From Alicyclobacillus sp. SO9 (GTDB taxonomy: Bacteria > Bacillota > Bacilli > Alicyclobacillales > Alicyclobacillaceae), in contig NZ_CP066339.1 in the NCBI RefSeq assembly GCF_016406125.1, positions 1,178,001 to 1,242,000 of the forward strand: 64,000 nt of DNA. The letters run 5' to 3'. The notes beneath the pieces were generated by a model, which ran no database searches, had not been told where the DNA came from, and saw only the letters and a list, made by a program, of their open reading frames with translations. Positions 1 to 64,000 of the stretch are shown here, one piece after another (position 1 is the stretch's first letter; each line of letters opens with the position of its first letter). The position numbers and the translations under genes were made by a program.

Positions 1-272
1 GGGTGTTGCATTAGCATTCCTGCACACGGAAACCGTGAGAGGGCAGATAGAAGGAACGTACTGATCTGGGAAATAATTCGAAGGAATATTATGCGCGATT
101 GTAAAGTTATTGTATAGCATAATAACGGATATCGGTGAATTAATGTGCGCTAATTAACGAAATGTGTGTTATATTTCTGTTCAAGCCCTAGTTCCCCTGC
201 TAAAATGTGTGTTAATGTTTAACTTCAAAAAAATTAGATTCTGCAGATTTATCAAAAAGGAGTGTCTGCCCT
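1..272. other. Upstream region of glutamate dehydrogenase gene
   Basis: No coding region is evident. A TAAAAT box at 201-206 with TGTTCA at 178-183 (17 bp spacing) is a possible but weak promoter. A clear ribosome site, AAAAAGGAGTG, lies at about 255-263 just before the TTG start at 273. The sequence ATGTGTGTTA occurs twice (near 161 and 205). Confidence 0.35.
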
Positions 273-1547
273 TTGGCTGAGTCGAGTTCAACAGTGTTAC
301 AGGAGCGCGAAACGCTGAATCCTTATCTCATTGCCCAGCGTCAAATTCAGCTGGCAGCAGGAGTCTTGGGGCTGAACCAAGATGTAGTAGAGATTTTAAA
401 GCGGCCCCAGCGTGTGCTGTCTGTGTCCTTTCCGGTACGAATGGATGATGGTTCGGTCCAAGTGTTTGAGGGATACCGGTCACAGCACAATGATGCGGGA
501 GGGCCTGGCAAAGGCGGAATTCGATTTCATCCGGAAGTCCATGTGGATGAAGTCAAAGCGTTGTCCATGTGGATGACGATTAAGTGTCAGGTTGTAGGGT
601 TGCCCTTTGGCGGGGCAAAAGGTGGAGTTATCTGTGACCCGCGCACGCTCAGCACAGGCGAACTGGAACGAGTCAGTCGGGGATTTATTGAGGCCATTTC
701 CCAGATTATTGGCCCTGACAAGGATATCCCGGCTCCTGATGTCTACACCAATCCTAAAGTTATGGGCTGGATGATGGACACGCTCAGTCGAATGCAACAG
801 ACCTACTCTCCTGCAGCCATTACGGGAAAGCCTTTGTCCATCGGCGGTTCACAGGGCCGAAGCGAGGCGACCGCCAGAGGCTGTGTCATGACTGTAGTAG
901 AAGCTATGAAAGAAAAGGGAAAAGACATGAAGGGTGCTACAGCTGTCGTACAAGGCTTTGGGAACGCCGGTCGAACTGCTGCCAAGCTGCTGTCTGACCT
1001 TGGCTTTCACATTCTTGCAGTCAGTGACTCAAGGGGTGCTGTGTATTCGCCCGCCGGTCTCGATGTGGAGTATCTGAGTGTGTTGAAAGAGACGGGATCG
1101 GTCGTGGATGATGAAGCACTGTTACGTATTACTCAAGATGAATTGTTGGAACTGGAAGCAGATGTGTTGATACCGGCTGCTTTGGGCAATGTGATTACGG
1201 CCGAGAATGCAGACAAAATCCACGCATCCATCATTGCGGAGGCAGCGAATGGCCCGATTACACCAGACGCAGACCAGGTTTTGGCCGAAAAAGGAATTGT
1301 GGTCATTCCGGATGTGCTGGCCAATGCTGGCGGTGTAACAGTCTCCTACTTTGAGTGGGTTCAGAATGTTACGCGATTTTATTGGAAAAACGACCGGGTT
1401 CTTGACGAACTCCGGACCGTAATGGTAGACAGCTATCACGCCGTTAGCAACCTAGCGAAAAAATATGAAACTACGCTTCGTGTAGCGGCGTATATGATTG
1501 CGTTGCAGCGCGTCACCAATGCGATGACAGAAAGAGGGTGGGTGTAA
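273..1547 (+). CDS. gudB: Glu/Leu/Phe/Val family dehydrogenase, likely glutamate dehydrogenase
   Basis: Cytosolic NAD(P)-dependent amino-acid dehydrogenase that interconverts glutamate and 2-oxoglutarate plus ammonia. The 424 residues match the family length. The dimerisation/substrate domain has GGPGKGGIRFHP (76-87), K104 in the TIKCQ stretch, the catalytic-lysine motif PFGGAKGG (K116) and PAPD (D156). The nucleotide domain has GFGNAG at 228-233. The start is TTG at 273, 10 bases after a strong AAAAAGGAG site; no ATG lies nearby. It resembles B. subtilis GudB/RocG, and the sequence alone does not say which. The gene stands alone, and its stop codon lies inside a palindrome shared with the convergent gene. 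Confidence 0.93.
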   Translation: MAESSSTVLQERETLNPYLIAQRQIQLAAGVLGLNQDVVEILKRPQRVLSVSFPVRMDDGSVQVFEGYRSQHNDAGGPGKGGIRFHPEVHVDEVKALSMWMTIKCQVVGLPFGGAKGGVICDPRTLSTGELERVSRGFIEAISQIIGPDKDIPAPDVYTNPKVMGWMMDTLSRMQQTYSPAAITGKPLSIGGSQGRSEATARGCVMTVVEAMKEKGKDMKGATAVVQGFGNAGRTAAKLLSDLGFHILAVSDSRGAVYSPAGLDVEYLSVLKETGSVVDDEALLRITQDELLELEADVLIPAALGNVITAENADKIHASIIAEAANGPITPDADQVLAEKGIVVIPDVLANAGGVTVSYFEWVQNVTRFYWKNDRVLDELRTVMVDSYHAVSNLAKKYETTLRVAAYMIALQRVTNAMTERGWV

Positions 1548-1564
1548 CCTAATTAGGTTACACC
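1541..1564. terminator. Bidirectional palindrome holding both stop codons
   Basis: GGTGTAACCT (1541-1550) and AGGTTACACC (1555-1564) are perfect inverted arms around AATT. The TAA of the glutamate dehydrogenase gene (1545-1547) lies in one arm and the TAA of the convergent gene (TTA at 1558-1560) in the other. The hairpin can form in either transcript, but no long U tract follows, so the terminator role is inferred. Confidence 0.6.
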
Positions 1565-1893
1565 AATCCCATAATCATACCGGCAATCATTAAGACACCT
1601 GCCCAGACGTACGCTTGCACTTGTGTGCGTTTGGTCCGGGTGTCTTTTGTGTAGATGTGGAGAATAACCACAGCTGTGAGCATCAACAAAGGGTGAAATA
1701 GAAACCATCCGCCGGGGTGGTGAATGATATAGGTAATAAGCCCCAACAGTACCTGCAAGTCCAGCAGGCCGATAAACGCCATACGATTGCGCTTAGAATC
1801 CATTCCGGCTGTACCGCCTCGTAAGTGTTGGAAGACGATCCAGAGCATGAACACAATCAGAATTAACCCAATAATACTGTGGAGCGCAATCAT
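1558..1893 (-). CDS. Small four-helix membrane protein, function unknown
   Basis: A 111-residue protein made almost wholly of four predicted membrane helices (about 3-22, 39-57, 63-80, 92-110) joined by short charged loops such as DSKRNR and KDTRTKRT. Histidines occur in or near the membrane (H5, H23, H58, H59, H67, H79), which could suggest haem or metal binding, but that is speculation. Length and topology recall small Bacillota membrane proteins such as YisL or DUF420 relatives, but I see no diagnostic motif. It is convergent with the glutamate dehydrogenase gene and ends 10 bp from its stop. Confidence 0.7.
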   Translation of the reverse strand: MIALHSIIGLILIVFMLWIVFQHLRGGTAGMDSKRNRMAFIGLLDLQVLLGLITYIIHHPGGWFLFHPLLMLTAVVILHIYTKDTRTKRTQVQAYVWAGVLMIAGMIMGLV

Positions 1894-2050
1894 TTCATCA
1901 ACCTGCCTTCCTGTAATGCTGTTTCTCTAATGATAAAGGAAACAAGCCCAATATCAAAATCTATGATTTAACCCTCACAATTCAGGTACTAGACTACGAA
2001 GACTTTATATAAAATCAGTTCCCCTCTTCCTCAGACAAGTCAGCGAAAGG

Positions 2051-3049
2051 ATGTCCGACAATATGAATATATTTATCGATCTTGGCACCTCCCACTTTCG
2101 TGCAGGTACGAAAGAGAAGGGAGTGCTTGTGAATGAGCCTTCCGTCGTGGCGTATCGCGGCAGTCAAGTCATCGTTGGCACTGAGGCAAACCGTATGATT
2201 GGCCGTATTCCCAGAGGTATTCGTCTTGCTTATCCTGTTGAAGATGGAATTGTTAAGGACTTGGACGCTGCAGTGGACACCGTCAAATACATTATTGGGA
2301 AGTGCTCTCCCAGCAAATACTTAAACCGTTACAATATTGTCTTCTCATCACCTTGGAAACTGACTGATGTTGAAAAAGGGGCTTTAAAGGAAGCCGCTTC
2401 CGCAGGAACGTCAAGGCGGGTTGAGTTTGTTGACGCTTCTGTTGCTGCAGCCTTGGGCGCGGAGCTACCGATTGAGGATCCAACCGGGTGTATGATAGTT
2501 AACTTGGGTGGAGGAACGACAGAAGTATCCATCTTGTCCATGGGCGGTGTCGTACACAGTCGGCGCCAGAGTGTCGGCGGCAAAACCATTGACGATGAAA
2601 TTGTCGAATTGCTGAGAAAGGAATACCGATTTACAATCGGACAACCCTCTGCAGAACGTCTTAAACATTTGGCCAGCGCCGCACCAGGGGAACAAGCCTT
2701 CGAGGTATCCGGAAGAAACCTGATGACAAGACTCCCTGGAAAGCGCAAGGTGGATGAGAAGCTTCTGCAAAAGTCTCTGGAAAGCTACGTGGATACAATT
2801 CAGCAGTTGATTGTTGAAGCCCTTGAATCGTGCCCTCCAGAATTGATTGGAGACATTGTGGACAGAGGCATTATGTTGGTCGGCGGCGGTGCCCATTCTC
2901 AGTACATCCTGGAACGTATGCGTCAGCGCATTGAAATACCGGTCGTTTCGGCGGAATCCCCCGATTTATGTATCATCCGTGGACTCATGCGGTACGAGAC
3001 CGGTGAAACGAAGGGACGCTTTGGACGCCTGAAACAGAACGTGAGCTAA
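2051..3049 (+). CDS. Divergent MreB/Mbl-family actin-like protein
   Basis: A 332-residue actin-fold protein, the usual MreB length, expected to polymerise under the membrane and guide cell-wall synthesis. Phosphate-1 motif IFIDLGTSHFRAG (8-20), phosphate-2 motif NLGGGTTEVSI (151-161) and the adenosine motif MLVGGGAHS are clear. Two catalytic positions look changed: where MreB normally has EEP before the AAAIGA helix this protein has DAS (A129 at the usual Glu), and the phosphate-2 Asp is Asn (N151). It is not next to mreCD. It may be a specialised paralogue with weak or no ATPase. The family call is firm; the loss of activity is inference. Confidence 0.88.
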   Translation: MSDNMNIFIDLGTSHFRAGTKEKGVLVNEPSVVAYRGSQVIVGTEANRMIGRIPRGIRLAYPVEDGIVKDLDAAVDTVKYIIGKCSPSKYLNRYNIVFSSPWKLTDVEKGALKEAASAGTSRRVEFVDASVAAALGAELPIEDPTGCMIVNLGGGTTEVSILSMGGVVHSRRQSVGGKTIDDEIVELLRKEYRFTIGQPSAERLKHLASAAPGEQAFEVSGRNLMTRLPGKRKVDEKLLQKSLESYVDTIQQLIVEALESCPPELIGDIVDRGIMLVGGGAHSQYILERMRQRIEIPVVSAESPDLCIIRGLMRYETGETKGRFGRLKQNVS

Positions 3050-3057
3050 ATGGACAG

Positions 3058-3126
3058 CCAGTTCCCGCGAGGTGCATGAGGTGCATGAGGTGCATGAGGT
3101 GCATGAGGTGCAGTCGAGGGAACTGG
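3058..3126 (+). repeat. 9-bp tandem repeat held in a 13-bp stem
   Basis: Four perfect copies and a partial fifth of AGGTGCATG run from 3070 to about 3112. They are bracketed by inverted arms CCAGTTCCCGCGA (3058-3070) and TCGAGGGAACTGG (3114-3126), which pair over 13 bp with one mismatch. The structure begins just after the MreB-paralogue stop, so it would be a 3' UTR stem with a repeat-filled loop. No U tract follows. Confidence 0.75.
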
Positions 3127-3164
3127 TGTAGTGTACCAGCATTCGGTTGACTCGCATTGAGGGC

Positions 3165-3343
3165 ATAAGCCTCTCAGAAGAGCTTATGTGCTAGAGTCAG
3201 CGTGGAGGGGTACACTTAAGCACTTGAGAGGAGCTTATGGCGCTTGTCATGGCCGAAAATCGGCGGAAACAACCGTTTAAGCATCCCTGAAGAGCTTATA
3301 TCAGTCAATATGGCCAACTCTATGCGTATAAGCTCCTGACGGA
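3165..3343. repeat. Array of four 23-bp palindromes (array 1), last copy split by IS
   Basis: Imperfect hairpin units start at 3165, 3216, 3277 and 3328. Typical form is ATAAGC-CTCT..AGAG-CTTAT; all intact units are 23 bp. Starts are 51, 61 and 51 bp apart. The fourth unit is cut after 16 bp at 3343 by the insertion element and resumes with TCTCTAT at 4921-4927, so the uninterrupted unit would again be 23 bp. The same family forms a larger array at 39645-40104. Confidence 0.8.
3335..3343. repeat. Left target-site duplication of the IS element
   Basis: CCTGACGGA directly precedes the left inverted repeat and is repeated exactly at 4912-4920 after the right one. Nine bp is within the range of IS4-family elements, and the perfect match suggests a recent insertion. 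Confidence 0.9.
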
Positions 3344-3370
3344 TACTAGCATTGCATTAAATTTTTTGTG

Positions 3371-3397
3371 ACTTGTCAACGGGTACTGTTGACAAGT
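3371..3397 (+). terminator. Hairpin inside left end of the IS
   Basis: ACTTGTCAAC (3371-3380) pairs perfectly with GTTGACAAGT (3388-3397) around a 7-base loop. A hairpin between the left end and the transposase start is common in IS4-type elements and limits read-through from outside promoters. Confidence 0.55.
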
Positions 3398-3515
3398 TTC
3401 ATTGTTTCAATCATTGGAATCTTCACGAAACTGTAACCCCTGAAATATAAAAGTTTCCTTAGAATAGAAAGTACAGGTAGTCCTGTCCAAATCTAAACTA
3501 AGGAAACCAAAGAGT

Positions 3516-4763
3516 ATGGACAAGGATACTACAAAATCCACATTTATGAAATACCTTTCTCCCTTGGATACGGAGAAAATGTTGGACGAAATTCGAACTT
3601 TGGGTTTGGACAAGTACACGAAGAAGCTAGATGCTATCACGTTTACTCAACTGCTTGTATTTGGACAAATTCAACAAGTTACATCATTGACCAATCTCAG
3701 CGGCCTTTTAAATGAGGATCCAAAGCTGCAGGCGCAACTTGGTCTCGCATCCATCAGCACCTCACAACTGTCGCGCAAGTTACGGATGGAGACGAGATTT
3801 CTTGAGTCTGTCTTTCGGCGGTGTGTTGACCAAAACATTCAGGCTCTGGGATGGAAGAAGGCTACAAACCGGTTAGGACGAATGAATCTCGTAGACTCCT
3901 CCACGATTACTATGTGCCTGTCTCAGTATCCATGGGCGAGTTTCCAGCGAGACAAAGCCGGCGTCAAATTACACCTTCGTCTCGTCTTTATGAATGAACG
4001 AGTATACCCGGATAAAGCAACGCTTACACCAGCCAGGCCGGCAGACACAACACAAATGGATGAGCTCATTTCCTGTGATGAAAATGCCCTGTTTGTCTTT
4101 GACCGTGGCTACGTCGACTATCGAAAGTTTGACGTCTATTGCCAAAGTGGGACCAAATTCGTCACACGACTCCGACACAATGCCGGCACCATGGCAGTGT
4201 TAGAAGAAAGACCCGTTGCAGAGAATTCACCTGTGTTACGTGATGCGGTCATCCGGCTTGGTTCCGAATTCCGGAGCATGGCGCATCCGACCCGTCGGAT
4301 CGAGGCCTTAGACAAAGAGGGGCAACGTGTTATCTTCTTAACCAATGACCTGACTTTACCGGCTGAGGAGATTTGTGACCTGTACCGCAATCGCTGGCAG
4401 ATTGAACTGTTCTTCAAGTGGATTAAGCAACATCTCACAGTGAAGCAGCTTTATGGCAAGAGTGAGAATGCTGTCTATAACCAGTTGCGTATTGCGCTCA
4501 TCACCTTCTGCTTACTTGTACTCCTGCAAGCACGGGTGAAACACAGCGGGCGTCTGATCGCCGTCTATAAATCCCTGCAACGTCATTGGGCCGAGAAATT
4601 TGACACATTCGTCTTTTACGTGACTCGACCACCGACACGGCGTTCATGTGGGCGTAGGAGGATGAACCATGAGCAGACTTTTACTCAAACTTTACAACAA
4701 TATGTAAATGGAGACGTCGGGCACTTAGAAACCAGCGAGTACGACCCCATCTTCATAAGGTAA
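3516..4763 (+). CDS. IS4-family transposase
   Basis: A 415-residue DDE transposase that cuts and rejoins the ends of its own element. The catalytic triad is visible: D127 in LVDSSTI, D196 in VFDRGYVDY, and E297 in YRNRWQIELFFKWIKQHL, which is the Y-(2)-R-(3)-E-(6)-K signature of IS4 elements. A helix-rich DNA-binding region covers about residues 1-110. ATG at 3516 follows AAGGAAACC at a somewhat long spacing. The frame is intact with no frameshift, so one full-length product is expected. Confidence 0.95.
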   Translation: MDKDTTKSTFMKYLSPLDTEKMLDEIRTLGLDKYTKKLDAITFTQLLVFGQIQQVTSLTNLSGLLNEDPKLQAQLGLASISTSQLSRKLRMETRFLESVFRRCVDQNIQALGWKKATNRLGRMNLVDSSTITMCLSQYPWASFQRDKAGVKLHLRLVFMNERVYPDKATLTPARPADTTQMDELISCDENALFVFDRGYVDYRKFDVYCQSGTKFVTRLRHNAGTMAVLEERPVAENSPVLRDAVIRLGSEFRSMAHPTRRIEALDKEGQRVIFLTNDLTLPAEEICDLYRNRWQIELFFKWIKQHLTVKQLYGKSENAVYNQLRIALITFCLLVLLQARVKHSGRLIAVYKSLQRHWAEKFDTFVFYVTRPPTRRSCGRRRMNHEQTFTQTLQQYVNGDVGHLETSEYDPIFIR

Positions 4764-4911
4764 AATGTGGAACGGACTACCTGTCTATATCCCCTTTGAC
4801 ATTTTAGCTCATTCACCTCAATGCTCATTCACGAAATATTCTGACCCTATCTGAGAAACGGTGCTCGCGTAACACTTGACATTTTCGACTGAAGTTAATG
4901 CAACGCTAGTA

Positions 4912-4920
4912 CCTGACGGA
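4912..4920. repeat. Right target-site duplication of the IS element
   Basis: CCTGACGGA, an exact copy of 3335-3343. The bases that follow (TCTCTAT) complete the palindrome interrupted by the insertion. Confidence 0.9.
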
Positions 4921-5277
4921 TCTCTATTTTCGGGCTCGGTCATAATCGCTAATGGTGTTAAATACCTCCGATTGCCCCCCTTGAACTCGCCCGTTCCGGG
5001 TTCTCCTCATGATCCATTGGTGTAATCTCATTTTCGCGATTCGCGATGGCGATAGTCGCACTCAAACTCCACAGCAAATCTTTACGCGTCGTTTATATTT
5101 TTTTCATTCATCCTTTACATGGATTTGCTATATTTGCTTATGATAAGCGGTCTTTGCCCATGTTGGCAAAATGAAAGCAGACAATGTCAGCACGGCATGA
5201 TGACTCATGTACTCATCACGTTCGATGTGGAACGTCGATGTGTAGTGCAAACACGGCGGTTGACATTGGAATCGAGG
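4921..5277. other. Non-coding stretch between IS and phosphodiesterase gene
   Basis: It begins with the right part of the split palindrome. Around 5033-5065 GCGAT-type words recur (TCGCGATTCGCGATGG, then GCGATAGTCGC). An upstream start at 5119 for the next gene is possible, but those residues do not resemble the family. No other gene is supported. Confidence 0.5.
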
Positions 5278-6030
5278 ATGAATGGAGAGATGAGATTGAG
5301 TCGTATTCAATCCTTGCTACGAACACAGGAGGTCTGGGTCGGTCATCGTGGCGCTAATGCACAGATGCCGGAAAACACCATGCCGGCCTTTGAAAAAGCA
5401 GTCGAACTAGGCGCTCATATGATTGAATTGGATGTGCAAATGACTTCAGATGGAGAAGTCATCGTTCTTCATGACGCATTTCTCGACCGCACAACCAACG
5501 GCAGCGGCATGGTTGCAAATGCGACCTGGGCAGAAGTGTCAAGACTCGATGCAGGAATTCACTTCTACGATGGGGCAGCCTCAGGTATTCACGTTCCACG
5601 CTTGGCAGAAGTGTTAGATTGGTTGCCGGAGCACATCGCGCTAAACATCGAAGTGAAAGGTACGCCTGCAAACTTTACGGACTTAGGCAACGCTGTGATG
5701 AAAAGGGTTGAGCAAGCTGGGAAGAAACACCAGGTGCTCATTTCTTCCTTCAATCATCAAGCGCTGGCGCAAATTAGGGAACTTGACAATGATATTGCAC
5801 TGGGTGCTTTGTATGCCGGAAAGCTGTGGCCGCCTTTCTACACAGCCCGTACCCTTGCATTAAGCAGCTTGCACGAGACAATAGAATCGATTGACAGTCA
5901 ATGGGTCCATCGCGTTCACGAAGAAGGGTTAGAACTTGTTGTCTGGACTTTGCGGACAGCCGCAGAGATTGACTACTGCCGATCTATGGGTGTGAGAGTC
6001 TTTATTGTAGATGACCTGACACTGCTTTAG
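5278..6030 (+). CDS. Glycerophosphodiester phosphodiesterase family protein
   Basis: GDPD-type TIM-barrel phosphodiesterase that hydrolyses glycerophosphodiesters to glycerol-3-phosphate and an alcohol. Motifs seen: GHRGANAQMPENTMPAF (metal and catalytic His), ELDVQMTSDGEVIVLHD (metal Glu/Asp, second His), DRTTNGSG, LNIEVKG. It has no signal peptide, so it is probably cytosolic. The frame stays open back to 5119, but family similarity starts only at EVWVGHRG, so ATG 5278 or 5290 is more likely than 5119; neither has a strong ribosome site. A second GDPD gene lies at 8395-9210 on the other strand; the two share motifs but are clearly diverged. Confidence 0.88.
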   Translation: MNGEMRLSRIQSLLRTQEVWVGHRGANAQMPENTMPAFEKAVELGAHMIELDVQMTSDGEVIVLHDAFLDRTTNGSGMVANATWAEVSRLDAGIHFYDGAASGIHVPRLAEVLDWLPEHIALNIEVKGTPANFTDLGNAVMKRVEQAGKKHQVLISSFNHQALAQIRELDNDIALGALYAGKLWPPFYTARTLALSSLHETIESIDSQWVHRVHEEGLELVVWTLRTAAEIDYCRSMGVRVFIVDDLTLL

Positions 6031-6234
6031 ACACAAAGCAGTGTGTGTTGCGAATAGCGTGCTGGTCTGCACCCCCGAAAAATAACCCTGCGTTCATGAA
6101 AAAAGTCCCCCTAACATATAGCTGTCAGTAAGACAGGCTTGACAAGCAGCAGGATGGGACAAGGTATCTCAGATGTCTGCTTGTCGACATTGGATGAGAG
6201 CGGCTGCCATCAGACCGCTCTGGGGGGAAGAAAA

Positions 6235-6690
6235 TTGTGGGAGGAGTTTAAGGAATTTGCCCTTAAGGGCAGCGTTGTGGACATGGCGATTGGAATCATC
6301 ATTGGAGCAGCGTTCTCTAAAATCGTCAATTCCCTTGTCGATGACATCATCATGCCGCCGGTTGGACTCATTGTTGCCAAAATTAACTTTAACAACTTGT
6401 TTATTAGCCTGACCGGTCACCACTATAGGTCTTTGGCTGCTGCTAAGGCAGCCGGGGCTCCGACACTGAATTACGGTGAGTTCTTGACAAATGTTCTCAA
6501 CTTTCTCATCGTTGCTGCTATTCTGTTTTTTGTGGTGCGTGAATTGAACGTTTTGCGGCGAAACAGTCAAAAGACAAAGGTAGTAACAGCCTCGAAGTGT
6601 CCGTACTGCAAGGAGGTCATCCAAGTACAAGCGACTAGGTGCCCTCACTGTACGGCTGACCTGACTGCGCCCAAAATCAAACTAAAATAA
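6235..6690 (+). CDS. mscL: Large-conductance mechanosensitive channel with C-terminal zinc ribbon
   Basis: MscL opens under membrane tension to release solutes after osmotic downshock. The N-terminal helix EFKEFALKGSVVDMAIG and TM1 pore helix IGIIIGAAFSKIVNSLVDD are canonical, and TM2 is NVLNFLIVAAILFFVVREL. TTG at 6235 follows GGGGGGAAG and gives the family N-terminus (MWEEFKEF); the frame is open back to 6139, but that extension is unlike MscL. The C-terminus carries CPYC...CPHC, a two-CXXC zinc-ribbon-like module in place of the usual simple amphipathic helix. About 151 residues in all. Confidence 0.95.
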   Translation: MWEEFKEFALKGSVVDMAIGIIIGAAFSKIVNSLVDDIIMPPVGLIVAKINFNNLFISLTGHHYRSLAAAKAAGAPTLNYGEFLTNVLNFLIVAAILFFVVRELNVLRRNSQKTKVVTASKCPYCKEVIQVQATRCPHCTADLTAPKIKLK

Positions 6691-6773
6691 GATGTTCCCG
6701 AGCTAAAATAAGACGTCCTCTGATTGGAAAAAGTAAGTCTTAAGACCCATTTTCCAAGTCAGGAGCGCTGCCT

Positions 6774-8354
6774 ATGAACCTCGCGGATTATCTTGTCATT
6801 GTCGGCTTTATTGGCGGACTTGTCATTCTCATTGGAATGCTGGTTCTAGTTCGCCTTATTTATGATCACGATAAACATCAGAAACAGCATCCCGTTCTAC
6901 GAAATTATCCATTGTTGGGGAAGATGCGGTATTTTCTCGAAAAGCTCGGCCCAGAGTTGCGGCAATACCTTTATAACAGTGACACAGAAGGAAAGCCGTT
7001 TTCACGCTTTGACTATGAAATGGTGGTTAAGAGTGCAAAGTACCAACGTGATGTTTTAAGTTTTGGTTCACTCCGTGACTTCGATGAGGCTGGATTTTAT
7101 ATTCGAAACGCTCTGTTTCCCAAGCAGACTCAGGAACTGAAATTCGATAGGGAAGCGACCGTAGAGACACGGAAGTACTTGTTGCTAAAGGATCCCCTGT
7201 TTACAAGCCGGAAAGAGAAGTTTGAGAATAGCAATCCACTCGCTTATCTGCTGAACACTGAAGATGCTGTGGTTATTGGGAGAGATTGCCGCTACCCGTT
7301 TGTTGTTAGAGGGCAAGTGGGTATGTCGGCCATGAGTTTTGGGGCACTGGGCCATCATGCTATCTCAGCACTTTCCTTGGGCCTTGCCATGGCGAAGGGA
7401 ACCTGGATGAACACGGGTGAGGGCGGACTTTCTCCCTATCACTTGAAGGGTGACATTGACATTATCATGCAGATTGGACCCGGACTGTTCGGCGTACGGG
7501 ATAAGGACGGGAATTTCGACTGGAACAGGCTGAAGGAGAAGAGTGAAATTTCTCAGGTGAGGGCATTTGAGTTGAAGTTAGCGCAAGGTGCCAAGGCACG
7601 CGGCGGACATGTGGACGGAGAAAAAGTTACGCAGGAGATTGCGGACATTCGTATGGTTGAGCCGTACCAATCGATTGACAGCCCCAACAGGTTTAACGAG
7701 TTCCATAGCCTTCCTGAAATGTTCCAATTTATCAATCGAATGAAAGAACACACAGGAAAGCCTGTTGGAATAAAAATCGTTGTTGGGAGCAAGGAGGAAG
7801 CAGATGAATTGGCTTCGTTTATGGCAAAGACTCACACGGGCCCGGATTTTATCACCATTGACGGAGGGGAAGGCGGCACAGGAGCCACCTATCAAGAGCT
7901 GGCAGACAGTGTCGGGCTGCCTATCAAATCATCACTCCCTCTGATGCACCAATCCCTGGTGCGGTACGGAGTTCGCGACAGAGTGATACTCATTGCTTCC
8001 GGAAAAATGTTTTCACCCGACAGGATTGCCATAGCCCTTTCTATGGGAGCTGACTTAGTCAATGTCGCTCGTGGTCTTATGATTGCCATAGGTTGTATAC
8101 AGTCGTTAAAATGCCATGCAAATATATGTCCGGTGGGTGTAGCTACGACCGATGAGCATCTGCAGCAGGGCCTGGTTGTAGACGAAAAGAAATACCGTGT
8201 CGCTAATTACGTCATTACCTTGCGAAAAGGTCTCTTTCGGCTGGCGGCTGCAGCCGGATTGGATTCGCCAGTTCAGTTCAGCACTCAGAATGTGGTCTAC
8301 AAAGATGCACAGGGACGGGTTCAGACGCTGGCGGAGATATATGAAAAAATGTGA
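6774..8354 (+). CDS. YerD-like FMN-binding glutamate synthase-family protein
   Basis: A 526-residue protein with one N-terminal membrane helix (about 7-27) followed by a domain like the FMN/synthase part of glutamate synthase large subunits. Visible motifs: SAMSFGALGHHAISALS, NTGEGGLSPYH, QGAKARGGHVDG, TIDGGEGGTGATY (flavin phosphate site) and GCIQSLKCHANICPVGVAT, whose three cysteines match the [3Fe-4S] ligands of glutamate synthase. The glutaminase domain is absent. It is close to B. subtilis YerD in length and layout. Substrate and electron donor are unknown; a membrane-anchored oxidoreductase is inferred. Confidence 0.88.
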   Translation: MNLADYLVIVGFIGGLVILIGMLVLVRLIYDHDKHQKQHPVLRNYPLLGKMRYFLEKLGPELRQYLYNSDTEGKPFSRFDYEMVVKSAKYQRDVLSFGSLRDFDEAGFYIRNALFPKQTQELKFDREATVETRKYLLLKDPLFTSRKEKFENSNPLAYLLNTEDAVVIGRDCRYPFVVRGQVGMSAMSFGALGHHAISALSLGLAMAKGTWMNTGEGGLSPYHLKGDIDIIMQIGPGLFGVRDKDGNFDWNRLKEKSEISQVRAFELKLAQGAKARGGHVDGEKVTQEIADIRMVEPYQSIDSPNRFNEFHSLPEMFQFINRMKEHTGKPVGIKIVVGSKEEADELASFMAKTHTGPDFITIDGGEGGTGATYQELADSVGLPIKSSLPLMHQSLVRYGVRDRVILIASGKMFSPDRIAIALSMGADLVNVARGLMIAIGCIQSLKCHANICPVGVATTDEHLQQGLVVDEKKYRVANYVITLRKGLFRLAAAAGLDSPVQFSTQNVVYKDAQGRVQTLAEIYEKM

Positions 8355-8394
8355 GAAGGCAGGGTATGGCTTTTAAGGCGCGAAGGACAACAAG

Positions 8395-9210
8395 TCAAGG
8401 TCGCGCTTGGATTCCAAGCAGTACATCAGGATGGTTTGTGATAAGGGCGTCTACGCCCCAGGCTATCAGCCGTCTTGCAGTGCGAACATCGTCCACTCCA
8501 AACGCATGGACCCTAATGCCATGTTGGTGGCACGCCTTGACGACTTCGTGATTGAAGGCGTTTTTAAAAGGGTGAACAGCGGGTGCTCCCAGCCGCTCAG
8601 CATACAACCACGAGTCGACCAGTCCTTCCCAGTACAAAGGAGCCACTGATGCATCGGGGCAAGTCTGCTTAAATTGCTGCAATGCAAGGTGGTTAAACGA
8701 TGAAAGTACGGTTTGGTGCTCCATGTGATACTCTTTTACCAATTGCCATGCGTCTGATTCCAGGTCAGGGTACGTAATCCTCCCTGATTTGCTTTCAATG
8801 TTTAACGTGACTGGACTGTTCCAATGTGATACAAGGCTGAGAACTTCCGCTAATGTAGGTATTTCGTAACCAATGAAATGTCGACCCTTCCACTGGCCCG
8901 CATCGAGGGATTTTAATTCATCCAGAGTGAGTTCGAAAATGTATCCAGATGCGTTCGTGGTCCTCCTCACCTGGTAATCGTGCATCACAACAATATGCCC
9001 GTCCTTTGATCTGTGGATATCCAGCTCCAGTCCATCCACCCCAATCTCTAGAGCTGCTTCAAAGGCAGGAAGCGTATTCTCAGGAAAGCGCGACGAAAAT
9101 CCACGATGTGCCCAAATCTCTGTTTGAGTTGGCTGATTAAACTGTGATGGAAATCTACGTCTGGAAAAGGACGTTGAATTCTGACTGGATTTCATCATTG
9201 AGTCCCCCAA
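8395..9210 (-). CDS. Second glycerophosphodiester phosphodiesterase family protein
   Basis: GDPD-family hydrolase, 271 residues. Motifs: WAHRGFSSRFPENTLPAF, GLELDIHRSKDGHIVVMHD, RRTTNASG, LNIESKSG and the late VDALITNHPD. The first 30 or so residues (MGDSMMKSSQNSTS...) are polar and lack a signal peptide; a second Met five residues in could also be the start. It is convergent with the YerD-like gene, leaving a gap of only 40 bp. The paralogue at 5278-6030 has the same fold but low similarity outside the motifs. Confidence 0.88.
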   Translation of the reverse strand: MGDSMMKSSQNSTSFSRRRFPSQFNQPTQTEIWAHRGFSSRFPENTLPAFEAALEIGVDGLELDIHRSKDGHIVVMHDYQVRRTTNASGYIFELTLDELKSLDAGQWKGRHFIGYEIPTLAEVLSLVSHWNSPVTLNIESKSGRITYPDLESDAWQLVKEYHMEHQTVLSSFNHLALQQFKQTCPDASVAPLYWEGLVDSWLYAERLGAPAVHPFKNAFNHEVVKACHQHGIRVHAFGVDDVRTARRLIAWGVDALITNHPDVLLGIQARP

Positions 9211-9394
9211 GGAAGTGTAAAATGGCGGTGGTGTTTTGTTGTGACAAGCCTTGTTCGAGTGCGCCCAGTTATGTCTTGAGTTCCATGATTTTATACCTAG
9301 ATGACCTTATAGTCTAAGGTACAATTCACTACAGGGTATGTGCAGGTATGGTTCATTGTGAAGTGTACAATGCCAACCTGCAAATTCAAAAGCT

Positions 9395-9425
9395 TATGTC
9401 GAATTTTGTGAGTGAATTCGACATA
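9395..9425. promoter_or_regulatory. Palindrome TATGTCGAATT-N9-AATTCGACATA
   Basis: Perfect 11-bp inverted arms at 9395-9405 and 9415-9425. The half-site TGTCGAAT recurs at about 9448-9455. It lies 60-90 bp upstream of a TATAAT box in a gene-free region, so it could be an operator or a hairpin. Confidence 0.5.
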
Positions 9426-9486
9426 AAAAGAAGGTTTTTGTCACTTGTGTCGAATCAGTAGACAAGACTGTTTAGAAAAACTCTGG

Positions 9487-9492
9487 TATAAT
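9487..9492 (+). promoter_or_regulatory. Extended -10 promoter for peptide/DUF5317 cluster
   Basis: TGGTATAAT gives a consensus TATAAT with an extended TGN. The -35 region is poor, as is common for extended -10 promoters. It would yield a leader of roughly 165 bases before the peptide start. Confidence 0.5.
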
Positions 9493-9601
9493 TTAGAAAG
9501 CAACTTAAAATTATCTCGAAACATAGTTGATGCACTTAAATTTTTCTTTAAATAGACACGATAGTTTACGATACTAGTTTGGAATATCTTTCATGAAAAT
9601 G

Positions 9602-9616
9602 TGTTATCTGATAACA
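9602..9616. promoter_or_regulatory. 15-bp perfect palindrome TGTTATCTGATAACA
   Basis: Seven-base arms around one central base in the leader of the peptide gene. Size and symmetry fit a dimeric repressor site; the protein is unknown. Confidence 0.4.
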
Positions 9617-9664
9617 TCGAGAGTGACCTTGGTCAATCCTTATTCTTCCACGGAGGTGAATCGA

Positions 9665-9751
9665 TTGAAATCAGCGAAGGTAGCAGGCGTATTGGTGGTA
9701 TTGTCTACATTAATGTTGGCGGTAAGTGCGGGGTATAAGATTCTACCGTAG
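9665..9751 (+). CDS. 28-residue hydrophobic peptide, possible leader or signal peptide
   Basis: TTG at 9665 follows a strong GGAGGTGA site (9652-9659) and opens a 28-codon frame ending with TAG at 9749. The peptide starts MKSAK, continues with a hydrophobic core of about 16 residues (VAGVLVVLSTLMLAV) and ends SAGYKILP. The layout resembles a signal peptide with a VSA-G type cleavage site that would leave a six-residue tail, or a one-helix membrane peptide. It sits 53 bp upstream of the DUF5317 gene with a hairpin between. Its reality rests on the ribosome site and composition; I recognise no family. Confidence 0.5.
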   Translation: MKSAKVAGVLVVLSTLMLAVSAGYKILP

Positions 9752-9766
9752 TTGATCGTTATCCTT

Positions 9767-9784
9767 GGGGGAGATTACTCCCCC
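9767..9784 (+). terminator. Hairpin between peptide and DUF5317 gene
   Basis: GGGGGAG (9767-9773) pairs with CTCCCCC (9778-9784) around ATTA, followed a few bases on by ATTTTTTAG. It resembles a weak intrinsic terminator or attenuator that would make the peptide more abundant than the downstream products. Confidence 0.55.
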
Positions 9785-9804
9785 TCCATGTATTTTTTAG
9801 GACG

Positions 9805-10368
9805 GTGAGTTCCGTGGTCTTTAATACCGCCATTTTAATCTTAGTTGCCGTATTGGTGGCGTGGATTAGAGGAGGCAAGTTGGAAAACCTTGTTGACGTG
9901 AAATTTCGTTTTTATTGGATAATTATTCTCGCCTTTGCAGTACAGTTTATGACTATTTTTATTGATACGCACTATGTTCGAATGATAGACCTCATAACGT
10001 ATACAGCAGTACTAGTAGTAGCATTTCTAAATAGGAAATCTCTTGGAATTCTTTTAGTTCTCATTGGTATAGTTATGAATTACGCGGTGATGCTGTTTAA
10101 TAGGGGACGCATGCCAGTCTATATACCCGATGCCGAGAAAATTTCTTCCAGTAGCCAGATTCACAGCCTCATCGCTGGATCCTACGGTAAGCAGATTGCA
10201 ATGTCCATACACACCCATCTGAATTATTTGGGTGACATATTTTTTGTTGGACATCCTTACCCGATACCAACCTTATTGAGCGCGGGAGATTTGGTGGTCG
10301 CTGCTGGCGTTTTTATATTTATACAGTCCTCGATGCTCAAATCCAAAGGGCCACAAGGAGAAGTATAG
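9805..10368 (+). CDS. DUF5317 family membrane protein
   Basis: A 187-residue integral membrane protein with about five to six helices (5-20, 36-53, 59-75, 80-97, 160-176). The conserved-looking section NRGRMPVYIPDAEK...GDIFFVGHPYPIPTLLSAGD is typical of DUF5317 proteins, whose function is not established. GTG at 9805 has a weak AGGAC site; a second GTG at 9814 is possible. Its stop is one base before the start of the c-di-GMP gene, so the two are co-transcribed and probably translationally coupled. That association suggests a sensory or scaffold role in the same pathway, which is inference. Confidence 0.75.
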   Translation: MSSVVFNTAILILVAVLVAWIRGGKLENLVDVKFRFYWIIILAFAVQFMTIFIDTHYVRMIDLITYTAVLVVAFLNRKSLGILLVLIGIVMNYAVMLFNRGRMPVYIPDAEKISSSSQIHSLIAGSYGKQIAMSIHTHLNYLGDIFFVGHPYPIPTLLSAGDLVVAAGVFIFIQSSMLKSKGPQGEV

Positions 10369-10369
10369 T

Positions 10370-12178
10370 TTGAAATCCAGATCCCGAAGTACATGGTTGA
10401 CTGACGCATATTCCTCAATACTACTAATCTTCTTCTTGTGGCTGTGGCATAGTCAGTACAGCCCCCTTACTCTGGGCATTTGGCGTTCGACGTTCGTCCT
10501 AGGGGGACTTGCACTCATATTTGATGCTTTTGACATTGTTCTGCCTTCTGGCGAGGGCCTGACTCTTACATCAGCTTTGTTGGTGGCTGAAGGCACAACT
10601 TTGGGAATGAATTCCGTATTCGTGACCGTAACGTTGATTGGGGTATTTAACATTCTAAGAACCCCTCGTCACTGGAAGATTCATATCTTCAATGCTGTAC
10701 AGTTTGGATTGTCTTCCTATGTGGGCTTTGAAGCTTTCACGGCAATCGGGGGTAAGCTTAGCAAGCCGTTTAATTTCTCTCACCCGTATACTTTGGTGTT
10801 TATCGCTTCTTATTTCGTCGCAAACATCCTTTTGGTATCAATGTACCGTATGTTGCGTGAACGCGTATCTTTCTCACAGAGTATTCAGGGTTTCGTTGAA
10901 CTTGAAGTGTTGTTAAGTTATTTCATGATGATGGGTTTTGGAGTCGTAACGATAGTACTTCTTCAGCACACAGGGCTTGCCGGCGTACTTTTCCTCAGCC
11001 TCGTTCTGGGTAGCTTAGCTTCAGTATTCCGCCATTATTTTAGCATTTACTCCCACTTCAAGACGCTGTCCATCAAGGACGAAGTAACCAATACATATAA
11101 TCACAGAGAGTTTCAAACGCAGATGTCTGGTTTAGTGGAACAGGGCCAGCCGTTTTCGCTTCTACTGTTGGACGTTGATTTTTTCAAAACATACAATGAC
11201 ACGCTGGGGCATCCTCAAGGTGACAGGCTGTTAAAGACACTGTCCGACAAAATGGTTACATTTATTGGCGACAAGGGAACGGTATTTCGTTACGGAGGAG
11301 AAGAGTTTGCCGTTATCTTGCCAAATGCCATTCTCAGCGGGGCTGTAAAGCTGGCTCAAGAACTGTGCGATTCCATAGCTGATACAGCATTTATCGGGAC
11401 TGAATGTATGCCGGGAAAACACATCACAGTGTCCACTGGAGTCTCATCATTTCCGTATATGACGAAAAACCGCAATCACGTCATCGCTTACGCTGACGAG
11501 GCTTTGTACAAGGCGAAAAACCTTGGCAGAAATCGCGTCGAATTATACAAATCGGACTTGCTTTCCTTGGTTCCGGAACTGGCTGAAATTGAAGGTGTCA
11601 ACGTCGAAGAAATGCAGGAACTGGTTGCAAACCTTCGTGACGTCGATCACTATACATACCGTCACAGTGAGCGTGTCCTGCAATACGCCATTGCTTTAGC
11701 CAGTCAGGTCGGCATCCCTGAAGAAGACTGGGTCTACTTCAAATGTGCTGCATTGCTTCATGACATTGGAAAGTGCCAGATTCCCAGATACATTCTCACC
11801 AAGCCTGGCCGCGTCAACGATGAAGAGTGGGAGCAGATTAAGGTTCATCCTGTTACAGGAGAGGAAATGGTTGCTCAGGTTTTGGACAACGAGATTATCC
11901 ATCAAATGATTCGACACCACCATGAGCGTTATGACGGCAGAGGATATCCTGACGGGATTGACGGGACCGATATTCCCTATTATGCGCGCCTCCTAACTGT
12001 GGTGGACAGCTTCGATGCTATGACTTCCAGCCGTCCTTATCAGGCAAAGAGGAGTGTACAGGAAGCAATAAAGGAATTGCGAGACTGTGCAGGGACGCAG
12101 TTCGATCCGGATTTGGCAGAAAAATTTGCTGAGATTGTTCTCGACTTGAAAGTTCATTCACTCCATGTGGGCGCTTAA
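10370..12178 (+). CDS. Membrane GGDEF plus HD-GYP cyclic-di-GMP signalling protein
   Basis: A 602-residue protein. Residues 1-225 form a membrane sensor region of about six to seven helices. A GGDEF domain (about 232-395) carries RYGGEEF with an active-site GGEEF at 309-313 and no obvious RxxD inhibitory site before it. An HD-GYP domain (about 413-600) has HDIGKCQIP (H464, D465) and HHERYDGRGYPDG (GYP 525-527), the signature of c-di-GMP phosphodiesterases. Both making and degrading c-di-GMP are therefore possible; the balance cannot be read from sequence. TTG at 10370 follows AAGGAGAAG and lies just after the DUF5317 stop. Confidence 0.9.
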   Translation: MKSRSRSTWLTDAYSSILLIFFLWLWHSQYSPLTLGIWRSTFVLGGLALIFDAFDIVLPSGEGLTLTSALLVAEGTTLGMNSVFVTVTLIGVFNILRTPRHWKIHIFNAVQFGLSSYVGFEAFTAIGGKLSKPFNFSHPYTLVFIASYFVANILLVSMYRMLRERVSFSQSIQGFVELEVLLSYFMMMGFGVVTIVLLQHTGLAGVLFLSLVLGSLASVFRHYFSIYSHFKTLSIKDEVTNTYNHREFQTQMSGLVEQGQPFSLLLLDVDFFKTYNDTLGHPQGDRLLKTLSDKMVTFIGDKGTVFRYGGEEFAVILPNAILSGAVKLAQELCDSIADTAFIGTECMPGKHITVSTGVSSFPYMTKNRNHVIAYADEALYKAKNLGRNRVELYKSDLLSLVPELAEIEGVNVEEMQELVANLRDVDHYTYRHSERVLQYAIALASQVGIPEEDWVYFKCAALLHDIGKCQIPRYILTKPGRVNDEEWEQIKVHPVTGEEMVAQVLDNEIIHQMIRHHHERYDGRGYPDGIDGTDIPYYARLLTVVDSFDAMTSSRPYQAKRSVQEAIKELRDCAGTQFDPDLAEKFAEIVLDLKVHSLHVGA

Positions 12179-12374
12179 ACGCACAGGCGCCTTAGCGATC
12201 CCGTTTAGACAGTGGCCCCAATACTCCACAACCAATCCCTAATAACCTGTGGGTTCCCCACGTGTGGCCTCTCCAGCACCGAGCCTCTGATACTTACCGC
12301 TGTTGTCTTTGCAGCGTCGTCCAACGGAAGAACGTGTCTGCTCGCATCACCAGATGACTTATAGTAACGCACTT

Positions 12375-12402
12375 TTGATAAGCGCGTCCTTCGCGTTATA
12401 CT
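12375..12402 (+). promoter_or_regulatory. Promoter of aldo/keto reductase gene with internal palindrome
   Basis: TTGATA (12375-12380), a 16-bp spacer and TATACT (12397-12402). The spacer AGCGCGTCCTTCGCGT is nearly palindromic, so a regulator could bind between the two boxes. The region 12179-12471 holds no other gene. Confidence 0.5.
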
Positions 12403-12471
12403 AGAAATTGTGGTTGCAGGAAACAATCACACAGTGCGAAACAGACTACATACGAGGAGGGCGATTCTCTC

Positions 12472-13458
12472 ATGGAGCAACGCAAATTAGGCAGTCAAGG
12501 ACTGACGATATCTACACTTGGCTTAGGTTGTATGGGGATGTCAGATTTCTATAGCAACCGAGATGACAACGAATCCATTGAAACCATTCGCCGAGCCATT
12601 GACTTGGGTGTTACATTCTTTGATACAGCCGACATGTATGGTGTTGGACGGAATGAGGAATTGGTCGGTAAAGCGCTGCGGGATAGAAGAGACGAAGTTG
12701 TCCTCGCCACGAAATTTGGTAATGTCCGCTCAGAGGACGGAAAATTCCTTGGTATTAACGGGCGGCCGGACTACGTGAAAGCAGCATGTGATGCCAGTCT
12801 AAAGCGCTTGGGTGTCGATTATATTGATTTATACTACCAACATCGGGTCGATCCCGATGTCCCCATCGAAGAAACAGTTGGAGCGATGGCTGATTTGGTG
12901 AAGGAAGGCAAGGTCCGCTACCTCGGCCTGTCTGAAGCAGCGCCGGCCACCATTAGAAAAGCGCATGAAACCCACCCGATTTCGGCTTTGCAAACCGAGT
13001 ACTCCTTGTGGAGTCGGGATGTCGAAGATGAAATACTGCCCGCAGTTCGTGAACTCGGCATTGGCTTTGTACCGTACAGTCCGTTGGGACGAGGCTTTTT
13101 GACAGGGCAACTGAAGAAGTTTGAGGACTTGCCGGAAGATGATTACCGTCGCTTTTCACCTCGCTTTCAAGGAGAAAATTTTGATAAGAATCTGCTTCTT
13201 GTAGAAAAGATTGAAGAGTTGTCTAAGGCAAAGGGTTGCTCCCCAGCTCAATTGGCTTTGGCTTGGCTGGTTGCGCAAGGAAAGGACATTGTTCCCATTC
13301 CAGGGACAAAACGCCGCAAATACCTCGAGGAGAACGTGGAATCACTTCGGGTGAAGTTGACGGAAGGTGAACTCGCCCAGATTGATGCCATCGCTCCGAA
13401 AGGGGTTGCTGCCGGTTTGCGATACCCGGAACAAGCCATGAAAGCCGTTAATCGCTGA
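12472..13458 (+). CDS. Aldo/keto reductase
   Basis: A 328-residue NADPH-dependent TIM-barrel oxidoreductase reducing carbonyls, cytosolic. Seen: [12 protein letters not shown] at the N-terminus, the catalytic tetrad region FFDTADMYG (Asp, Tyr), VVLATKFG (Lys) and YYQHRVDP (His), and the cofactor-phosphate region [15 protein letters not shown] near the C-terminus. It matches the YhdN/IolS-type AKR13 group. An ATG with GGAGGGCG upstream starts it, and a strong terminator at 13503 ends it. It is a single-gene unit. The physiological substrate is unknown. Confidence 0.92.
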
Positions 13459-13502
13459 CGATCTTGCACTTGAGACAGCAACTAAATTGCAGTGTGATTA
13501 GC

Positions 13503-13541
13503 AATAAGTGGCGTGCCAAATGAGTAGGCACGCCACTTATT
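13503..13541 (+). terminator. Intrinsic terminator after aldo/keto reductase
   Basis: AATAAGTGGCGTGCC (13503-13517) and GGCACGCCACTTATT (13527-13541) form a perfect 15-bp stem with a 9-base loop, followed by TTTA. Confidence 0.9.
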
Positions 13542-13784
13542 TTTACATGACTTTATCTGGGACGCCGCCTTTAATGACAGAAGAAAATATGGTTGCGGTT
13601 AAACTCGACTTGCTTTATTACGCTATGTTCAAGGCAGAATAGTTCGACTCGGCGACGTCTCAAGAATGACTTAGGGACACCAATCCTCTGTACTATTGTG
13701 CCACCTATGACGGAAGTGGATGACCTGAAACATCGATTTGCTCCCTATCTTAGAGCAGTCCCAAAAAAGTATGGGCAACCCTGA
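13542..13784 (+). other. Gene-free stretch with a weak, possibly degenerate reading frame
   Basis: A 63-codon frame (13593-13784) ends exactly before the convergent MFS gene; its second half (PPMTEVDDLKHRFAPYL...) looks more protein-like than its first. It has no ribosome site. A short frame MTEENMVAVKLDLLYYAM overlaps it in another register. This could be the tail of a decayed gene, or nothing. Confidence 0.25.
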
Positions 13785-15179
13785 CTACGCCTTTCTCGGA
13801 AGGCGCCAACTCATTCCGATTACTAAGATACCAAATATGGCTAGAATGAGACCCAGGTGACGCAACTCCAATGTGGAGAGGCGGTTGCCAAACATGAGCC
13901 CCAGGAGGACCGTAGACAGGATGGTTCCAAGATATCTGGACATTTGAAACAATCCCGACGCAGTACTGATGACTTCCTGGGGGGTTACCCGGAACAACGC
14001 AGTTTGAAGGCCCACATTGTTAAATCCGTTGCTGAGGCCCAGTGTGGACAGGATGATAACCAGCCACCATACGGGTGACTGGGAGTGAACCGTCACAAAC
14101 AGGATGGAGCCGACGGTTAAACACAGCCCCGCCAACAGCAGAGGAGGGCGGCTTCCAGACCGCTCAACCCACCGTCCTGTGAGAGGCGATACAATGACAC
14201 TGAACCCGGCCACTGCAAGCATGATGAATCCAGTATCCTGAGGATTGAAGTGTCGTACATCCTGCAAGTACGTCGGAATTCCGAAAAATATGGAGTAGAA
14301 GATGATGTTCACTGTAACAAACTGAATGAGCACCCATGTCAAACTCATGTTTTTGGTGAGCATTCGAAGGTCAATAAACGGGAGTTTGCTGCGAGTTTCC
14401 CACCAAATAAACACTCCTATTAAAGCCACTGCGAGGACACCGGTCAAAGGGTGCATGCTGTTGGCCAACGTGAGCAGGAATACTAGGCTGGCTACGATAC
14501 CGCCTGCAAACACGCCAATGCCAAACAAGTCCAGACGCAAAATGACTGTTTTCAGTAAACTGCTCTTCTTCTCTTCTGCGCCCGTCACAGACTTCGCATC
14601 CCGAGGCAGAAAAAACAGTGCCATTGATACGCTGGCAATAATAAATGGGATGTTGACCCAGAAAATGGCCGGCCAGTCGCCCCAGTGCATGACAATACCG
14701 CCCAAGGACGGTCCAAATGCCGCCGCACCGGAGGCAAAGACAGATAAAAGAGCTAAAGCCTGGGCCTGACGCTCCGTAATTTGATGGCGTACAATCCCCA
14801 TTCCGGCTGGATACAATGCACCGCTGCCGAGGGATTGAATCAGTCTTAATGTAATCAGCCAGCCAAATGTGGGTGAATAGGGAGCGGTTACAGAAGACAG
14901 TGCAACGAGCAACAATCCAGTGATAAAGACCCGCTTCCGGCCAAATACGTCTGCAATTTTCCCCATTACGGGCTGACTGATGGCGCTGGTCAGGTAATAC
15001 GACGAGATAAGCCAGGATGATGTCGTGAAGGTGAGATGGAAATCCTGTTGAATTCGAGCCAAAGCGACGGATATCATCGATGAGTTCAGTGGATTGAGCA
15101 GAATGCCGAGAGAGATTGTGATAATAAGGATATTTCGGGTTGGAGCACGCTTCAATCTCTTATTATGTATTTCAGACAA
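13785..15179 (-). CDS. MFS drug:H+ antiporter-type transporter, 14-helix class
   Basis: A 464-residue major-facilitator carrier. The N-terminal motif region LNPLNSSMISVALARI and the motif-A loop GKIADVFGRKRVF follow helix 2, and the RLIQSLGSGALYPAG motif follows helix 4, all typical of the EmrB/QacA (DHA2) group. About 13-14 membrane helices are visible. It probably exports a toxic compound or metabolite with proton uptake; the substrate is unknown. It is convergent with the aldo/keto reductase gene and divergent from the next MFS gene. Confidence 0.88.
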   Translation of the reverse strand: MSEIHNKRLKRAPTRNILIITISLGILLNPLNSSMISVALARIQQDFHLTFTTSSWLISSYYLTSAISQPVMGKIADVFGRKRVFITGLLLVALSSVTAPYSPTFGWLITLRLIQSLGSGALYPAGMGIVRHQITERQAQALALLSVFASGAAAFGPSLGGIVMHWGDWPAIFWVNIPFIIASVSMALFFLPRDAKSVTGAEEKKSSLLKTVILRLDLFGIGVFAGGIVASLVFLLTLANSMHPLTGVLAVALIGVFIWWETRSKLPFIDLRMLTKNMSLTWVLIQFVTVNIIFYSIFFGIPTYLQDVRHFNPQDTGFIMLAVAGFSVIVSPLTGRWVERSGSRPPLLLAGLCLTVGSILFVTVHSQSPVWWLVIILSTLGLSNGFNNVGLQTALFRVTPQEVISTASGLFQMSRYLGTILSTVLLGLMFGNRLSTLELRHLGLILAIFGILVIGMSWRLPRKA

Positions 15180-15417
15180 TCACGGATTCCTCCTGTGTGA
15201 TGACTTTAGGGTTTAGTTCGGATATACTTGCATTATTTCGGGGCACGAATTTCTTTCCTATACAAACTTACCATATTTCCATTTGAACCAACACATGCAG
15301 CTGTCAGTTCAAGCGTTATTTTTAGTACGTTTGGTGGCAGTCGCTACTTATACACATTCATGGGACAGCATTGTCGTGTTGTGCTAGGTGAAACATCAGC
15401 AACTGGGAGAGAGGCAG

Positions 15418-16716
15418 ATGTCGTCAGATACACCATTAATCCATACGGTTGCCAAAAGGCTCATTGTCATTCGCGGTTTGCGCAGTATGGGCCAGGGAGC
15501 CATGGTGGTCGATCTCGTTCTCTATTTGAAGGACCTGCACTGGAACGGGACTGCGATTGGCGGGGTTACCACTGGCGCTGGACTGTTCGGTGCCGCATTA
15601 ATACTTGGCGTAGGTATACTTAGTGATAAATTTGGACGAAAGCGATTTCTCGTGACTTATGAGATTTTAACGATACTGGCGGCTCTTACGGCCACTTTGA
15701 CCAACGCTGCTCTGCCGTTGGTGATTGCGATAGTCGTTGCCGGATTTGGGCGAGGACAAAATGGTGGAGCAGGACCTTTCGCACCGGCCGAACAGGCTTG
15801 GCTTGCTCATTACATCACCCGGTCTGACCGGGGACGTGTGTTCAGTTACAATGCGGCTGTTGGATTTTTTGGAATGGCAGCGGGATCGATTATTGGAGGC
15901 TGGCCCAGCCTTTCTCCTGCCACAACAGTCATTGGGGCGTTTCGACCAGTCTTCATCTTTGTCGGCGCAATTTCCCTTGTGTGTTTCATTGTAATTTGGG
16001 GCACGGAGGAAAAACGCGGGCAATCTGCAGGGGCAAACCTTCAGAAAGCCTCACAGTATCCCGCTGCTCCTGAAGGACAAGTGGACTCTGATGAGGAAGC
16101 CGACATACGAAAAAAGGAGAACCGTGCGATGTTGAAATATGCATCGCTGAACGTATTGAACGGTATTGCAGTGGGGATGACAGGGCCCATGATGGTCTAC
16201 TGGTTTAGTCTGAAATTTGGGGCACACACAGGCGGTATTGGAATAATGCTGTCGGTGGGCTTTCTTGTGACATCCCTGTTTTCTGTTCTGAATGCCAGGC
16301 TGGCTCGGCGCGTGGGGGTCGTGAGGACTGTAACTGTCATGAGACTGACGGGATCGTCGCTGATGGCACTGCTGCCCTGGTTGCCGAATTTTGGATTCGC
16401 ATCGTTTGTATATATTGTCAGAAGCGGTCTCAATCGCGGCACAATGGGGAATAGAAACGCATTAAGTACGAGTCTTACGAGGGATACCAGACGGGGCTTG
16501 GCAGTGAGCCTGAATGCGTTGTCCATGCGGCTTCCGTCATCTATTGGACCAACCATCAGCGGTTATCTGTTCGACATTGGCTGGCTCAACATTCCGCTCT
16601 ACATAACAGCGGTGCTGCAAATCGTGAATGCCGCATTGTACCAAAAACTGTTTGGAAGTTTCGACAGGCAAGCCCCGCCGTCGGAAAAAGCGCAGGAGTC
16701 AGAAAGTCGCCAGTGA
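15418..16716 (+). CDS. MFS transporter
   Basis: A membrane carrier of 432 residues from ATG 15418, which follows GGGAGAGAGG; the frame is open to a GTG at 15388, but that start lacks a ribosome site. Motif A appears as GILSDKFGRKRFLVT between helices 2 and 3. A central cytoplasmic loop rich in charged residues (about 205-240, with QVDSDEEADIRKKENR) divides two six-helix halves. The substrate cannot be predicted. It is divergent from the DHA2-type carrier with about 240 bp between; that gap shows no clear operator. Confidence 0.88.
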   Translation: MSSDTPLIHTVAKRLIVIRGLRSMGQGAMVVDLVLYLKDLHWNGTAIGGVTTGAGLFGAALILGVGILSDKFGRKRFLVTYEILTILAALTATLTNAALPLVIAIVVAGFGRGQNGGAGPFAPAEQAWLAHYITRSDRGRVFSYNAAVGFFGMAAGSIIGGWPSLSPATTVIGAFRPVFIFVGAISLVCFIVIWGTEEKRGQSAGANLQKASQYPAAPEGQVDSDEEADIRKKENRAMLKYASLNVLNGIAVGMTGPMMVYWFSLKFGAHTGGIGIMLSVGFLVTSLFSVLNARLARRVGVVRTVTVMRLTGSSLMALLPWLPNFGFASFVYIVRSGLNRGTMGNRNALSTSLTRDTRRGLAVSLNALSMRLPSSIGPTISGYLFDIGWLNIPLYITAVLQIVNAALYQKLFGSFDRQAPPSEKAQESESRQ

Positions 16717-16784
16717 CTTGTTGGACGTTGATTGAACTGGTTAATCACGTTCTAAGGGGTGAACGCCTCGCCCGTTTTCGGCGC

Positions 16785-17051
16785 TTATTTTCGCAACTCC
16801 TCTTTCATTTCACGATACTCTTCCGCAGAAATTTCGCCGCGGGCATAGCGTTCATCGAGAATCCGTTTAGCACTGTCATCATGGGCGATGGGCCCTTTGC
16901 CATAGCGCATTCGGTTATCTCCTTTAGATAGAGATCGGACAGCGTAAACCACCAGAAAAACCACAGCACCAACGACCAGCAGGCGGAAAAACCACCACAC
17001 TACGATGAGCGCACCAATGGCCCCAAACCCGTGAATGATGCCGAATGGCAT
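16785..17051 (-). CDS. SHOCT-domain small membrane protein
   Basis: An 88-residue protein: two adjoining membrane segments at about 5-40, a charged stretch (LSKGDNRMRYGKG), then a C-terminal SHOCT motif, AKRILDERYARGEISAEEYREMKEEL. SHOCT modules are short oligomerisation or interaction domains found at the end of many bacterial membrane proteins. A GGAGGAGTGAAAAATG-type start is seen on the minus strand. It follows the esterase gene on the same strand with 90 bp between; a shared transcript is possible. The specific role is unknown. Confidence 0.85.
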   Translation of the reverse strand: MPFGIIHGFGAIGALIVVWWFFRLLVVGAVVFLVVYAVRSLSKGDNRMRYGKGPIAHDDSAKRILDERYARGEISAEEYREMKEELRK

Positions 17052-17141
17052 TTTTCACTCCTCCTTTTCGACTCCTGCAACCAGTGTAGCAAACATATAT
17101 GAAAATGGTGTGGTGGAAGTGTGCCCGTATTTTCGTCTGGT

Positions 17142-17897
17142 TTATCCGTGTTGCTGTATCCAGTCAATGACGGATTGTATTTGCATGTCCCAGTACGCCC
17201 AATCGTGATTCCCGGGGCTCTCTTGATAGTGGTAGTCCAGTCGTGAGTTTTCGCATGCCGTTCGGAATTTCTGATTGTCGTCATAGAGAAAGTCTTCGGT
17301 GCCGCAGCATTGAAAAATTCGAGGCGTTGGGCCTGCGCCGCTGGTCATCCGGTGAAGCAGGGAGAACAGGTCGTGCTTTGTGTTCTGGACAGACTCATTG
17401 CCGAACACATTCGAAAAATCATCCGACATAGAGTGCTCATGTTCCATCATAGCCGCAACATCCACTGCGCCAGACAGACTGGCTGCTGCACATATCTCTC
17501 CCGGTTTTGACAATGCCCATTTCAGCGCACCATAGCCGCCCATAGATAGACCGGCAACAAAAGTGTCTTCGCGACGATTGGACAGTGGAAAGAAAGCTCG
17601 CGAGGCTTTGGGAAGTTCCTCTGTCAGGAAGGTCCAGTACTTGTTGCCATGAACCATATCCGTGTAAAAGCTACGATGAACCTGAGGCATTATCACTGCT
17701 AGATTGAGATGTTCCACGTAGCGTTCGATAGACGTTTTGCGCATCCAGATGGTATCGTCGTCTGACAACCCGTGCAATAAGTAGAGCGTAGGATAGTTCG
17801 TCTTGGAGCCTGACGTTGACACCTCTGGTAGAATCACCGTCATTGACGTGTTTAGTTGCAAAATATCAGACTTGAAGTAACAGCGAATAAGTGCCAT
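17142..17897 (-). CDS. Alpha/beta-hydrolase esterase (EstA/esterase D family)
   Basis: A 251-residue cytosolic serine esterase. It shows the fold core YPTLYLLHGLSDDDTIW, the nucleophile elbow GLSMGGYGA, an acid candidate in CGTEDFLYDDN and the catalytic His in PGNHDWAYWD. Length and motifs match the tributyrin esterase / S-formylglutathione hydrolase group. The start Met precedes ALIRCYFKSDIL, typical of EstA-like proteins. It may act on short-chain acyl esters. It is divergent from the LacI-fusion operon but with a 320-bp gap, and a functional link to that operon is not shown. Confidence 0.88.
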   Translation of the reverse strand: MALIRCYFKSDILQLNTSMTVILPEVSTSGSKTNYPTLYLLHGLSDDDTIWMRKTSIERYVEHLNLAVIMPQVHRSFYTDMVHGNKYWTFLTEELPKASRAFFPLSNRREDTFVAGLSMGGYGALKWALSKPGEICAAASLSGAVDVAAMMEHEHSMSDDFSNVFGNESVQNTKHDLFSLLHRMTSGAGPTPRIFQCCGTEDFLYDDNQKFRTACENSRLDYHYQESPGNHDWAYWDMQIQSVIDWIQQHG

Positions 17898-17943
17898 CTG
17901 TACGACCTTCCCCTCACGGTAATTTAAATTTCTGCATCGAGCC

Positions 17944-17973
17944 GCTTCATCAAACGGAGCTTCATCGAACGGT
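17944..17973. repeat. 15-bp tandem repeat, two copies and part of a third
   Basis: GCTTCATCAAACGGA and GCTTCATCGAACGGT in direct succession, followed by GCTTCTGCGAA. It lies upstream of the esterase start in non-coding DNA. The 15-bp period recurs in the repeats at 33872 and 41352. Confidence 0.6.
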
Positions 17974-18080
17974 GCTTCTGCGAATGATTTCTTGCTTTTT
18001 GATTCATACTTGGCATAGTTTTACCCGCTCTGAGACGGGATTTATACATTGTGACGAGCTGTGAAAAACAAAATATTCCG

Positions 18081-18109
18081 TTGACACACTATCTCAAGCA
18101 GTGTAATTT
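18081..18109 (+). promoter_or_regulatory. Sigma-A promoter of the LacI-fusion sugar operon
   Basis: Consensus TTGACA at 18081-18086, a 17-bp spacer, and TAATTT at 18104-18109. It lies about 115 bp upstream of the preferred start of the fusion gene. Confidence 0.7.
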
Positions 18110-18119
18110 AATCTTTAAC

Positions 18120-18131
18120 TTAAACGTTTAA
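18120..18131. promoter_or_regulatory. LacI-type operator TTAAACGTTTAA
   Basis: A perfect 12-bp palindrome with a central CG step, as in operators of LacI-family repressors. It sits just downstream of the -10 box, so a bound repressor would block initiation or early elongation. The obvious candidate ligand is the LacI-type head of the gene it precedes, giving autoregulation of the operon. Confidence 0.65.
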
Positions 18132-18223
18132 CTTAGATTTTTCAAATCGCAAAGTTGAAACGAGTCGGAAATCCCCAAGATGAATGCCAGAAAGACTTGA
18201 GTGATTGTGGAGGCATGAGTGCT

Positions 18224-21200
18224 ATGGAGCAGCGAGATAAGAGAACCCGAATTCAAGACGTTGCCAAGGAGGCAGGTGTGTCTGTCGCAACTGTTTCCTA
18301 CGTGCTAAACGAAAAGGGAAACATTCGAGAAGACACCCGACAGCGTGTTCTTAAAGCTGCTGAAAAACTCAACTATCGACGCAATGCGGCTGGACGTGCA
18401 CTTGTGACCAAACAAGCTCAAGCTATTGGACTGATTGCTCCGAAAGGCAGGGGTGTTACAGACCCATTCTTCTCACTTGTTGCGGCGGGGATCACTGAAG
18501 AAGCGCGGAGAATGGATTACCCTACCATCCTGATGCCTGGCGAAGTAACAGGAGAAGAGGTTGTTAACGAAATTCAAAATCATTTAATTGACGGTGTGTT
18601 TCTGATGGAGATTGAAGAAGATGACCGTCGTATTCATGAGCTCAAATCGGAAGAGGTTCCAGTGGTCTTATTCGGACAGACAAGGCTGCCTGTTGGATGG
18701 GTGGACATCGACAATTACCGTGGTGCATGGATGGCTACTTCTCATCTTTTGGAACTGGGGCACAGGAAAATTGTTCATGTGTCTGGTCCGAAAAATGACA
18801 GGGTTAGCCGCTTGCGTCGTCAGGGGTACGTTGATTGCCTGTTATCTTGGGACAGCAGTTTGGTTCCTGTGGTCGAAGAAGGCGCTATGACACGTGAAAG
18901 CGGTTATCAACTTGGCAAGAGAATTCTGCAGTTGGATTCCAGACCCTCTGCTGTCTTTGTCGCCAGTGATGTGATGGCCATAGGACTCATGCAAGCGGTT
19001 TTAGAACAAGGTTTGAAGATTCCGAGAGACCTCTCAGTCATTGGATTCGACGATATTCCGCTGGCAAGCGAGCAAGTGGTCCCCTTAACGACCATTTCCC
19101 AGAATGCCACTGATGTGGGAAGACAGATGGCAAGACAAATGGTCGCTCAGTTGGAGGGGAAGGTGCCAGAGCAACATATCCTGATGCCGGAATTGGTCGT
19201 GCGACAAAGCACAGGTGCCGCTCCTGAATCGAAACCTGCAGCTTATGCAGCAGAAAGAATTACTTTGAAGCAGGGGCCCGCGTTTTGTCTTTGGTCGGAA
19301 AAAGGAACGATAGACCTGGAAAGAGGAAATCAAGGGGTGTTCTACGCAGACACGCACTGGTTAAATACGTATCAAATCAAGATTGACGGGGTTGTTCATC
19401 AACCGGTATGGACTGACGTACAACAAAATGGTTTTTCTATGCGTTATGTTCTGGAACTCGGCGACGGAACACTCGACGTTCGACGAAAACTCGTCTTATA
19501 TCACAGGTCGCTTGTGGATGAATGGTCTTGGACGAGGTGGGGCGGCAATCGAGATTGCGATTTTGAACTTCATGTCTCACCTGATTTCCGGGATGTTTTT
19601 GAACTGCGTGGATTTCAATCTCCGTCAAAAGGAACACGGCGTTCTGAGTTGGGGGAAAGCGGCGGCGAATCCCACCTATACATCGGTAAGGACGGGGTTA
19701 CGCGCGAACTCAACATAGTTGTAACTCCCTCTCCTGTTGATAATGAGTTGGGATTCAAACGCTGGAAGATGGACGGTACTGCACCTTCGGGGACATTTCG
19801 CTTTGAAATCTCCTGGATGGTACCTGGCGGATTAGTCATGCACGATGAACACCGTATGGATGATGTACCCGTGTTTGATATTGAGAATGCTATTTGGCAA
19901 AGAGTCTTGAAACGTTCATCCGAAGACATTGAAATGCTTCGTCAAGACTTTGGTTTTGGGGCGCTTCCTGTCGCTGGTTTACCTTGGTTTGGAACTCTGT
20001 TTGGCCGAGACGCTATCATTACCGCATTTCAGTTCCTGGTTACACAACCGTTATATGCCGAACGTACTTTAGCCACACTTGCCCATATGCAGGGGCGAGT
20101 TCGCAGTGCGGCTACAGGAGAAGCGCCGGGGAAGATTCTGCATGAGACAAGGGTTGGAGAACTGTCCAATACTGGGGTCGTTCCGTTTCGAAAATACTAC
20201 GGTTCAGTTGATGTAACTCCTTTGTACATTACGCTTCTCGAAGCGACGTGGAGACGTACAGGCAAGGATGATTTGCTGCACCAATACCTGGAAAACGCCG
20301 AGGCTGCTCTGGCGTGGATTCAAAACGAACTAGGCCGGAGCAGCCTTGGTTTTCTCACATTCGAAGCCAGTGAGTCTGAAGGCCTTGTTGTGCAGTCATG
20401 GAAGGACTCTTCCACTTCCATGGTACACAGCGACGGAACGACTGCCCGGCCTCCGCTTGCAGTTGCGGAAGTCCAGGGTTACGTCTATCAAGCTTTCAAA
20501 GCCATGTCGAGAATCTATCATGCGCTTAACAGATGCGACGACGCTGCAGTGCTCGACGAACAAGCCGTGCAACTTCAGGACAGATTTCAAAAGAGTTTTT
20601 GGATGGAGTCAATTCACTACTACGCTATGGCGGTAGACCGAGACGGGACACCATTACAAGTATTAAGTTCTGATGTTGGACAGTGTCTTTGGACAGATAT
20701 TATTCCCCAATCTCATCGTAAAGCAGTTGTCCATCGATTGATGGGAGAGGAACTGTTTAGCGGCTGGGGGATCCGTACGTTGGGTTCCAGTGAGAATGCA
20801 TACAATCCGTACAGCTATCACTGCGGCAGTGTGTGGCCTCACGATACAAGCCTGGTTGTGGCGGGGATGTCTGGGACCCACTTTTTGGACGAAGCCTTAG
20901 TGTTGTCAGAGTCCATGATTGAGGCAGCCAACTTGTTTCCGGACGCACGCCTCCCGGAACTGTTTGCGGGTCACCCGCGAACAGATGAGCAGCCTTTTCC
21001 ACTTCCGTATCCGCTAGCCTGTGCACCCCAGGCTTGGGCTGCAGGAACGCCTTGGCTCCTTCTTGTCAGCGTTTTGGGTCTTTCCATTGATGCGGTCAAC
21101 AAGACAATTACAGCGCGTCCTTCGCCTATGAAGATAGGCTCGGTGACAATAGAAGATGTGCCATTAGACAGCCAAACCGTAAAGTTCGTATTCACGCCTG

Positions 21201-21271
21201 AAAAGGTTCAGATACCCTCACTTCCCAAAGAATGGATTGTAAAGGTTGCTTCGAAAGAGACCTGTGAGTGA
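18224..21271 (+). CDS. LacI-family repressor fused to amylo-alpha-1,6-glucosidase-type enzyme
   Basis: One uninterrupted frame joins a complete LacI regulator to a complete glycogen-debranching-type glycosidase, about 1015 residues from ATG 18224 (GGAGG 10 bases upstream; the frame is open to TTG 18155). Residues 8-55 are the LacI helix-turn-helix (IQDVAKEAGVSVATVSYVLN), 65-330 the sugar-binding domain (VFVASDVMAIGLMQA, IGFDDIPLA), and 330-345 a linker. From about 345 comes the beta-sandwich GDE_N-like region; from about 570 the (alpha/alpha)-barrel with PVAGLPWFGTLFGRDAI, ILHETRVGEL, YYGSVDVTP, SWKDSS and GSVWPHD. The C-terminal part is paralogous to the enzyme at 24603. It may be a repressor whose ligand is produced or removed by its own enzymatic half. 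Each domain is confidently identified; the joint function is inference. Confidence 0.93.
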   Translation: MEQRDKRTRIQDVAKEAGVSVATVSYVLNEKGNIREDTRQRVLKAAEKLNYRRNAAGRALVTKQAQAIGLIAPKGRGVTDPFFSLVAAGITEEARRMDYPTILMPGEVTGEEVVNEIQNHLIDGVFLMEIEEDDRRIHELKSEEVPVVLFGQTRLPVGWVDIDNYRGAWMATSHLLELGHRKIVHVSGPKNDRVSRLRRQGYVDCLLSWDSSLVPVVEEGAMTRESGYQLGKRILQLDSRPSAVFVASDVMAIGLMQAVLEQGLKIPRDLSVIGFDDIPLASEQVVPLTTISQNATDVGRQMARQMVAQLEGKVPEQHILMPELVVRQSTGAAPESKPAAYAAERITLKQGPAFCLWSEKGTIDLERGNQGVFYADTHWLNTYQIKIDGVVHQPVWTDVQQNGFSMRYVLELGDGTLDVRRKLVLYHRSLVDEWSWTRWGGNRDCDFELHVSPDFRDVFELRGFQSPSKGTRRSELGESGGESHLYIGKDGVTRELNIVVTPSPVDNELGFKRWKMDGTAPSGTFRFEISWMVPGGLVMHDEHRMDDVPVFDIENAIWQRVLKRSSEDIEMLRQDFGFGALPVAGLPWFGTLFGRDAIITAFQFLVTQPLYAERTLATLAHMQGRVRSAATGEAPGKILHETRVGELSNTGVVPFRKYYGSVDVTPLYITLLEATWRRTGKDDLLHQYLENAEAALAWIQNELGRSSLGFLTFEASESEGLVVQSWKDSSTSMVHSDGTTARPPLAVAEVQGYVYQAFKAMSRIYHALNRCDDAAVLDEQAVQLQDRFQKSFWMESIHYYAMAVDRDGTPLQVLSSDVGQCLWTDIIPQSHRKAVVHRLMGEELFSGWGIRTLGSSENAYNPYSYHCGSVWPHDTSLVVAGMSGTHFLDEALVLSESMIEAANLFPDARLPELFAGHPRTDEQPFPLPYPLACAPQAWAAGTPWLLLVSVLGLSIDAVNKTITARPSPMKIGSVTIEDVPLDSQTVKFVFTPEKVQIPSLPKEWIVKVASKETCE

Positions 21272-21392
21272 TGTAAAGGAGGCGATGCACTTTTCGAATG
21301 CATTAGAAAAGCTTGTGTCGGTAAGGATAGACGGCATAGAAAAATTCTGTGAGCTAACGAAGATAGAATTTAGTTAGAAGGGGAGACTTCAA

Positions 21393-22661
21393 ATGAGTAA
21401 GCTAAAGGCGACGTTAGGTTTTGCATCTCTTGGAGTTTTGACATTAGGAATCGTAACGGGATGCGGATCCAATTCCAATTCTTCTTCAACATCCAACGGG
21501 GCGGGCGCATCCTCTAGTAAACCTGTCAGTTTGACCCTGGGAATGTGGTCTTCAAGTCCTGCGGAAAAGGCTATGGTGCAAAAACAGGTAAAAGGATTTG
21601 AGAAGAAATTTCCAAATATTCACGTAAATATCCAAGTGATTAATGGTAACTATGAACAACAAATTCAAACCATGCTGGCTGCGCATACCGCACCGGACGT
21701 GTTCTATGTAAATTCCTCCAATGCACAACTGTATGAGTCTAAGGGGGTACTGATGCCGCTGGAGAAATACATGCAGAAGGATGGTATTAAGAAGAGTGAC
21801 TTTAGTTCATCGCTTTTGAAAGCGTTTGAATGGAAGGGAACACTTTATGGCATACCCAAGGACTTTGGCACTTTGGGACTTTATTATAACAAAGCACTCT
21901 TGTCCAAAGCCGGCATATCCTCAGCCCCGACCACGTGGACCCAGTTCCAAAGCGATGCCGCGAAACTAAAAGCGAAGGGCATCAATCCTTTGGCGATGGA
22001 CCCATCTGTCGGTCGCTATTACCCGTGGATCTTGGATGAAGGCGGAAGTTATTACGATGCCAAAGCCAATAAGGTGACACTCACGAATCCGAAGAATGCT
22101 GCTGGGCTGAACTTCTATTTAAAAAATGCTAAGAAAAAATATATCGTTCAGCCAAAAAACTTGGGGCAGAGCAATGCAACCGCCGTTTTTGCGAACAAGA
22201 AGGCCGCAATGATGGTGACGGGGGCTTGGGCGGTGCCATCGCTCAAGAAACTGGCTCCGAACATGAAGTACGGCATTGCGAAGTTCCCAAGTCTGAACGG
22301 GAATGATTACAACTTAGCCTTTACCGTGAGCTATTCCATGTCGAAGCATACCAAACATCCTGCGGCCTCTGCCAAACTGTTGTTCTATATGACGGGAGAC
22401 TCTGCGGAAAAGCTGGAGGCCGTGGACGGTTTTGCGATTCCGTCACGAAAATCTCAACAAGCAATCTTTAGTCAACAGCATCCACAGGAGAAAGCTTTTG
22501 TCGACGGTGTATCTAATTCAGTATCCTTTGCCTTTGGTCTGCATGGTTCGAATGTAATTAGTGCAGTAGACAATCAGTTGCCGGGAGCTCTTGATAATAA
22601 AGAAACTGCTTCGCAGATGCTGAAAAAGGCTCAATCGATTGTTCAGAGTCAGCAGGGATAA
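21393..22661 (+). CDS. Sugar ABC transporter substrate-binding lipoprotein
   Basis: A 422-residue extracytoplasmic binding protein of the MalE/family-1 type. The signal peptide ends in a lipobox (LGIVTGCGSNS, Cys about 24), and a Ser/Asn-rich tether follows. The fold signature LTLGMWSSSPAEKAMVQKQVKGFEK-like segment and APDVFYVNSSNAQLYESKG are typical, with KDFGTLGLYYNKALL and an aromatic-rich C-terminal lobe. It should deliver an oligosaccharide to the two permeases downstream. AGAAGGGGAGA precedes the ATG. A hairpin right after the gene probably allows higher expression than the permeases. Confidence 0.93.
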   Translation: MSKLKATLGFASLGVLTLGIVTGCGSNSNSSSTSNGAGASSSKPVSLTLGMWSSSPAEKAMVQKQVKGFEKKFPNIHVNIQVINGNYEQQIQTMLAAHTAPDVFYVNSSNAQLYESKGVLMPLEKYMQKDGIKKSDFSSSLLKAFEWKGTLYGIPKDFGTLGLYYNKALLSKAGISSAPTTWTQFQSDAAKLKAKGINPLAMDPSVGRYYPWILDEGGSYYDAKANKVTLTNPKNAAGLNFYLKNAKKKYIVQPKNLGQSNATAVFANKKAAMMVTGAWAVPSLKKLAPNMKYGIAKFPSLNGNDYNLAFTVSYSMSKHTKHPAASAKLLFYMTGDSAEKLEAVDGFAIPSRKSQQAIFSQQHPQEKAFVDGVSNSVSFAFGLHGSNVISAVDNQLPGALDNKETASQMLKKAQSIVQSQQG

Positions 22662-22679
22662 AACAAATCAATTGAGGAA

Positions 22680-22703
22680 AAACGGGCTCAATCGAGCCCG
22701 TTT
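22680..22703 (+). terminator. Attenuating hairpin between binding protein and permeases
   Basis: AAACGGGCTC (22680-22689) and GAGCCCGTTT (22694-22703) pair perfectly with a 4-base loop, followed by GCACC rather than a U tract. Its position between binding-protein and permease genes is typical of stabilising or partially terminating hairpins. Confidence 0.65.
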
Positions 22704-22729
22704 GCACCTTCCGGAGGCGGTGAAATTAA

Positions 22730-23656
22730 ATGGAAGCTAAAATGAAGAGAAAGGACAGCGTCGGACTCGCCTCACTTTTTGGGAAGGGCAACGCTACCGA
22801 ACAAGCTATGGCAGGATACCTGTTTATCTTGCCAGCGATTGCCGCACTGTCTGTTTTTCTAATTGGACCGATTTTTTACGCATTGTATATTAGTTTCTTC
22901 AAGTTCTCGTTTCTTGACCCGCAGAATGCCCACTTTATTGGCTTTGCGAATTACGTGAGATTGTTTCATGATCCCCTCTTTTTAAGGGCTTTGCTGAACA
23001 CATCAATTTATTCCTTTGGTGTGGTTCCCATTCAAACGGCTATCTCACTTTTTCTCGCTCTAATTGTCAACAAAATTAAGGGGAAAACGTTTTTTCGATT
23101 GGCTTATTACCTCCCCACAGTTACGTCAACGGTGGCAGTCAGCGTAATGTTTCTCTTCATTTTTGAGCCGCAGGGCTTACTGAATCGGTTTTTGGGTCTG
23201 TTCGGCATTCATGGCCCCAATTACTTCAACAATCCTGATTTCGCACTGCCTTCTATTATGGCCATGGCAATTTGGGCAACTGTGGGTCAGTTTATGATTA
23301 TTTACTTGGCGGGACTCCAGGACATCCCTGACGACGTGTACGAAGCGGCAGAACTGGACGGAGCGCATGGGTGGAGAATGCTCACGAGTATCACCGTACC
23401 GCTGTTGCGCCGCACCACCTTTCTAGTTGTGGTCATGTCGCTGATTGGATCGTTCCAGGTATTTGATCAAATGTACGTCATTTCTGGAGGAAACGGCGGT
23501 CCTTTAAATTCAACACTCTCAGTCGTGCTCGATTTATTTAATCAAGCTTTCAAAAATCAGAACATGGGATATGCGTCAGCCATGGCCTTTGTCTTGTTTG
23601 TAATTATTCTGATACTGACTTTGGTTCAAAACTTTGCACTTGGACGAGAGGAGTGA
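22730..23656 (+). CDS. Sugar ABC transporter permease, MalF type
   Basis: A 308-residue inner-membrane permease with six helices. The EAA loop that contacts the ATPase is seen as YEAAELDGAHGWRMLTSITVPLL, the classic EAA---G motif of carbohydrate permeases. N-terminal residues 1-22 are cytoplasmic and polar. GGAGGCGGTGA precedes the ATG; a second Met at residue 5 is possible. It pairs with the MalG-type permease 6 bp downstream. No ATPase gene lies in the operon, so a shared MsmX/UgpC-type ATPase elsewhere is expected. Confidence 0.93.
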   Translation: MEAKMKRKDSVGLASLFGKGNATEQAMAGYLFILPAIAALSVFLIGPIFYALYISFFKFSFLDPQNAHFIGFANYVRLFHDPLFLRALLNTSIYSFGVVPIQTAISLFLALIVNKIKGKTFFRLAYYLPTVTSTVAVSVMFLFIFEPQGLLNRFLGLFGIHGPNYFNNPDFALPSIMAMAIWATVGQFMIIYLAGLQDIPDDVYEAAELDGAHGWRMLTSITVPLLRRTTFLVVVMSLIGSFQVFDQMYVISGGNGGPLNSTLSVVLDLFNQAFKNQNMGYASAMAFVLFVIILILTLVQNFALGREE

Positions 23657-23662
23657 TGTGAT

Positions 23663-24487
23663 ATGGAATGGGTCTCCAAACTGATGCACCATAAACTGTG
23701 GATGTGGATTGTGGCAATAGGTTTTGCCGCAGTCACATTAATACCTTTTATTTGGTCCATCTACACGTCTTTCAAACCGACGAGTCAGGTATACGAAAAC
23801 TGGGTCCCTCTAAGCCATCTGAGTGCTGGAAGTTACGCTTACATCTTAAAACAGTTTCCATTTGCCCGGTGGTTTCTAAACAGTGTTGTGGTGGCGGGGT
23901 TCGTTACCATAGGAACGCTGATTGTGAATACTTTAGCCGGCTATGCGTTAGCACGTCTTAAATTTCCGGGACGGGGTTTGATTTTCTATATATTTTTAGG
24001 AATCATGATGATTCCCGGACAAATCGTGTTGGTTCCAATGTACATGCTTTTGAGCCATTTGGGGTGGGTGGACAGCTACCAAGGGCTCATCATCCCGTTT
24101 TTAATGAATCCATTCTTGATTTTCCTTGCACGACAGTTCTTCTTGGGCATTCCAAAGGAATTGGAAGAGGCGGGTCGTATCGATGGATTGAGCTATTGGG
24201 GAATGTTCTGGCGGATCTTTCTGCCGCTCAGCCGTCCGCTGTTGGCAGCGGAAACCATCTTCGCGTTCCAAGGGAATTGGAACTCCTTTTTGTGGCCGGT
24301 TATTCTTGAACAGCGTCAGCACATGTACACTTTGCCAGTGGGGTTGAGTTCCTTTTACAACCAGTACAATCAGTATTGGAACAATGTCCTGGCTGGTGTA
24401 GTTTTGCTGACGATTCCCATGATTATTGTGTTTTTAATTTTTCAGAAGCAATTTATTCAAGGGATTTCAACCACGGGTATTCGGTAG
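23663..24487 (+). CDS. Sugar ABC transporter permease, MalG type
   Basis: A 274-residue inner-membrane permease and partner of the preceding gene. It has six helices with the EAA loop LEEAGRIDGLSYWGMFWRIFLPL and the characteristic MIPGQIVLVPMYMLLSHLGW and IIPFLMNPFLIFLARQFF stretches of the MalG/CUT1 group. It ends QFIQGISTTGIR, a typical MalG-type tail. GGAG and a short spacer precede the ATG. The pair probably imports an alpha-glucan oligosaccharide such as a malto- or isomalto-oligosaccharide, judged from the flanking debranching-type enzymes. Confidence 0.93.
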   Translation: MEWVSKLMHHKLWMWIVAIGFAAVTLIPFIWSIYTSFKPTSQVYENWVPLSHLSAGSYAYILKQFPFARWFLNSVVVAGFVTIGTLIVNTLAGYALARLKFPGRGLIFYIFLGIMMIPGQIVLVPMYMLLSHLGWVDSYQGLIIPFLMNPFLIFLARQFFLGIPKELEEAGRIDGLSYWGMFWRIFLPLSRPLLAAETIFAFQGNWNSFLWPVILEQRQHMYTLPVGLSSFYNQYNQYWNNVLAGVVLLTIPMIIVFLIFQKQFIQGISTTGIR

Positions 24488-24602
24488 ACGGGTTGAAATC
24501 CAGTGACAAGCGGGTCTGTTTAGTCCAATTGCGCAGCAGTCAAGAGAAATAAAAATAGAAGAACAAAAGATGACTCTAAAAGCACACAGGGAGCGGAGAG
24601 CA

Positions 24603-26699
24603 ATGAATTATTTTGTAATTAAGGACCAGGACATGTTCTTGCTGACAGACCAAGAAGGCAACATTTTGCCCGGAACAGAGAAAGGGCTGTATGTTCAAGA
24701 CACGCGGTTTTTAGACCAGTATGAACTCAAATTTAACCAGGGGCCCCTCGTTGGCTTGCATGGTTCCTGCGAGGAAAATTATATATCCCGCGTTTATTTA
24801 ACCAACGCTGAAGAAATACGGAATGGAAAGGTGCAACTGCGGCCGGAACAAGTTGAGGTGAAGCGCGAGCAGGTTGTGTACAAAAAAGTTTTTTACGAGC
24901 GGATCACGTTGACCAATTTTTCCCGAGAATCACTGAATGTTACGTTGTCCTTAGCTGTCTCCAGTCGCTTTTCCGATCTCTTTGAAGTACGCGGTGCGGT
25001 TCGAGAAAAACGCGGGATTGAACTTCCTGCAAAGGTTGCCTCGAAATCCGTTTCATTCGGCTACCGGGGGCTTGATGATATAGAAAGATGGACTCATGTC
25101 CAGTGTGATGAAGCTACAGATACGTTCAAAAATGGATTTGAAATTACCGAATTGCTTATCCCGAATAAGCCGTTTGTGATAAATATTACTGTGGTTACGG
25201 ACATAGCGAATCAAAGGGCTGAAGTCAAAGGCTTCTCCGAAGCTCTCTACAACCTTGAAAGTGACTATAAGAAATGGGAAGAACAGTCCTTGCAGGTCAC
25301 AACTGACAGTGAAGTCTTTAACAAGATGATAGGGCGGGGACTCAGGGACCTCCGTACCCTGTTAACGGATTTGGGAGACGGCCCTTTTCCTGTGGCCGGC
25401 ATTCCGTGGTTTGCTGTACCGTTTGGCCGCGACAGTCTGATAGCTGCGTTGCAGATGCTGCAGTTCAAGCCATCAGTCGCTCGCGGGACCCTGCGTACCT
25501 TGGCCAGATTGCAAGGACAGGAACTCAACGAGTGGCGGGTTGAGCAACCTGGGAAGATTGTCCACGAAGTTCGCCGAGGAGAAATGGCCAATCTGGACGA
25601 GATTCCGTTTAAGAAGTACTACGGGTCAGTTGACAGCACGCCGCTGTTCCTGATTCTTGCTGCGAAGTATTACAAATTAACCGGTGACAGAGAACTCATA
25701 AATGAGCTCATGCCGCATTTTAAACAGGCACTTTTGTGGCTGGATGATTTTGGGGATTTGGATGGTGACGGTTTCGTGGAATACCATTCAAATCAGGACA
25801 AGGGCCTCTCGGTCCAATCCTGGAAAGACTCCTACGACTCCATGATCCATACGGACGGTGAAATCGCACAAAGCCCGATGGCTGTTTCGGAAGTACAAGG
25901 GTACGTGTATGCGGCCAAACAACTCTGGGGAGAACTGCTGCGCGAGTTTGGGCAGGACGCCCGAGCAGAGGAACTGACCCGTGCTGCAAACTCTCTAAAG
26001 GAGCAGTTTAATAAAGAATTTTGGATGGAAGACCGCCAGTATTTCGCCATTGCATTAGATGGTAACAAAAATCAAGTTCAAACCATTACGTCAGACCCAG
26101 GGCAATGCCTCTGGACAGGTATTGTTGATCATCGCTACGTTTCGGCCGTAGTGAATCAGCTGATGAAACCAGGACTGTTTTCAGGGTGGGGCGTCAGAAC
26201 GATGAGCGCTGAAGAATTGGTTTACAATCCAATCAGCTATCACAACGGCTCTGTCTGGGCACACGATAATTCGCTAATACTGCTTGGTCTGGCAGTTTCA
26301 GGGAAGGCAAAGGCCGTGAATCAATTGTTTGCTGCATTACTCAGCGCCAGCGAAGAGTTTGAGTATCAGAGGTTGCCGGAGTTATTTTGCGGCCATGGTT
26401 CGGATGTGGGAACCATTGTCCAATATCCCGTTGCTTGTATGCCGCAAGCCTGGGCAGCTGGAACGCCCTTGGCCATGGTCGAAGCAATCATGGGCTTAAA
26501 GGTTGACGCGAACGCTCGCCAACTGCTTCTTCGCCCCACATGGCCGCAGGGAATTACAACGATTCGGTGCATGAATATGCAAGTGGGAACAGATATTGTG
26601 TCCTTCGAATTAAATTATGAAACCGGATTGAAGGTTCTTAAAGCTTCGGGTTATGAGTTTGTCGTCGAAAATGCTGCATTTGCTGAAAGCACGCGCTGA
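24603..26699 (+). CDS. Amylo-alpha-1,6-glucosidase (glycogen-debranching type)
   Basis: About 698 residues from ATG 24603, which follows GGGAGCGGAGAG; an upstream ATG at 24570 adds 11 polar residues without a good site. An N-terminal beta-sandwich (about 1-240; MNYFVIKDQDMFLLTDQEG, YVQDTRFLDQYEL) precedes an (alpha/alpha)-barrel with FPVAGIPWFAVPFGRDSL, KIVHEVRRGEM, KKYYGSVDSTPLF, SVQSWKDSYDSM, NPISYHNGSVWAHDN and CMPQAWAAGTP. No signal peptide is seen, so it should act in the cytosol on imported alpha-1,6-branched or linked oligosaccharides. It is a paralogue of the enzymatic half of the LacI fusion and closes the operon. Confidence 0.92.
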   Translation: MNYFVIKDQDMFLLTDQEGNILPGTEKGLYVQDTRFLDQYELKFNQGPLVGLHGSCEENYISRVYLTNAEEIRNGKVQLRPEQVEVKREQVVYKKVFYERITLTNFSRESLNVTLSLAVSSRFSDLFEVRGAVREKRGIELPAKVASKSVSFGYRGLDDIERWTHVQCDEATDTFKNGFEITELLIPNKPFVINITVVTDIANQRAEVKGFSEALYNLESDYKKWEEQSLQVTTDSEVFNKMIGRGLRDLRTLLTDLGDGPFPVAGIPWFAVPFGRDSLIAALQMLQFKPSVARGTLRTLARLQGQELNEWRVEQPGKIVHEVRRGEMANLDEIPFKKYYGSVDSTPLFLILAAKYYKLTGDRELINELMPHFKQALLWLDDFGDLDGDGFVEYHSNQDKGLSVQSWKDSYDSMIHTDGEIAQSPMAVSEVQGYVYAAKQLWGELLREFGQDARAEELTRAANSLKEQFNKEFWMEDRQYFAIALDGNKNQVQTITSDPGQCLWTGIVDHRYVSAVVNQLMKPGLFSGWGVRTMSAEELVYNPISYHNGSVWAHDNSLILLGLAVSGKAKAVNQLFAALLSASEEFEYQRLPELFCGHGSDVGTIVQYPVACMPQAWAAGTPLAMVEAIMGLKVDANARQLLLRPTWPQGITTIRCMNMQVGTDIVSFELNYETGLKVLKASGYEFVVENAAFAESTR

Positions 26700-26789
26700 A
26701 GTGTCTTTTATCGAACTCCGTCCATAACGAAACTCCATCCACAAAGAAGATCCAAGCATGGCTAAACGCCATTCACAGAAAGTGTGCTA

Positions 26790-26812
26790 AGGGAGCCGAA
26801 ATGCGGCTCCCT
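26790..26812 (+). terminator. Hairpin after debranching-enzyme gene
   Basis: AGGGAGCCG (26790-26798) pairs with CGGCTCCCT (26804-26812) over a 5-base loop. Few U residues follow, so termination may need help from a factor. Confidence 0.6.
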
Positions 26813-26972
26813 AACCTGCGTCCAGTAAGGTTCTTATGGCTATTATTTTATGTTTTGGATGACAAATATACTTTCCCATGTGTAAAATGTAATTGTCAAC
26901 TGACTTAGTCTTACCGCATCGTGCGGCGCTCTTGAAAAAATGTGTGGAGTCGAGATATGGAGGGACAATACG

Positions 26973-28061
26973 ATGCTGACGAATCGCGTGCGCCAGGTCC
27001 GGCAACGCTTACAAATGTCACAGGCTGATGTGGCAAAACGTATTGGTATTTCCCGCCAAGCGTTGCGTTACATTGAGACAGGGGAGACGGTTCCCAACAC
27101 TTTTACTGCTTTGCGTCTGGCACAGGTCTTCTCTGTTCGGGTGGAAGACTTGTTTCAGACTCTGGACGAGGAGGCGGTGAGAGTGGCGGCGGCGGCAGAT
27201 GAGGATGTATCAGAGGGCGATCGCGTTTTTCTCTCTGACACAGGCAACAGGCTTGCTGCACACCGGGTGCACCCAATTGCGACCAGCACTCGTCATGGAC
27301 ATGCAGATGCTGTGGTTCACGAAGTGCTCGGGAATCAGCAGGTGCGCATCCAAGCCTCCCCCTACCGAACTTTGGAACCTGGAGTCGTCATTGCCGGCTG
27401 TGACCCAGGTTTGCAACTTCTCTCGGATACTGCAGCAAACACCACGAAACAGCAGGTGATGTGGCGTAATGCAGATAACAGGCGGGCAAAACACCTTTTA
27501 ACAGAGGGACTTGTGCACGCTGCGGCCGTACACATCCCAGTGACTCTGAGCGCTGCTGCCGATGCCGACAGCAGCTTTGAAAGACATGATGGGATTCGTA
27601 AGTTTCACTTTGCCTCGTGGCAATTGGGCTGGGTCGTCAAACAGGGTAACCCGAAAGGGTTTCAAGAGGCTTCCAATTTCTTGACAGGGCGGTTTCGACT
27701 TGCCAATCGGCACTCAGGGGCGGGGACCCGAAAACTGCTCGAACAGTTGCTTGCGGATGCAGGAGTAGATCCAGCACAAGTGCCTGGGTATGACTTTGAA
27801 CTAGGCAGTCATTTGGAAGTCGCGTTAGCCGTGGAGAACGGAGCAGCAGATGTTGGAATTGCACTGTCCTCCGTCGCGGGACCGCTGCGACTTCAGTTCA
27901 TGCCGATTCATACAGAACGGTGTGAACTGTGGGTTCCGTCTCAGCATTTGCGCCAAGATTCGGTTCAAGCCATGGTGGATGCGCTCGTGTCCGATCCCTT
28001 TCGCTGGGAACTGGCAGCTGTCGGCGACTACGACGTTGCGAACACAGGACTGGAACTTTGA
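26973..28061 (+). CDS. XRE-type HTH regulator fused to a substrate-binding domain
   Basis: About 362 residues from ATG 26973 (TATGGAGGGAC upstream; the frame is open to 26940). Residues 1-65 form a Cro/CI-type helix-turn-helix (RLQMSQADVAKRIGISRQAL, ETGETVPNTFTALRLAQVF). A middle section (about 75-190) has beta-rich character. The C-terminal half resembles a type-2 periplasmic-binding fold as in MoeA/LysR-linked PBP-like domains (RFRLANRHSGAGTRKLLEQLL, VALAVENGAADVGIA). It lies 44 bp upstream of the oxyanion ABC operon, so it probably senses molybdate, tungstate or a cofactor product and controls that operon. The ligand is inferred from neighbours. Confidence 0.85.
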   Translation: MLTNRVRQVRQRLQMSQADVAKRIGISRQALRYIETGETVPNTFTALRLAQVFSVRVEDLFQTLDEEAVRVAAAADEDVSEGDRVFLSDTGNRLAAHRVHPIATSTRHGHADAVVHEVLGNQQVRIQASPYRTLEPGVVIAGCDPGLQLLSDTAANTTKQQVMWRNADNRRAKHLLTEGLVHAAAVHIPVTLSAAADADSSFERHDGIRKFHFASWQLGWVVKQGNPKGFQEASNFLTGRFRLANRHSGAGTRKLLEQLLADAGVDPAQVPGYDFELGSHLEVALAVENGAADVGIALSSVAGPLRLQFMPIHTERCELWVPSQHLRQDSVQAMVDALVSDPFRWELAAVGDYDVANTGLEL

Positions 28062-28104
28062 CGAGGATTACATACCATGCATATGCAACGGGAGGTTATA
28101 ATCT

Positions 28105-29187
28105 ATGAATAAATGGAAGGTTGGGTTCAGAGGCACCGCTGTAGCGGCCGTGAGTTTGTCTGCTCTGACTTTGGCGGGGTGTGGTAACAGCGGAACAGGC
28201 ACTAACAGCGGCAACGGGAGCAGTGCAACGGGATCGAACACCGTAAACAGTTCTTCAAATACTGCTGGAAACGGCGCAAAGACGTCAGGCGAAAGCAAGG
28301 GAATCGCGCACATTGCGTATGCGGGATCGCTGCAACTGGCCAACAACAAATACGTTGGGCCCGCTTTTCAAAAACAGTCGGGATATACCTTTCAGGGTCG
28401 CGGGGGCGGGTCCTTTGCTGTCGCGAACTTGATTAAGTCCGGCGAAATTCAGGCTGACGCCTTTGAAAGTGTCGGCACGGCGCCAATCCAGGCCCTGGGC
28501 AGCAAATATGCAGATTGGGCCGTAGGGTTTGCCAGTTCCCCGCTGGTGATTGCGTACTCGGAAAAGAGTCCGTTTGCAAAGCAACTGGATGCAATTCGCA
28601 AGGGTCAGAAGCCCATTAGCGATTTGTTCACGCTCATGGAAAAACCTAGTTTTCACTTGGGGCGTACGAATCCGCAAACGGATCCGCAAGGGCAGGCATT
28701 TGTGTTCATGATGCGCCTGGCTCAGTCCCAGTTAAAACTTCCGGCGGGGACTGCCGCGAAAGTGCTTGGCGGCGTCAACAATAGTAAGCAAATCTTCTCG
28801 GAGACCGGGATTTTATCACGTTTGCAGGCAGGCCAGTTAGATGCAACCAGCGCATATCAATCGGAAGCCATCCAAAGGAACTTGCCCTACATTAAACTGC
28901 CAGACTCGATTAATCTCGGCAATCCGAAGAAAGCCAAGCTGTATGCCACTGCCAAACTTAAACTAAAGAACGGGAAAACGGTCAGCGGCAAACCGCTTGA
29001 GATTTATGTGGCGGCTCTGAAGACTGCGCCTGACGGTCAAGCGGCGGACAGTTTTATCCACTTTGTGCTGTCCCAAAAGGGGCTCAACCTGTATAAACAA
29101 AATGGCTATCAGTTGACGCCGGCAAAAGTCTGGGGTAACAAAGCGAACATACCGGGCAGCATTCAGTCCGAGCTGAAACAGCCGTGA
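28105..29187 (+). CDS. Molybdate/tungstate-type ABC substrate-binding lipoprotein
   Basis: A 360-residue exported binding protein. The lipobox is LTLAGCGNSG (Cys about 26), followed by a long Asn/Ser/Gly/Thr-rich tether to about residue 62. The mature domain starts with GIAHIAYAGSLQLANNKYVGPAF, matching the AGSL start of WtpA/ModA-type oxyanion-binding proteins, and has HLGRTNPQTDPQGQAFVFM, close to the GRTDP motif of WtpA. The substrate is therefore molybdate or tungstate; which one cannot be told. GGGAGG precedes the ATG. Its stop overlaps the permease start by 4 bases. Confidence 0.85.
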   Translation: MNKWKVGFRGTAVAAVSLSALTLAGCGNSGTGTNSGNGSSATGSNTVNSSSNTAGNGAKTSGESKGIAHIAYAGSLQLANNKYVGPAFQKQSGYTFQGRGGGSFAVANLIKSGEIQADAFESVGTAPIQALGSKYADWAVGFASSPLVIAYSEKSPFAKQLDAIRKGQKPISDLFTLMEKPSFHLGRTNPQTDPQGQAFVFMMRLAQSQLKLPAGTAAKVLGGVNNSKQIFSETGILSRLQAGQLDATSAYQSEAIQRNLPYIKLPDSINLGNPKKAKLYATAKLKLKNGKTVSGKPLEIYVAALKTAPDGQAADSFIHFVLSQKGLNLYKQNGYQLTPAKVWGNKANIPGSIQSELKQP

Positions 29188-29960
29188 CCATGCGCTGGCG
29201 TGCAACAGGCGGCGTGCTGGCATTGGTTGCTTTGCTTTGTGTCAGCTTTCTCTTGCTGCCACTAGCGGCCCTGCTGCTGCACATTCCATGGAGCAGCTTG
29301 TGGCAGGTTTGGTCTTCGGAAGGCGCGAGTGCACTGCGGCTCTCTCTGATGACTGCCGTTATCAGCATGGCGGTCATCGTTGTCTTTGGCACGCCCCTCG
29401 GCTGGCTCTTAGCGCGGGGCCGCAGCCGGCTGTGGCAATGGGTCGAATACCTCATGCTGATTCCGTTACTGATGCCGCCTCTGGTTCTCGGCCTGCTCTT
29501 AATCTACTTTTACGGTCCTTACGGCACAGTAGGCAAGTTCTTGGGTATATGGCACCTGTCTGCAACGAATACAGCGTTAGCAGTCGTCATCGCCCAAATC
29601 TACGAGTCTATTCCTTACTACGTATTTTCAGCCCAGGGTGCGTTTCATCAGGTCGATGCCATTCATGAGCAAATCTCCTGGTCTCTCGGCGTGGGTCCCT
29701 GGAAGACCTTTCGGCAAATCACCTTGCCGTTGGCACTGCCTGGAATGACGGTGGGATTTATGATGGCTTTCGCGCGGGCAGTCGGAGCCTTCGGTGCAGT
29801 TGTCGTTGTAGCCTATTATCCACATACACTGCCCATCAGCGTGTGGATCGCGTTACAAGAAAAAGGGCTGCCAACAGCCCTTCCGCTTGCCTTGCTGTTA
29901 TTGCTCATTTCCATGCCGCTGCCTCTGGCAGCGGTACTTTGGAGGAGGCTGCATGCTTAA
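29184..29960 (+). CDS. modB: Molybdate/tungstate-type ABC permease
   Basis: A 258-residue inner-membrane permease with about six helices. The EAA-type cytoplasmic loop is IHEQISWSLGVGPWKTFRQITLPLALPG. Motifs LMLIPLLMPPLVLGLLLIYF and FARAVGAFGAVVVVA are typical of ModB/WtpB. The start GTG at 29184 overlaps the stop of the binding-protein gene; ATG at 29190 is an alternative. The gene overlaps the ATPase start by 8 bases, so translation of the three transporter genes is coupled. Confidence 0.88.
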   Translation: MTMRWRATGGVLALVALLCVSFLLLPLAALLLHIPWSSLWQVWSSEGASALRLSLMTAVISMAVIVVFGTPLGWLLARGRSRLWQWVEYLMLIPLLMPPLVLGLLLIYFYGPYGTVGKFLGIWHLSATNTALAVVIAQIYESIPYYVFSAQGAFHQVDAIHEQISWSLGVGPWKTFRQITLPLALPGMTVGFMMAFARAVGAFGAVVVVAYYPHTLPISVWIALQEKGLPTALPLALLLLLISMPLPLAAVLWRRLHA

Positions 29961-31014
29961 ACTACATCTCAAGCTCCCGCGACGCTATTTTCATATGAAT
30001 GTGGACTTTGCGGTTCCAAAAGGATCTATTTATTGCTTGTATGGACCGTCGGCAGCAGGAAAATCCAGCATTCTGTCAGTCTTATCCGGGTTCGAAACAG
30101 GCTATGACGAAGTGAAAATAGAATGGGACGGGTCGGTGTTGCTGGAATCCGGTCCTGGCAGTGACAAGGCACGGTTTACGCCGGCCTGGAAACGAGGCAT
30201 TGGCTATTTAACACAATCCGTACCATTGTTTCCGCATTTAAGTGTACGTGACAACATTCGCTTTGGGATGAATCCGAGCCGCTTCTCCAAGGAGCAAGCT
30301 GCAGAAATGGAGGAATGGTACGAAGAGATTGTCGACCGCCTGGAACTCGAGCCCTACCTGTCAATGCGTCCAAAACAGTTGTCCGGAGGATTGACACAAC
30401 GTGCTGCACTGGCTCGTGCACTTGTTCCTCGTCCTCACCTCATGCTTTTGGACGAACCCTTCTCCGCTTTGGACTGGCAATCGCGCAACCACATGCAGGA
30501 AGTTGTTCTGGACTTTCAACGGCGCTTGCAAATGACAATTATCCTTGTGACCCATCAACTGGAAGAGGCCCAGAAGATGGCTGGTATCATCGGTGTTATC
30601 CATGACGGACAGATACTGCAAGAAGATTCACCTGATGCCTTGATGACAAGACCCCAAAATTGGAACGTAGCCAAACTTTTAGGTTATCAACACCTTTGGA
30701 AAGATGGGGGGAAGTACTATGCACTGCATCCCGACAGAGGTGTGGTTGTTCACGATGAACAGGATTCAAAATATGCAGATTTTAATTCATTTGAGTCAAT
30801 TGTAAAAATCCAGGGAACAGTCCAAGACCTGCTGTTGAAAGACGGGAGGAGGATTGTGAGATTGACCCCGCGCACTTCGGGCTTGGACTCGTCTTTTGCC
30901 ATTTCAGCACCAGTGCATGTCGCATTGTCACCGCTCCAGTCCGTGTGCAAAGGGGAGATTGTGACTGCTGTTTTTGTCGAACCGCCGGAGATAAAAGACT
31001 ATCCAACTCGTTGA
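29953..31014 (+). CDS. modC: Molybdate/tungstate-type ABC ATPase
   Basis: 353 residues from ATG 29953, set by GGAGGAGG at 29941; the open frame extends to 29887 inside the permease gene. Walker A GPSAAGKSS, Q-loop YLTQSVPLFPH, signature LSGGLTQRAALARAL, Walker B LMLLDEPFSALD and the switch His VTHQLEEA are all present. A C-terminal TOBE-like domain (about 285-350, with KIQGTVQDLLLKDGRRIVRL) is of the kind that binds oxyanion in ModC. It completes a regulator-binding protein-permease-ATPase operon. Confidence 0.9.
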   Translation: MLKLHLKLPRRYFHMNVDFAVPKGSIYCLYGPSAAGKSSILSVLSGFETGYDEVKIEWDGSVLLESGPGSDKARFTPAWKRGIGYLTQSVPLFPHLSVRDNIRFGMNPSRFSKEQAAEMEEWYEEIVDRLELEPYLSMRPKQLSGGLTQRAALARALVPRPHLMLLDEPFSALDWQSRNHMQEVVLDFQRRLQMTIILVTHQLEEAQKMAGIIGVIHDGQILQEDSPDALMTRPQNWNVAKLLGYQHLWKDGGKYYALHPDRGVVVHDEQDSKYADFNSFESIVKIQGTVQDLLLKDGRRIVRLTPRTSGLDSSFAISAPVHVALSPLQSVCKGEIVTAVFVEPPEIKDYPTR

Positions 31015-31289
31015 CATCAACGAATTGTGACAAACCTTTACATCATTCGGTCGTGACACCGTATCATCTTGCACGAGAACACACAATGTCTGCATACATC
31101 AAGACTACCGGGAATACAGGTACATGTACGATTTCTACTAAAACGTTGCAACATGCCATTGAAAAAATATGTAATCACTTTTTTTCGGTCGTTTTGGCAG
31201 GAATTTGTCAGGTATATGGAGAAGTATCGGGAGACGTAGTAGTGGGTCTGACAATCCTGAAACAAAACAGACATGGATGTGACAAATGT

Positions 31290-32474
31290 ATGCCTAATGG
31301 GCGCAGTTCTCGGTGGAAAATGGCGTTGTCTGTCGGTTCGCTTTTAACTCTGTCAGGGTTTTTTATACCTCACGCCAATGCAAGTTCACTTAGTCAAAAG
31401 AAACAGCAGTTGCAGAATTTAAAGAATCAAGCTTCTCAGAACTCGGCCCAACTTTCCAAGGATCAGCATCAAAAATCACAGTTCAAGCAACAGATTCAAG
31501 CCTATAGCGATTCTATTCAAAACTTAAAAGCCTCCATCTCAACAAATCAAAATCAAATGTCTTCTCTAAAGCAACAAATACAGCAAATGAACGATAAGAT
31601 AAACAAGACGCAAAGTCAGTTGCAGACAGATCAGAACAATGTGGCTCAAATGATCCGTGCGTCTTACGAAGATGGAAACGTTTCCTTTTTACAGGTGCTG
31701 TTTAAATCCACATCATGGTCAGACTTTCTAAATCGACTGAATGATTTGGCTGAAGTGACAAAAGCTCAGAAAGCACTTGTCAATCAAGTGACAACGCTGA
31801 AGAAGCAGTTGGAGCAGGAGCAACAGCAAAAGCAGAGCAGCTATCAGCATCTCTCGTCACGGAATGCACAACTGGCGGTTTTGGTGCAGGTTGACGCGCA
31901 ATTGGTCAAGAAAAAGAATCAAGCGATGAAACAGGTAACCCATGACGCACAAGTCAGGACGCAGCAAGCTGGTGTTCTCGAAAGTCAGATTCATCTGACA
32001 AAAAGCGAGGTTGCGGCGCTTCAAGCTCAGACCATAAGAGACGAAGCTAAGATGAAAAGCAAGTCATATTTGACTCAGGCTAAGCAATCCCTCGGCAACG
32101 CAAATACGAGCGCATTAATTTCCTTCGCAGAGAGGTTTGAAGGCAGGCCGTATGTGTGGGGCGGCACATCACCTTATCCTGGCTTCGACTGTTCTGGTTT
32201 TACCCAATATGTGTATGGACACTTTGGTATCAATTTGCCTCGTACTTCAGGTGCGCAGTTCGGTGTAGGACTTCCGGTCAGCCGGAATAACTTGAAGCCT
32301 GGAGACTTAGTGTTCTTCTCTACCTATGCGCCAGGCGCCTCACATGTGGGGATTTACATCGGCGGTGACCAGATGATTGACTCCGAAGACAGCGGGCTCA
32401 TGGTTACGAACTTGTTCAGCAATCCGTATTGGAGTGCGAGGTACATAGGTGCCCGAGACGTGATCCGACATTAA
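31290..32474 (+). CDS. Secreted NlpC/P60 peptidoglycan endopeptidase with coiled coil
   Basis: 394 residues from ATG 31290; the open frame back to 30945 overlaps the ATPase gene and looks non-coding. A signal peptide (MALSVGSLLTLSGFFIPHANA) is followed by a long Gln/Lys-rich coiled coil (about 30-260) like that of CwlO/PcsB hydrolases. The C-terminal NlpC/P60 domain carries the catalytic Cys in FDCSGFTQYVYG and His in ASHVGIYIGG. It should cut the gamma-D-Glu-diamino acid bond during wall growth. CwlO-type enzymes are controlled through FtsEX via the coiled coil; whether that applies here is inference. The upstream 275 bp hold no recognisable riboswitch. Confidence 0.92.
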   Translation: MPNGRSSRWKMALSVGSLLTLSGFFIPHANASSLSQKKQQLQNLKNQASQNSAQLSKDQHQKSQFKQQIQAYSDSIQNLKASISTNQNQMSSLKQQIQQMNDKINKTQSQLQTDQNNVAQMIRASYEDGNVSFLQVLFKSTSWSDFLNRLNDLAEVTKAQKALVNQVTTLKKQLEQEQQQKQSSYQHLSSRNAQLAVLVQVDAQLVKKKNQAMKQVTHDAQVRTQQAGVLESQIHLTKSEVAALQAQTIRDEAKMKSKSYLTQAKQSLGNANTSALISFAERFEGRPYVWGGTSPYPGFDCSGFTQYVYGHFGINLPRTSGAQFGVGLPVSRNNLKPGDLVFFSTYAPGASHVGIYIGGDQMIDSEDSGLMVTNLFSNPYWSARYIGARDVIRH

Positions 32475-32494
32475 TGTAGGCCTGTGTGTTTCAG

Positions 32495-34192
32495 CTACAA
32501 CAAGGGTGCGAGAAGGCGTGCACCCTTGTTTCTGACTTTTGCCCACATGGGCTCACTTTCCATTTCTTGTGGTGTGAGCTCGATGGAATCTGCAATGTCC
32601 GCTGCAAACTGCTTCTGTAACAACTTCGCGAATTGGGTACTGTAGACAACCTCACAGGATTCGTAATTGTTCCGGAAACTGAGCAGGTCGTAGTTTGCGG
32701 CGCCTATGACACACGCTTCACTGTCTACAATGATGGATTTTGCGTGGAGAATGCCTTTTTTGTAGAGGTACACATTGATGCCCGCGAGCAACAAATCGGT
32801 ATAAAAAGTTCGGCAAGCCCACCCAATCAGCTTGTGATCGGGTTTCATTGGAACGACAAGCCGCACCGTCACCCCCCTCGCGGCAGCAGTCTTCAGTGCC
32901 GTCACCACATCCGTATCTGGTGCAAAGTAGGGTGTGATGATATCAAGTGTGTGCCTGGCCTCTGTTGCACACAGGAAAAACAGGTCCCTAACATGTTCCG
33001 CGTCACTGTCAGGACCGCTGTCCACGGTCTGTACCCAGGTATGCTGCGAAGGAGAAATTTCCTGTGTATCTGAAGACGCCTGCGCGACCAGTGATTCATG
33101 AGTAGGCACGGCCAGTTCTTCCGCAGCTTCAATCAACGGAAATTTGTCGCGAAGGGAAGCTTTTGAGCGTGCGCCGGCTTTGTTCGCGAACTTTGACGTC
33201 GAGCGTCCTTTGTGTCTGCATTTGTGTCTGTAGTTGAGATTGCCCTTTACCTTCAGTGGAACCCCGATGTCCCAGATGGCATCGAACACTTGCTGCAAAT
33301 ACTTCGTTCCCTCGCCTGTCAATTGCAAGTGTGTGTCGCGCCAAAACCCCGCATCTTCACTCTTACCTGTATATTCATCGCCAATGTTCATTCCGCCGAT
33401 GAGGCCAGTGTGTTGGTCTATGGTGACGATTTTATTGTGATCGCGATGGGTCACCATTGGACTAAACCAGACAGACAGCGGATGCACGGTTCTGACTTCA
33501 ATTCCCGCATTCGCCATAGCCAGAAGAACCCTTTTCGGCAGTTTCCGACTTCCGAGACCATCACGGAGCAGGCGAACGCGAACACCGTGCATCGATTTAT
33601 CGATGAGAATCTTGGTCACAGTCTGGCCCACCTCGTCGTTCCTGTATATGTAGTACTCCATATCAATGGTTTCCTTAGCGCTTCGAAGGGTCCGAAGCAG
33701 CATTCTGTACTTCGCTAAGCCATTCTTGAGGATGACGACTTCAGCGGGCAGGGGAGGACGCTCTAGCATGCGCGTCGCCCATGCGGAAATCGTTTGTGCT
33801 GCTCTCGCGTTGAGACGAGGTGAAGGCTCTGCTTCGGAATACTTTTCCTGGGAAAACCCTGCATGAGATTGCCCAGCCACAGAGGGCTTAGCCAGAGAGG
33901 GCTTAGCCAGAGAGGGCCCAGCCAGAGAGGGCTGTGCTTCGGCAGATCCTGTTTCGTCCCCGTGCAGCAGTGTAACTGCCGTTTTGATTTTATGTCCTCG
34001 TCGCACCTGCAAATACCTGCGCACCTGACGTTGTGACAATAAGAAATAGGCCATTGGTGCGAGAACCGGAATAACGAGGCTGAAGACAATCCAAGTAAGT
34101 GCAAGGATAGGTCGCTGAACCTCGCGAATGGCAATAATGAGAGATACGATAACGGAAGTAAAATAAAGGAAAAACAAAATGGTGAACAACAT
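32495..34192 (-). CDS. cls: Cardiolipin synthase (phospholipase D superfamily)
   Basis: A membrane enzyme joining two phosphatidylglycerols to cardiolipin. About 565 residues from the minus-strand ATG at 34192, which follows GGGAGGTG; an upstream ATG at 34216 is less likely. Two N-terminal helices (MLFTILFFLYFTSVIVSLII and the LTWIVFSLVIPVLAPMAYF region) precede two HKD catalytic motifs, HRDHNKIVTIDQ and HAKSIIVDSEACVIGAAN. A low-complexity insert of five-residue repeats (LAKPS type) lies between the membrane part and the first PLD domain, and another long polar insert separates the two PLD domains; the protein is longer than the roughly 480 residues usual. Confidence 0.92.
   Translation of the reverse strand: MLFTILFFLYFTSVIVSLIIAIREVQRPILALTWIVFSLVIPVLAPMAYFLLSQRQVRRYLQVRRGHKIKTAVTLLHGDETGSAEAQPSLAGPSLAKPSLAKPSVAGQSHAGFSQEKYSEAEPSPRLNARAAQTISAWATRMLERPPLPAEVVILKNGLAKYRMLLRTLRSAKETIDMEYYIYRNDEVGQTVTKILIDKSMHGVRVRLLRDGLGSRKLPKRVLLAMANAGIEVRTVHPLSVWFSPMVTHRDHNKIVTIDQHTGLIGGMNIGDEYTGKSEDAGFWRDTHLQLTGEGTKYLQQVFDAIWDIGVPLKVKGNLNYRHKCRHKGRSTSKFANKAGARSKASLRDKFPLIEAAEELAVPTHESLVAQASSDTQEISPSQHTWVQTVDSGPDSDAEHVRDLFFLCATEARHTLDIITPYFAPDTDVVTALKTAAARGVTVRLVVPMKPDHKLIGWACRTFYTDLLLAGINVYLYKKGILHAKSIIVDSEACVIGAANYDLLSFRNNYESCEVVYSTQFAKLLQKQFAADIADSIELTPQEMESEPMWAKVRNKGARLLAPLL
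32500..32529. terminator. Hairpin between convergent NlpC/P60 and cardiolipin synthase genes
   Basis: ACAAGGGTGC (32500-32509) pairs perfectly with GCACCCTTGT (32520-32529), followed by TTCTG. It overlaps the last codons of the synthase gene and would serve the plus-strand NlpC/P60 transcript. Confidence 0.7.
33872..33931 (-). repeat. Four in-frame 15-bp tandem repeats in cardiolipin synthase
   Basis: Units such as CTTAGCCAGAGAGGG are repeated at 33872, 33887, 33902 and 33917 with few differences. On the coding strand they encode a five-residue repeat of the LAKPS/LAGPS type in a linker. Period 15 keeps the reading frame. Confidence 0.9.
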
Positions 34193-34298
34193 ACGAACAC
34201 CTCCCTTCGTGCTCATCTAGAATGAGCCAAGAAGGGCTGCTCTATACCTTGCAGGTCCACAGCATTGGAGTCGTCCGTCATATCGCCTGCGCAGAAGG

Positions 34299-34330
34299 CA
34301 GTATGTGGAGGGAGCAGTATGTGGAGGGAG
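34299..34330. repeat. Two perfect 16-bp direct repeats
   Basis: CAGTATGTGGAGGGAG occurs twice in succession at 34299-34314 and 34315-34330, just beyond the 3' end of the UDG-like gene. It is probably a recent slippage duplication. Confidence 0.8.
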
Positions 34331-34334
34331 GATG

Positions 34335-34985
34335 TTACAAGGTTTGGAATACCGATTTCAATTCAGAAACAGGCTCCTGATACCGCGCTCTGTCCCAAGA
34401 GTTGTACGAGGGATGGGGTATGCCGTGAATGACTTTCCAATGAGGACTGGTTACATTGGCCAGTCGAAAGAACTTCTGTGCGAACCGGCCGCATGGTACG
34501 ACGACAAGGGATGCATCTGTTTGTTTCAGCAACTTTCGCCGCAGACTCTCTACCAATAAGGCTTGTCCATGATTGCACTGCTCATCGGAGTAGCTGTCTC
34601 GTTGGTTGTTGGAGCGAATGAACTCCAGAGTACGGATTGCATCTGCGTGAATTTGACGTAGTGGAGAGCTGCCGTAGGCAGCAGCCTGCATAGGTACATT
34701 ACATACATTAACAAGGCCGAGGGCGTCGAGGCGGGGACGGTGAACTTCGTGATCGACATTCTGTCTTATCAGTCGCCCCAAAGGGAACTTTGCATATTCA
34801 TCTCCAAACAAGTGCTTCGTCATTGTACTCCCGGAGGACCCGGAGACGGGGGCACCGTACTTCAATTCCTGAACATGAGGAGATTCGAGAATGAATATGA
34901 GTTTCGTAGACGGAGTGATGATATCTGAAACCGTAAACTCCTTGGCAAGCTGGGTTAACGAATCCTTAAATGTGCTGGCTTGCAA
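34335..34985 (-). CDS. Uracil-DNA glycosylase superfamily-like protein
   Basis: 216 residues. IFILESPHVQELKYGAPVSGSSG near the N-terminus, a middle VNVCNVPMQ, and VVVPCGRFAQKFFR followed by HGIPHPSYNSW near the C-terminus match the layout of uracil-DNA-glycosylase-fold proteins (water-activating loop, central strand and the HPS loop). It is not a canonical UDG: the usual GQDPY-type motif reads ESPHVQE. A role in DNA base repair or nucleotide processing is possible but unproven. The minus-strand start follows GGAGGTTC-type bases. It is divergent from the YkuS-like gene. Confidence 0.65.
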   Translation of the reverse strand: MQASTFKDSLTQLAKEFTVSDIITPSTKLIFILESPHVQELKYGAPVSGSSGSTMTKHLFGDEYAKFPLGRLIRQNVDHEVHRPRLDALGLVNVCNVPMQAAAYGSSPLRQIHADAIRTLEFIRSNNQRDSYSDEQCNHGQALLVESLRRKLLKQTDASLVVVPCGRFAQKFFRLANVTSPHWKVIHGIPHPSYNSWDRARYQEPVSELKSVFQTL

Positions 34986-35073
34986 CGCAGGAACCTCCTT
35001 CTATGAGTGCATAATTCAGGTTCGTTCCGGTTAACTTGAAACAGTGTATGACAGTCCAAGGGAGGAACGAGGT

Positions 35074-35319
35074 ATGAAACGAGTCGCAGTTGAACAGGGA
35101 TTACATCCCGTAAAAGCATATTTAGAGCAGAAAGGCTGTCAAGTCATAGACATGGCCACTGGCAGCTCCAACGTCGGTGACGCCGCCGCAATTGTTCTCA
35201 CAGGCGGAGACGAAAATATCATGGGTATGGAGGATAAGTTGGCCGACGTACCCGTCGTAACGGCGGACGGACTATCTCCAGAGGAAGTCTATCAACGGAT
35301 TGAGCGCTTTATTCACTAG
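35074..35319 (+). CDS. UPF0180 (YkuS-like) small protein
   Basis: 81 residues from ATG 35074, set by AAGGGAGG; the longer frame from 35044 lacks a site. MKRVAVEQGLHPVKAYLEQKGCQV, then VLTGGDENIMGMEDKLADVPV and a C-terminal SPEEVYQRIERFI match the YkuS/UPF0180 family in length and order. The function is unknown. It is a single gene, with a strong terminator at 35415. Confidence 0.88.
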   Translation: MKRVAVEQGLHPVKAYLEQKGCQVIDMATGSSNVGDAAAIVLTGGDENIMGMEDKLADVPVVTADGLSPEEVYQRIERFIH

Positions 35320-35414
35320 GTCCATTCTAGAATACAATACAGCTGAGGACCACCATCGACGCAGATGACGCTGCGAACTGCTTCTATACACAGAATAACA
35401 AAAAGTCACGTAAA

Positions 35415-35454
35415 AGGGGACGACAATACTCGCTCTCGAGTTTATCCGTCCCCT
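35415..35454 (+). terminator. Terminator after YkuS-like gene
   Basis: AGGGGACG (35415-35422) pairs with CGTCCCCT (35447-35454), followed by CTTTGT. A second small stem ACTCG..CGAGT lies in the loop. The same structure could act on the convergent PBP2 transcript. Confidence 0.75.
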
Positions 35455-35558
35455 CTTTGTCGTTAAGCTGAGCTTGCTGTCCGTGAAACGCATGTGCTCA
35501 GTCTCATGTGATTGAAGGTGCGTGCAGTTACGGCTGTGCACGGTTGTTCCAAAAATGG

Positions 35559-37757
35559 TTACTTTGCGTTCTCCGGAATCGTGTAAGCCTTCGTTTGTTT
35601 CCAGTTCTTCGGAATATCCGTATTTGTCCACTGACTCTTTTTAAAGAATTCGTGGTGTTCTTTAAAGTAGGCATCCAGCATGTCTTTTGCGATGGGTGCC
35701 GCAGTTGTGGCACCATATCCTCCTCCAGGCACCATTACGGCAACGGCAACCTGCGGATTATTGTAAGGCGCATAGGCAATGAACACGGAATCCGTAGTCT
35801 TGTGACCGTTGAGCACAATGTCTGCAGTCCCCGTTTTGCCTGCAGCGTCATACGGCGTATTGTGAAACACGTAATAACCAGTGCCCAGCGGATCGTGGGT
35901 TACACCGTACATGCCCTGCTGCGCCAGTTTCAAGTATTGAGGCTTAATGTGCAGGTTTGTCTCGCTCGGTTTAAATTGCTTGTAGACCTGGTCTTGTCCT
36001 ACCGGCGTAAGCCCTGGCTGGAGTACCTTGTCCAGCAGGTGCGGCTGAATCTTCGTGCCATTGTTCGCGATGGTGGCCACATATTGGCCCAATTCAATTG
36101 GAGTAAATTGCTGCTCTTGACCAATACCGGAGAGCGCAATGCCGATTGGGCTGATAAATCTGGTGGCCTTTCTTGTCACTGTGTGGTTCTTGCCGTTTTT
36201 TCCTTTAATGACTTCCGTGTACTGGTCCTGGGTGACATATTGATGATTTCTCTTATAAGCAGCCTCCGCTTTTTTTAGATCGAACGGATACGCATTACCA
36301 AGAGCTGCAGCATCAATCGTATAGAAGTTACCAAGCTGTTCGCCTGGTAAGTCTATATGGGTTAAGACGCCCAAGCCAAAACGTTCTTCTCCGCCAAACA
36401 AGTCAATTAATCCTTTTACTGCTGCTGTTCTACTCCACTTTGTTGCAGACATGCCAGCAGGCGGACTTCCCGGATGGGTAGCTGACGAGCCAAACCACTG
36501 ACCGACCCTTAGAGCAAGTTTATAGAAAAAGACGTCCGATGACACTGCAATGGCTGTTACGTCGTTGACATATCCGTGATTCATGTCGTCGTGTTTCCTA
36601 CCGCTCGGGCCCGGTGTAATCTGAAGCCAGTACGGAACTGGATATCCAGTGTACGGCGTGATGGCTCCATGCTCCAATCCGATAATCAAATTCGCCGGCT
36701 TCACTGTCGACCCTGGGTACTGAGGCTGACTAATTGCATAGTTAATTGATGCATGCGACGATAACATGTAGTTGCGGTGTTTTGAGAATTCTCCGTTCTC
36801 AAACCAATTTGGATCGTAGTAAGGATAGCTGACAAGGGATAATACACCACCCGTTTTAACATTAAGCATGACCGCACCGACATCATTGATGGAACTTCTG
36901 TGCTTTGAAGTGGCAACAGCGTGTTGAATGTCCTGCTGAGCTACAGCTTGCACATGTCCATCCAAGGTGAGCTGCAAGTTATTCCCGGAAGTTGGCGGTG
37001 TATAACCCACGTTGGCGGCTGCAGAACCGTTGGTACTGACTTGCAGGACCTTGTATCCACGTTGGCCCTGAAGGTATGACTCATAATACCCCTCAATGCC
37101 TGTGTCTCCTACAATTTGGCTTTGGAGGTATTTTAGCTTCTTGACGTACTCTTTCTGGTCAGCTTTCTGAATCGGACCCACGTATCCTAAGACGTGACCG
37201 GCCAGATCTCCGTTTGGATAAGTCCGTGTATAAGATTGCGTGATTAGGAGACCTGGCATATCTCCTTGGTTTTCTGCTATAAAACTCATTTGTTTGTTTG
37301 TTATTTTCTTAAAGAGGTTAATGGTTCGGTAGTTTTTGTTCTTATTGACTAAGTCATTATATATTTTCGAACTGGGCTCCTTAAACACTTTAGCGAGCAT
37401 TTCTGCTATGCGCGCGGGATGCTGATTGACTCCCTTCATTCGCGTGTACGTAAGGCCGTAACTGGGCTTATCGTATGCCAAAAGATGGCCTTCCGCATCA
37501 TATATCCTTCCTCTGGCAGGCAGCACGGGCAAGCGCTGAATGGCCGTCGTCATTGCATCGCTGCGAAACTTGGGACCCTGTGATACCTGAAGATAGCCCA
37601 AACGCAGAATGAGAGAGCCAAAGGACAGAAACACTAAACCGTACACAATGTTTAGGCGCCCAATGTGCGTACGCTTCTGATTCTTCCCTCCGGTTTGATG
37701 TGAACTTGCCTGTTTACGTAGAGACTGCCGCTTCCGTCGTGAAGGTCTCCATTTCAC
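35559..37757 (-). CDS. mrdA: Penicillin-binding protein 2 (elongation transpeptidase)
   Basis: A 732-residue class B PBP cross-linking peptidoglycan during side-wall growth. A basic N-terminal tail and one membrane anchor (about 34-57) are followed by the pedestal domain (RGRIYDAEGHLLAYDKPSY) and the transpeptidase domain with SxxK at PGSTVKPAN (S350, K353), SSD at 406-408 (the usual PBP2 form of SxN) and KTG at 641-643. The C-terminal tail continues about 75 residues past KTG. Together with the MreB paralogue it suggests rod morphology. It is alone here, without rodA or mreCD. Confidence 0.92.
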   Translation of the reverse strand: MKWRPSRRKRQSLRKQASSHQTGGKNQKRTHIGRLNIVYGLVFLSFGSLILRLGYLQVSQGPKFRSDAMTTAIQRLPVLPARGRIYDAEGHLLAYDKPSYGLTYTRMKGVNQHPARIAEMLAKVFKEPSSKIYNDLVNKNKNYRTINLFKKITNKQMSFIAENQGDMPGLLITQSYTRTYPNGDLAGHVLGYVGPIQKADQKEYVKKLKYLQSQIVGDTGIEGYYESYLQGQRGYKVLQVSTNGSAAANVGYTPPTSGNNLQLTLDGHVQAVAQQDIQHAVATSKHRSSINDVGAVMLNVKTGGVLSLVSYPYYDPNWFENGEFSKHRNYMLSSHASINYAISQPQYPGSTVKPANLIIGLEHGAITPYTGYPVPYWLQITPGPSGRKHDDMNHGYVNDVTAIAVSSDVFFYKLALRVGQWFGSSATHPGSPPAGMSATKWSRTAAVKGLIDLFGGEERFGLGVLTHIDLPGEQLGNFYTIDAAALGNAYPFDLKKAEAAYKRNHQYVTQDQYTEVIKGKNGKNHTVTRKATRFISPIGIALSGIGQEQQFTPIELGQYVATIANNGTKIQPHLLDKVLQPGLTPVGQDQVYKQFKPSETNLHIKPQYLKLAQQGMYGVTHDPLGTGYYVFHNTPYDAAGKTGTADIVLNGHKTTDSVFIAYAPYNNPQVAVAVMVPGGGYGATTAAPIAKDMLDAYFKEHHEFFKKSQWTNTDIPKNWKQTKAYTIPENAK

Positions 37758-38274
37758 TACAGATATTCTTCCTTTCTAATCCGTTCTAATCTTTGGATGT
37801 GCTTTGCGAAAAGAGAGTGTTACAGCGCCACATAATGAAGCCTAGATTCTATTGACAGAGTTATTATAATAGGTAGACGACAAACCATTTTGAGTTACTC
37901 ATTTTGGGTCATTCAGGATTGAATTTAACCGCGAACCAACAGTAACTCACGGGAACTAACAGCACTTGAAAAGCTTGTCATAAAATTTACATTGAACCTT
38001 ATTTTACTCGGTTTCCCTCTGTACATTCATTTGGGCGAATTGCGACTGGTGAATTTGGTCTAATCTTGGGTAATTCGTATGCTGTGCGGGAAGGATAACG
38101 ACTATCCTCCGATTTGGGTAACTGTACTTATCATAACATTGAAATGCCTGATTTAGGTACCAGGATATTTGACAATTACATGGTTTCTCAGCATCATATT
38201 GGATAGGGGATTGGTTGACTGCGCAGTTGCGTTATGGAACACGTCAGTCTAAACCAGAAGAGAGGTAATTTGAT
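37758..38274. other. Gene-free divergent region between PBP2 and trxB
   Basis: 517 bp without a supported gene. On the minus strand TATTATAAT (about 37862-37870) could be the PBP2 -10 box. On the plus strand TTGACA at 38169-38174 lies upstream of trxB, with only a weak -10 (TCATAT, 19 bp away). The words AACTAACAGCAC/AACCAACAGTAAC near 37935-37965 are short and imperfect repeats. Confidence 0.4.
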
Positions 38275-39237
38275 ATGGAAAAACAACGAGTGATGATTCT
38301 AGGAACCGGTCCAGCCGGCCTTACAGCGGCCATCTATGCCGCTCGTGCAAATTTAGAACCGCTGGTTATAGAAGGAAATGAACCAGGCGGCCAATTGACT
38401 CTGACTACCGAGGTGGAGAACTTTCCTGGTTTCCCAGATGGCATCATGGGTCCTGAGCTAATGGACAGCATGCGTGAACAGGCCAAGAAATTTGGTGCAA
38501 AGTTCGTCATGGGCTGGGTATCAGGCGTTGACATGAGCGAACGTCCATTTAAAGTCACTGTTAACGAAAAAGATGAGTATCTATCGGACAGTTTGATCAT
38601 CTCCACGGGGGCTTCAGCTAAACTGCTTGGAATACCAGGTGAATCTGACAACATTGGCCGAGGCGTTTCAACCTGTGCTACATGTGACGGATTTTTCTTC
38701 CGAAACAAAAATATTATTGTTGTCGGCGGAGGAGACTCTGCCATGGAGGAGGCCACATTTTTAACGAAGTTTGCTTCGGAGGTCACGATTGTCCATCGGA
38801 GAAACGAACTTCGTGCCTCGCAGATTATGCAGGACAGGGCCCGTGAAAATCCGAAAATCAAATGGCTCTTGAATGTGACTCCCGTCGAGGTTAAATCCGA
38901 CGGAAACAAGGTCAATGCTTTGTCTGTAAAAGACAACGAAACCGGTGAAATTAAGGATGTGGAGACTACGGGCCTGTTTGTGGCCATTGGTCATCGTCCG
39001 AATACCGCTTTCTTAAACGGCCAGATTGATGTCGATAAAGTGGGGTATATCAAAACTCGCGGCGTATCAACAGCGACCAATGTAGAAGGTGTCTTTGCTT
39101 GCGGAGACGTTATGGATTCTCACTATCGCCAAGCCATTACGGCTGCCGGAAGCGGATGTAAAGCTGCCATGGATGTTGAAAAGTTTCTTGAAGGTTCGAG
39201 TGTCAATGATTGGCTTGAGGCCCCAGCAAAAGCATAG
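38275..39237 (+). CDS. trxB: Thioredoxin-disulfide reductase
   Basis: A 320-residue cytosolic flavoenzyme passing electrons from NADPH to thioredoxin. FAD site GTGPAGLTAAIYAAR (10-24), redox-active CATC (C134, C137) in STCATCDGFFF, NADPH site VVGGGDSAMEEA and the C-terminal FAD motif VFACGDVMD are all present. ATG at 38275 follows AGAGAGG. The length is standard. It is a single gene with a terminator about 130 bp downstream. Confidence 0.96.
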   Translation: MEKQRVMILGTGPAGLTAAIYAARANLEPLVIEGNEPGGQLTLTTEVENFPGFPDGIMGPELMDSMREQAKKFGAKFVMGWVSGVDMSERPFKVTVNEKDEYLSDSLIISTGASAKLLGIPGESDNIGRGVSTCATCDGFFFRNKNIIVVGGGDSAMEEATFLTKFASEVTIVHRRNELRASQIMQDRARENPKIKWLLNVTPVEVKSDGNKVNALSVKDNETGEIKDVETTGLFVAIGHRPNTAFLNGQIDVDKVGYIKTRGVSTATNVEGVFACGDVMDSHYRQAITAAGSGCKAAMDVEKFLEGSSVNDWLEAPAKA

Positions 39238-39289
39238 GCAATTTGCCTCCGCCATCCCGTGGTGGGATGCATTCGATGGCGGGGATGGC

Positions 39290-39335
39290 ATGGAATCGAA
39301 TGGAATTGAATGGAATCGAATGGAATCGAATGGAA
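39290..39335. repeat. Four-copy 10-bp tandem repeat (ATGGAATCGA)
   Basis: ATGGAATCGA, ATGGAATTGA, ATGGAATCGA, ATGGAATCGA then ATGGAA, just past trxB. It resembles GGAAT-type satellite by chance of composition, but it is embedded in unique bacterial sequence. Confidence 0.85.
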
Positions 39336-39370
39336 AAAAGTTAGTGACATACAAGATGCTAGCAGGATGC

Positions 39371-39400
39371 GAGGGTTGGCCGATGATTCGGCTAACCCTC
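39371..39400 (+). terminator. Intrinsic terminator of trxB
   Basis: GAGGGTTGGCCG (39371-39382) pairs with CGGCTAACCCTC (39389-39400) with one G-U pair, followed by TTTTTG. Confidence 0.9.
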
Positions 39401-39644
39401 TTTTTGTGCGCCCGGCATGGGCGTTGCGTATACCGTGAAAATCGTGCAATGGTGAAAAATGGATTTTGTTAAAGAGGTCACATTTTAATGGATCGTGAAG
39501 GCTGGGGAGGACAGTGCGCAATTCAAAAGCAGGGACGTATAAGGTTGCAGTGAAGGGAGTCTATCATCTATGGAATCCTAGCTTACACTAACAACTGTAA
39601 AATAACGGATGTTGGTGCGGGAGGTAGGTCGAAGGTAGGCGGGG

Positions 39645-39937
39645 CCGATAGGGATCGCAATGATCACTATCGGTCAAAGGGAGCTGATATAGTGATCGCA
39701 AAGATCACTACCCGGAGACAGAGAAAGGTCATAGTGTCGGAAAAGATCACTACTGGCCCTCCGTAGCGGCAGGAGAGTTGGAATAGTGATCAATTGGATC
39801 GTTAAGCTCAGGGTGAAGAGGGATAGTGATCAACGGGATCACTAAATTCAGAGACTTGGGTCAATAGTGATCGATGGGATCTCTAAGTTCCGAGAGAAGT
39901 CGGATGCCGAGGAAAATAGAGATCCGTGAAGTGCTTA
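39645..39937. repeat. Palindrome array 2, part A: seven TAGTGATC-type units
   Basis: Units of 22-23 bp begin at 39648, 39689, 39731, 39783, 39823, 39864 and 39916. Typical form is ATAGTGATC-N4-GATCACTA. Start-to-start distances are 41, 42, 52, 40, 41 and 52 bp, close to four, four, five, four, four and five helical turns. Sequence between units is purine-rich but not conserved. The seventh unit, ATAGAGATCCGTGAAGTGCT, is hybrid: one arm of this type, the other of the AAGCGCT type of part B. Confidence 0.85.
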
Positions 39938-39966
39938 TTATGGTTCATTGGAGGTGGGCCTGCAAA

Positions 39967-40104
39967 ATAGGCGCTTCTGAGAGGCTTATAAGTTCATTTT
40001 CGCCGGTTTTACGCTCGAAAATGCCGAATAAGCGCTTTTCACGAGCTTATTCGCCACCTCGTGGTAATGGGAAGCGGAATAGGCTCTTCACAAGCGCTTA
40101 TTCC
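39967..40104. repeat. Palindrome array 2, part B: three ATAAGC/GGC-type units
   Basis: Units of 23 bp begin at 39967, 40028 and 40079 (for example GAATAAGCGCTTTTCACGAG and on). With the hybrid unit at 39916 the spacings are 51, 61 and 51 bp, the same as in array 1 at 3165-3343. The spacer between the units at 39967 and 40028 contains TTTTCGCCGGTTTTACGC, similar to the reverse complement of the matching spacer in array 1 (TTTCCGCCGATTTTCGGC). The two arrays are therefore related copies in opposite orientation. Confidence 0.82.
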
Positions 40105-40160
40105 CCGGCAGCCCCCCGGCCGGTCCCAGCAGTCCCCCGGACAGCCCCCCGGCAGCCCCC
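40103..40160 (-). other. Six C-tracts; potential G-quadruplex on the menG strand
   Basis: C runs of 4, 6, 3, 5, 6 and 5 bases at 40103, 40112, 40125, 40134, 40145 and 40156 are separated by 5, 7, 6, 6 and 5 bases. The minus strand therefore has six G runs with loops of no more than 7. They begin about 25 bases past the menG stop, so they would be in its 3' untranslated RNA. Confidence 0.75.
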
Positions 40161-40184
40161 TCATGTATGCTCGTTAATGCCCTT

Positions 40185-40907
40185 CTAATCTTCCTTTTGT
40201 CCCTCCACTACAGCTACAACACCACCCATAAGGTTGTGAAACGCGGTCCTTGCGAGGCCGTTACTGGCAAAGCGTTGCGTCAGTTGCTGTTGTGAATCAA
40301 ATTCTTTGGATGAATCGTGCAGATACTGATAGGCACTCTTTCGCTTGGCTGTGATTTTCCCCATGAGAGGGACAAGCCAATTGAAGTACAGCCAGTATAC
40401 CTGTTTGAAAACAGGCGCAGTGGGTTTCGCCATGTCGACGGACACAACCCAGCCGCCTGGTTTCACCACTCGGCGCATCTCTTGAAGTGTCTTGTCGATG
40501 TCTGGAACATTACGCAAACCCCAACCAACGGTGGCAGCATCAAACGAGTTATCAGGAAAAGGCAATGCCATTGCGTTGCCTTGAATGAGTTCAATCTGCT
40601 TATTCATGTCGGAAACTTTGACTTTTTGCTCACCTACAGCCAACATTTCCTCTGAAAAGTCAAGACCTGTGACATGGCCGCTCGGACCGACCGTGCCGGC
40701 AATTTCAAGAGTAAATTCTGCCGTACCACAGCACACATCAAGTACGTTCATGCCGTTTTGAATTCGAGCACGGCGCATAGCAAACTTCCGCCAGGCTTTG
40801 TCCCTGCCAAAACTCATCAGTGTATTCATGACGTCGTATCGTCGCGCAATTCCATTAAACATCTCGCGTACATAACGTTCTTTTTGATTCTTAGATGGAA
40901 GCTCCAT
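40185..40907 (-). CDS. menG: Demethylmenaquinone methyltransferase
   Basis: A 240-residue SAM-dependent methyltransferase of the UbiE/MenG family, making menaquinone for respiration. It starts KNQKERYVREMFNGIARRYDVMNTLMSFG, a family hallmark, then SAM motif I VLDVCCGTAEFTLE, GLDFSEEML, the central PFPDNSFDAATVGWGLRNV and RVVKPGGWV. Length is standard. It is isolated here from other men genes. The minus-strand ATG at 40907 is close to AGGAGTTAGG-type bases. Confidence 0.94.
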   Translation of the reverse strand: MELPSKNQKERYVREMFNGIARRYDVMNTLMSFGRDKAWRKFAMRRARIQNGMNVLDVCCGTAEFTLEIAGTVGPSGHVTGLDFSEEMLAVGEQKVKVSDMNKQIELIQGNAMALPFPDNSFDAATVGWGLRNVPDIDKTLQEMRRVVKPGGWVVSVDMAKPTAPVFKQVYWLYFNWLVPLMGKITAKRKSAYQYLHDSSKEFDSQQQLTQRFASNGLARTAFHNLMGGVVAVVEGQKED

Positions 40908-41174
40908 GAAACCTAACTCCTAACCTGTGCTCGTCAGTAAATAATTGTACAGAGTGTCAGGGTCGGAATCAATCTTCTTTTACTCTAAGACACATTATTG
41001 GTGAAAATCCGCCCATGACCACAAATATACAAATATTCCTATATTACCTATATGTTTCAGGGGTTTTCGTGATGCCAGCGCCGCTGCTTACGAGTGGAGA
41101 CCATTGTTCATGTTCAGTTCACAAAGGTCCTTTATTGTTTTCTTGTACCCAATCAGACTACAGGAGGTATTGCA

Positions 41175-42479
41175 ATGAATGAGTCATCAAATCAGGCAGA
41201 TACGACGTCGCCGAGTACTCATATCGGTACAACGTCATTTTCTATGAACGGAACATCAAACAAAACATCAAACAAAACGTCACAAACAAACTCGTCGTTC
41301 AGCGGCACAGCATCTTCTTCTACAAATGGAACACACCGTGAGAGAGGGGTGTCCCAAACAAAGGCGTCCCAAATGAAGGCCTCCCAAATGAAGGCCTCCC
41401 AAACGAAGGCCTCCCAAATGAAGGCCTCCCAAACGAACGGCGTTTCTCGCACGACGAGCGAGTGGGCAGTGGAGGCAGAAGGGCTTGTAAAAATCTTTGG
41501 CCAGAACCGTGCAGTGGATGGGGTTCACCTGAAGGTTCCAACCGGTACGATTTACGGCGTGCTGGGTCCAAATGGAGCAGGGAAGACAACGACAATTCGC
41601 ATGTTGGCCACATTGCTTCGACCTGATGCAGGTACTGCGCGGGTGTTTGGCCACGATGTTACGAAGGAGCCGCAGATTGTTCGCCAGTTGATTGGTGTCA
41701 CGGGACAGTATGCGTCCGTGGATGAAACTCTGAGTGCGACAGAAAATCTGATACTCTTCTCACGCTTGCTGGGATTAAGTCGAAGTGAGGCACGGCGCAA
41801 GGCTAATGATTTGCTGGAGGAATTCGGATTGACGGAAGCTGCTAAACGTCCGTTGAAGAAGTTTTCAGGCGGAATGCGCCGCCGTCTCGATCTCGCTGCA
41901 AGCTTGATTGCACAGCCGCCGCTGATTTTCCTTGACGAGCCGACGACGGGCCTCGATCCAAGAACGCGTGCACAGATGTGGGGGACCATTCGGAGGTTGG
42001 TGAAAACGGGATCGACCGTGTTGTTAACAACGCAGTACCTGGATGAAGCCGATCAACTCGCAGACCGCATCGCAGTCATTGACAGCGGCCGGGTGGTCGC
42101 GGAAGGAACTGTGGATGAACTCAAGGAGACTGCTGGCACGGCAGCGTTGCAGTTGCGCCTGCAAGATACACATCAGATGAATACAGCAAGGGACATTGTC
42201 AACCGAGTGCTGAAGGTGCAGGCAACGGAGTCGCCGGAAAGCGGAAAACTCACGGCTCCTTTGAGAGATGCCGACCGAGTGACGGACCTGCTCGTCGCTT
42301 TGCGCCAGTCCGGGATTCACTTGACAGAGTTCAGCGTGCAAAAACCGACCCTTGACGAAGTGTTCTTGGCGATTACGGGACATGGCGTCGAAACACAGGC
42401 TGGGGCGTCGGATGCAATGGCAACCCACGCCATGGAGTCGCAGACAGCAGAAAACAAAAAGGAGGCAGTACGGGGATGA
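41175..42479 (+). CDS. DrrA-type multidrug ABC exporter ATPase with repeat-rich N-terminus
   Basis: 434 residues from ATG 41175 (CAGGAGGTAT upstream). Residues 1-97 are an unusual Ser/Thr/Asn/Lys-rich extension with (N)KTS repeats and six five-residue SQMKA/SQTKA repeats. The ATPase domain has Walker A GPNGAGKTTT, Q-loop GVTGQYASVDE, signature FSGGMRRRLDLAASL, Walker B PLIFLDEPTTGLD and a C-terminal DrrA-like section (PTLDEVFLAITGHG). With the next gene it forms an exporter. The extension is absent from ordinary DrrA proteins. Confidence 0.92.
   Translation: MNESSNQADTTSPSTHIGTTSFSMNGTSNKTSNKTSQTNSSFSGTASSSTNGTHRERGVSQTKASQMKASQMKASQTKASQMKASQTNGVSRTTSEWAVEAEGLVKIFGQNRAVDGVHLKVPTGTIYGVLGPNGAGKTTTIRMLATLLRPDAGTARVFGHDVTKEPQIVRQLIGVTGQYASVDETLSATENLILFSRLLGLSRSEARRKANDLLEEFGLTEAAKRPLKKFSGGMRRRLDLAASLIAQPPLIFLDEPTTGLDPRTRAQMWGTIRRLVKTGSTVLLTTQYLDEADQLADRIAVIDSGRVVAEGTVDELKETAGTAALQLRLQDTHQMNTARDIVNRVLKVQATESPESGKLTAPLRDADRVTDLLVALRQSGIHLTEFSVQKPTLDEVFLAITGHGVETQAGASDAMATHAMESQTAENKKEAVRG
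41352..41441 (+). repeat. Six in-frame 15-bp tandem repeats in the exporter ATPase gene
   Basis: TCCCAAATGAAGGCC-type units at 41352, 41367, 41382, 41397, 41412 and 41427, differing at one to four positions. They encode SQ(T/M)KA repeats in the polar N-terminal extension. Shorter ACATCAAACAAA-type repeats precede them near 41250-41285. Confidence 0.95.
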
Positions 42480-43291
42480 GCAGTCTCACGATTACGCCAG
42501 GTGCAAAGCGCAAATTGAAAAACCATACGAGTCTGGGTCAAAGTCTCCGGAACTCGTTCACAATGGCCTACCGGGGTTTGTTGAAGATTCGTCGGACACC
42601 AGAGCAATTGTTTGATGTCACATTGCAGCCCATCATTTTTACCGTCATGTTTACCTACATTTTTGGCGGAGCGATTTCCGGAGACGTGAAGAGCTACTTG
42701 CCCGTGATTATCCCCGGCATTCTGGTCCAGACGGTGATCACAACGTCCATTGTAACCGGAGTGCAATTAAGAGAGGACATGGACAAAGGGGTCTTTGACA
42801 GATTCAAGTCCCTGCCCATTGCCCGCATCGCACCGCTGGCGGGGGCATTGTTAGCCGATACGGTTCGCTATGCCATTGCAACGACGCTGACATTTACTAT
42901 GGGCTATCTGATGGGTTATCGGCCTGCTGCCGGATTTGGACACGTGGTTGTGGCTGGCATTCTGGTGGTTGTCTGTTCCTGGGCGATAAGCTGGATTTTT
43001 GCCTTCTTCGGTGTCATTGCCCGCACCGCATCCAGCGTCCAAGGCATCTCCATGATTGTGTTGTTTCCGTTGACATTCCTGTCCAACGCATTCGTTCCCG
43101 TGAAAACCATGCCAAACTGGCTGCAGTGGTTTGTCAAAGTGAATCCCATTTCGCATCTGGTCACGGCAGTGCGTACTCTTGTCAACACCGGAACGGTGGG
43201 GAGCGACTTGCTCATTTCACTGCTTGGTGCGGCCATTGTTGTGGCTGTGTTTGCACCGTTGACGGTACGTGCCTATATGCGCCGTACGTAA
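42476..43291 (+). CDS. ABC-2 type exporter permease (DrrB-like)
   Basis: A 271-residue membrane protein with six helices of the ABC-2 class. RSLRNSFTMAYRGLLKIRRTPEQLFDVTLQPIIF-like N-terminal coupling region, YLPVIIPGILVQTVITTS and FLSNAFVPVKTMPNWLQWFVKVNPISHL are diagnostic of DrrB exporters. ATG overlaps the ATPase stop (ATGA), so the subunits are made together. Likely exports an amphiphilic drug or lipid; the substrate is unknown. Confidence 0.92.
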   Translation: MSSLTITPGAKRKLKNHTSLGQSLRNSFTMAYRGLLKIRRTPEQLFDVTLQPIIFTVMFTYIFGGAISGDVKSYLPVIIPGILVQTVITTSIVTGVQLREDMDKGVFDRFKSLPIARIAPLAGALLADTVRYAIATTLTFTMGYLMGYRPAAGFGHVVVAGILVVVCSWAISWIFAFFGVIARTASSVQGISMIVLFPLTFLSNAFVPVKTMPNWLQWFVKVNPISHLVTAVRTLVNTGTVGSDLLISLLGAAIVVAVFAPLTVRAYMRRT

Positions 43292-43342
43292 TAACCGTCC
43301 CAAGTCACAAGTTCTGTAATCGTCAGTGGCTAAACTTTCCCC

Positions 43343-43378
43343 AGCTCTCCTCAGTTTGGTAAGACGTAGAGGAGAGCT
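43343..43378 (+). terminator. Terminator of exporter operon
   Basis: AGCTCTCCTC (43343-43352) pairs perfectly with GAGGAGAGCT (43369-43378), followed by TTAAAA. The loop is 16 bases. Confidence 0.75.
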
Positions 43379-43415
43379 TTAAAACCTGTATGTTTTATTC
43401 TTTTCAATCGTTCTG

Positions 43416-43622
43416 GTGAGTGTGTATGCCAATGAGTTAATTTGGATTAATTCCAGTGGATACATGACCTACTTGGCAGCTCCAGGAGCAGGTAAGTTTG
43501 TAAATGCGACGTTGGCTTGGAATCAATTGTTCAACAACCTTGAAATGGTGCTATCAGGGATTACATTCGTCGTGAGCAATGGCTTCATTTTGAAAAGACA
43601 GAAACACAGATGGCCCTCCTAA
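43416..43622 (+). CDS. Possible short or truncated membrane protein
   Basis: A 68-codon frame (from a GTG at 43416) that is open back to 43383, where it encodes a hydrophobic stretch (YVLFFSIVLVSVYANELI). The remainder (SGYMTYLAAPGAGKFVNATL..., LSGITFVVSNGFIL) looks like part of a membrane protein. No standard start with a ribosome site exists at the 5' end, since the previous in-frame codon is TAA and the terminator lies just upstream. It could be a gene remnant. Confidence 0.3.
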   Translation: MSVYANELIWINSSGYMTYLAAPGAGKFVNATLAWNQLFNNLEMVLSGITFVVSNGFILKRQKHRWPS

Positions 43623-43678
43623 TCAAAGGATTTGTGTATCCATGCATCGGTCAACTTGAAGTCTGATTGGACACAAGG

Positions 43679-44839
43679 TTAACCTTTGGAGGGTGTCTTG
43701 GGAGACAATACAGGCAGTGTCACAGTAAATGTCGATCCCGTTCCAAACTCGGTCTCAACCTGAACATAACCGTCGTGCAGGTCTATGATTTTTTTGGCGA
43801 TGGAGAGCCCCAAACCGCTTCCCAATGCGCGGTGGCTGTGGGCTTTGTCTGCTTTAAAAAAGCGTTCGAAGATACGGCTTGCGTCCTCCTGTGTCATGCC
43901 TACGCCTGTATCTGTGACGTTGACAGTTACTTCCTCGGAGTCGGCCTTTGCACGAATGACAATACTGCCCCCTGGTCGAGTAAACTTAATAGCATTGACC
44001 ACCAGATTTAACCAAACCTGGCTCAGTAAGTCTTTGTCTGCAACAATCGATAGGTGTTCGGCGCCTACATCAATTTGAATTTGCTTCTCCACCCACATGG
44101 GTTCACAAGCCAGCACAACCTCCCGCAGTTGCCGGTCAAGACGATAGGTTTCCGGGTGGAATGGGTGGTGTCCGGACTCAAGGGAGGTGAGTTTGAGCAG
44201 GTTGTCGCTAAGTCGAGAGAGACGCTTGCTTTCTGTCTCAATGATATCGAGATAACGCTTTTGCTGGTCCACTGTAATGCCGCCGCTTTTGAGTGTGGCC
44301 GCAAACCCCGCCATAGATGTGAGCGGTGACTGAATCTCATGAGAGACATTTGAGATGAATTCCTGGCGCATTTGTTCCAATTTGGACAGTTCTTGCGCCA
44401 TATCATTAATGCTGTATACAAGCCTTCGGAACGGATGTCTGTCACCCCCCGGCTCTTTAATCATATCGGCGTCCAGGTGAACGTCAAAGTTCCCTTTGGC
44501 GATTTGCCGAAATGCATTAAACAGCGGTTGCCACATCGCGCGTTGCTTTGGGACAGCCACCCGGCTAGTGATGGCTCCGCCAAGAATTGCGAGGATGAGA
44601 GCGCCTGCAACGATAATCATCTGATTGAGAAAACCGCCGGGGTGAAAGTCTGCCCATTTATAGATAACTTGACACAGCCAGTAGGAAAGGCTGAAAAAAC
44701 CGAAGAACATAGTCAAACCAAGGCCAATTCGGGAAGTAAGCCTCCATATGTTTAGAAGCTTTTGATTGCGGAGTTTTGGTTTTTGAAGCGGCCCCTCGGG
44801 AACATGAGCCGCCGGCTTAGACCAGGTGTGACGAGTCAT
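43679..44839 (-). CDS. Sensor histidine kinase
   Basis: 386 residues. Two membrane helices (about 38-60 and 73-92) with only a short outside loop, so it probably senses an envelope or intramembrane cue. A HAMP-like linker (about 93-145) precedes HisKA with phosphorylated H167 in FISNVSHEIQSPLTS, then HATPase with N box VWLNLVVNAIKFT, G1 VTDTGVGM, F box IFERFFKAD and G2 GSGLGLSIAKKI. It is encoded after its response regulator with a 4-base overlap. The exporter operon lies convergent next to it, an arrangement often seen for regulated drug exporters, but a link is not proven. Confidence 0.93.
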   Translation of the reverse strand: MTRHTWSKPAAHVPEGPLQKPKLRNQKLLNIWRLTSRIGLGLTMFFGFFSLSYWLCQVIYKWADFHPGGFLNQMIIVAGALILAILGGAITSRVAVPKQRAMWQPLFNAFRQIAKGNFDVHLDADMIKEPGGDRHPFRRLVYSINDMAQELSKLEQMRQEFISNVSHEIQSPLTSMAGFAATLKSGGITVDQQKRYLDIIETESKRLSRLSDNLLKLTSLESGHHPFHPETYRLDRQLREVVLACEPMWVEKQIQIDVGAEHLSIVADKDLLSQVWLNLVVNAIKFTRPGGSIVIRAKADSEEVTVNVTDTGVGMTQEDASRIFERFFKADKAHSHRALGSGLGLSIAKKIIDLHDGYVQVETEFGTGSTFTVTLPVLSPKTPSKG

Positions 44840-45510
44840 GACGTGACCTCCAAGCGATAGCCAAGTCCGCGAATGGTACGAATTTTAAAGGCGCACAATT
44901 GCTCTGGGAACTTGTCTCTGAGTCGCTTGACATGAACGTCCACCGTCCGCTCGTCTCCTTCAAAGTCGTACCCCCATATGTCTTCGATTAACGTGTCACG
45001 AGAAAGGGTTTGACCTGGATAACTTGCAAGTTTAAATAGCAAATCAAATTCCTTGCGGGGGAGCGTGACGGCTGTACCGTTGAAGAGGATTGAATGAGCT
45101 CGATTATCTAAGTGCAGTTTTCCAATCTCGATGATTTGTTCTGTGGCAATTTGATAACGGCGAAGCAAAGCCTGGATGCGTGCAACTAATTCGTCCGGAT
45201 CAAACGGTTTGACCAAATAATCGTCGGCACCAAGATGAAGTCCTTTTACTTTCTGCGTGGTATCGCCCTTCGCAGTCAACATGAGAATGGGGAGGAGGGA
45301 GGTACGGCGAATTTCTGCACAGACTTCAAAGCCGTCAATACTTGGCATCATGATGTCGAGTACGACAAGATGGACCTTGTGTTCTTCAAGTGTCTGGAGC
45401 GCTTGCGTGCCGTCACAAGCTTCTAAAATTGTAAATCCACTGCGTTGCAGGTAGACGCCTACCAATTCACGGATGTGTGAATCGTCATCTACAATCAGCA
45501 CAGTTGTCAT
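44836..45510 (-). CDS. OmpR-family response regulator
   Basis: 224 residues. Receiver domain 1-118 with acidic pair DDD (8-10), phospho-acceptor D52 in LVVLDIMMPSIDG, and Thr/Lys in MLTAKGD; a winged-helix DNA-binding domain (about 128-222) with ILFNGTAVTLPRKEFDLLFKLA and ERTVDVHVKRLRDKF. It works with the kinase encoded directly after it. The two genes overlap by ATGA. Confidence 0.95.
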   Translation of the reverse strand: MTTVLIVDDDSHIRELVGVYLQRSGFTILEACDGTQALQTLEEHKVHLVVLDIMMPSIDGFEVCAEIRRTSLLPILMLTAKGDTTQKVKGLHLGADDYLVKPFDPDELVARIQALLRRYQIATEQIIEIGKLHLDNRAHSILFNGTAVTLPRKEFDLLFKLASYPGQTLSRDTLIEDIWGYDFEGDERTVDVHVKRLRDKFPEQLCAFKIRTIRGLGYRLEVTS

Positions 45511-45627
45511 GTCCCTTCAGCATCCTTTCTAACACGCGGCAGCAACGGTTGCAGACGTGTCCTGTACATCTCTATCCGGGCATGATACAGCACTAGTGTG
45601 AACTGAATATGAATTTACATGTGGGCT

Positions 45628-46716
45628 TTACACTTGTGATGTCGCAGCGTTCTTTTCTTTGTCGTTTTCCCTATCCTTTTCCCTGTCCTTGTCCTTGTAC
45701 ATACGCTTATCTGCAGCCTCTACGATAGTCGTGAGGCCAGACCACTTTCCTGTTGCAGTTCCGATGCTGACTTCTAAGGTTTGTTCATAACTGTTTGTCC
45801 TAAATCCCTGGCGCAGTCTCTGTTCAACTTGCATCAATGCCTGTCGGTTGCCTCCGGGTAAGAGAATCAGGAATTCGTCTCCGCCGAATCGAATGACAAT
45901 CCCTTCATCACCAACAATATCAGTCAGTGATGCTGACAATTCTTGAATGCGTTTGTCCCCTTCCAAGTGCCCGTGGGTATCGTTGTATTCCTTAAAGTTG
46001 CATACATCGATGAACAGTGCCGCAACATTTTGTGAGTAAGGGAATTCCAGGTGGGTAGTCCGCTCCAGGTATTCTACAGGGTTGTCTGCAGCCTGAAGTT
46101 CGTTTAGAAAATAGCGGTTGTAAGCGCGTGTTAGTGCGTCACGATGAGACAGTTCCCGCAAGTCCTGAATCAGCTTCAGCGCGTGGATTCCTGCTGCAAT
46201 CCTTTGCCCCAGACGATGCAGCAAACTCACCTGCTCAGGGGTATATGCGTTTTCCTTGCAACTCTTTAATGTCATCACGCCAAATACCTTTGAGTTAAAC
46301 ACCAGAGGGACACGAATGATACTTCGCAGGCCGATTTGGGCAAGCTCTTCATCCTCAAGAAATTCTGGCTCATTGGTAATGTTCGGAGAGTAGTGAGGGG
46401 CCTTGTGATTGAAAACCCACTCGAGTCCTGTATTCTTAATAATCATCAGCGATCCCGGTGGACAAGCTTGCATAGTGTCCTTGGTAACCAGTTCGTGGAT
46501 TACGCAATATCTCGGATCGAGTGATGCTGACATGATGCCCATGCGATCGTAGGAGAATTTCTGAAGCATCAATTCGCGAATCTGAGACAGCATACTCAAA
46601 ACGGTGGGAGCCTCTGTCGTAACAATGAGGCATTGTTCAAACCATTCAAGTTCCTCAAGTCGACGTAAGGCATCTGTGATATCAGTGGATGAAGGTTTTG
46701 TGTTCAATATCACCAT
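45628..46716 (-). CDS. GAF-GGDEF diguanylate cyclase
   Basis: 362 residues and no membrane helix. A GAF domain (about 30-180) is followed by a GGDEF domain with IDVCNFKEYNDTHGH and an intact active site FGGDEF (278-282). It should make c-di-GMP in response to a small ligand bound by GAF. No RxxD inhibitory site is seen at the usual position. The tail is a charged low-complexity stretch (DKDREKDRENDKEK) encoded by CCTTGTCCTTGTC-like repeats. It is the second c-di-GMP enzyme in the window. Confidence 0.9.
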   Translation of the reverse strand: MVILNTKPSSTDITDALRRLEELEWFEQCLIVTTEAPTVLSMLSQIRELMLQKFSYDRMGIMSASLDPRYCVIHELVTKDTMQACPPGSLMIIKNTGLEWVFNHKAPHYSPNITNEPEFLEDEELAQIGLRSIIRVPLVFNSKVFGVMTLKSCKENAYTPEQVSLLHRLGQRIAAGIHALKLIQDLRELSHRDALTRAYNRYFLNELQAADNPVEYLERTTHLEFPYSQNVAALFIDVCNFKEYNDTHGHLEGDKRIQELSASLTDIVGDEGIVIRFGGDEFLILLPGGNRQALMQVEQRLRQGFRTNSYEQTLEVSIGTATGKWSGLTTIVEAADKRMYKDKDREKDRENDKEKNAATSQV

Positions 46717-46920
46717 CTCCTGCTATTGCTCATTCACCGGACGAAAATCGATTAAAATGTATAAAAACCAGCCGAATTCCCAGCCCAAATTGGCGAAACC
46801 AACCCGGTTGGATAAATTCTGCATCGTACAGCGAAGTCTGTAGTAGTCTGTATTCGTCAAAGCAAAAGTGATATCCTGCAAGGGACTTGTGTCGATAAGG
46901 CGAATAGAAGGGGAAAGATG

Positions 46921-47829
46921 ATGAAAATTGTGGTGGTTGGCAGTATAAACATGGATGTGGTCAATCAGGTAAAACATCACCCGCAGATAGGTGAAACCGT
47001 TCATGGCATTGCTACTGCATACAGTGCCGGCGGCAAGGGAGCTAACCAAGCGGTGGCTGCAGCGAAATCAGGTGCACAGGTAACGATGCTGGGTGCTGTC
47101 GGCAGTGACGGCTTCGGACAGGATTTGCTGGGCGGCTTAGCGGAATATGGGATTCATACAGCAGAAATTCAAGTGAAGAATGGAACTTCCGGGCTTGCCT
47201 TTATTACGGTGAGTGAAGCAGGCGAAAACAGTATCATTCTGTCGGCTGGGGCAAACGGACGCTTAGAAGTTGAAGATGTAAAACATGCCCGAAGTACGCT
47301 GCAGGACGCGGATATTTTACTCCTGCAGAATGAAATTCCCTGGGATACTACTCGGTTTGCCATGGAGTTTGCGCACCGTTACAACGTCAAGGTGTATTTA
47401 AACCCGGCTCCAGCAATGGAATTGCCGCAAGAAGTGTACCCGTGGATCGATACTCTCATTGTGAATGAATCAGAAGCAAGTATGCTAACCGGGAAGCCTG
47501 TACATTCGGTTGCAGACGCAAGGCAGGCTGCGCAGGTATTCATTGAGTATGGTGTCAGTGCAGCGGTTGTGACCCTGGGTGCAAGTGGTTCCTTATACCT
47601 TAATCAGATAGGGACGGAAGTACAGACTCCGTCATTTCCAGTCAAGGCAGTGGATACCACGGCGGCAGGAGATACTTTCATTGGTGCGTTAGCCAGCCGC
47701 GCCGACAGCGACATAGGGGCAGCTCTTCGTTATGCAACTGCGGCCGCAGCTCTTACCGTTGCAAAGCAAGGTGCCCAAACGTCCATTCCGTCGCTTCATG
47801 AAGTGGAGAAGTTTATAAAGGCCGATTAA
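46921..47829 (+). CDS. rbsK: Ribokinase
   Basis: About 302 residues from ATG 46921 (AAGGGG 7 bases upstream; an adjacent ATG at 46918 is closer to the site). PfkB-family sugar kinase phosphorylating ribose at O5. Seen: GSINMDVV at the N-terminus, YSAGGKGANQAVAAAKSG (substrate clamp), and the catalytic/anion-hole motif DTTAAGDTFIGAL with the base Asp near the C-terminus. LNPAPA in the middle is typical of RbsK. No ribose transporter is adjacent, so it may salvage ribose from nucleosides. Confidence 0.9.
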   Translation: MKIVVVGSINMDVVNQVKHHPQIGETVHGIATAYSAGGKGANQAVAAAKSGAQVTMLGAVGSDGFGQDLLGGLAEYGIHTAEIQVKNGTSGLAFITVSEAGENSIILSAGANGRLEVEDVKHARSTLQDADILLLQNEIPWDTTRFAMEFAHRYNVKVYLNPAPAMELPQEVYPWIDTLIVNESEASMLTGKPVHSVADARQAAQVFIEYGVSAAVVTLGASGSLYLNQIGTEVQTPSFPVKAVDTTAAGDTFIGALASRADSDIGAALRYATAAAALTVAKQGAQTSIPSLHEVEKFIKAD

Positions 47830-47930
47830 TATAGGCCTTGTGAGCTGGCGTGTAACACGAACCAAGGTGGTGTCGCGGGGTCTCATTAGGCGCCCCTTGT
47901 GCAGTGTGTCATGAATTTGGCACTGTGTAT

Positions 47931-48845
47931 TTAACGGTGGGATTGGTAGACAATTGCCCGGCTGACGGCTTGAATTTGTTCGATTTCAGAATCCGTCAGC
48001 GAGTCTGTCTGCGCCGACAAAATGTTTTTTTGCAATTGTTCCATTTTGCTTGCTCCGGGAACAATCGTTGCAACTACAGAGTGTGCAAGCGGGTACTTGA
48101 GAGCAATTTCTGTTGGTGGACGTGACAGCGCATCGGACACTTCCTGGAGTTTACTCAGTATCTGATGTAATTCCTGTGCGGAGTACGTAAGATATCCGCT
48201 TTCGCTGATTCTTTCAATTCCTCTGTCTGCGAGAAGTCCCTGAGCTAACGGTCCGCGGCCAATCGCGCTGATCTGATGCTTTTGAAGCAGGGAGAGAATT
48301 GACTTTTCCGGGCGGCGGTCAAGCATACTATATTGCATCATGACGCTCTGAATATTGGCTCTCTCAACATACTGACGGATAACATTGGGCCGAATCGACG
48401 AGATGCCGTACGCTCGAATCAATCCCTCTTGCTGCAGTTGTTCGAAGGCCTCAATAATCTCGTCAATTGGGTCCTCAATTGTACCGCCGTGCAGTTGGTA
48501 TAAATCAATGTAGTCTGTCTGCAGTCTTCGCAGGCTTTCCTTGACTTCGGACAAAATGTATGCCTTAGAGGGATTCCAATTCCAGCCCGGTTGTCCTTTG
48601 ACAAATCGGTTTCCAACCTTTGTCGCAATGACAACCTGCTTACGCTTGTCTCTAATTGCCGTTCCTACAAATTCCTCATTTAACCCCTGCTGATATAAAT
48701 CGGCAGTATCCAAAAAATTAACACCCGCATCGAGGGCTGCATGAATCAAATTGACCGCTTTTTGCTGGTCATTGCCTAGAGACATGCAACCCAGTCCCAT
48801 TTCACTGACCCATAATTCACTGGAACCGAGTTGTCGTTGCTGCAT
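47931..48845 (-). CDS. Aldo/keto reductase
   Basis: A 304-residue NADPH-dependent oxidoreductase. GLGCMSLGNDQQ, NFLDTADLYQQG (catalytic Asp and Tyr), VVIATKVGNR (Lys), IDLYQLHGG (His) and the late VATIVPGASKMEQLQKNI cofactor loop are present. It is a different subgroup from the reductase at 12472, with limited similarity outside the motifs. The minus-strand start is preceded by AGGAGGAAAAG. It is probably transcribed alone. Confidence 0.92.
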   Translation of the reverse strand: MQQRQLGSSELWVSEMGLGCMSLGNDQQKAVNLIHAALDAGVNFLDTADLYQQGLNEEFVGTAIRDKRKQVVIATKVGNRFVKGQPGWNWNPSKAYILSEVKESLRRLQTDYIDLYQLHGGTIEDPIDEIIEAFEQLQQEGLIRAYGISSIRPNVIRQYVERANIQSVMMQYSMLDRRPEKSILSLLQKHQISAIGRGPLAQGLLADRGIERISESGYLTYSAQELHQILSKLQEVSDALSRPPTEIALKYPLAHSVVATIVPGASKMEQLQKNILSAQTDSLTDSEIEQIQAVSRAIVYQSHR

Positions 48846-49015
48846 GGTTGGACTTTTCCTCCTCTAACTCTCATGGTATGCCGCGTGCTAAGCGCGCTCT
48901 CGAGTATATACCCTGTGCTCTTCTACAATTATGGTAGCACAACAGCATACAAGACTTGTAGCAAACTGCATACCATACTGCACATCAAGGATTAGAAAAG
49001 CTTCTTGGCAGCGCT

Positions 49016-50062
49016 TTATCCGGCAACTGTGACAAGGGTTCCGTAGTGAATGTAATTCCAGGATATTTTTGCCTTAGATATGGGGAGTTCAACGCAGCCG
49101 AGGCTCTGCGGGAAGCCATATGATGACCTGATGAATCCATGGACTGCATCTCCGCCGTGAAAATAGTTTACGTATGGTACACCCTTATCCTTGTAGTGAC
49201 TTCCGTTCGGATTTGTCCCTTGCATGGTTTGCGACCTGTAACGCAGGTACACAGGCCACGTGCCATCCTGAGTAGGACTCTGCGAAATACCTGTATTGGC
49301 AAGGGAAGTTTCTACAACTTTGCCATTGTACCAGAGGGTCAGTCGCTCCGGGCGATGTTTGGTTACGTAGACGTAGGCATATCTGTAGTGAGCTTGCTCA
49401 TGCTTGAGTGACGCTGAAATGAGCGTTTTCCATACCTCTGGACCCGCAATGCCGTCCGTTTTTAAATTGTGATCGGCTTCAAAAGACATTACGGCACCTT
49501 GGGTGATGACACTGTACGCCTCCTTGTTAAAAAAATGCGACAGATGCGTTTGCACACTGTGGCTGCGCCATTTCCACACACCTTGAGGGGGAGATTTGAA
49601 ATCTGTAAGTTCAAGCTTGCTCGTCAGTTTTTGCTTGTGCTTTGGCGACCAGGTGACTGGCATGTATCCCAAACTTGCAAGGAGTTGCTGCAGACGAAGA
49701 ACTGCACTGCCTTTACTGCCTGTCTGCAGACTGGGATAAGACACTGGTGGCGGCTGTTTGTGTGGTGTGTTCGATGACGCCGTGTCTTGTGGGCTCTTCT
49801 GCGTACTGATTGTGACTGATACGGACGGTTGCTTCCTCAATCGTTGGCTCTGTTTGGACGTCTTGCTCGATGAGGGAGAGAGAGTTTTCGCTGCTCCGGT
49901 TTGATTTGCGGTGTGTACTGGTGGACTTGTGGTTTCATGAGTGCTTACACTTGTACCCAATAGGGGGCTTGCACAGCCGGACAGGAGGAGGCAACATAGG
50001 GCTGACAACGCAAAAAAGCCAGAACGCAAACTGACCACCGTCTTTCCGTCGAGTTGAACCAA
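49016..50062 (-). CDS. L,D-transpeptidase (YkuD) lipoprotein with peptidoglycan-binding domain
   Basis: 348 residues. A lipoprotein signal (LCCLLLSGCASPL) is followed by a Ser/Thr/Lys/Gln-rich tether to about residue 105, a peptidoglycan-binding section (GSKGSAVLRLQQLLASLGY ... VMSFEADHNLKTDGIAGPEVWKTL), then a YkuD catalytic domain with HGGDAVHGFIRSSYG and the active cysteine in SLGCVELP. It should form 3-3 cross-links or attach ligands to the wall from the outer face of the membrane. The C-terminus ends in YGTLVTVAG as in other YkuD proteins. Confidence 0.9.
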   Translation of the reverse strand: MVQLDGKTVVSLRSGFFALSALCCLLLSGCASPLLGTSVSTHETTSPPVHTANQTGAAKTLSPSSSKTSKQSQRLRKQPSVSVTISTQKSPQDTASSNTPHKQPPPVSYPSLQTGSKGSAVLRLQQLLASLGYMPVTWSPKHKQKLTSKLELTDFKSPPQGVWKWRSHSVQTHLSHFFNKEAYSVITQGAVMSFEADHNLKTDGIAGPEVWKTLISASLKHEQAHYRYAYVYVTKHRPERLTLWYNGKVVETSLANTGISQSPTQDGTWPVYLRYRSQTMQGTNPNGSHYKDKGVPYVNYFHGGDAVHGFIRSSYGFPQSLGCVELPISKAKISWNYIHYGTLVTVAG

Positions 50063-50199
50063 CCGACAGAATCGGATGGAACGCTGAGAAAATATATCAG
50101 CGCTACATCATACGCGTGCATTCTGGCAATATGCTACTTACATACGTTTACTTTCGCACTAACAATGCGAAAACCAAGAAAAATTTTGATTTTACTGCA

Positions 50200-50544
50200 T
50201 TACACCTGCTGTTGGACTACCTTCTCCGGCAGAATCCAGTCGTCAGCCCAACCCTGCACGGCATTCATGACAGATTCCAGAGCACGGCCCTTTTCTGTCA
50301 ATTCATACTCGATTCGGACGGGCGTCTCGGGATAGACGCGGCGTACTAGTATTTCGGCCGCCTCCAGTTCCTTGAAACGTTCTGCAAGCATGCGGTCACT
50401 CATGTTCGGTATCATCTCTGAGATGTCCTTAAACCGCTTCGGACCATCCAAGAGGACCCGTATGATGAGACCAGTCCAACGCTTTCCTAATAGCTGAAAC
50501 GCAGCTTCAAACTTTGGACAGAGCTGATGTTCTACCATACACAT
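50200..50544 (-). CDS. HxlR-family transcriptional regulator
   Basis: A 114-residue winged-helix protein. CPKFEAAFQLLGKRWTGLII holds the N-terminal Cys (residue 9) typical of redox or electrophile-sensing members such as YodB. The recognition region is RFKDISEMIPNMSDRMLAERFKELE, with the wing at RIEYELTEKG. MCM at the start gives two possible Mets; the second has better spacing from GAGGTGG. An inverted repeat at 50590 upstream is a likely operator. The target gene is uncertain; it may be itself or the genes to the right. Confidence 0.9.
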   Translation of the reverse strand: MCMVEHQLCPKFEAAFQLLGKRWTGLIIRVLLDGPKRFKDISEMIPNMSDRMLAERFKELEAAEILVRRVYPETPVRIEYELTEKGRALESVMNAVQGWADDWILPEKVVQQQV

Positions 50545-50557
50545 CCACCTCGCGTCT

Positions 50558-50621
50558 ATTGTAGCACAAGTTGAATTTATTTGACACAGTACCTTGACAA
50601 AGGTAAGTAGACTTTTATACA
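50558..50621. promoter_or_regulatory. HxlR operator and divergent promoters
   Basis: TACCTTGACAAAGGTA at 50590-50605 is an inverted repeat (TACCTT/AAGGTA) overlapping a plus-strand TTGACA (50594-50599), which has TATACA 16 bp away (50616-50621). On the minus strand TACAAT (50563-50558) is a good -10 for the HxlR gene. The arrangement fits autorepression plus control of a rightward transcript. Confidence 0.55.
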
Positions 50622-50910
50622 GTATTTGGCTGCCATATTGAGTGAGTATTTATCGGTTGTCCTCGTGCGCATGTTGTTGAAAAACCTTTTGCAGTGCGGT
50701 TTGTCAGTCTTTCAAGATTGATGGCACTGCAGCTGAGTATCGTCTGAAACGTTGTTGCACAAGGGAAACTTTCACTAAATTGACAAATCTCCTAAGGTGT
50801 CCTAGGTTGCTGCGTACCGAAAAACATGCTGCACCGTATGAGTAAATCCTGGAACACATCAAGCCTCGTTGGCGTAGAACATAGGATGAGGAAAAGGAGG
50901 TCTCAGCCAC
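50622..50910 (+). other. Gene-free leader before kinase-fold gene
   Basis: No gene supported. If the rightward promoter at 50594-50621 drives the next gene the leader would be about 285 bases. I see no riboswitch pattern or strong terminator in it. Confidence 0.3.
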
Positions 50911-51801
50911 ATGGAGGCACTGCATCATACCGAATTGGAGAGAATGAGGCCTGTGCTGGAACGATATGGACTTGTTGGGACCGCGGTTTGCCCTGTAACG
51001 TCCAATCGCCCTGACTGTACTGCGTATCGCATACACACCACTGCAGGAGATGTTTTCCTGAAGGAGATTCCCAAGCAACAAGTGGGACTGCTGAGTTTGG
51101 AACACAGGCTCCAACAGCTCTATACCTGCAGTTATACAGCGATGCCTCGCTACCACAAGACACCAGCCGAGCGGTTTGTCACTGTCTTCGGCTCGAAAAA
51201 ATATATTGTTGCAGACTGGGTGGACGGAACTGCAATTTCATTAGTCCGTACAGCCGAAAACTATCAGGAACTGGGTAGAAATCTTGCGCGCCTGCACCAG
51301 GTGCCGAATCCTGCTGGACGCAAGCTGAACAGTGCCAATGAAGTCCGGGCTCTGTCATTAATGAGTGACGAGGGTCGTGAACTTGTACGCAATTCCAGGA
51401 CGCACCAGATATTTGTCAATGCAGTCATGAACCCAGTTCTGACACATTCAGCCCTCAGTGATACAAACGTGATTGTTGCTGGAGGCAAGGTGGTCCTCGT
51501 CAATTGGCATCGCGTGCAACCCGGCTGTTCCTACTCAGAACTTGCCACGGCTTTAATTCGGACGGCAGATTGTAACACAGACGCCATGGGTTGGCTTCTT
51601 GCTGGTTATGAAGAAGTCAAACCTTTGCTTCAGCCGGAAAGGCAATTGATTTTTGGGTTCTTTTCATTTCCGCAGAAGAGACGGCATATCATGCGAAGGG
51701 TTGAAAGAACAACGGTTCAGCGAGGAAGCTTTGACCATCATCCAGACACGGCTCGGTTTGCGCAGGCGACAGACTGGCTGCGGTCGTGGTCCGGCTGGTA
51801 A
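50911..51801 (+). CDS. CotS/aminoglycoside-phosphotransferase-fold protein lacking catalytic Asp
   Basis: 296 residues with an AAAGGAGG site before ATG. The protein-kinase-like fold of CotS and aminoglycoside phosphotransferases is suggested by the N-lobe YRIHTTAGDVFLKEI (nucleotide Lys), hinge-like KYIVADWVDGTAI and ELGRNLARLHQV. The catalytic loop reads HSALSDTN (179-186) where the family has H-x-D-x4-N, so the Asp is Ala181; the metal-binding Asp is Asn198 in LVNWH. Both catalytic acids are thus missing, suggesting a pseudokinase. The start of the next gene lies close to its stop; the two are probably coupled. CotS relatives act at the spore coat. Confidence 0.75.
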   Translation: MEALHHTELERMRPVLERYGLVGTAVCPVTSNRPDCTAYRIHTTAGDVFLKEIPKQQVGLLSLEHRLQQLYTCSYTAMPRYHKTPAERFVTVFGSKKYIVADWVDGTAISLVRTAENYQELGRNLARLHQVPNPAGRKLNSANEVRALSLMSDEGRELVRNSRTHQIFVNAVMNPVLTHSALSDTNVIVAGGKVVLVNWHRVQPGCSYSELATALIRTADCNTDAMGWLLAGYEEVKPLLQPERQLIFGFFSFPQKRRHIMRRVERTTVQRGSFDHHPDTARFAQATDWLRSWSGW

Positions 51802-51812
51802 GGGGTGAGACA

Positions 51813-53477
51813 GTGAGCACTCAGCTAAGCGTGGTAATTCCCGCCTACAATGAGGAGAAGACAATCGGCCGACTGATACGGAAGCTGGAAAGATGGCCGA
51901 GAAAACCGGAAATTGTGGTCGTAGCCAATGGATGCACAGACAGAACGGCTGCGGTTGTAAGAGAAACGGGGGCACGACTAATTGAATTTACAGAGAGCCT
52001 CGGCCACGATGTTGGCCGTGCCATCGGCTTATCTGTAGCGACGGGTGATGTATGCGTCGTCATAGACGGCGACATGCTGTTTTCTCCTGCAGATTTGGAA
52101 CCCTATGTGCAAGCTGTAGACGGCGGGGTTGATATCGCCTTGAACAGGTATCCAATGCCCGGGATGAAGCACTATTCTCACATGACAGCTGTTGCAAAAC
52201 GAGCTGTGAATATTCTCACGGACAGAGACGACCTGAACGCCAGCAGCCTGACTGCGGTGCCGCACGCGCTTAGCCGCAGGGCCGTTGAACAATTGGGTTG
52301 GAAGGCTTTTTCAGTGCCGCCTGTGGCACAAGTTCAGGCGCACATGGCAGGACTCCGCGTCAGTGCAGTCCACTTAGTCCCGGTAGGCGCGAAAAACCCG
52401 GTACGGAAAAGACCTAAAGATAAATCAGTGTCCCGTCTCATTGTAGGCGATTGTCTTGAAGCCATTTCACTGTTGACGGAACAGCGGGGCGCACGGGCAG
52501 GTTATACAGATTTGGACCGGAAGCGAGATGTTTTGGAAGTGGAGGCAGATACCGTTGGGGTGAGTCCGGATGGACCGCCTAGACCGCCTCAGGAGGACAT
52601 CACTGCGGATCCCTCCGAGTTAACGCAGTTTCAGCCATGGACTGCAGGCAGAGGACTGGCCGTAAGACGCGGCATTGTGCCGCACAGCGAAGTGCTGAAC
52701 CTTGCCGTGATTCCGGTATACAACGAAGAACAAACGATTGGTAAGGTCATACAAAACGTGAAGCAAAGCGGACTGAATGACATCCATGTGGTGTGTAACG
52801 GGACCACTGACAGAAGTCGGAAGATTGCAAATGCCCACGGCGCATCTCTGGTTTGCATTGGTGAGCCGCTGGGACATGATGTAGGCAGAGGTGTTGGCTA
52901 TTTGACGCGGCAAGCGCAACGTTATTTGTTTCTTGATGGAGACATTGTTCTCGGGCCGCAAATCTTGCGGGAGTTTGTGCACGCTATGGATCGAGCCGAT
53001 GTGGCGTTAAATGATTTGGACGAAGTGATGTCCACTCGTCAACAAGCAGGAACTGTGACTGTGGTCAGAAGGTTTCTCAATCTGGCGCTGGAACGAGAAG
53101 ACCTGGGTGCCGCATCTATGACCGCTGTTCCTCACGCAATGCACAGGGAAGTCATTGAAGCAATTGGTGCACACAGCTTGGCAGTTCCCCCTTTGGCACA
53201 GGTGAAGGCCATCCTGGCCGGGTTTCAAGTTGCAGCAGTACATCCAGTCAATGTGATGTCCAAAAATCGCTTTCAGCGGGAGTTGCACGGGAAGAGACAC
53301 GGCAAACCTTGGGAACGACTGGTGCTGGGAGACCACCTGGAGGCATTTCATTTCATGCTCAGCGAACTTGGTCCAAGGGGCTTGTTTCCAGACAAGATCC
53401 GAAAACGGGCGTGGCTTGAGAAATGGCGAAAGCAATTGGAAGACACGCCGGATAACAGGAGTAAATTGCCTTTATAA
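51813..53477 (+). CDS. Protein with two tandem GT-A (family 2) glycosyltransferase domains
   Basis: About 554 residues from GTG 51813, set by AAGGGGTGA; the open frame begins at GTG 51786. Domain 1 starts SVVIPAYNEEKTIGRL, then VVANGCTDRT, ESLGHDVGRA and acidic motif VIDGDMLF. Domain 2 (from about residue 292) repeats the plan: LAVIPVYNEEQTIGKV, VVCNGTTDRS, EPLGHDVGRG, FLDGDIVLG. Later blocks also match (LNASSLTAVPHALSRRAVEQLG against LGAASMTAVPHAMHREVIEAIG in shorter pieces). The gene arose by internal duplication; both copies keep the metal-binding acids. No membrane helix. Probably sugar transfer to a spore or envelope glycan, inferred. Confidence 0.85.
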   Translation: MSTQLSVVIPAYNEEKTIGRLIRKLERWPRKPEIVVVANGCTDRTAAVVRETGARLIEFTESLGHDVGRAIGLSVATGDVCVVIDGDMLFSPADLEPYVQAVDGGVDIALNRYPMPGMKHYSHMTAVAKRAVNILTDRDDLNASSLTAVPHALSRRAVEQLGWKAFSVPPVAQVQAHMAGLRVSAVHLVPVGAKNPVRKRPKDKSVSRLIVGDCLEAISLLTEQRGARAGYTDLDRKRDVLEVEADTVGVSPDGPPRPPQEDITADPSELTQFQPWTAGRGLAVRRGIVPHSEVLNLAVIPVYNEEQTIGKVIQNVKQSGLNDIHVVCNGTTDRSRKIANAHGASLVCIGEPLGHDVGRGVGYLTRQAQRYLFLDGDIVLGPQILREFVHAMDRADVALNDLDEVMSTRQQAGTVTVVRRFLNLALEREDLGAASMTAVPHAMHREVIEAIGAHSLAVPPLAQVKAILAGFQVAAVHPVNVMSKNRFQRELHGKRHGKPWERLVLGDHLEAFHFMLSELGPRGLFPDKIRKRAWLEKWRKQLEDTPDNRSKLPL

Positions 53478-53614
53478 GTCTGCTTGTGAGAGCAGAAACT
53501 AACTCCAATTCGAGCTTGGCTTGTGAACGAGTGTGTTCCTCGAAGGGCCACACGCACGCTGCTGTTCTGTCGTGGATGTGTTCACAAGGCCGACGACCGC
53601 GAGGAGGGGTACGG

Positions 53615-54151
53615 ATGGACTGGTACGAGAAGCTGACAGATTACTTTCCAGAGCATGAGCTAAAAGACGTAAACCAGATGGAGGCATTACTGGAGCACGT
53701 GCCGGCCTATCGCAAACGCGAAACAGAAGATTACTTGGTGATGTATGCGGAATATCCAGATTTTATATTTTTGGATTACTTACTCGTTTACCCAGGTACG
53801 AGAGGCCGCGGCATTGGCGGGCAGGTCATAGGAGATTTTCAGTCCAAAGGCAAGTTACTCATAGCAGAAGTCGAGCCGGAGGACGAGGAGAACGCAGATA
53901 CCGGCAAACGAATTCGGTTTTACGAAAAGAATGGTTTTCGCCTTGCCAGTAACATTGAATATACGCGCTGGGACAATGACGGAGAAGTATTCCGTATGGA
54001 CATTTACTACTGGAGCCCGGATCCAACCCATGAACGTCAGGTTCTGCAGATGATGAAGCACATCTGCAGAGAGATTCACAACTTCCAAGCGATGAAGTAT
54101 TATGGACGTCTTGTAGCAAATCCAGAAACCTCGCTTCAGTGGAAGCATTGA
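53615..54151 (+). CDS. GNAT-family N-acetyltransferase
   Basis: About 178 residues from ATG 53615, set by GAGGAGGGG; the frame from 53486 has no such site. An acetyl-CoA-binding loop is seen as LLVYPGTRGRGIGGQVI (Q/RxxGxG/A type), with IAEVEPEDEENADTGKRIRFYEKNGF following as in GNAT proteins. The target is unknown. It is 138 bp from the glycosyltransferase gene on the same strand and may belong with it. The cobalamin riboswitch begins about 80 bp downstream. Confidence 0.88.
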   Translation: MDWYEKLTDYFPEHELKDVNQMEALLEHVPAYRKRETEDYLVMYAEYPDFIFLDYLLVYPGTRGRGIGGQVIGDFQSKGKLLIAEVEPEDEENADTGKRIRFYEKNGFRLASNIEYTRWDNDGEVFRMDIYYWSPDPTHERQVLQMMKHICREIHNFQAMKYYGRLVANPETSLQWKH

Positions 54152-54227
54152 CAAGGCTCTGGTCCTGGCATACGATAAAATCACAATTTGTTGCCTTTGG
54201 GTGCCCCAATGGATGAACAACTGTTAG

Positions 54228-54425
54228 GTGTGAAGGTTTTTTGCATCGAGCGTTTCATCGTGTCAGGGGAGAATAGGGAAGCCGGTGTAAATCCGGCGCG
54301 GTCCCGCCACTGTAAACAGCCAATACTCATGGCTGCCACTGTTTCCGAAGGGAAATGGGAAGGCGCCAACTAGAGTGGCTGTGAGCCAGGAGACCTGCCT
54401 AGAGGCCAGCGTGTGCTTAAGCCTT
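54228..54425 (+). promoter_or_regulatory. Cobalamin riboswitch
   Basis: Core elements in order: GGTGTGAAGG (P1/P2 entry), GGGGAGAATAGGGAAGCCGG, GTGTAAATCCGGCGCGGTCC, CGCCACTGTAA, and after a variable arm GAGTGGCTGTGAGCCAGGAG then ACCTGCC. These match the B12-box and aptamer core. It precedes the btuFCD genes and should switch them off when adenosylcobalamin is plentiful. The terminator at 54472 is the probable expression platform. Confidence 0.95.
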
Positions 54426-54471
54426 CGAGGAAAAGGTGAGTGGCCAGAGGTACATACCAACTACCGACCAC

Positions 54472-54494
54472 AACCCTGCCGTGATGGCAGGGTT
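54472..54494 (+). terminator. Riboswitch-controlled terminator
   Basis: AACCCTGCC (54472-54480), loop GTGAT, GGCAGGGTT (54486-54494), then TTCCTT. It lies between the aptamer and btuF and can act as the off-state terminator. Confidence 0.8.
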
Positions 54495-54610
54495 TTCCTT
54501 ATGAAGGGGGAAGAGTGCGGATTGCCTGACCGTCCGCGTTCTTCTTCGAAGCCACGGAAATCATTGTTCAGAGCTTTTGTGTCTCGAACAAATACGTGGG
54601 AGGTTTTTTC

Positions 54611-55627
54611 ATGAACAGAAAAACGGCAGCAGTTATTTCGGCTTCTCTTGGAACGGCCCTGTTGGTTGCGGGGTGCGGAACCGTAAATCAAGCTGCTAGT
54701 CACAGCAAAGTCAGTACGGGAAACCAGACTGCGACAAACTCAACTGGAACTGCAACCGGACAGGCGGGACAGACCCCGCAAGCACAGACCCAATTTCCCT
54801 TGACTGTGAAAGACCAGGCGGGCCACACGATTACCATTAAAAAGGCCCCCAAGCACATTGCCTCCATAACTTTGGGTACAGACACCATCTTGTCCGGACT
54901 GGTTCCAAAGAGTGAGATTGCGATGGTGACAAAGTTTTCAGCGGATCCGAATCAATCCAATATTGTGAGCTTTGTGAAAGGGATACCGAAGATTAATCAA
55001 GCGAACTCTGAGCAGATTATTGCGGCGCATCCGGATCTGGTTTTGGCTGCCTCGTACACACAGTCAGGTGTTGTTCAACAGTTGAAACAGGCAGGAATCC
55101 CGACCTATGAGTTCGCGAGTTTTAACTCTCAAAAGGCTATTGAGAAAAATATTAAAATAATGGGAAAACTAGTTGACAAACCGGCAAAGGCTAACCAACT
55201 CATCAAGACAATGAATCAGCAGTTGAAGCAGATTGGGAATGCGGTCAAGGGCATGAAAAAGCCGACAGTTATCAGCGACAGTTCTTACGGGGACGCCGCA
55301 GGCAGTCAAACGACTGTGAACGACATGATTAGAGACGCAGGGGGGGTCAACGCAGCCGCAGGTGTCACGGGTTGGAAAAAAGTGACGGATGAACAGATTG
55401 TCAAGTGGAATCCGGATGTCATGATTATTTCCAGCACAGACAAGGGATACAAACAGAAACTGCTTCATGACAAGGCCCTGCAAGACGTCAATTTTGTCAA
55501 GAACAGACGCATTTACGCAGTTCCCCCTGCAGACTTAAACAGCCTGTCACAATACTTTCCGAGAGGAGTCAGGGATATTGCCAAGGATTTGCACCCTAAG
55601 GCCAACATTCCCAAATTGACAAAATGA
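54611..55627 (+). CDS. btuF: Cobalamin ABC transporter binding lipoprotein
   Basis: About 338 residues from ATG 54611 (GTGGGAGG upstream). The lipobox is LLVAGCGTV, followed by an Asn/Thr/Gln tether to about 65. The class III binding-protein fold begins FPLTVKDQAGHTITIKKAPK, with IASITLGTDTILSGL, SEQIIAAHPDLVLAASY and WNPDVMIISS typical of Fe-siderophore/B12 binding proteins. The riboswitch upstream makes vitamin B12 or a corrinoid the likely ligand. The stop overlaps the permease start. Confidence 0.92.
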   Translation: MNRKTAAVISASLGTALLVAGCGTVNQAASHSKVSTGNQTATNSTGTATGQAGQTPQAQTQFPLTVKDQAGHTITIKKAPKHIASITLGTDTILSGLVPKSEIAMVTKFSADPNQSNIVSFVKGIPKINQANSEQIIAAHPDLVLAASYTQSGVVQQLKQAGIPTYEFASFNSQKAIEKNIKIMGKLVDKPAKANQLIKTMNQQLKQIGNAVKGMKKPTVISDSSYGDAAGSQTTVNDMIRDAGGVNAAAGVTGWKKVTDEQIVKWNPDVMIISSTDKGYKQKLLHDKALQDVNFVKNRRIYAVPPADLNSLSQYFPRGVRDIAKDLHPKANIPKLTK

Positions 55628-56643
55628 AACGACTTCATGCCGGCGTTGGGATAACTGTTTTATCTGCCGCCCTGGTTGTGGCTGCATTTCTCGAACTGGA
55701 TTTGGGTCCCATGCATATTTCAGTGGGAAAAGCCGTAATGGATTCGTGGGCATACTTCAGCGGTCAGCGCACATCTGACGCGGTAGTCATGGGAGCCATC
55801 CGTTGGCCGCGCCTTGTGGTGGCAGCGATGGTTGGAGCCGGGCTTGCGAGTACCGGAGCCGCATTGCAGGCGGTGTTTCGCAATCCAATGGCCGATCCCG
55901 CTATTATCGGTGTTTCTGGCGGCGCCTCCCTCGGCGCGGTCGTGGTTATCAGCCTGGGATTGGCTTCCCGCAGCCAGTGGTGGACGCCGGCAGGCGCTTT
56001 CGTTACCGGACTTGTTGCTGTTTTCCTGATTTACCGATTAGGGACCATTGCCGGGCGTACAGCGGTGCATTCATTGCTCTTATCGGGAGTTGCTGTCAGT
56101 TCGCTGTCCAGTGCCTTGGTCACATTGGCTCTGTCACTTTCTCCATTACAGACCATGCAGGCCATCCTGTTCTGGCTCATGGGGGGACTTGACGGAAGTA
56201 CGTGGGGCCATGCACTGATGATTACGGTCTTTTCCGGTGTCGGGCTTGTGGTGTATCTAACCCAAGCCCGTGCCCTGGACATCTTGTCCATCGGGGAGGA
56301 GCAGGCGGAAGGTGTTGGAGTTCCCTTGCAAAGTATTAAGCAAATTGTCTTGATTACCGCGGCGTTCGTAGTGGCTGCGTGTGTCAGTGTCAGCGGCGTC
56401 ATTGGCTTTGTCGGATTGATTGTGCCACATTTGATTCGGATTTGGATGGGTCCTGTACACCGCGTCTTAATTGCCGCCTCAGCCATTGGCGGTGCAGTGC
56501 TTCTGGTGTTGTCTGATGTCATTGCACGAACGATTGTGCTGCCTCAAGAATTGAATGTGGGCATTATTACGTCCTGTTTAGGTGCACCGTTTTTTCTGTA
56601 TTTATTGCGAAGACAATTTGGCGGACAGGGGCGAAAAATATGA
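55624..56643 (+). CDS. btuC: Cobalamin ABC transporter permease
   Basis: A 339-residue FecCD/BtuC-type permease with about ten helices. RWPRLVVAAMVGAGLASTGAALQAVFRNPMADPAIIGVSGGASLG is represented by the pieces RWPRLVVAAMVGAGLA and NPMADPAIIGVSGGASLGAV, and the ATPase-contact region by VSGVIGFVGLIVPHLIR. It overlaps both neighbours by ATGA, so the three subunits are coupled in translation. Confidence 0.94.
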   Translation: MKRLHAGVGITVLSAALVVAAFLELDLGPMHISVGKAVMDSWAYFSGQRTSDAVVMGAIRWPRLVVAAMVGAGLASTGAALQAVFRNPMADPAIIGVSGGASLGAVVVISLGLASRSQWWTPAGAFVTGLVAVFLIYRLGTIAGRTAVHSLLLSGVAVSSLSSALVTLALSLSPLQTMQAILFWLMGGLDGSTWGHALMITVFSGVGLVVYLTQARALDILSIGEEQAEGVGVPLQSIKQIVLITAAFVVAACVSVSGVIGFVGLIVPHLIRIWMGPVHRVLIAASAIGGAVLLVLSDVIARTIVLPQELNVGIITSCLGAPFFLYLLRRQFGGQGRKI

Positions 56644-57437
56644 GTACCCTTAGAATCGAAGCGCTTGACTTTCGGACCGCCCTAAAGGATATCTCAGCGG
56701 TGTGGGAGCCTGGGCAATTAATGGGTGTAATCGGTCCCAACGGTGCAGGCAAATCAACACTTTTGAAGCTGGTGTCCGGTGTGGAACGCCCTGACAGCGG
56801 GCGGGTATGGTTGGATGGTGATTTATTGGGGAAGCTCAATGCAAAAGAGCGGGCGCGCAGGTTAGCTTATTTGCCGCAACAGGTGCCGGTTGATGTGCTC
56901 TTTACGGTGAGGGAGTTCGTGGAGATGGGCCGGTACGCTCACCAAAGTCCGTGGGGAGGTTTCAATATCTCATCGAAACAGGCTGTCAATCAAGCCATCC
57001 ATCGGTTGAATCTCGATGAACTGGTACATACACCTCTGGGACAGCTCTCTGGAGGGGAACGTCAGCGAGCAGCCATTGCCAGGTGTCTTGCTCAGGAGAC
57101 AGAAGTGCTGGTATTGGATGAGCCCATTTCAAATTTGGATTTGTATTATCAAGTTGAAATTCTACAGCTGTTGCGTCAACTGGCCAGTGAAGGATACTTG
57201 GTTGTCTTGGCAATACATCACTTGGAACTGGCAGCTCAGTACTGTTCGCATATGACACTGCTAAATCACGGAGCCGTCTATGCACAAGGAAAAACTGAAG
57301 AAGTGCTGAAACCGGAAGCGGTAGCGGAGGTGTTTCATATGAATGTGAAAATGTTTCGCGATCCGTTCGACAGTTCTCTCCGTATCAGTTGCACCCCCGG
57401 CTGGCAAGCCCAAGTTCACGTGAGCAGCCAGCCGTGA
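56640..57437 (+). CDS. btuD: Cobalamin ABC transporter ATPase
   Basis: 265 residues. Walker A GPNGAGKST, Q-loop YLPQQVPVD, signature LSGGERQRAAIARCL, Walker B VLVLDEPISNLD and the switch His in VLAIHHLELA are all intact. It resembles the FepC/BtuD class of class II importers. It ends the riboswitch-controlled operon; no corrinoid-remodelling enzyme follows. Confidence 0.94.
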   Translation: MSTLRIEALDFRTALKDISAVWEPGQLMGVIGPNGAGKSTLLKLVSGVERPDSGRVWLDGDLLGKLNAKERARRLAYLPQQVPVDVLFTVREFVEMGRYAHQSPWGGFNISSKQAVNQAIHRLNLDELVHTPLGQLSGGERQRAAIARCLAQETEVLVLDEPISNLDLYYQVEILQLLRQLASEGYLVVLAIHHLELAAQYCSHMTLLNHGAVYAQGKTEEVLKPEAVAEVFHMNVKMFRDPFDSSLRISCTPGWQAQVHVSSQP

Positions 57438-57484
57438 GGCGTACGCCAAGCAAGTTTGCACAACAAAGCTTCAGCACAACATGC

Positions 57485-57940
57485 TTAGCCCAGCCAAGCG
57501 TGCAGTACGTTGGTTGTTGGTCCAGGCGGATACACTACATACAGCAACAGGAACACAACTAATCCGGTGGCTGCGGTGATAAACCAGCCGTTTACGGTCC
57601 ACAGCGCAATTTTGCGATGTTTGTGGAAAACCCCTTTAAATGCAAATCGGAGTGTAATAATACCGAGAATGGCAATGACGGTTGCAAGCACCGAATGAAC
57701 CTGCAAAAATCCTTGATAGGCTGGCTCAATGGACGTGGGGCCGCCAAACATGGTGTCTCCAAAAATGACTGTCTTCAATACATAAGTAATAAAAAATAGT
57801 GCTGCCAAGACAGAGGCTGTCAACATCAGTCGCTTGTGTACCTCTTTCTTGCCTTGGCGAATCATTCTCCAGCCAAACGCCATGACAATTGCACTGGAGA
57901 TAATAAACGCTTCATTAATCCATGCCATTGCTTGTCCCAT
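57485..57940 (-). CDS. DUF420 membrane protein (CtaM/YozB-like)
   Basis: A 151-residue protein with four membrane helices. WINEAFIISSAIVMAFGW, the KKEVHKRLMLTASVLAALFFITYV segment seen as KEVHKRLMLTAS, and VHSVLATVIAILGIITL and HRKIALWTVNGWFITA are typical of DUF420; several conserved histidines could carry haem or metal. In Bacillota, CtaM of this family is needed to mature haem-copper oxidase. No oxidase genes are visible nearby. It is convergent with btuD. Confidence 0.88.
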   Translation of the reverse strand: MGQAMAWINEAFIISSAIVMAFGWRMIRQGKKEVHKRLMLTASVLAALFFITYVLKTVIFGDTMFGGPTSIEPAYQGFLQVHSVLATVIAILGIITLRFAFKGVFHKHRKIALWTVNGWFITAATGLVVFLLLYVVYPPGPTTNVLHAWLG

Positions 57941-58113
57941 TCAGGCTCACCTTTCCACAGCTTCTTTATGTCAATAATGTGACTAACAGATATTTTACCA
58001 GTGTGGTGCTAGAATGACCAATGTGACTTTACTCCTCTTGTACCTTCTTTTATGCTGTGACTTACTCGTGTATTTTCGAATGAGTTCATTTTACTTCTGA
58101 AGGAGTGACTTGG

Positions 58114-59352
58114 TTGCACCGCACCGCGGACTTCTCGCAGCATAGATATGCCTACAGTCTGGCACTCTCCATCATGGTACTGTTTGGCGCCCTAGACATT
58201 TTGAAGGGTGTCTCGGCGCCATTGATGCAGCAGGATTGGCACCTCAGTTATCTACAGGTCGGAAATATCTTTGTCTCGAACTCGCTTGGGTATCTGGCAG
58301 GAAGTTTTCTGGCGGGTTCGTTTGTTCAAAGGTTCGGGACCAAAATCATGTTGTTAAGCGGCGGGGGAACACTGGCGGTATCCCTGCTCTTCACGGTTCT
58401 CCTGCAGAGCTATACAGGGCTCCTGTTCGCTTTCTTGCTCGGAGGGATTGGCAGCGGTTGGTTGGAAATCGGTGTGAACCACGTTGTGCCTGAAATGACA
58501 GAAGATCCGCACTTGCAATCTAAGTACTTCAATTGGCTGCACGGGCTTTACGGTGTTGGCGCAGTTATCTTTCCTGCTGTCGCAGCTTTTCTCATTCGTC
58601 GTACACATCAATGGCGGGTTTCCTATGAAGTCAGTCTAATTCTCTTAATGATGATTCTGTTAGCTTCCTTATTCTTGAACATGAGGCGCATAACAACCGT
58701 GTCTACCCGAGAAAAAGGATTGGAACAGGAGCAAACAGCAGTGCGTGAAACAACAAAGTGGAAGAAAGGCGCCATTTTTAGGTCACCAATTTTGTACGGA
58801 CTGATCCTTGCCATTAGTCTGTACGTGATGGCTGAAATTGGCGTTGGTTCGTGGTTGACCACTTATCTCGTGCGGGTAGAAAGCTTTTCCGTTAGTACAG
58901 CATCATATGTGCTCTCAGCGTTCTATTTCACTTTTACGCTGGGCAGGTTGACAGCTCACTTATGGGTCCCTCGTACAGGGAATGAACGAAGCATCCTTGT
59001 GAGTGCTATCTTTGCTGCAGTTGTGTTCTCCATAGCAATCACCAATCGACAAACGGCCGTCATTGGTTTTTCGTTAGCAGGACTGGGCTTTGCAATCATA
59101 TTTCCGACCATCACTGCGGTGGCAAGTTATCGATTTAAAGAGCAGTCAGGCCGAGTTCTGGGTATTCTGTTTACGGCAGCAGGGATAGGCAGTCTCTTGG
59201 TTAATTGGCTTGTCGGGCTGATTGCAACGGGGTTCGGGATGAAAGCAGGGCTTGGTATGGTCATCTTGTTCTTGTTGCTGGTGTTTGTTGTCATGTTGTG
59301 GGTACGCCGCCGCATCATCAGTGCCGATTCCACAGACCGAGAAGCAACATAA
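58114..59352 (+). CDS. MFS transporter
   Basis: About 412 residues from TTG 58114, which is 8 bases after AAGGAG; the GTG at 58105 is inside the site. Twelve helices are visible. FVQRFGTKIMLLSGG matches the loop after helix 2, and GIGSGWLEIGVNHVVPEM in helix 4-5 resembles the sugar/fucose-permease type (FucP-like) group. A charged loop (TREKGLEQEQTAVRETTKWKK in shorter pieces, about 195-215) splits the halves. The substrate is unknown. Confidence 0.85.
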   Translation: MHRTADFSQHRYAYSLALSIMVLFGALDILKGVSAPLMQQDWHLSYLQVGNIFVSNSLGYLAGSFLAGSFVQRFGTKIMLLSGGGTLAVSLLFTVLLQSYTGLLFAFLLGGIGSGWLEIGVNHVVPEMTEDPHLQSKYFNWLHGLYGVGAVIFPAVAAFLIRRTHQWRVSYEVSLILLMMILLASLFLNMRRITTVSTREKGLEQEQTAVRETTKWKKGAIFRSPILYGLILAISLYVMAEIGVGSWLTTYLVRVESFSVSTASYVLSAFYFTFTLGRLTAHLWVPRTGNERSILVSAIFAAVVFSIAITNRQTAVIGFSLAGLGFAIIFPTITAVASYRFKEQSGRVLGILFTAAGIGSLLVNWLVGLIATGFGMKAGLGMVILFLLLVFVVMLWVRRRIISADSTDREAT

Positions 59353-59501
59353 CGGCACCACACAGCGCCCCTTGAGTCGAACGCTTATGCCGGCAACAAA
59401 GCACCTTGGCACAGAGCTAAAGGTACTCAGAATATTCGAATCTAGCCCGGTTCGTGGACCTGTGTCATACTCTTCTCAACATTACCGGGGGAGTGATACA
59501 A

Positions 59502-60788
59502 ATGGTCGGACAGATTCGCACTCTTTATCGTTCATATCATCCGGCTGTTTGGTGGATGATTAGTGCTACCGCGGTAACAAAAATCACGCAGTTCATGGTG
59601 TTCCCATTTGTGGCACTGTACATGTCCTCTCATACCAATGCCAGTCCAGGTGTCATCGGTTTGGCGGTCGGAACAGGTGCCCTCACGTCAACCGTGTTTG
59701 GTTTCATTGGGGGCAGCTTTGCAGACAGGTTCGGCCGTAAACAAATGATGGCATTGGCGATGGCGCTCAGTGCCGGACTGATGGCGCTGTTTCCAAACAT
59801 TCACGCTGTATATATGTTCTTTGTTTTGAGCGGATTAAACGGTATTGTCAGAACACTGTTTCAACCGGCCGCGCAGGCACTGTTGTCTGATTTGACCGTC
59901 CCTGAAAAGCGCGGAAAAGTGTTTGCAATGGATTATTGGGCAATTAATGTAGGTGCTTCCTTTGGTCCGATTCTTGGCGGGTACTTCGGGACTGTTGCAA
60001 CCGGTTGGACGTTCTATCTGACTGCCGGCGTCGATCTCGTTTATGCCCTTGTGATTTTAATGATGTTTCCCGACCCTCGAAAAGACAAGTCCTTGCTGGC
60101 AAAGCATGAAAAGCAAGACCATGAACAGAAATCCGGCCCGGCAGCCGGGTTTTCCTTTCGCACCGCGTTTCTCACGGTGATTCGAGACAGAGCATTTCTC
60201 GTTTTCTTAATTGCCTTTATGCTGGGCGGCATTGGTTACGCACAAATTGAGACTACACTGCCGCAAGTCATGGGTGAAGCGGTCAATGCAAACAAGGCTG
60301 CGGAAATGTTCTCCATTGTTCTCGCGTCAAATGCCATTGAGGTTGTGTTTCTGCAGGTTTTGCTGTCAAAAATTGCATCTCGTTTGGGAATTGTCCGAGC
60401 CCTTATGATAGGACAATTTCTGTTTACATTAGGATACATTGGAATATCGCTGTCACACAGTCTCTGGCAGTATATTGGTTCAATGTTCGTTTTAACGCTG
60501 GGTGAGATCATCAACTTCCCAGTGATGAACGAGTACATCAGCGTACTGGCGGATGAGCGATATCGGGGAACGTACTTTGGTGCAAGCGCGTTGGGTGCCC
60601 TCAGCTTCTTCATCGGACCCTGGCTTGGCGGTGTAATCCTTGAACATGCAGGCGGAATGGTGTTGTTCCTGACAGCCGCTGCAGTCTCACTGCTAGCCGT
60701 GCCGTTATACCGCGTTGCAGACAGAATGAGACTAAAGCGAGAGCCAAGCGGCAATGCATCGCAAGGAGATGTAACGGTGGGTGTATAG
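59502..60788 (+). CDS. MFS transporter
   Basis: About 428 residues from ATG 59502, set by GGGGGAGTGAT; the frame back to 59454 lacks a site. Twelve helices. Motif A is GGSFADRFGRKQMMALA, and motif B-like GLNGIVRTLFQPAAQALLSD follows helix 4. RYRGTYFGASALGALSFFIGP is typical of DHA1 multidrug carriers. It is 150 bp from the previous MFS gene and the two are unlike each other. The substrate is unknown. Confidence 0.88.
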   Translation: MVGQIRTLYRSYHPAVWWMISATAVTKITQFMVFPFVALYMSSHTNASPGVIGLAVGTGALTSTVFGFIGGSFADRFGRKQMMALAMALSAGLMALFPNIHAVYMFFVLSGLNGIVRTLFQPAAQALLSDLTVPEKRGKVFAMDYWAINVGASFGPILGGYFGTVATGWTFYLTAGVDLVYALVILMMFPDPRKDKSLLAKHEKQDHEQKSGPAAGFSFRTAFLTVIRDRAFLVFLIAFMLGGIGYAQIETTLPQVMGEAVNANKAAEMFSIVLASNAIEVVFLQVLLSKIASRLGIVRALMIGQFLFTLGYIGISLSHSLWQYIGSMFVLTLGEIINFPVMNEYISVLADERYRGTYFGASALGALSFFIGPWLGGVILEHAGGMVLFLTAAAVSLLAVPLYRVADRMRLKREPSGNASQGDVTVGV

Positions 60789-60933
60789 ATGTAAGCTGAG
60801 TGGATTGCGGGGGGTCCATGCTGACGTGTTACAGCATCGCTGGTGAGGCAAAAGTGTCCAGTATAGAGCTTCCCTTTGCAGATCACATTAGAAAACGGTT
60901 CACACACTTCACTTCTCCGAGGAGGGCGATGAC

Positions 60934-61485
60934 ATGCCGCTTCGTTCACATGAAGCTCATGAATTGAATGAGTTGTTAATGGGATGTGTAAACACCATCA
61001 ACACCATGGGAATGTTTATCAAACAGGCTCAGGACCCTGAATTGAAAGGCATTTTGCAGAGTCAGTTGGCTGCTCATATTCAGGATTACAATGTGAAGGT
61101 TGAGTGGGCCCAATCGGGACAATCCAGTCAACAATTTCAGGTACCTCCGATGCCTGCCAAAATGGCAGGCACGCCAAAGCCTCCGCAACAGGTTGAGCCC
61201 AATCCCAATGGTACGTCTTTTGACGACCGTGGAATCGCTACTGCCTACTTGCTTGGACTGAAGGCACAAGGCAAGAACTATGCGTCAGCTGCTTTCGAAG
61301 CAGACGAACCGCAGCTCCGTCAGTTCCTTGAGGATGCTTTTGAAATGTGTTCACACCATGCTTTTCAGGTAGCCGGGTGGATGCGCAAGAATGGTTATTA
61401 TCCCGGTGACCAGGCATCCAGCACGTACCTGCAGGACCTGAGCCAAACCTACGCGGCCGTTCGCCAACCGGCTGGCGTTCAGTAA
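60934..61485 (+). CDS. CotF-like spore coat protein
   Basis: 183 residues, ATG preceded by CGAGGAGGGCG. Two helical halves, each like a ferritin-fold CotF repeat: HEAHELNELLMGCVNTINTM with KQAQDPELKGILQSQLAAHI, and FDDRGIATAYLLGLKAQGKNYAS with LRQFLEDAFEMCSHHAFQVAGW. A proline-rich hinge (about 70-95) separates them. Members are found in the inner coat of spores. The gene has a clear terminator at 61521 and supports a spore former. Confidence 0.88.
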   Translation: MPLRSHEAHELNELLMGCVNTINTMGMFIKQAQDPELKGILQSQLAAHIQDYNVKVEWAQSGQSSQQFQVPPMPAKMAGTPKPPQQVEPNPNGTSFDDRGIATAYLLGLKAQGKNYASAAFEADEPQLRQFLEDAFEMCSHHAFQVAGWMRKNGYYPGDQASSTYLQDLSQTYAAVRQPAGVQ

Positions 61486-61520
61486 TAAACCTCCTCTTTA
61501 GTGATGTGTACGTGTTCCAG

Positions 61521-61571
61521 AAGGGACTGCCCGTCTTCTTTAGCCTTCCGGGCTGAGAACGGGAGTCCCTT
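61521..61571 (+). terminator. Terminator after CotF-like gene
   Basis: AAGGGACTGCCCGT (61521-61534) pairs with ACGGGAGTCCCTT (61559-61571) with one bulge, followed by TTGTTTG. A smaller stem AGCC..GGCT sits in the loop. Confidence 0.85.
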
Positions 61572-61756
61572 TTGTTTGTGTTCCGGTACCTCTCATTCTC
61601 AACTTTCATGTGAATTAAGCCAACATTGGAACCAAGAAGCAGGATATAATACAGGTAGTGCACAATGGTTCAGCAGTGCAAATGAGTCGTATGCGGCGTT
61701 ACAATGCGTTACAGAACACAACATTCGTGCTGCAGCACAAGAGAGGAGCATATAAC

Positions 61757-62083
61757 ATGCTTGTTGTTACAACCGAAAATATTCCCGGACACAAAGTGGA
61801 AAAGACTTTAGGCGAGGCCTTTGGAGTGGTTGTTCGAAGCCGCGGTATTGGCGGAAACCTTGCAGCCGGGCTTCGTAGTATAGTTGGGGGTGAAATTAAG
61901 GAGTACACGGAAATGCTTGAAGATGCTCGCCGGAGTGCGCTGGACCGGATGGTAAAGAACGCCCATGCCATGGGAGCCAATGCGGTGGTCATGATGCGTT
62001 TTGATTCCAGTGAGATTGGTCAGTCCATGTCTGAAATCGTAGCCTATGGAACAGCTGTCATTGTCCGCGAAGAAGAACAATGA
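61757..62083 (+). CDS. YbjQ/UPF0145 family protein
   Basis: 108 residues from ATG 61757 (GAGAGGAG upstream); the longer frame from 61658 has no site. [47 protein letters not shown], and [17 protein letters not shown] are the conserved blocks of the YbjQ pentameric family, written here in short pieces. Called heavy-metal-binding in databases, the function is not settled. Its stop overlaps the start of the next gene by ATGA. Confidence 0.93.
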
Positions 62084-62313
62084 TGGTTGCAGCCGTGTTG
62101 GTACTGTATGTTCTCGTATCAGCAGCCGTTATTTTTGGAGTTTTCTTGTTTACAGCCTGGATGAGGCAGCGGCGTTTGCAGGGTCCGAGTAAAGTCCCGC
62201 CAGGCTTTAAAAGAACCGAGGAAATATACTACGACCCGACGACGGGTGTGAGGCAGCGAGTATGGTATAACGAAGCTACCGGCGAACGGTTTTATCAAAG
62301 AGAAGAGAAATGA
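62080..62313 (+). CDS. Small single-helix membrane protein, unknown
   Basis: 77 residues. One N-terminal membrane helix (about 4-27, [19 protein letters not shown]) and a soluble tail with [20 protein letters not shown] and [12 protein letters not shown]. The DP-TG-x-R-x-x-VWYN pattern looks like a small beta module binding a partner. Translational coupling to the YbjQ-type gene (ATGA overlap) suggests it anchors or assists that protein. Confidence 0.8.
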
Positions 62314-62360
62314 GAGTCTCAGGGCTGGAGACTTGGCGATGGGTGGAGCCTCTAGCCTTT

Positions 62361-62600
62361 TCACACGACCATGGAAAGAAAGGAATATGTTTGCCAAATA
62401 AATGCCATAACCCAAACCAAGAGCAGGAACAGGTTTAGCAACCGCAGCCGTTTTGCATTTTCAGATGCGAGCAATCGTAAGAAGGTAAGGGTTGATGTAA
62501 TGAATACGAGAATAAGGACTGGAATGGGATTAATTGCAAAGGCCATGAGTAGCGTTGATACAAGTGCTGCCATTGTGAGAATCCAGAGGGCAATTAACAA
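62361..62600 (-). CDS. Small membrane protein with three helices, unknown
   Basis: 79 residues. TTG start at 62600 follows GGGAGGTGAT at ideal spacing on the minus strand, which supports it strongly. Three hydrophobic segments (3-20, 25-42, 54-74) with a charged link (ASENAKRLRLLN). No family recognised. It is convergent with the single-helix protein gene. Confidence 0.7.
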   Translation of the reverse strand: MLIALWILTMAALVSTLLMAFAINPIPVLILVFITSTLTFLRLLASENAKRLRLLNLFLLLVWVMAFIWQTYSFLSMVV

Positions 62601-62940
62601 AAGATATCACCTCCCAATATGAATTTTCTTCGACAATTCCACCGAGTATATCTATTTCACCGTTACATCCATTGTTCCTGCTTGTGTGTCGAAATCCCCT
62701 ATCAGCGAGTATATACGTCCGCCGCATGTTGGTAGCCTATGCTCAGAACCTTTGCTCGTCACGACCAATGAGTGTTTGTTTCATACCAGATATCTGCAGA
62801 TGTCTAAGAAACGAAAAGTTTCATACACATTCATACATAGATCTGACACATCAGGTAAACAGTAATGCGAGAAACGCGTCAATCTGGTAGACCATGGTGG
62901 TCATACCGAGCGTAACACCGCTAGCTAAAGGGTGATGGTT
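62601..62940. other. Gene-free divergent region before germinant-receptor gene
   Basis: No gene supported. CATACACATTCATACATAG near 62822-62840 has words like forespore sigma-G promoter parts (CATA elements), which would suit a germination operon, but the match is partial. Confidence 0.35.
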
Positions 62941-64000
62941 GTGACACTGTGGAGAACTCTGTTTACAAAGCGGCTCTCATCCCAGGCGGGAAAGCTTCCT
63001 CCGGATGAAGAGCTTAACAAGATGAGAGGTACGGAATACAACGGCAATATGAAGCCTGCCGTGGACTTCATCGAGGATTTGCTGGGAGTCAATGACGATT
63101 TGGTAATTAGAAGTCTGCGGGTTTTTACGCACTACGATGCAGTTCTCATTTACTTCTCGAACCTTGTGAATCGAGAGGTCATTAACGACAGCATTGTCAA
63201 ACCCCTGATGAATACGGCCAACTATCAGGCAGGTAAGAAACCGAAACGACAGGACATTCAAGAACTGATTAGCAAGGATATTGTCTTTTTCGGCCAAATT
63301 CATTGGGAAAATAACATCCCTCAAGCAGTCGAGGCTCTGCTTCGCGGAGATACCTTGGTTTTTATGGACGATGTAGACAAAATCCTTTGCATCAGCACTC
63401 GGAACGTGGAGCACAGGGGCATTGAACAGCCACAGACGGAGCAGGCCGTGCGCGGGTCGCGGGATGGGTTCATAGAATCCATGGCGACCAACATTACGTT
63501 GCTGCGGTACCGTCTGCAGACTCCCAATTTTCGCATCAAAATGCAGACACTTGGGCGGTTGAGTAAAACAAAGGTTGGGATTTGCTACATTGAAGGCATT
63601 GTAAATCCAGCCTTGGTGGAAGAGGTGGAGCGACGTCTAAACAGCATTGATGTCGACGTGATTTTGGATGCTGGCACAATCGAGCAGTACGTAGAGGATA
63701 ATCACTGGAGTCCATTTCCGCAACTTGAAAACTCAGAGCGTCCCGACAAGTGTGTGAGTAATCTTTGCGAAGGCCGGGTCGTGTTACTGATTGACGGGAC
63801 GCCCTTCGCCTTGATTGCACCCGCAGTCTTTACACAGTTCTATCAAACTGTGGACGATTATTCAGAGCGCCCCCTTATGGGCAGCTTAATTCGGATGGTG
63901 CGGGTGGTCGCCCTTCTGTTTTCACTGGTTTTTCCAGGTATCTACGTGGCGGTTATCTCCTTCAATCCAGAGTTAATCCCAACGCAGTTTGCCGTGGCAA
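62941..64000 (+). CDS. GerA-family spore germinant receptor subunit A (partial, runs off window)
   Basis: The frame is open from here to the end with no stop, at least 353 codons. GTG 62941 has AAAGG 8 bases upstream; in-frame ATG 62935 and GTG 62932 are closer to it. The soluble N-terminal region shows NMKPAVDFIEDLLGVNDDLV, LVFMDDVDKILCIS, RGSRDGFIESMATNITLLR and YIEGIVNPALVEEVERRL, the hallmarks of GerAA/GerKA/SpoVAF-type proteins (VRGPREGF-like motif). The first membrane helix starts near VALLFSLVFPGIYVAVI. It acts in the inner spore membrane with B and C subunits, presumably encoded beyond the edge. Confidence 0.93.
   Translation, partial: MTLWRTLFTKRLSSQAGKLPPDEELNKMRGTEYNGNMKPAVDFIEDLLGVNDDLVIRSLRVFTHYDAVLIYFSNLVNREVINDSIVKPLMNTANYQAGKKPKRQDIQELISKDIVFFGQIHWENNIPQAVEALLRGDTLVFMDDVDKILCISTRNVEHRGIEQPQTEQAVRGSRDGFIESMATNITLLRYRLQTPNFRIKMQTLGRLSKTKVGICYIEGIVNPALVEEVERRLNSIDVDVILDAGTIEQYVEDNHWSPFPQLENSERPDKCVSNLCEGRVVLLIDGTPFALIAPAVFTQFYQTVDDYSERPLMGSLIRMVRVVALLFSLVFPGIYVAVISFNPELIPTQFAVA

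Follow-up and report, generated by a model that had tools for sequence, protein, structure and literature searches.

Between two convergent genes of Alicyclobacillus sp. SO9, we identified an array of ten 21-bp sites standing close to whole helical turns apart, and arrays of this geometry recur across the genome and, in other letters, in its relatives. Judging from the sequences, these are probably operator-like arrays for a putative dimeric DNA-binding protein that would build a same-face nucleoprotein complex at gene ends. The sites start at positions 39649, 39690, 39732, 39784, 39824, 39865, 39917, 39968, 40029 and 40080 of the window, that is, of the whole 64,000-nucleotide stretch analysed, and their start-to-start distances of 41, 42, 52, 40, 41, 52, 51, 61 and 51 bp match exactly those given in an earlier note for ten palindromes. 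Each site starts with TA(A/G), ends with (C/T)TA and consists of two half-sites. Chance does not account for such a row: phased TARN15YTA sites form a chain of up to 10 in the window, whereas in 100 first-order Markov shuffles the longest chain had 1 member in 85 cases and 2 in the other 15. The sites are real, but they form two abutting elements, A with six and B with four, rather than one array of ten, and the apparent repeat of the distances, (41,42,52)(40,41,52), is the near-mirror spacing of A followed by the 52-bp step to B. Nor are all of them good palindromes: the complementary arm positions number 7, 8, 5, 6, 8 and 7 of 8 in the successive sites of A and 3, 4, 6 and 6 of 8 in those of B, and it is the half-site that is kept, not the pairing. 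The features concerned are:

3166..3348, + strand: second B element, sites at 3166, 3217, 3278 and 3329 (the fourth one base short), spacing 51-61-51
38275..39237, + strand: left neighbour of the array, a gene that we take to be thioredoxin-reductase-like, with a Pyr_redox_2 match in the pooled Pfam scan
39371..39400, + strand: terminator-like stem-loop 3' of the left gene, apart from the array and about 250 bp upstream of it
39649..39885, + strand: element A, six 21-bp sites with half-site consensus TAGKGATC, spacing 41-42-52-40-41, an architecture that recurs in 47 further six-site elements of the genome
39917..40100, + strand: element B, four 21-bp sites (39917, 39968, 40029, 40080) with TAAGCNCTT-type and GATC-type half-sites mixed, spacing 51-61-51
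40185..40907, - strand: right neighbour of the array, a ubiE/COQ5-type methyltransferase gene, matched in the pooled Pfam scan

The array sits between the two 3' ends of its neighbours. A terminator reading was rejected, as the terminator-like site of the left gene is separate from the array and lies upstream of it, and so was a CRISPR: sites within one A element differ, spacers recur between copies, and spacers are alike within the 41-bp array of a relative (G020, below). On these features of sites, spacers and terminator, the earlier description as neither CRISPR nor known terminator stands. Short simple repeats at 39290-39335 and 3069-3112, for example ATGGAATCGA x4.6 and GAGGTGCAT x4.9, adjoin the palindrome arrays of the window, and by eye such repeats also lie directly beside arrays at L009, L042, L072 and L110, relatives included. 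Elsewhere, the window contains 15-bp tandem repeats within open frames at 33875-33933 and 41352-41437, whose products are presumably a phospholipase-D-like and an ABC-transporter-like protein, and a Cobalamin riboswitch at 54217-54416 on the + strand (101 bits; gathering score 31.5).

The search for more copies that the earlier note had proposed returned them in large numbers. The genome under study (G000; 5.29 Mb in a 2-contig assembly rated 100% complete), which has no congener among the genomes compared, contains 342 matches to the A-type pattern TAGTGATC-N5-GATCACTA with up to 2 mismatches, versus 1 for the reversed control and 0-4 per genome in 40 relatives. B-type sites with up to 1 mismatch number 49, and each of the 40 family relatives has 0. 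In twenty stretches picked from the A matches, together with the window, we found 48 six-site A elements, frequently in tandem runs of 2-5. The number comes from 61 listed chains, of which 47 with a score of at least 85 were kept and the window element added in its true register; the register of the 14 left out, two of which came from the window, was shifted or incorrect. By eye, the outermost sites mark the limit of homology between A elements. Among the 24 elements with mutual identity under 85%, which we retained for the pairing tests, 20 make up a main family, 63-84% alike, whose members occur at loci with unrelated flanks, so copies did spread. The remaining 4, including that of the window, have the six-site geometry in common with the others yet reach just 51-65% identity to them when the full element with its sites is compared. 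B-type spacing of 50/51-61/62/63-51 was found in L013, L042, L057 and L058, and B sites often join an TAAGCNCTT half with a GATC half. Two observations stand beside these counts. At L016 (2387-6837), two A-element pairs are exactly 3709 bp apart, apparently one duplicated block, and arrays may serve as recombination sites. At L042 (11727-11822), three TATACCCC/GGGTATA palindromes, 32 and 43 bp apart, lie beside a B element; G000 may have in them a third phased motif.

As the template for six-site chains fixed the spacing to within 1 bp, the case for phasing rests on a distance histogram computed with no distance prior. Among 263 sites in 600 kb, 143 pairs were 26-70 bp apart; all except one, at 33 bp, fell at 40-43, 51-53 or 61-63 bp, and the clustering at whole helical turns anticipated by the earlier note is there. 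Shared ancestry of the copies means that the pairs are not independent of one another, and we therefore listed 18 modal spacings by hand, from eight motif families and several genomes, leaving out the candidate ATATACCCC set (32 and 43 bp). They gave a vector length of R=0.88 and an offset of zero at 10.3 bp per turn. As R is almost flat over 10 to 11 bp per turn, and spacings of 40 and 50 bp fall 0.2 turn short of integral at 10.5 bp per turn, the sites would lie only approximately on one face of the helix, with helical periodicity setting their distances.

The letters of the half-sites are conserved more strictly than those between the sites. We compared neighbouring copies that were more than 80% alike but not identical, 21 pairs in all, and counted 40/2013 differences in half-sites, 26/630 in the five central bases and 147/2365 in spacers. 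Half-sites are three times less diverged than spacers (OR 0.31, p=1e-12); the flanking 80 bp showed 323/1546 differences, with flanks partly not homologous. Gene conversion could account for part of the low half-site divergence, and the pattern suggests that half-sites are under selection in place.

The pairing between arms is not conserved in the same way, and the compensatory change suggested in the earlier note is absent. At arm position 4, the 144 sites of the 24 elements carry T/G 41 times, T/T 38, G/G 30, G/T 30 and other combinations 5 times, giving 68 Watson–Crick pairs versus a shuffled mean of 76.8. Over all 48 stem pairs, doubly changed pairs numbered 5 versus 9.4 on average in shuffled alignments, 500 of 500 shuffles reaching at least the observed number, and the covariation score was 0.060 versus 0.068. 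Paired cells made up 81.3%, versus 82.1% in shuffled alignments and 30-47% in slid controls; palindromic half-sites give such an excess over slid controls anyway. The sites of two relatives were compared with shuffles that ignore the kinship of sites: among 72 unique sites of G024, six of seven arm positions had no pairing beyond shuffles and position 8 was paired (30/1000 shuffles as high), and among 57 unique sites of G002, position 3 leaned toward paired arms (4/1000) and positions 5 and 8 were borderline (54 and 51 of 1000). The two arms vary independently, and an RNA hairpin is therefore not what is kept. Rfam gave no match over the window array or in six further loci, and with compensatory change absent, a structured RNA or string of terminators was rejected.

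In relatives, 21-bp TAR...YTA palindromes with the cores CGCG, GGAAC or GTGTCA stand mostly 39-42, 50-53 or 61-63 bp apart. Exact TARCGCG sites number 439 in G002, 182 in G024, 9 in G020, 3 in G006 and 0-1 in the rest of 41 genomes. They form five-site elements in G024, spaced 53-40-40-53 with the variants 53-50-40-53 and 53-39-51-53, and G002 has the same five-site sets along with a repeating 40-50-53 rhythm. G017, from the genus of G002 and G024, carries 330 TARNGGAAC sites (up to 1 mismatch), with 51-bp arrays at the two places read; elsewhere these sites number 71 in G005, 21 in G006 (control 2), 20 in G046 and 0-1 in the rest of the 41 genomes. The first two sites listed in G005 are 73 bp apart, and the two perfect sites read in G046 stand 279 bp apart, so an array is not demonstrated there. 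An exact GGAAC scan over 398 genomes of the class, a draw outside which G017 falls, found matches in 4: 13 in G005, 3 in G046 and single sites in two genomes outside the family. The third core type, TAGGTGTCA with up to 2 mismatches, has 534 sites in G020 and 36 in its congener G056, arranged as 41-bp units with some 52-bp steps. G020 has in addition a second family of 19-bp TAGCGCC sites with steps of 31-32 and 40-41 bp, one array of which has a degenerate end with steps of 28-53-28 bp, and a further set spaced 52-62-51. A second motif of G002, CTTACGCACCCACAGTGCGTAAG and variants, forms a 52-53 bp tandem at L076 (180-620) and is also present in gap o34 of the rho region; in one gap it stands next to TARCGCG sites.

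In G000, G002 and G024 the sites are grouped by four, five or six with near mirror symmetry, and in G017, G020 and G056 they form plain tandem rows; the motif groups cut across genera. De novo scans revealed no phased TAR arrays in 160 kb each of G046, G047 and G048 (plus the 60-kb rho region of G047), in 120 kb and 60 kb of G010, in 20 kb each of G044, G019, G022 and G037, in 40 kb each of G023 and G027, or in 17 kb of G008, and a general repeat scan of G046, G047, G048, G010, G044 and G027 found unrelated repeats only. The first 55 kb of the array-bearing G017 are also empty of arrays, so partial samples of this kind are no proof of absence. Taken across these genomes, the geometry outlives the letters of both spacers and sites.

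Close species share positions as well as geometry. In the 60 kb around rho, where we scored a gap as an array at three sites or more, G024 and G002 have 45 neighbouring gene pairs in common; both have arrays at 6 of these, neither at 39, and discordant gaps number 0. G017 lacks all six common arrays and has one array elsewhere there. Insertion polymorphism is thus lacking between G024 and G002 (6/6 positions common), with their congener G017 without all six. Between genera, array positions are not clearly shared: G024 and G000 both have an array at 1 gap, only one of them at 2 and 1, and neither at 21, the corresponding numbers for G024 and G020 being 1, 3, 1 and 28. A site-by-site comparison was possible in three of the six common gaps, the G002 arrays being duplicated, rearranged or shortened in the other three. 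The orthologous arrays read 53-40-40-52 in G024 versus 53-51-39-53 in G002, 52-40-40-53 versus 53-40-50-53, and 53-51-39-53 versus 52-(41-40)-53, the last with a degenerate middle site. Every comparison has one step that differs by 10-11 bp, or one turn, and other steps that differ by 0-1 bp. Mismatches in the alignment of the two genomes (39/261 in halves, 81/261 in spacers, 55/263 in flanks) do not separate site from flank and have little weight, as the alignment is heavily gapped.

In G000, the genomic setting points toward gene ends. Of its 34 array loci, 17 have convergent neighbours, a class of gap that takes up 13% of the intergenic sequence in the 19 stretches sampled (p=4e-7), and 4 have divergent neighbours, a class that takes up 24% (p=0.07). 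The counts for G024 and G002 together are 13/28 convergent (p=0.07) and 4/28 divergent (p=0.04), one of 29 loci being excluded for want of a called right neighbour; the convergent preference is accordingly not significant in G024/G002, and avoidance of divergent gaps is not significant in G000 and weak in G024/G002. Genes were called by a simple open-frame rule, and the called frames that overlap arrays (90-146 aa at 15/34 loci of G000; 91-127 aa at 5/29 loci of G024/G002) are taken for chance frames. The 55 flanking proteins match 136 Pfam families with no family in more than two members, and a common neighbouring gene was rejected on this ground. Among ten proteins beside divergent arrays, none has a DNA-binding family and four are without a Pfam match.

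On the chromosome of G000, with dnaA at C1:1102 and the GC skew turning near 2.6 Mb, the 34 A loci with a perfect site are concentrated toward the origin, at a median distance of 0.21 of the arm (KS p=2e-4). The test placed 58 of the 61 perfect A sites counted; the other three must lie past 4.76 Mb, near the origin. For B loci the bias is not significant (p=0.13; 24 entries, two pairs 2 kb apart being counted singly). The two types co-locate: with all 49 of 49 B sites grouped into 22 loci, 5 are within 1 kb of an A site, versus a random mean of 0.39, and 0 of 5000 placements were as high. A further cluster was seen in G024, where seven 20-kb stretches of C1 97-218 kb (L072, L126-L131), roughly 100-220 kb left of dnaA, contain 15 loci with at least three sites; seven other stretches of that genome have at most one single site each.

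We propose that an array would be a platform of duplex DNA, with pairs of half-sites about 4, 5 or 6 helical turns apart. A homodimeric, sequence-specific putative protein would bind each site, dimers on one helix face would contact one another, and the bound dimers, by folding or bridging the DNA, would jointly form a compact complex with it at gene ends. The role of this complex would likely be in chromosome architecture, as a domain boundary, loop anchor or insulator of transcription or supercoils, rather than in the control of a single pathway, and the protein may exist in a separate version in each species, its recognition element changed. A wider reading, quite possible and held here as tentative, is a family-wide chromosome scaffold defined by geometry, not sequence: fast-evolving dimers on 4-6-turn arrays, often at gene ends, with letters replaced between congeners, and geometry and close-species positions kept, as if the site set were rewritten whenever the specificity of the protein changed.

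The arrays could instead be non-autonomous mobile elements of a REP/REPIN- or MITE-like kind, moved by a transposase that needs several phased sites, with conservation reflecting the needs of transposition. High copy number, a motif that differs by species as in REPs, motif groups that cross genus borders, the main-family A copies at unrelated flanks (20 of 24 representatives, 63-84% alike) and the absence from G017 of the six arrays common to its congeners are all in keeping with this. Nevertheless, G000, rated complete in its two contigs, has no match to a Y1/REP transposase, all six positions are common to G024 and G002, half-sites remain conserved after local duplication, and no transposase family is enriched among the 55 flanking proteins, which include one Transposase_mut. 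PF01797 (Y1) has 5 matches in G002, 5 in G024 and 2 in G012, a single partial one in G020, and 0 in G000, G017, G004 and G053. When G024 and G002 are compared, the arrays behave unlike active insertions, and we regard mobility as an unlikely explanation of what they are; a past, transposase-driven spread of the main A family is possible. A phage or plasmid source was also rejected. The pattern of adjacent A sites matched singly in 2 viral stretches, neither in an array, and in 6 stretches of an 84,980-species collection (own or very near records possibly excluded), none in an array; an 8-kb neighbouring stretch had no plasmid match.

As a special case of the operator-like reading, a member of the ParB family (Spo0J, Noc or a relative) could bind the arrays in the manner of a centromere or of nucleoid-occlusion sites, and would thereby bring the DNA to partition or to the membrane. 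The origin bias of A loci fits, as do the likeness of the 41-bp tandem arrays of G020 and G056 to the F-plasmid centromere (PMC6238139) and the scattering of Noc sites over the chromosome (PMC8429893). Against this, two ParB_N proteins are found in each of the five array-rich genomes searched, and of seven other genomes four also have two, with one or two extra weaker matches in G053, G010 and G048; in these genomes the presence of arrays is thus not accompanied by any ParB_N gene of its own. The second ParB_N protein, its sequence read in four genomes without demonstrated arrays, we take to be Noc. The helix-turn-helix stretch of ParB is moreover nearly unchanged across species with quite different motifs. 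ParB is an unlikely binder, and we judge this special case rather unlikely.

Operators of an ordinary transcription regulator, making the array loci a regulon, would explain why palindromic dimer sites are phased, as they are in operators of the Lrp type (PMC2995911), but among the 62 array loci that have called genes on both sides just 8 have divergent ones, and the flanking proteins have no family in more than two members, making a regulon improbable. Successive RNA hairpins, within a 3' UTR or a small RNA and acting in stability, termination or as a sponge, are very improbable. Arrays often lie downstream of genes and the window array folds strongly as a single strand (z=-6.3), as would any palindrome string, and the paired cells exceed slid controls as palindromic half-sites require. 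But covariation is below shuffles, arms are independent, pairing in several B sites is down to 2-4 of 8 positions with half-sites intact, nothing in an RNA would call for the helical spacing to stay constant where spacers have diverged, and Rfam has no match. The earlier note had left the choice open between a protein on one helix face and RNA hairpins; phasing in the genome and its relatives and the whole-turn changes in three orthologous arrays support the former, and the latter is unsupported.

At least three genera, perhaps more (g1: G000; g3: G002, G024, G017; g8: G020, G056), carry phased sites by the tens to hundreds in each genome, which implies a previously unrecognised protein that organises, or else mobilises, DNA. 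The orthologous arrays that differ by one turn would be a natural experiment on helical phasing, and the motif groups one on the turnover of DNA-recognition specificity at constant geometry. A literature search, with subscription journals largely outside its reach, found no description of such phased arrays.

Among known systems, REP/BIME/REPIN sequences with their TnpA-REP (RAYT) proteins are similarly short extragenic palindromes, species-specific, in high copy and in tandem clusters (PMC8266576). The arrays differ in that the arms are not conserved as stems, the spacing is near whole turns rather than set by the variable linkers of REP/iREP pairs, and the letters before type A sites vary, with no fixed GTAG tetranucleotide; with 0 PF01797 matches in addition, a REP/RAYT system was rejected for G000. 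Noc-binding sites are also scattered round the chromosome, as the A loci are, these being denser near the origin, but they are 16 bp long, the accessible part of the account mentions no phased arrays (PMC8429893), and the array motif changes between congeners. The F-plasmid centromere, sopC/parS_F, bound by SopB/ParB_F, has twelve 43-bp repeats with 16-bp inverted repeats, and thus tandem units of about four turns that bind dimers (PMC6238139), similar to the 41-bp units of G020 and G056. It is a single plasmid locus, unlike the hundreds of chromosomal sites here, and the array-rich genomes have no extra ParB, and G000 has mirror-symmetric sets of 4-6 sites. In the Lrp family, for example Ss-LrpB, dimers occupy one helix face, helical periodicity sets the site spacing and the DNA is wrapped (PMC2995911). 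The arrays, known here from sequence alone, have the same-face phasing of dimer sites in common with these operators, and differ in standing mostly 4-6 turns apart and often at gene ends, versus 2-3 turns at promoters. Of the published systems considered here, the F centromere and the Lrp operators, neither of them a demonstrated relative, come nearest to the arrays and would work in a partly similar way.
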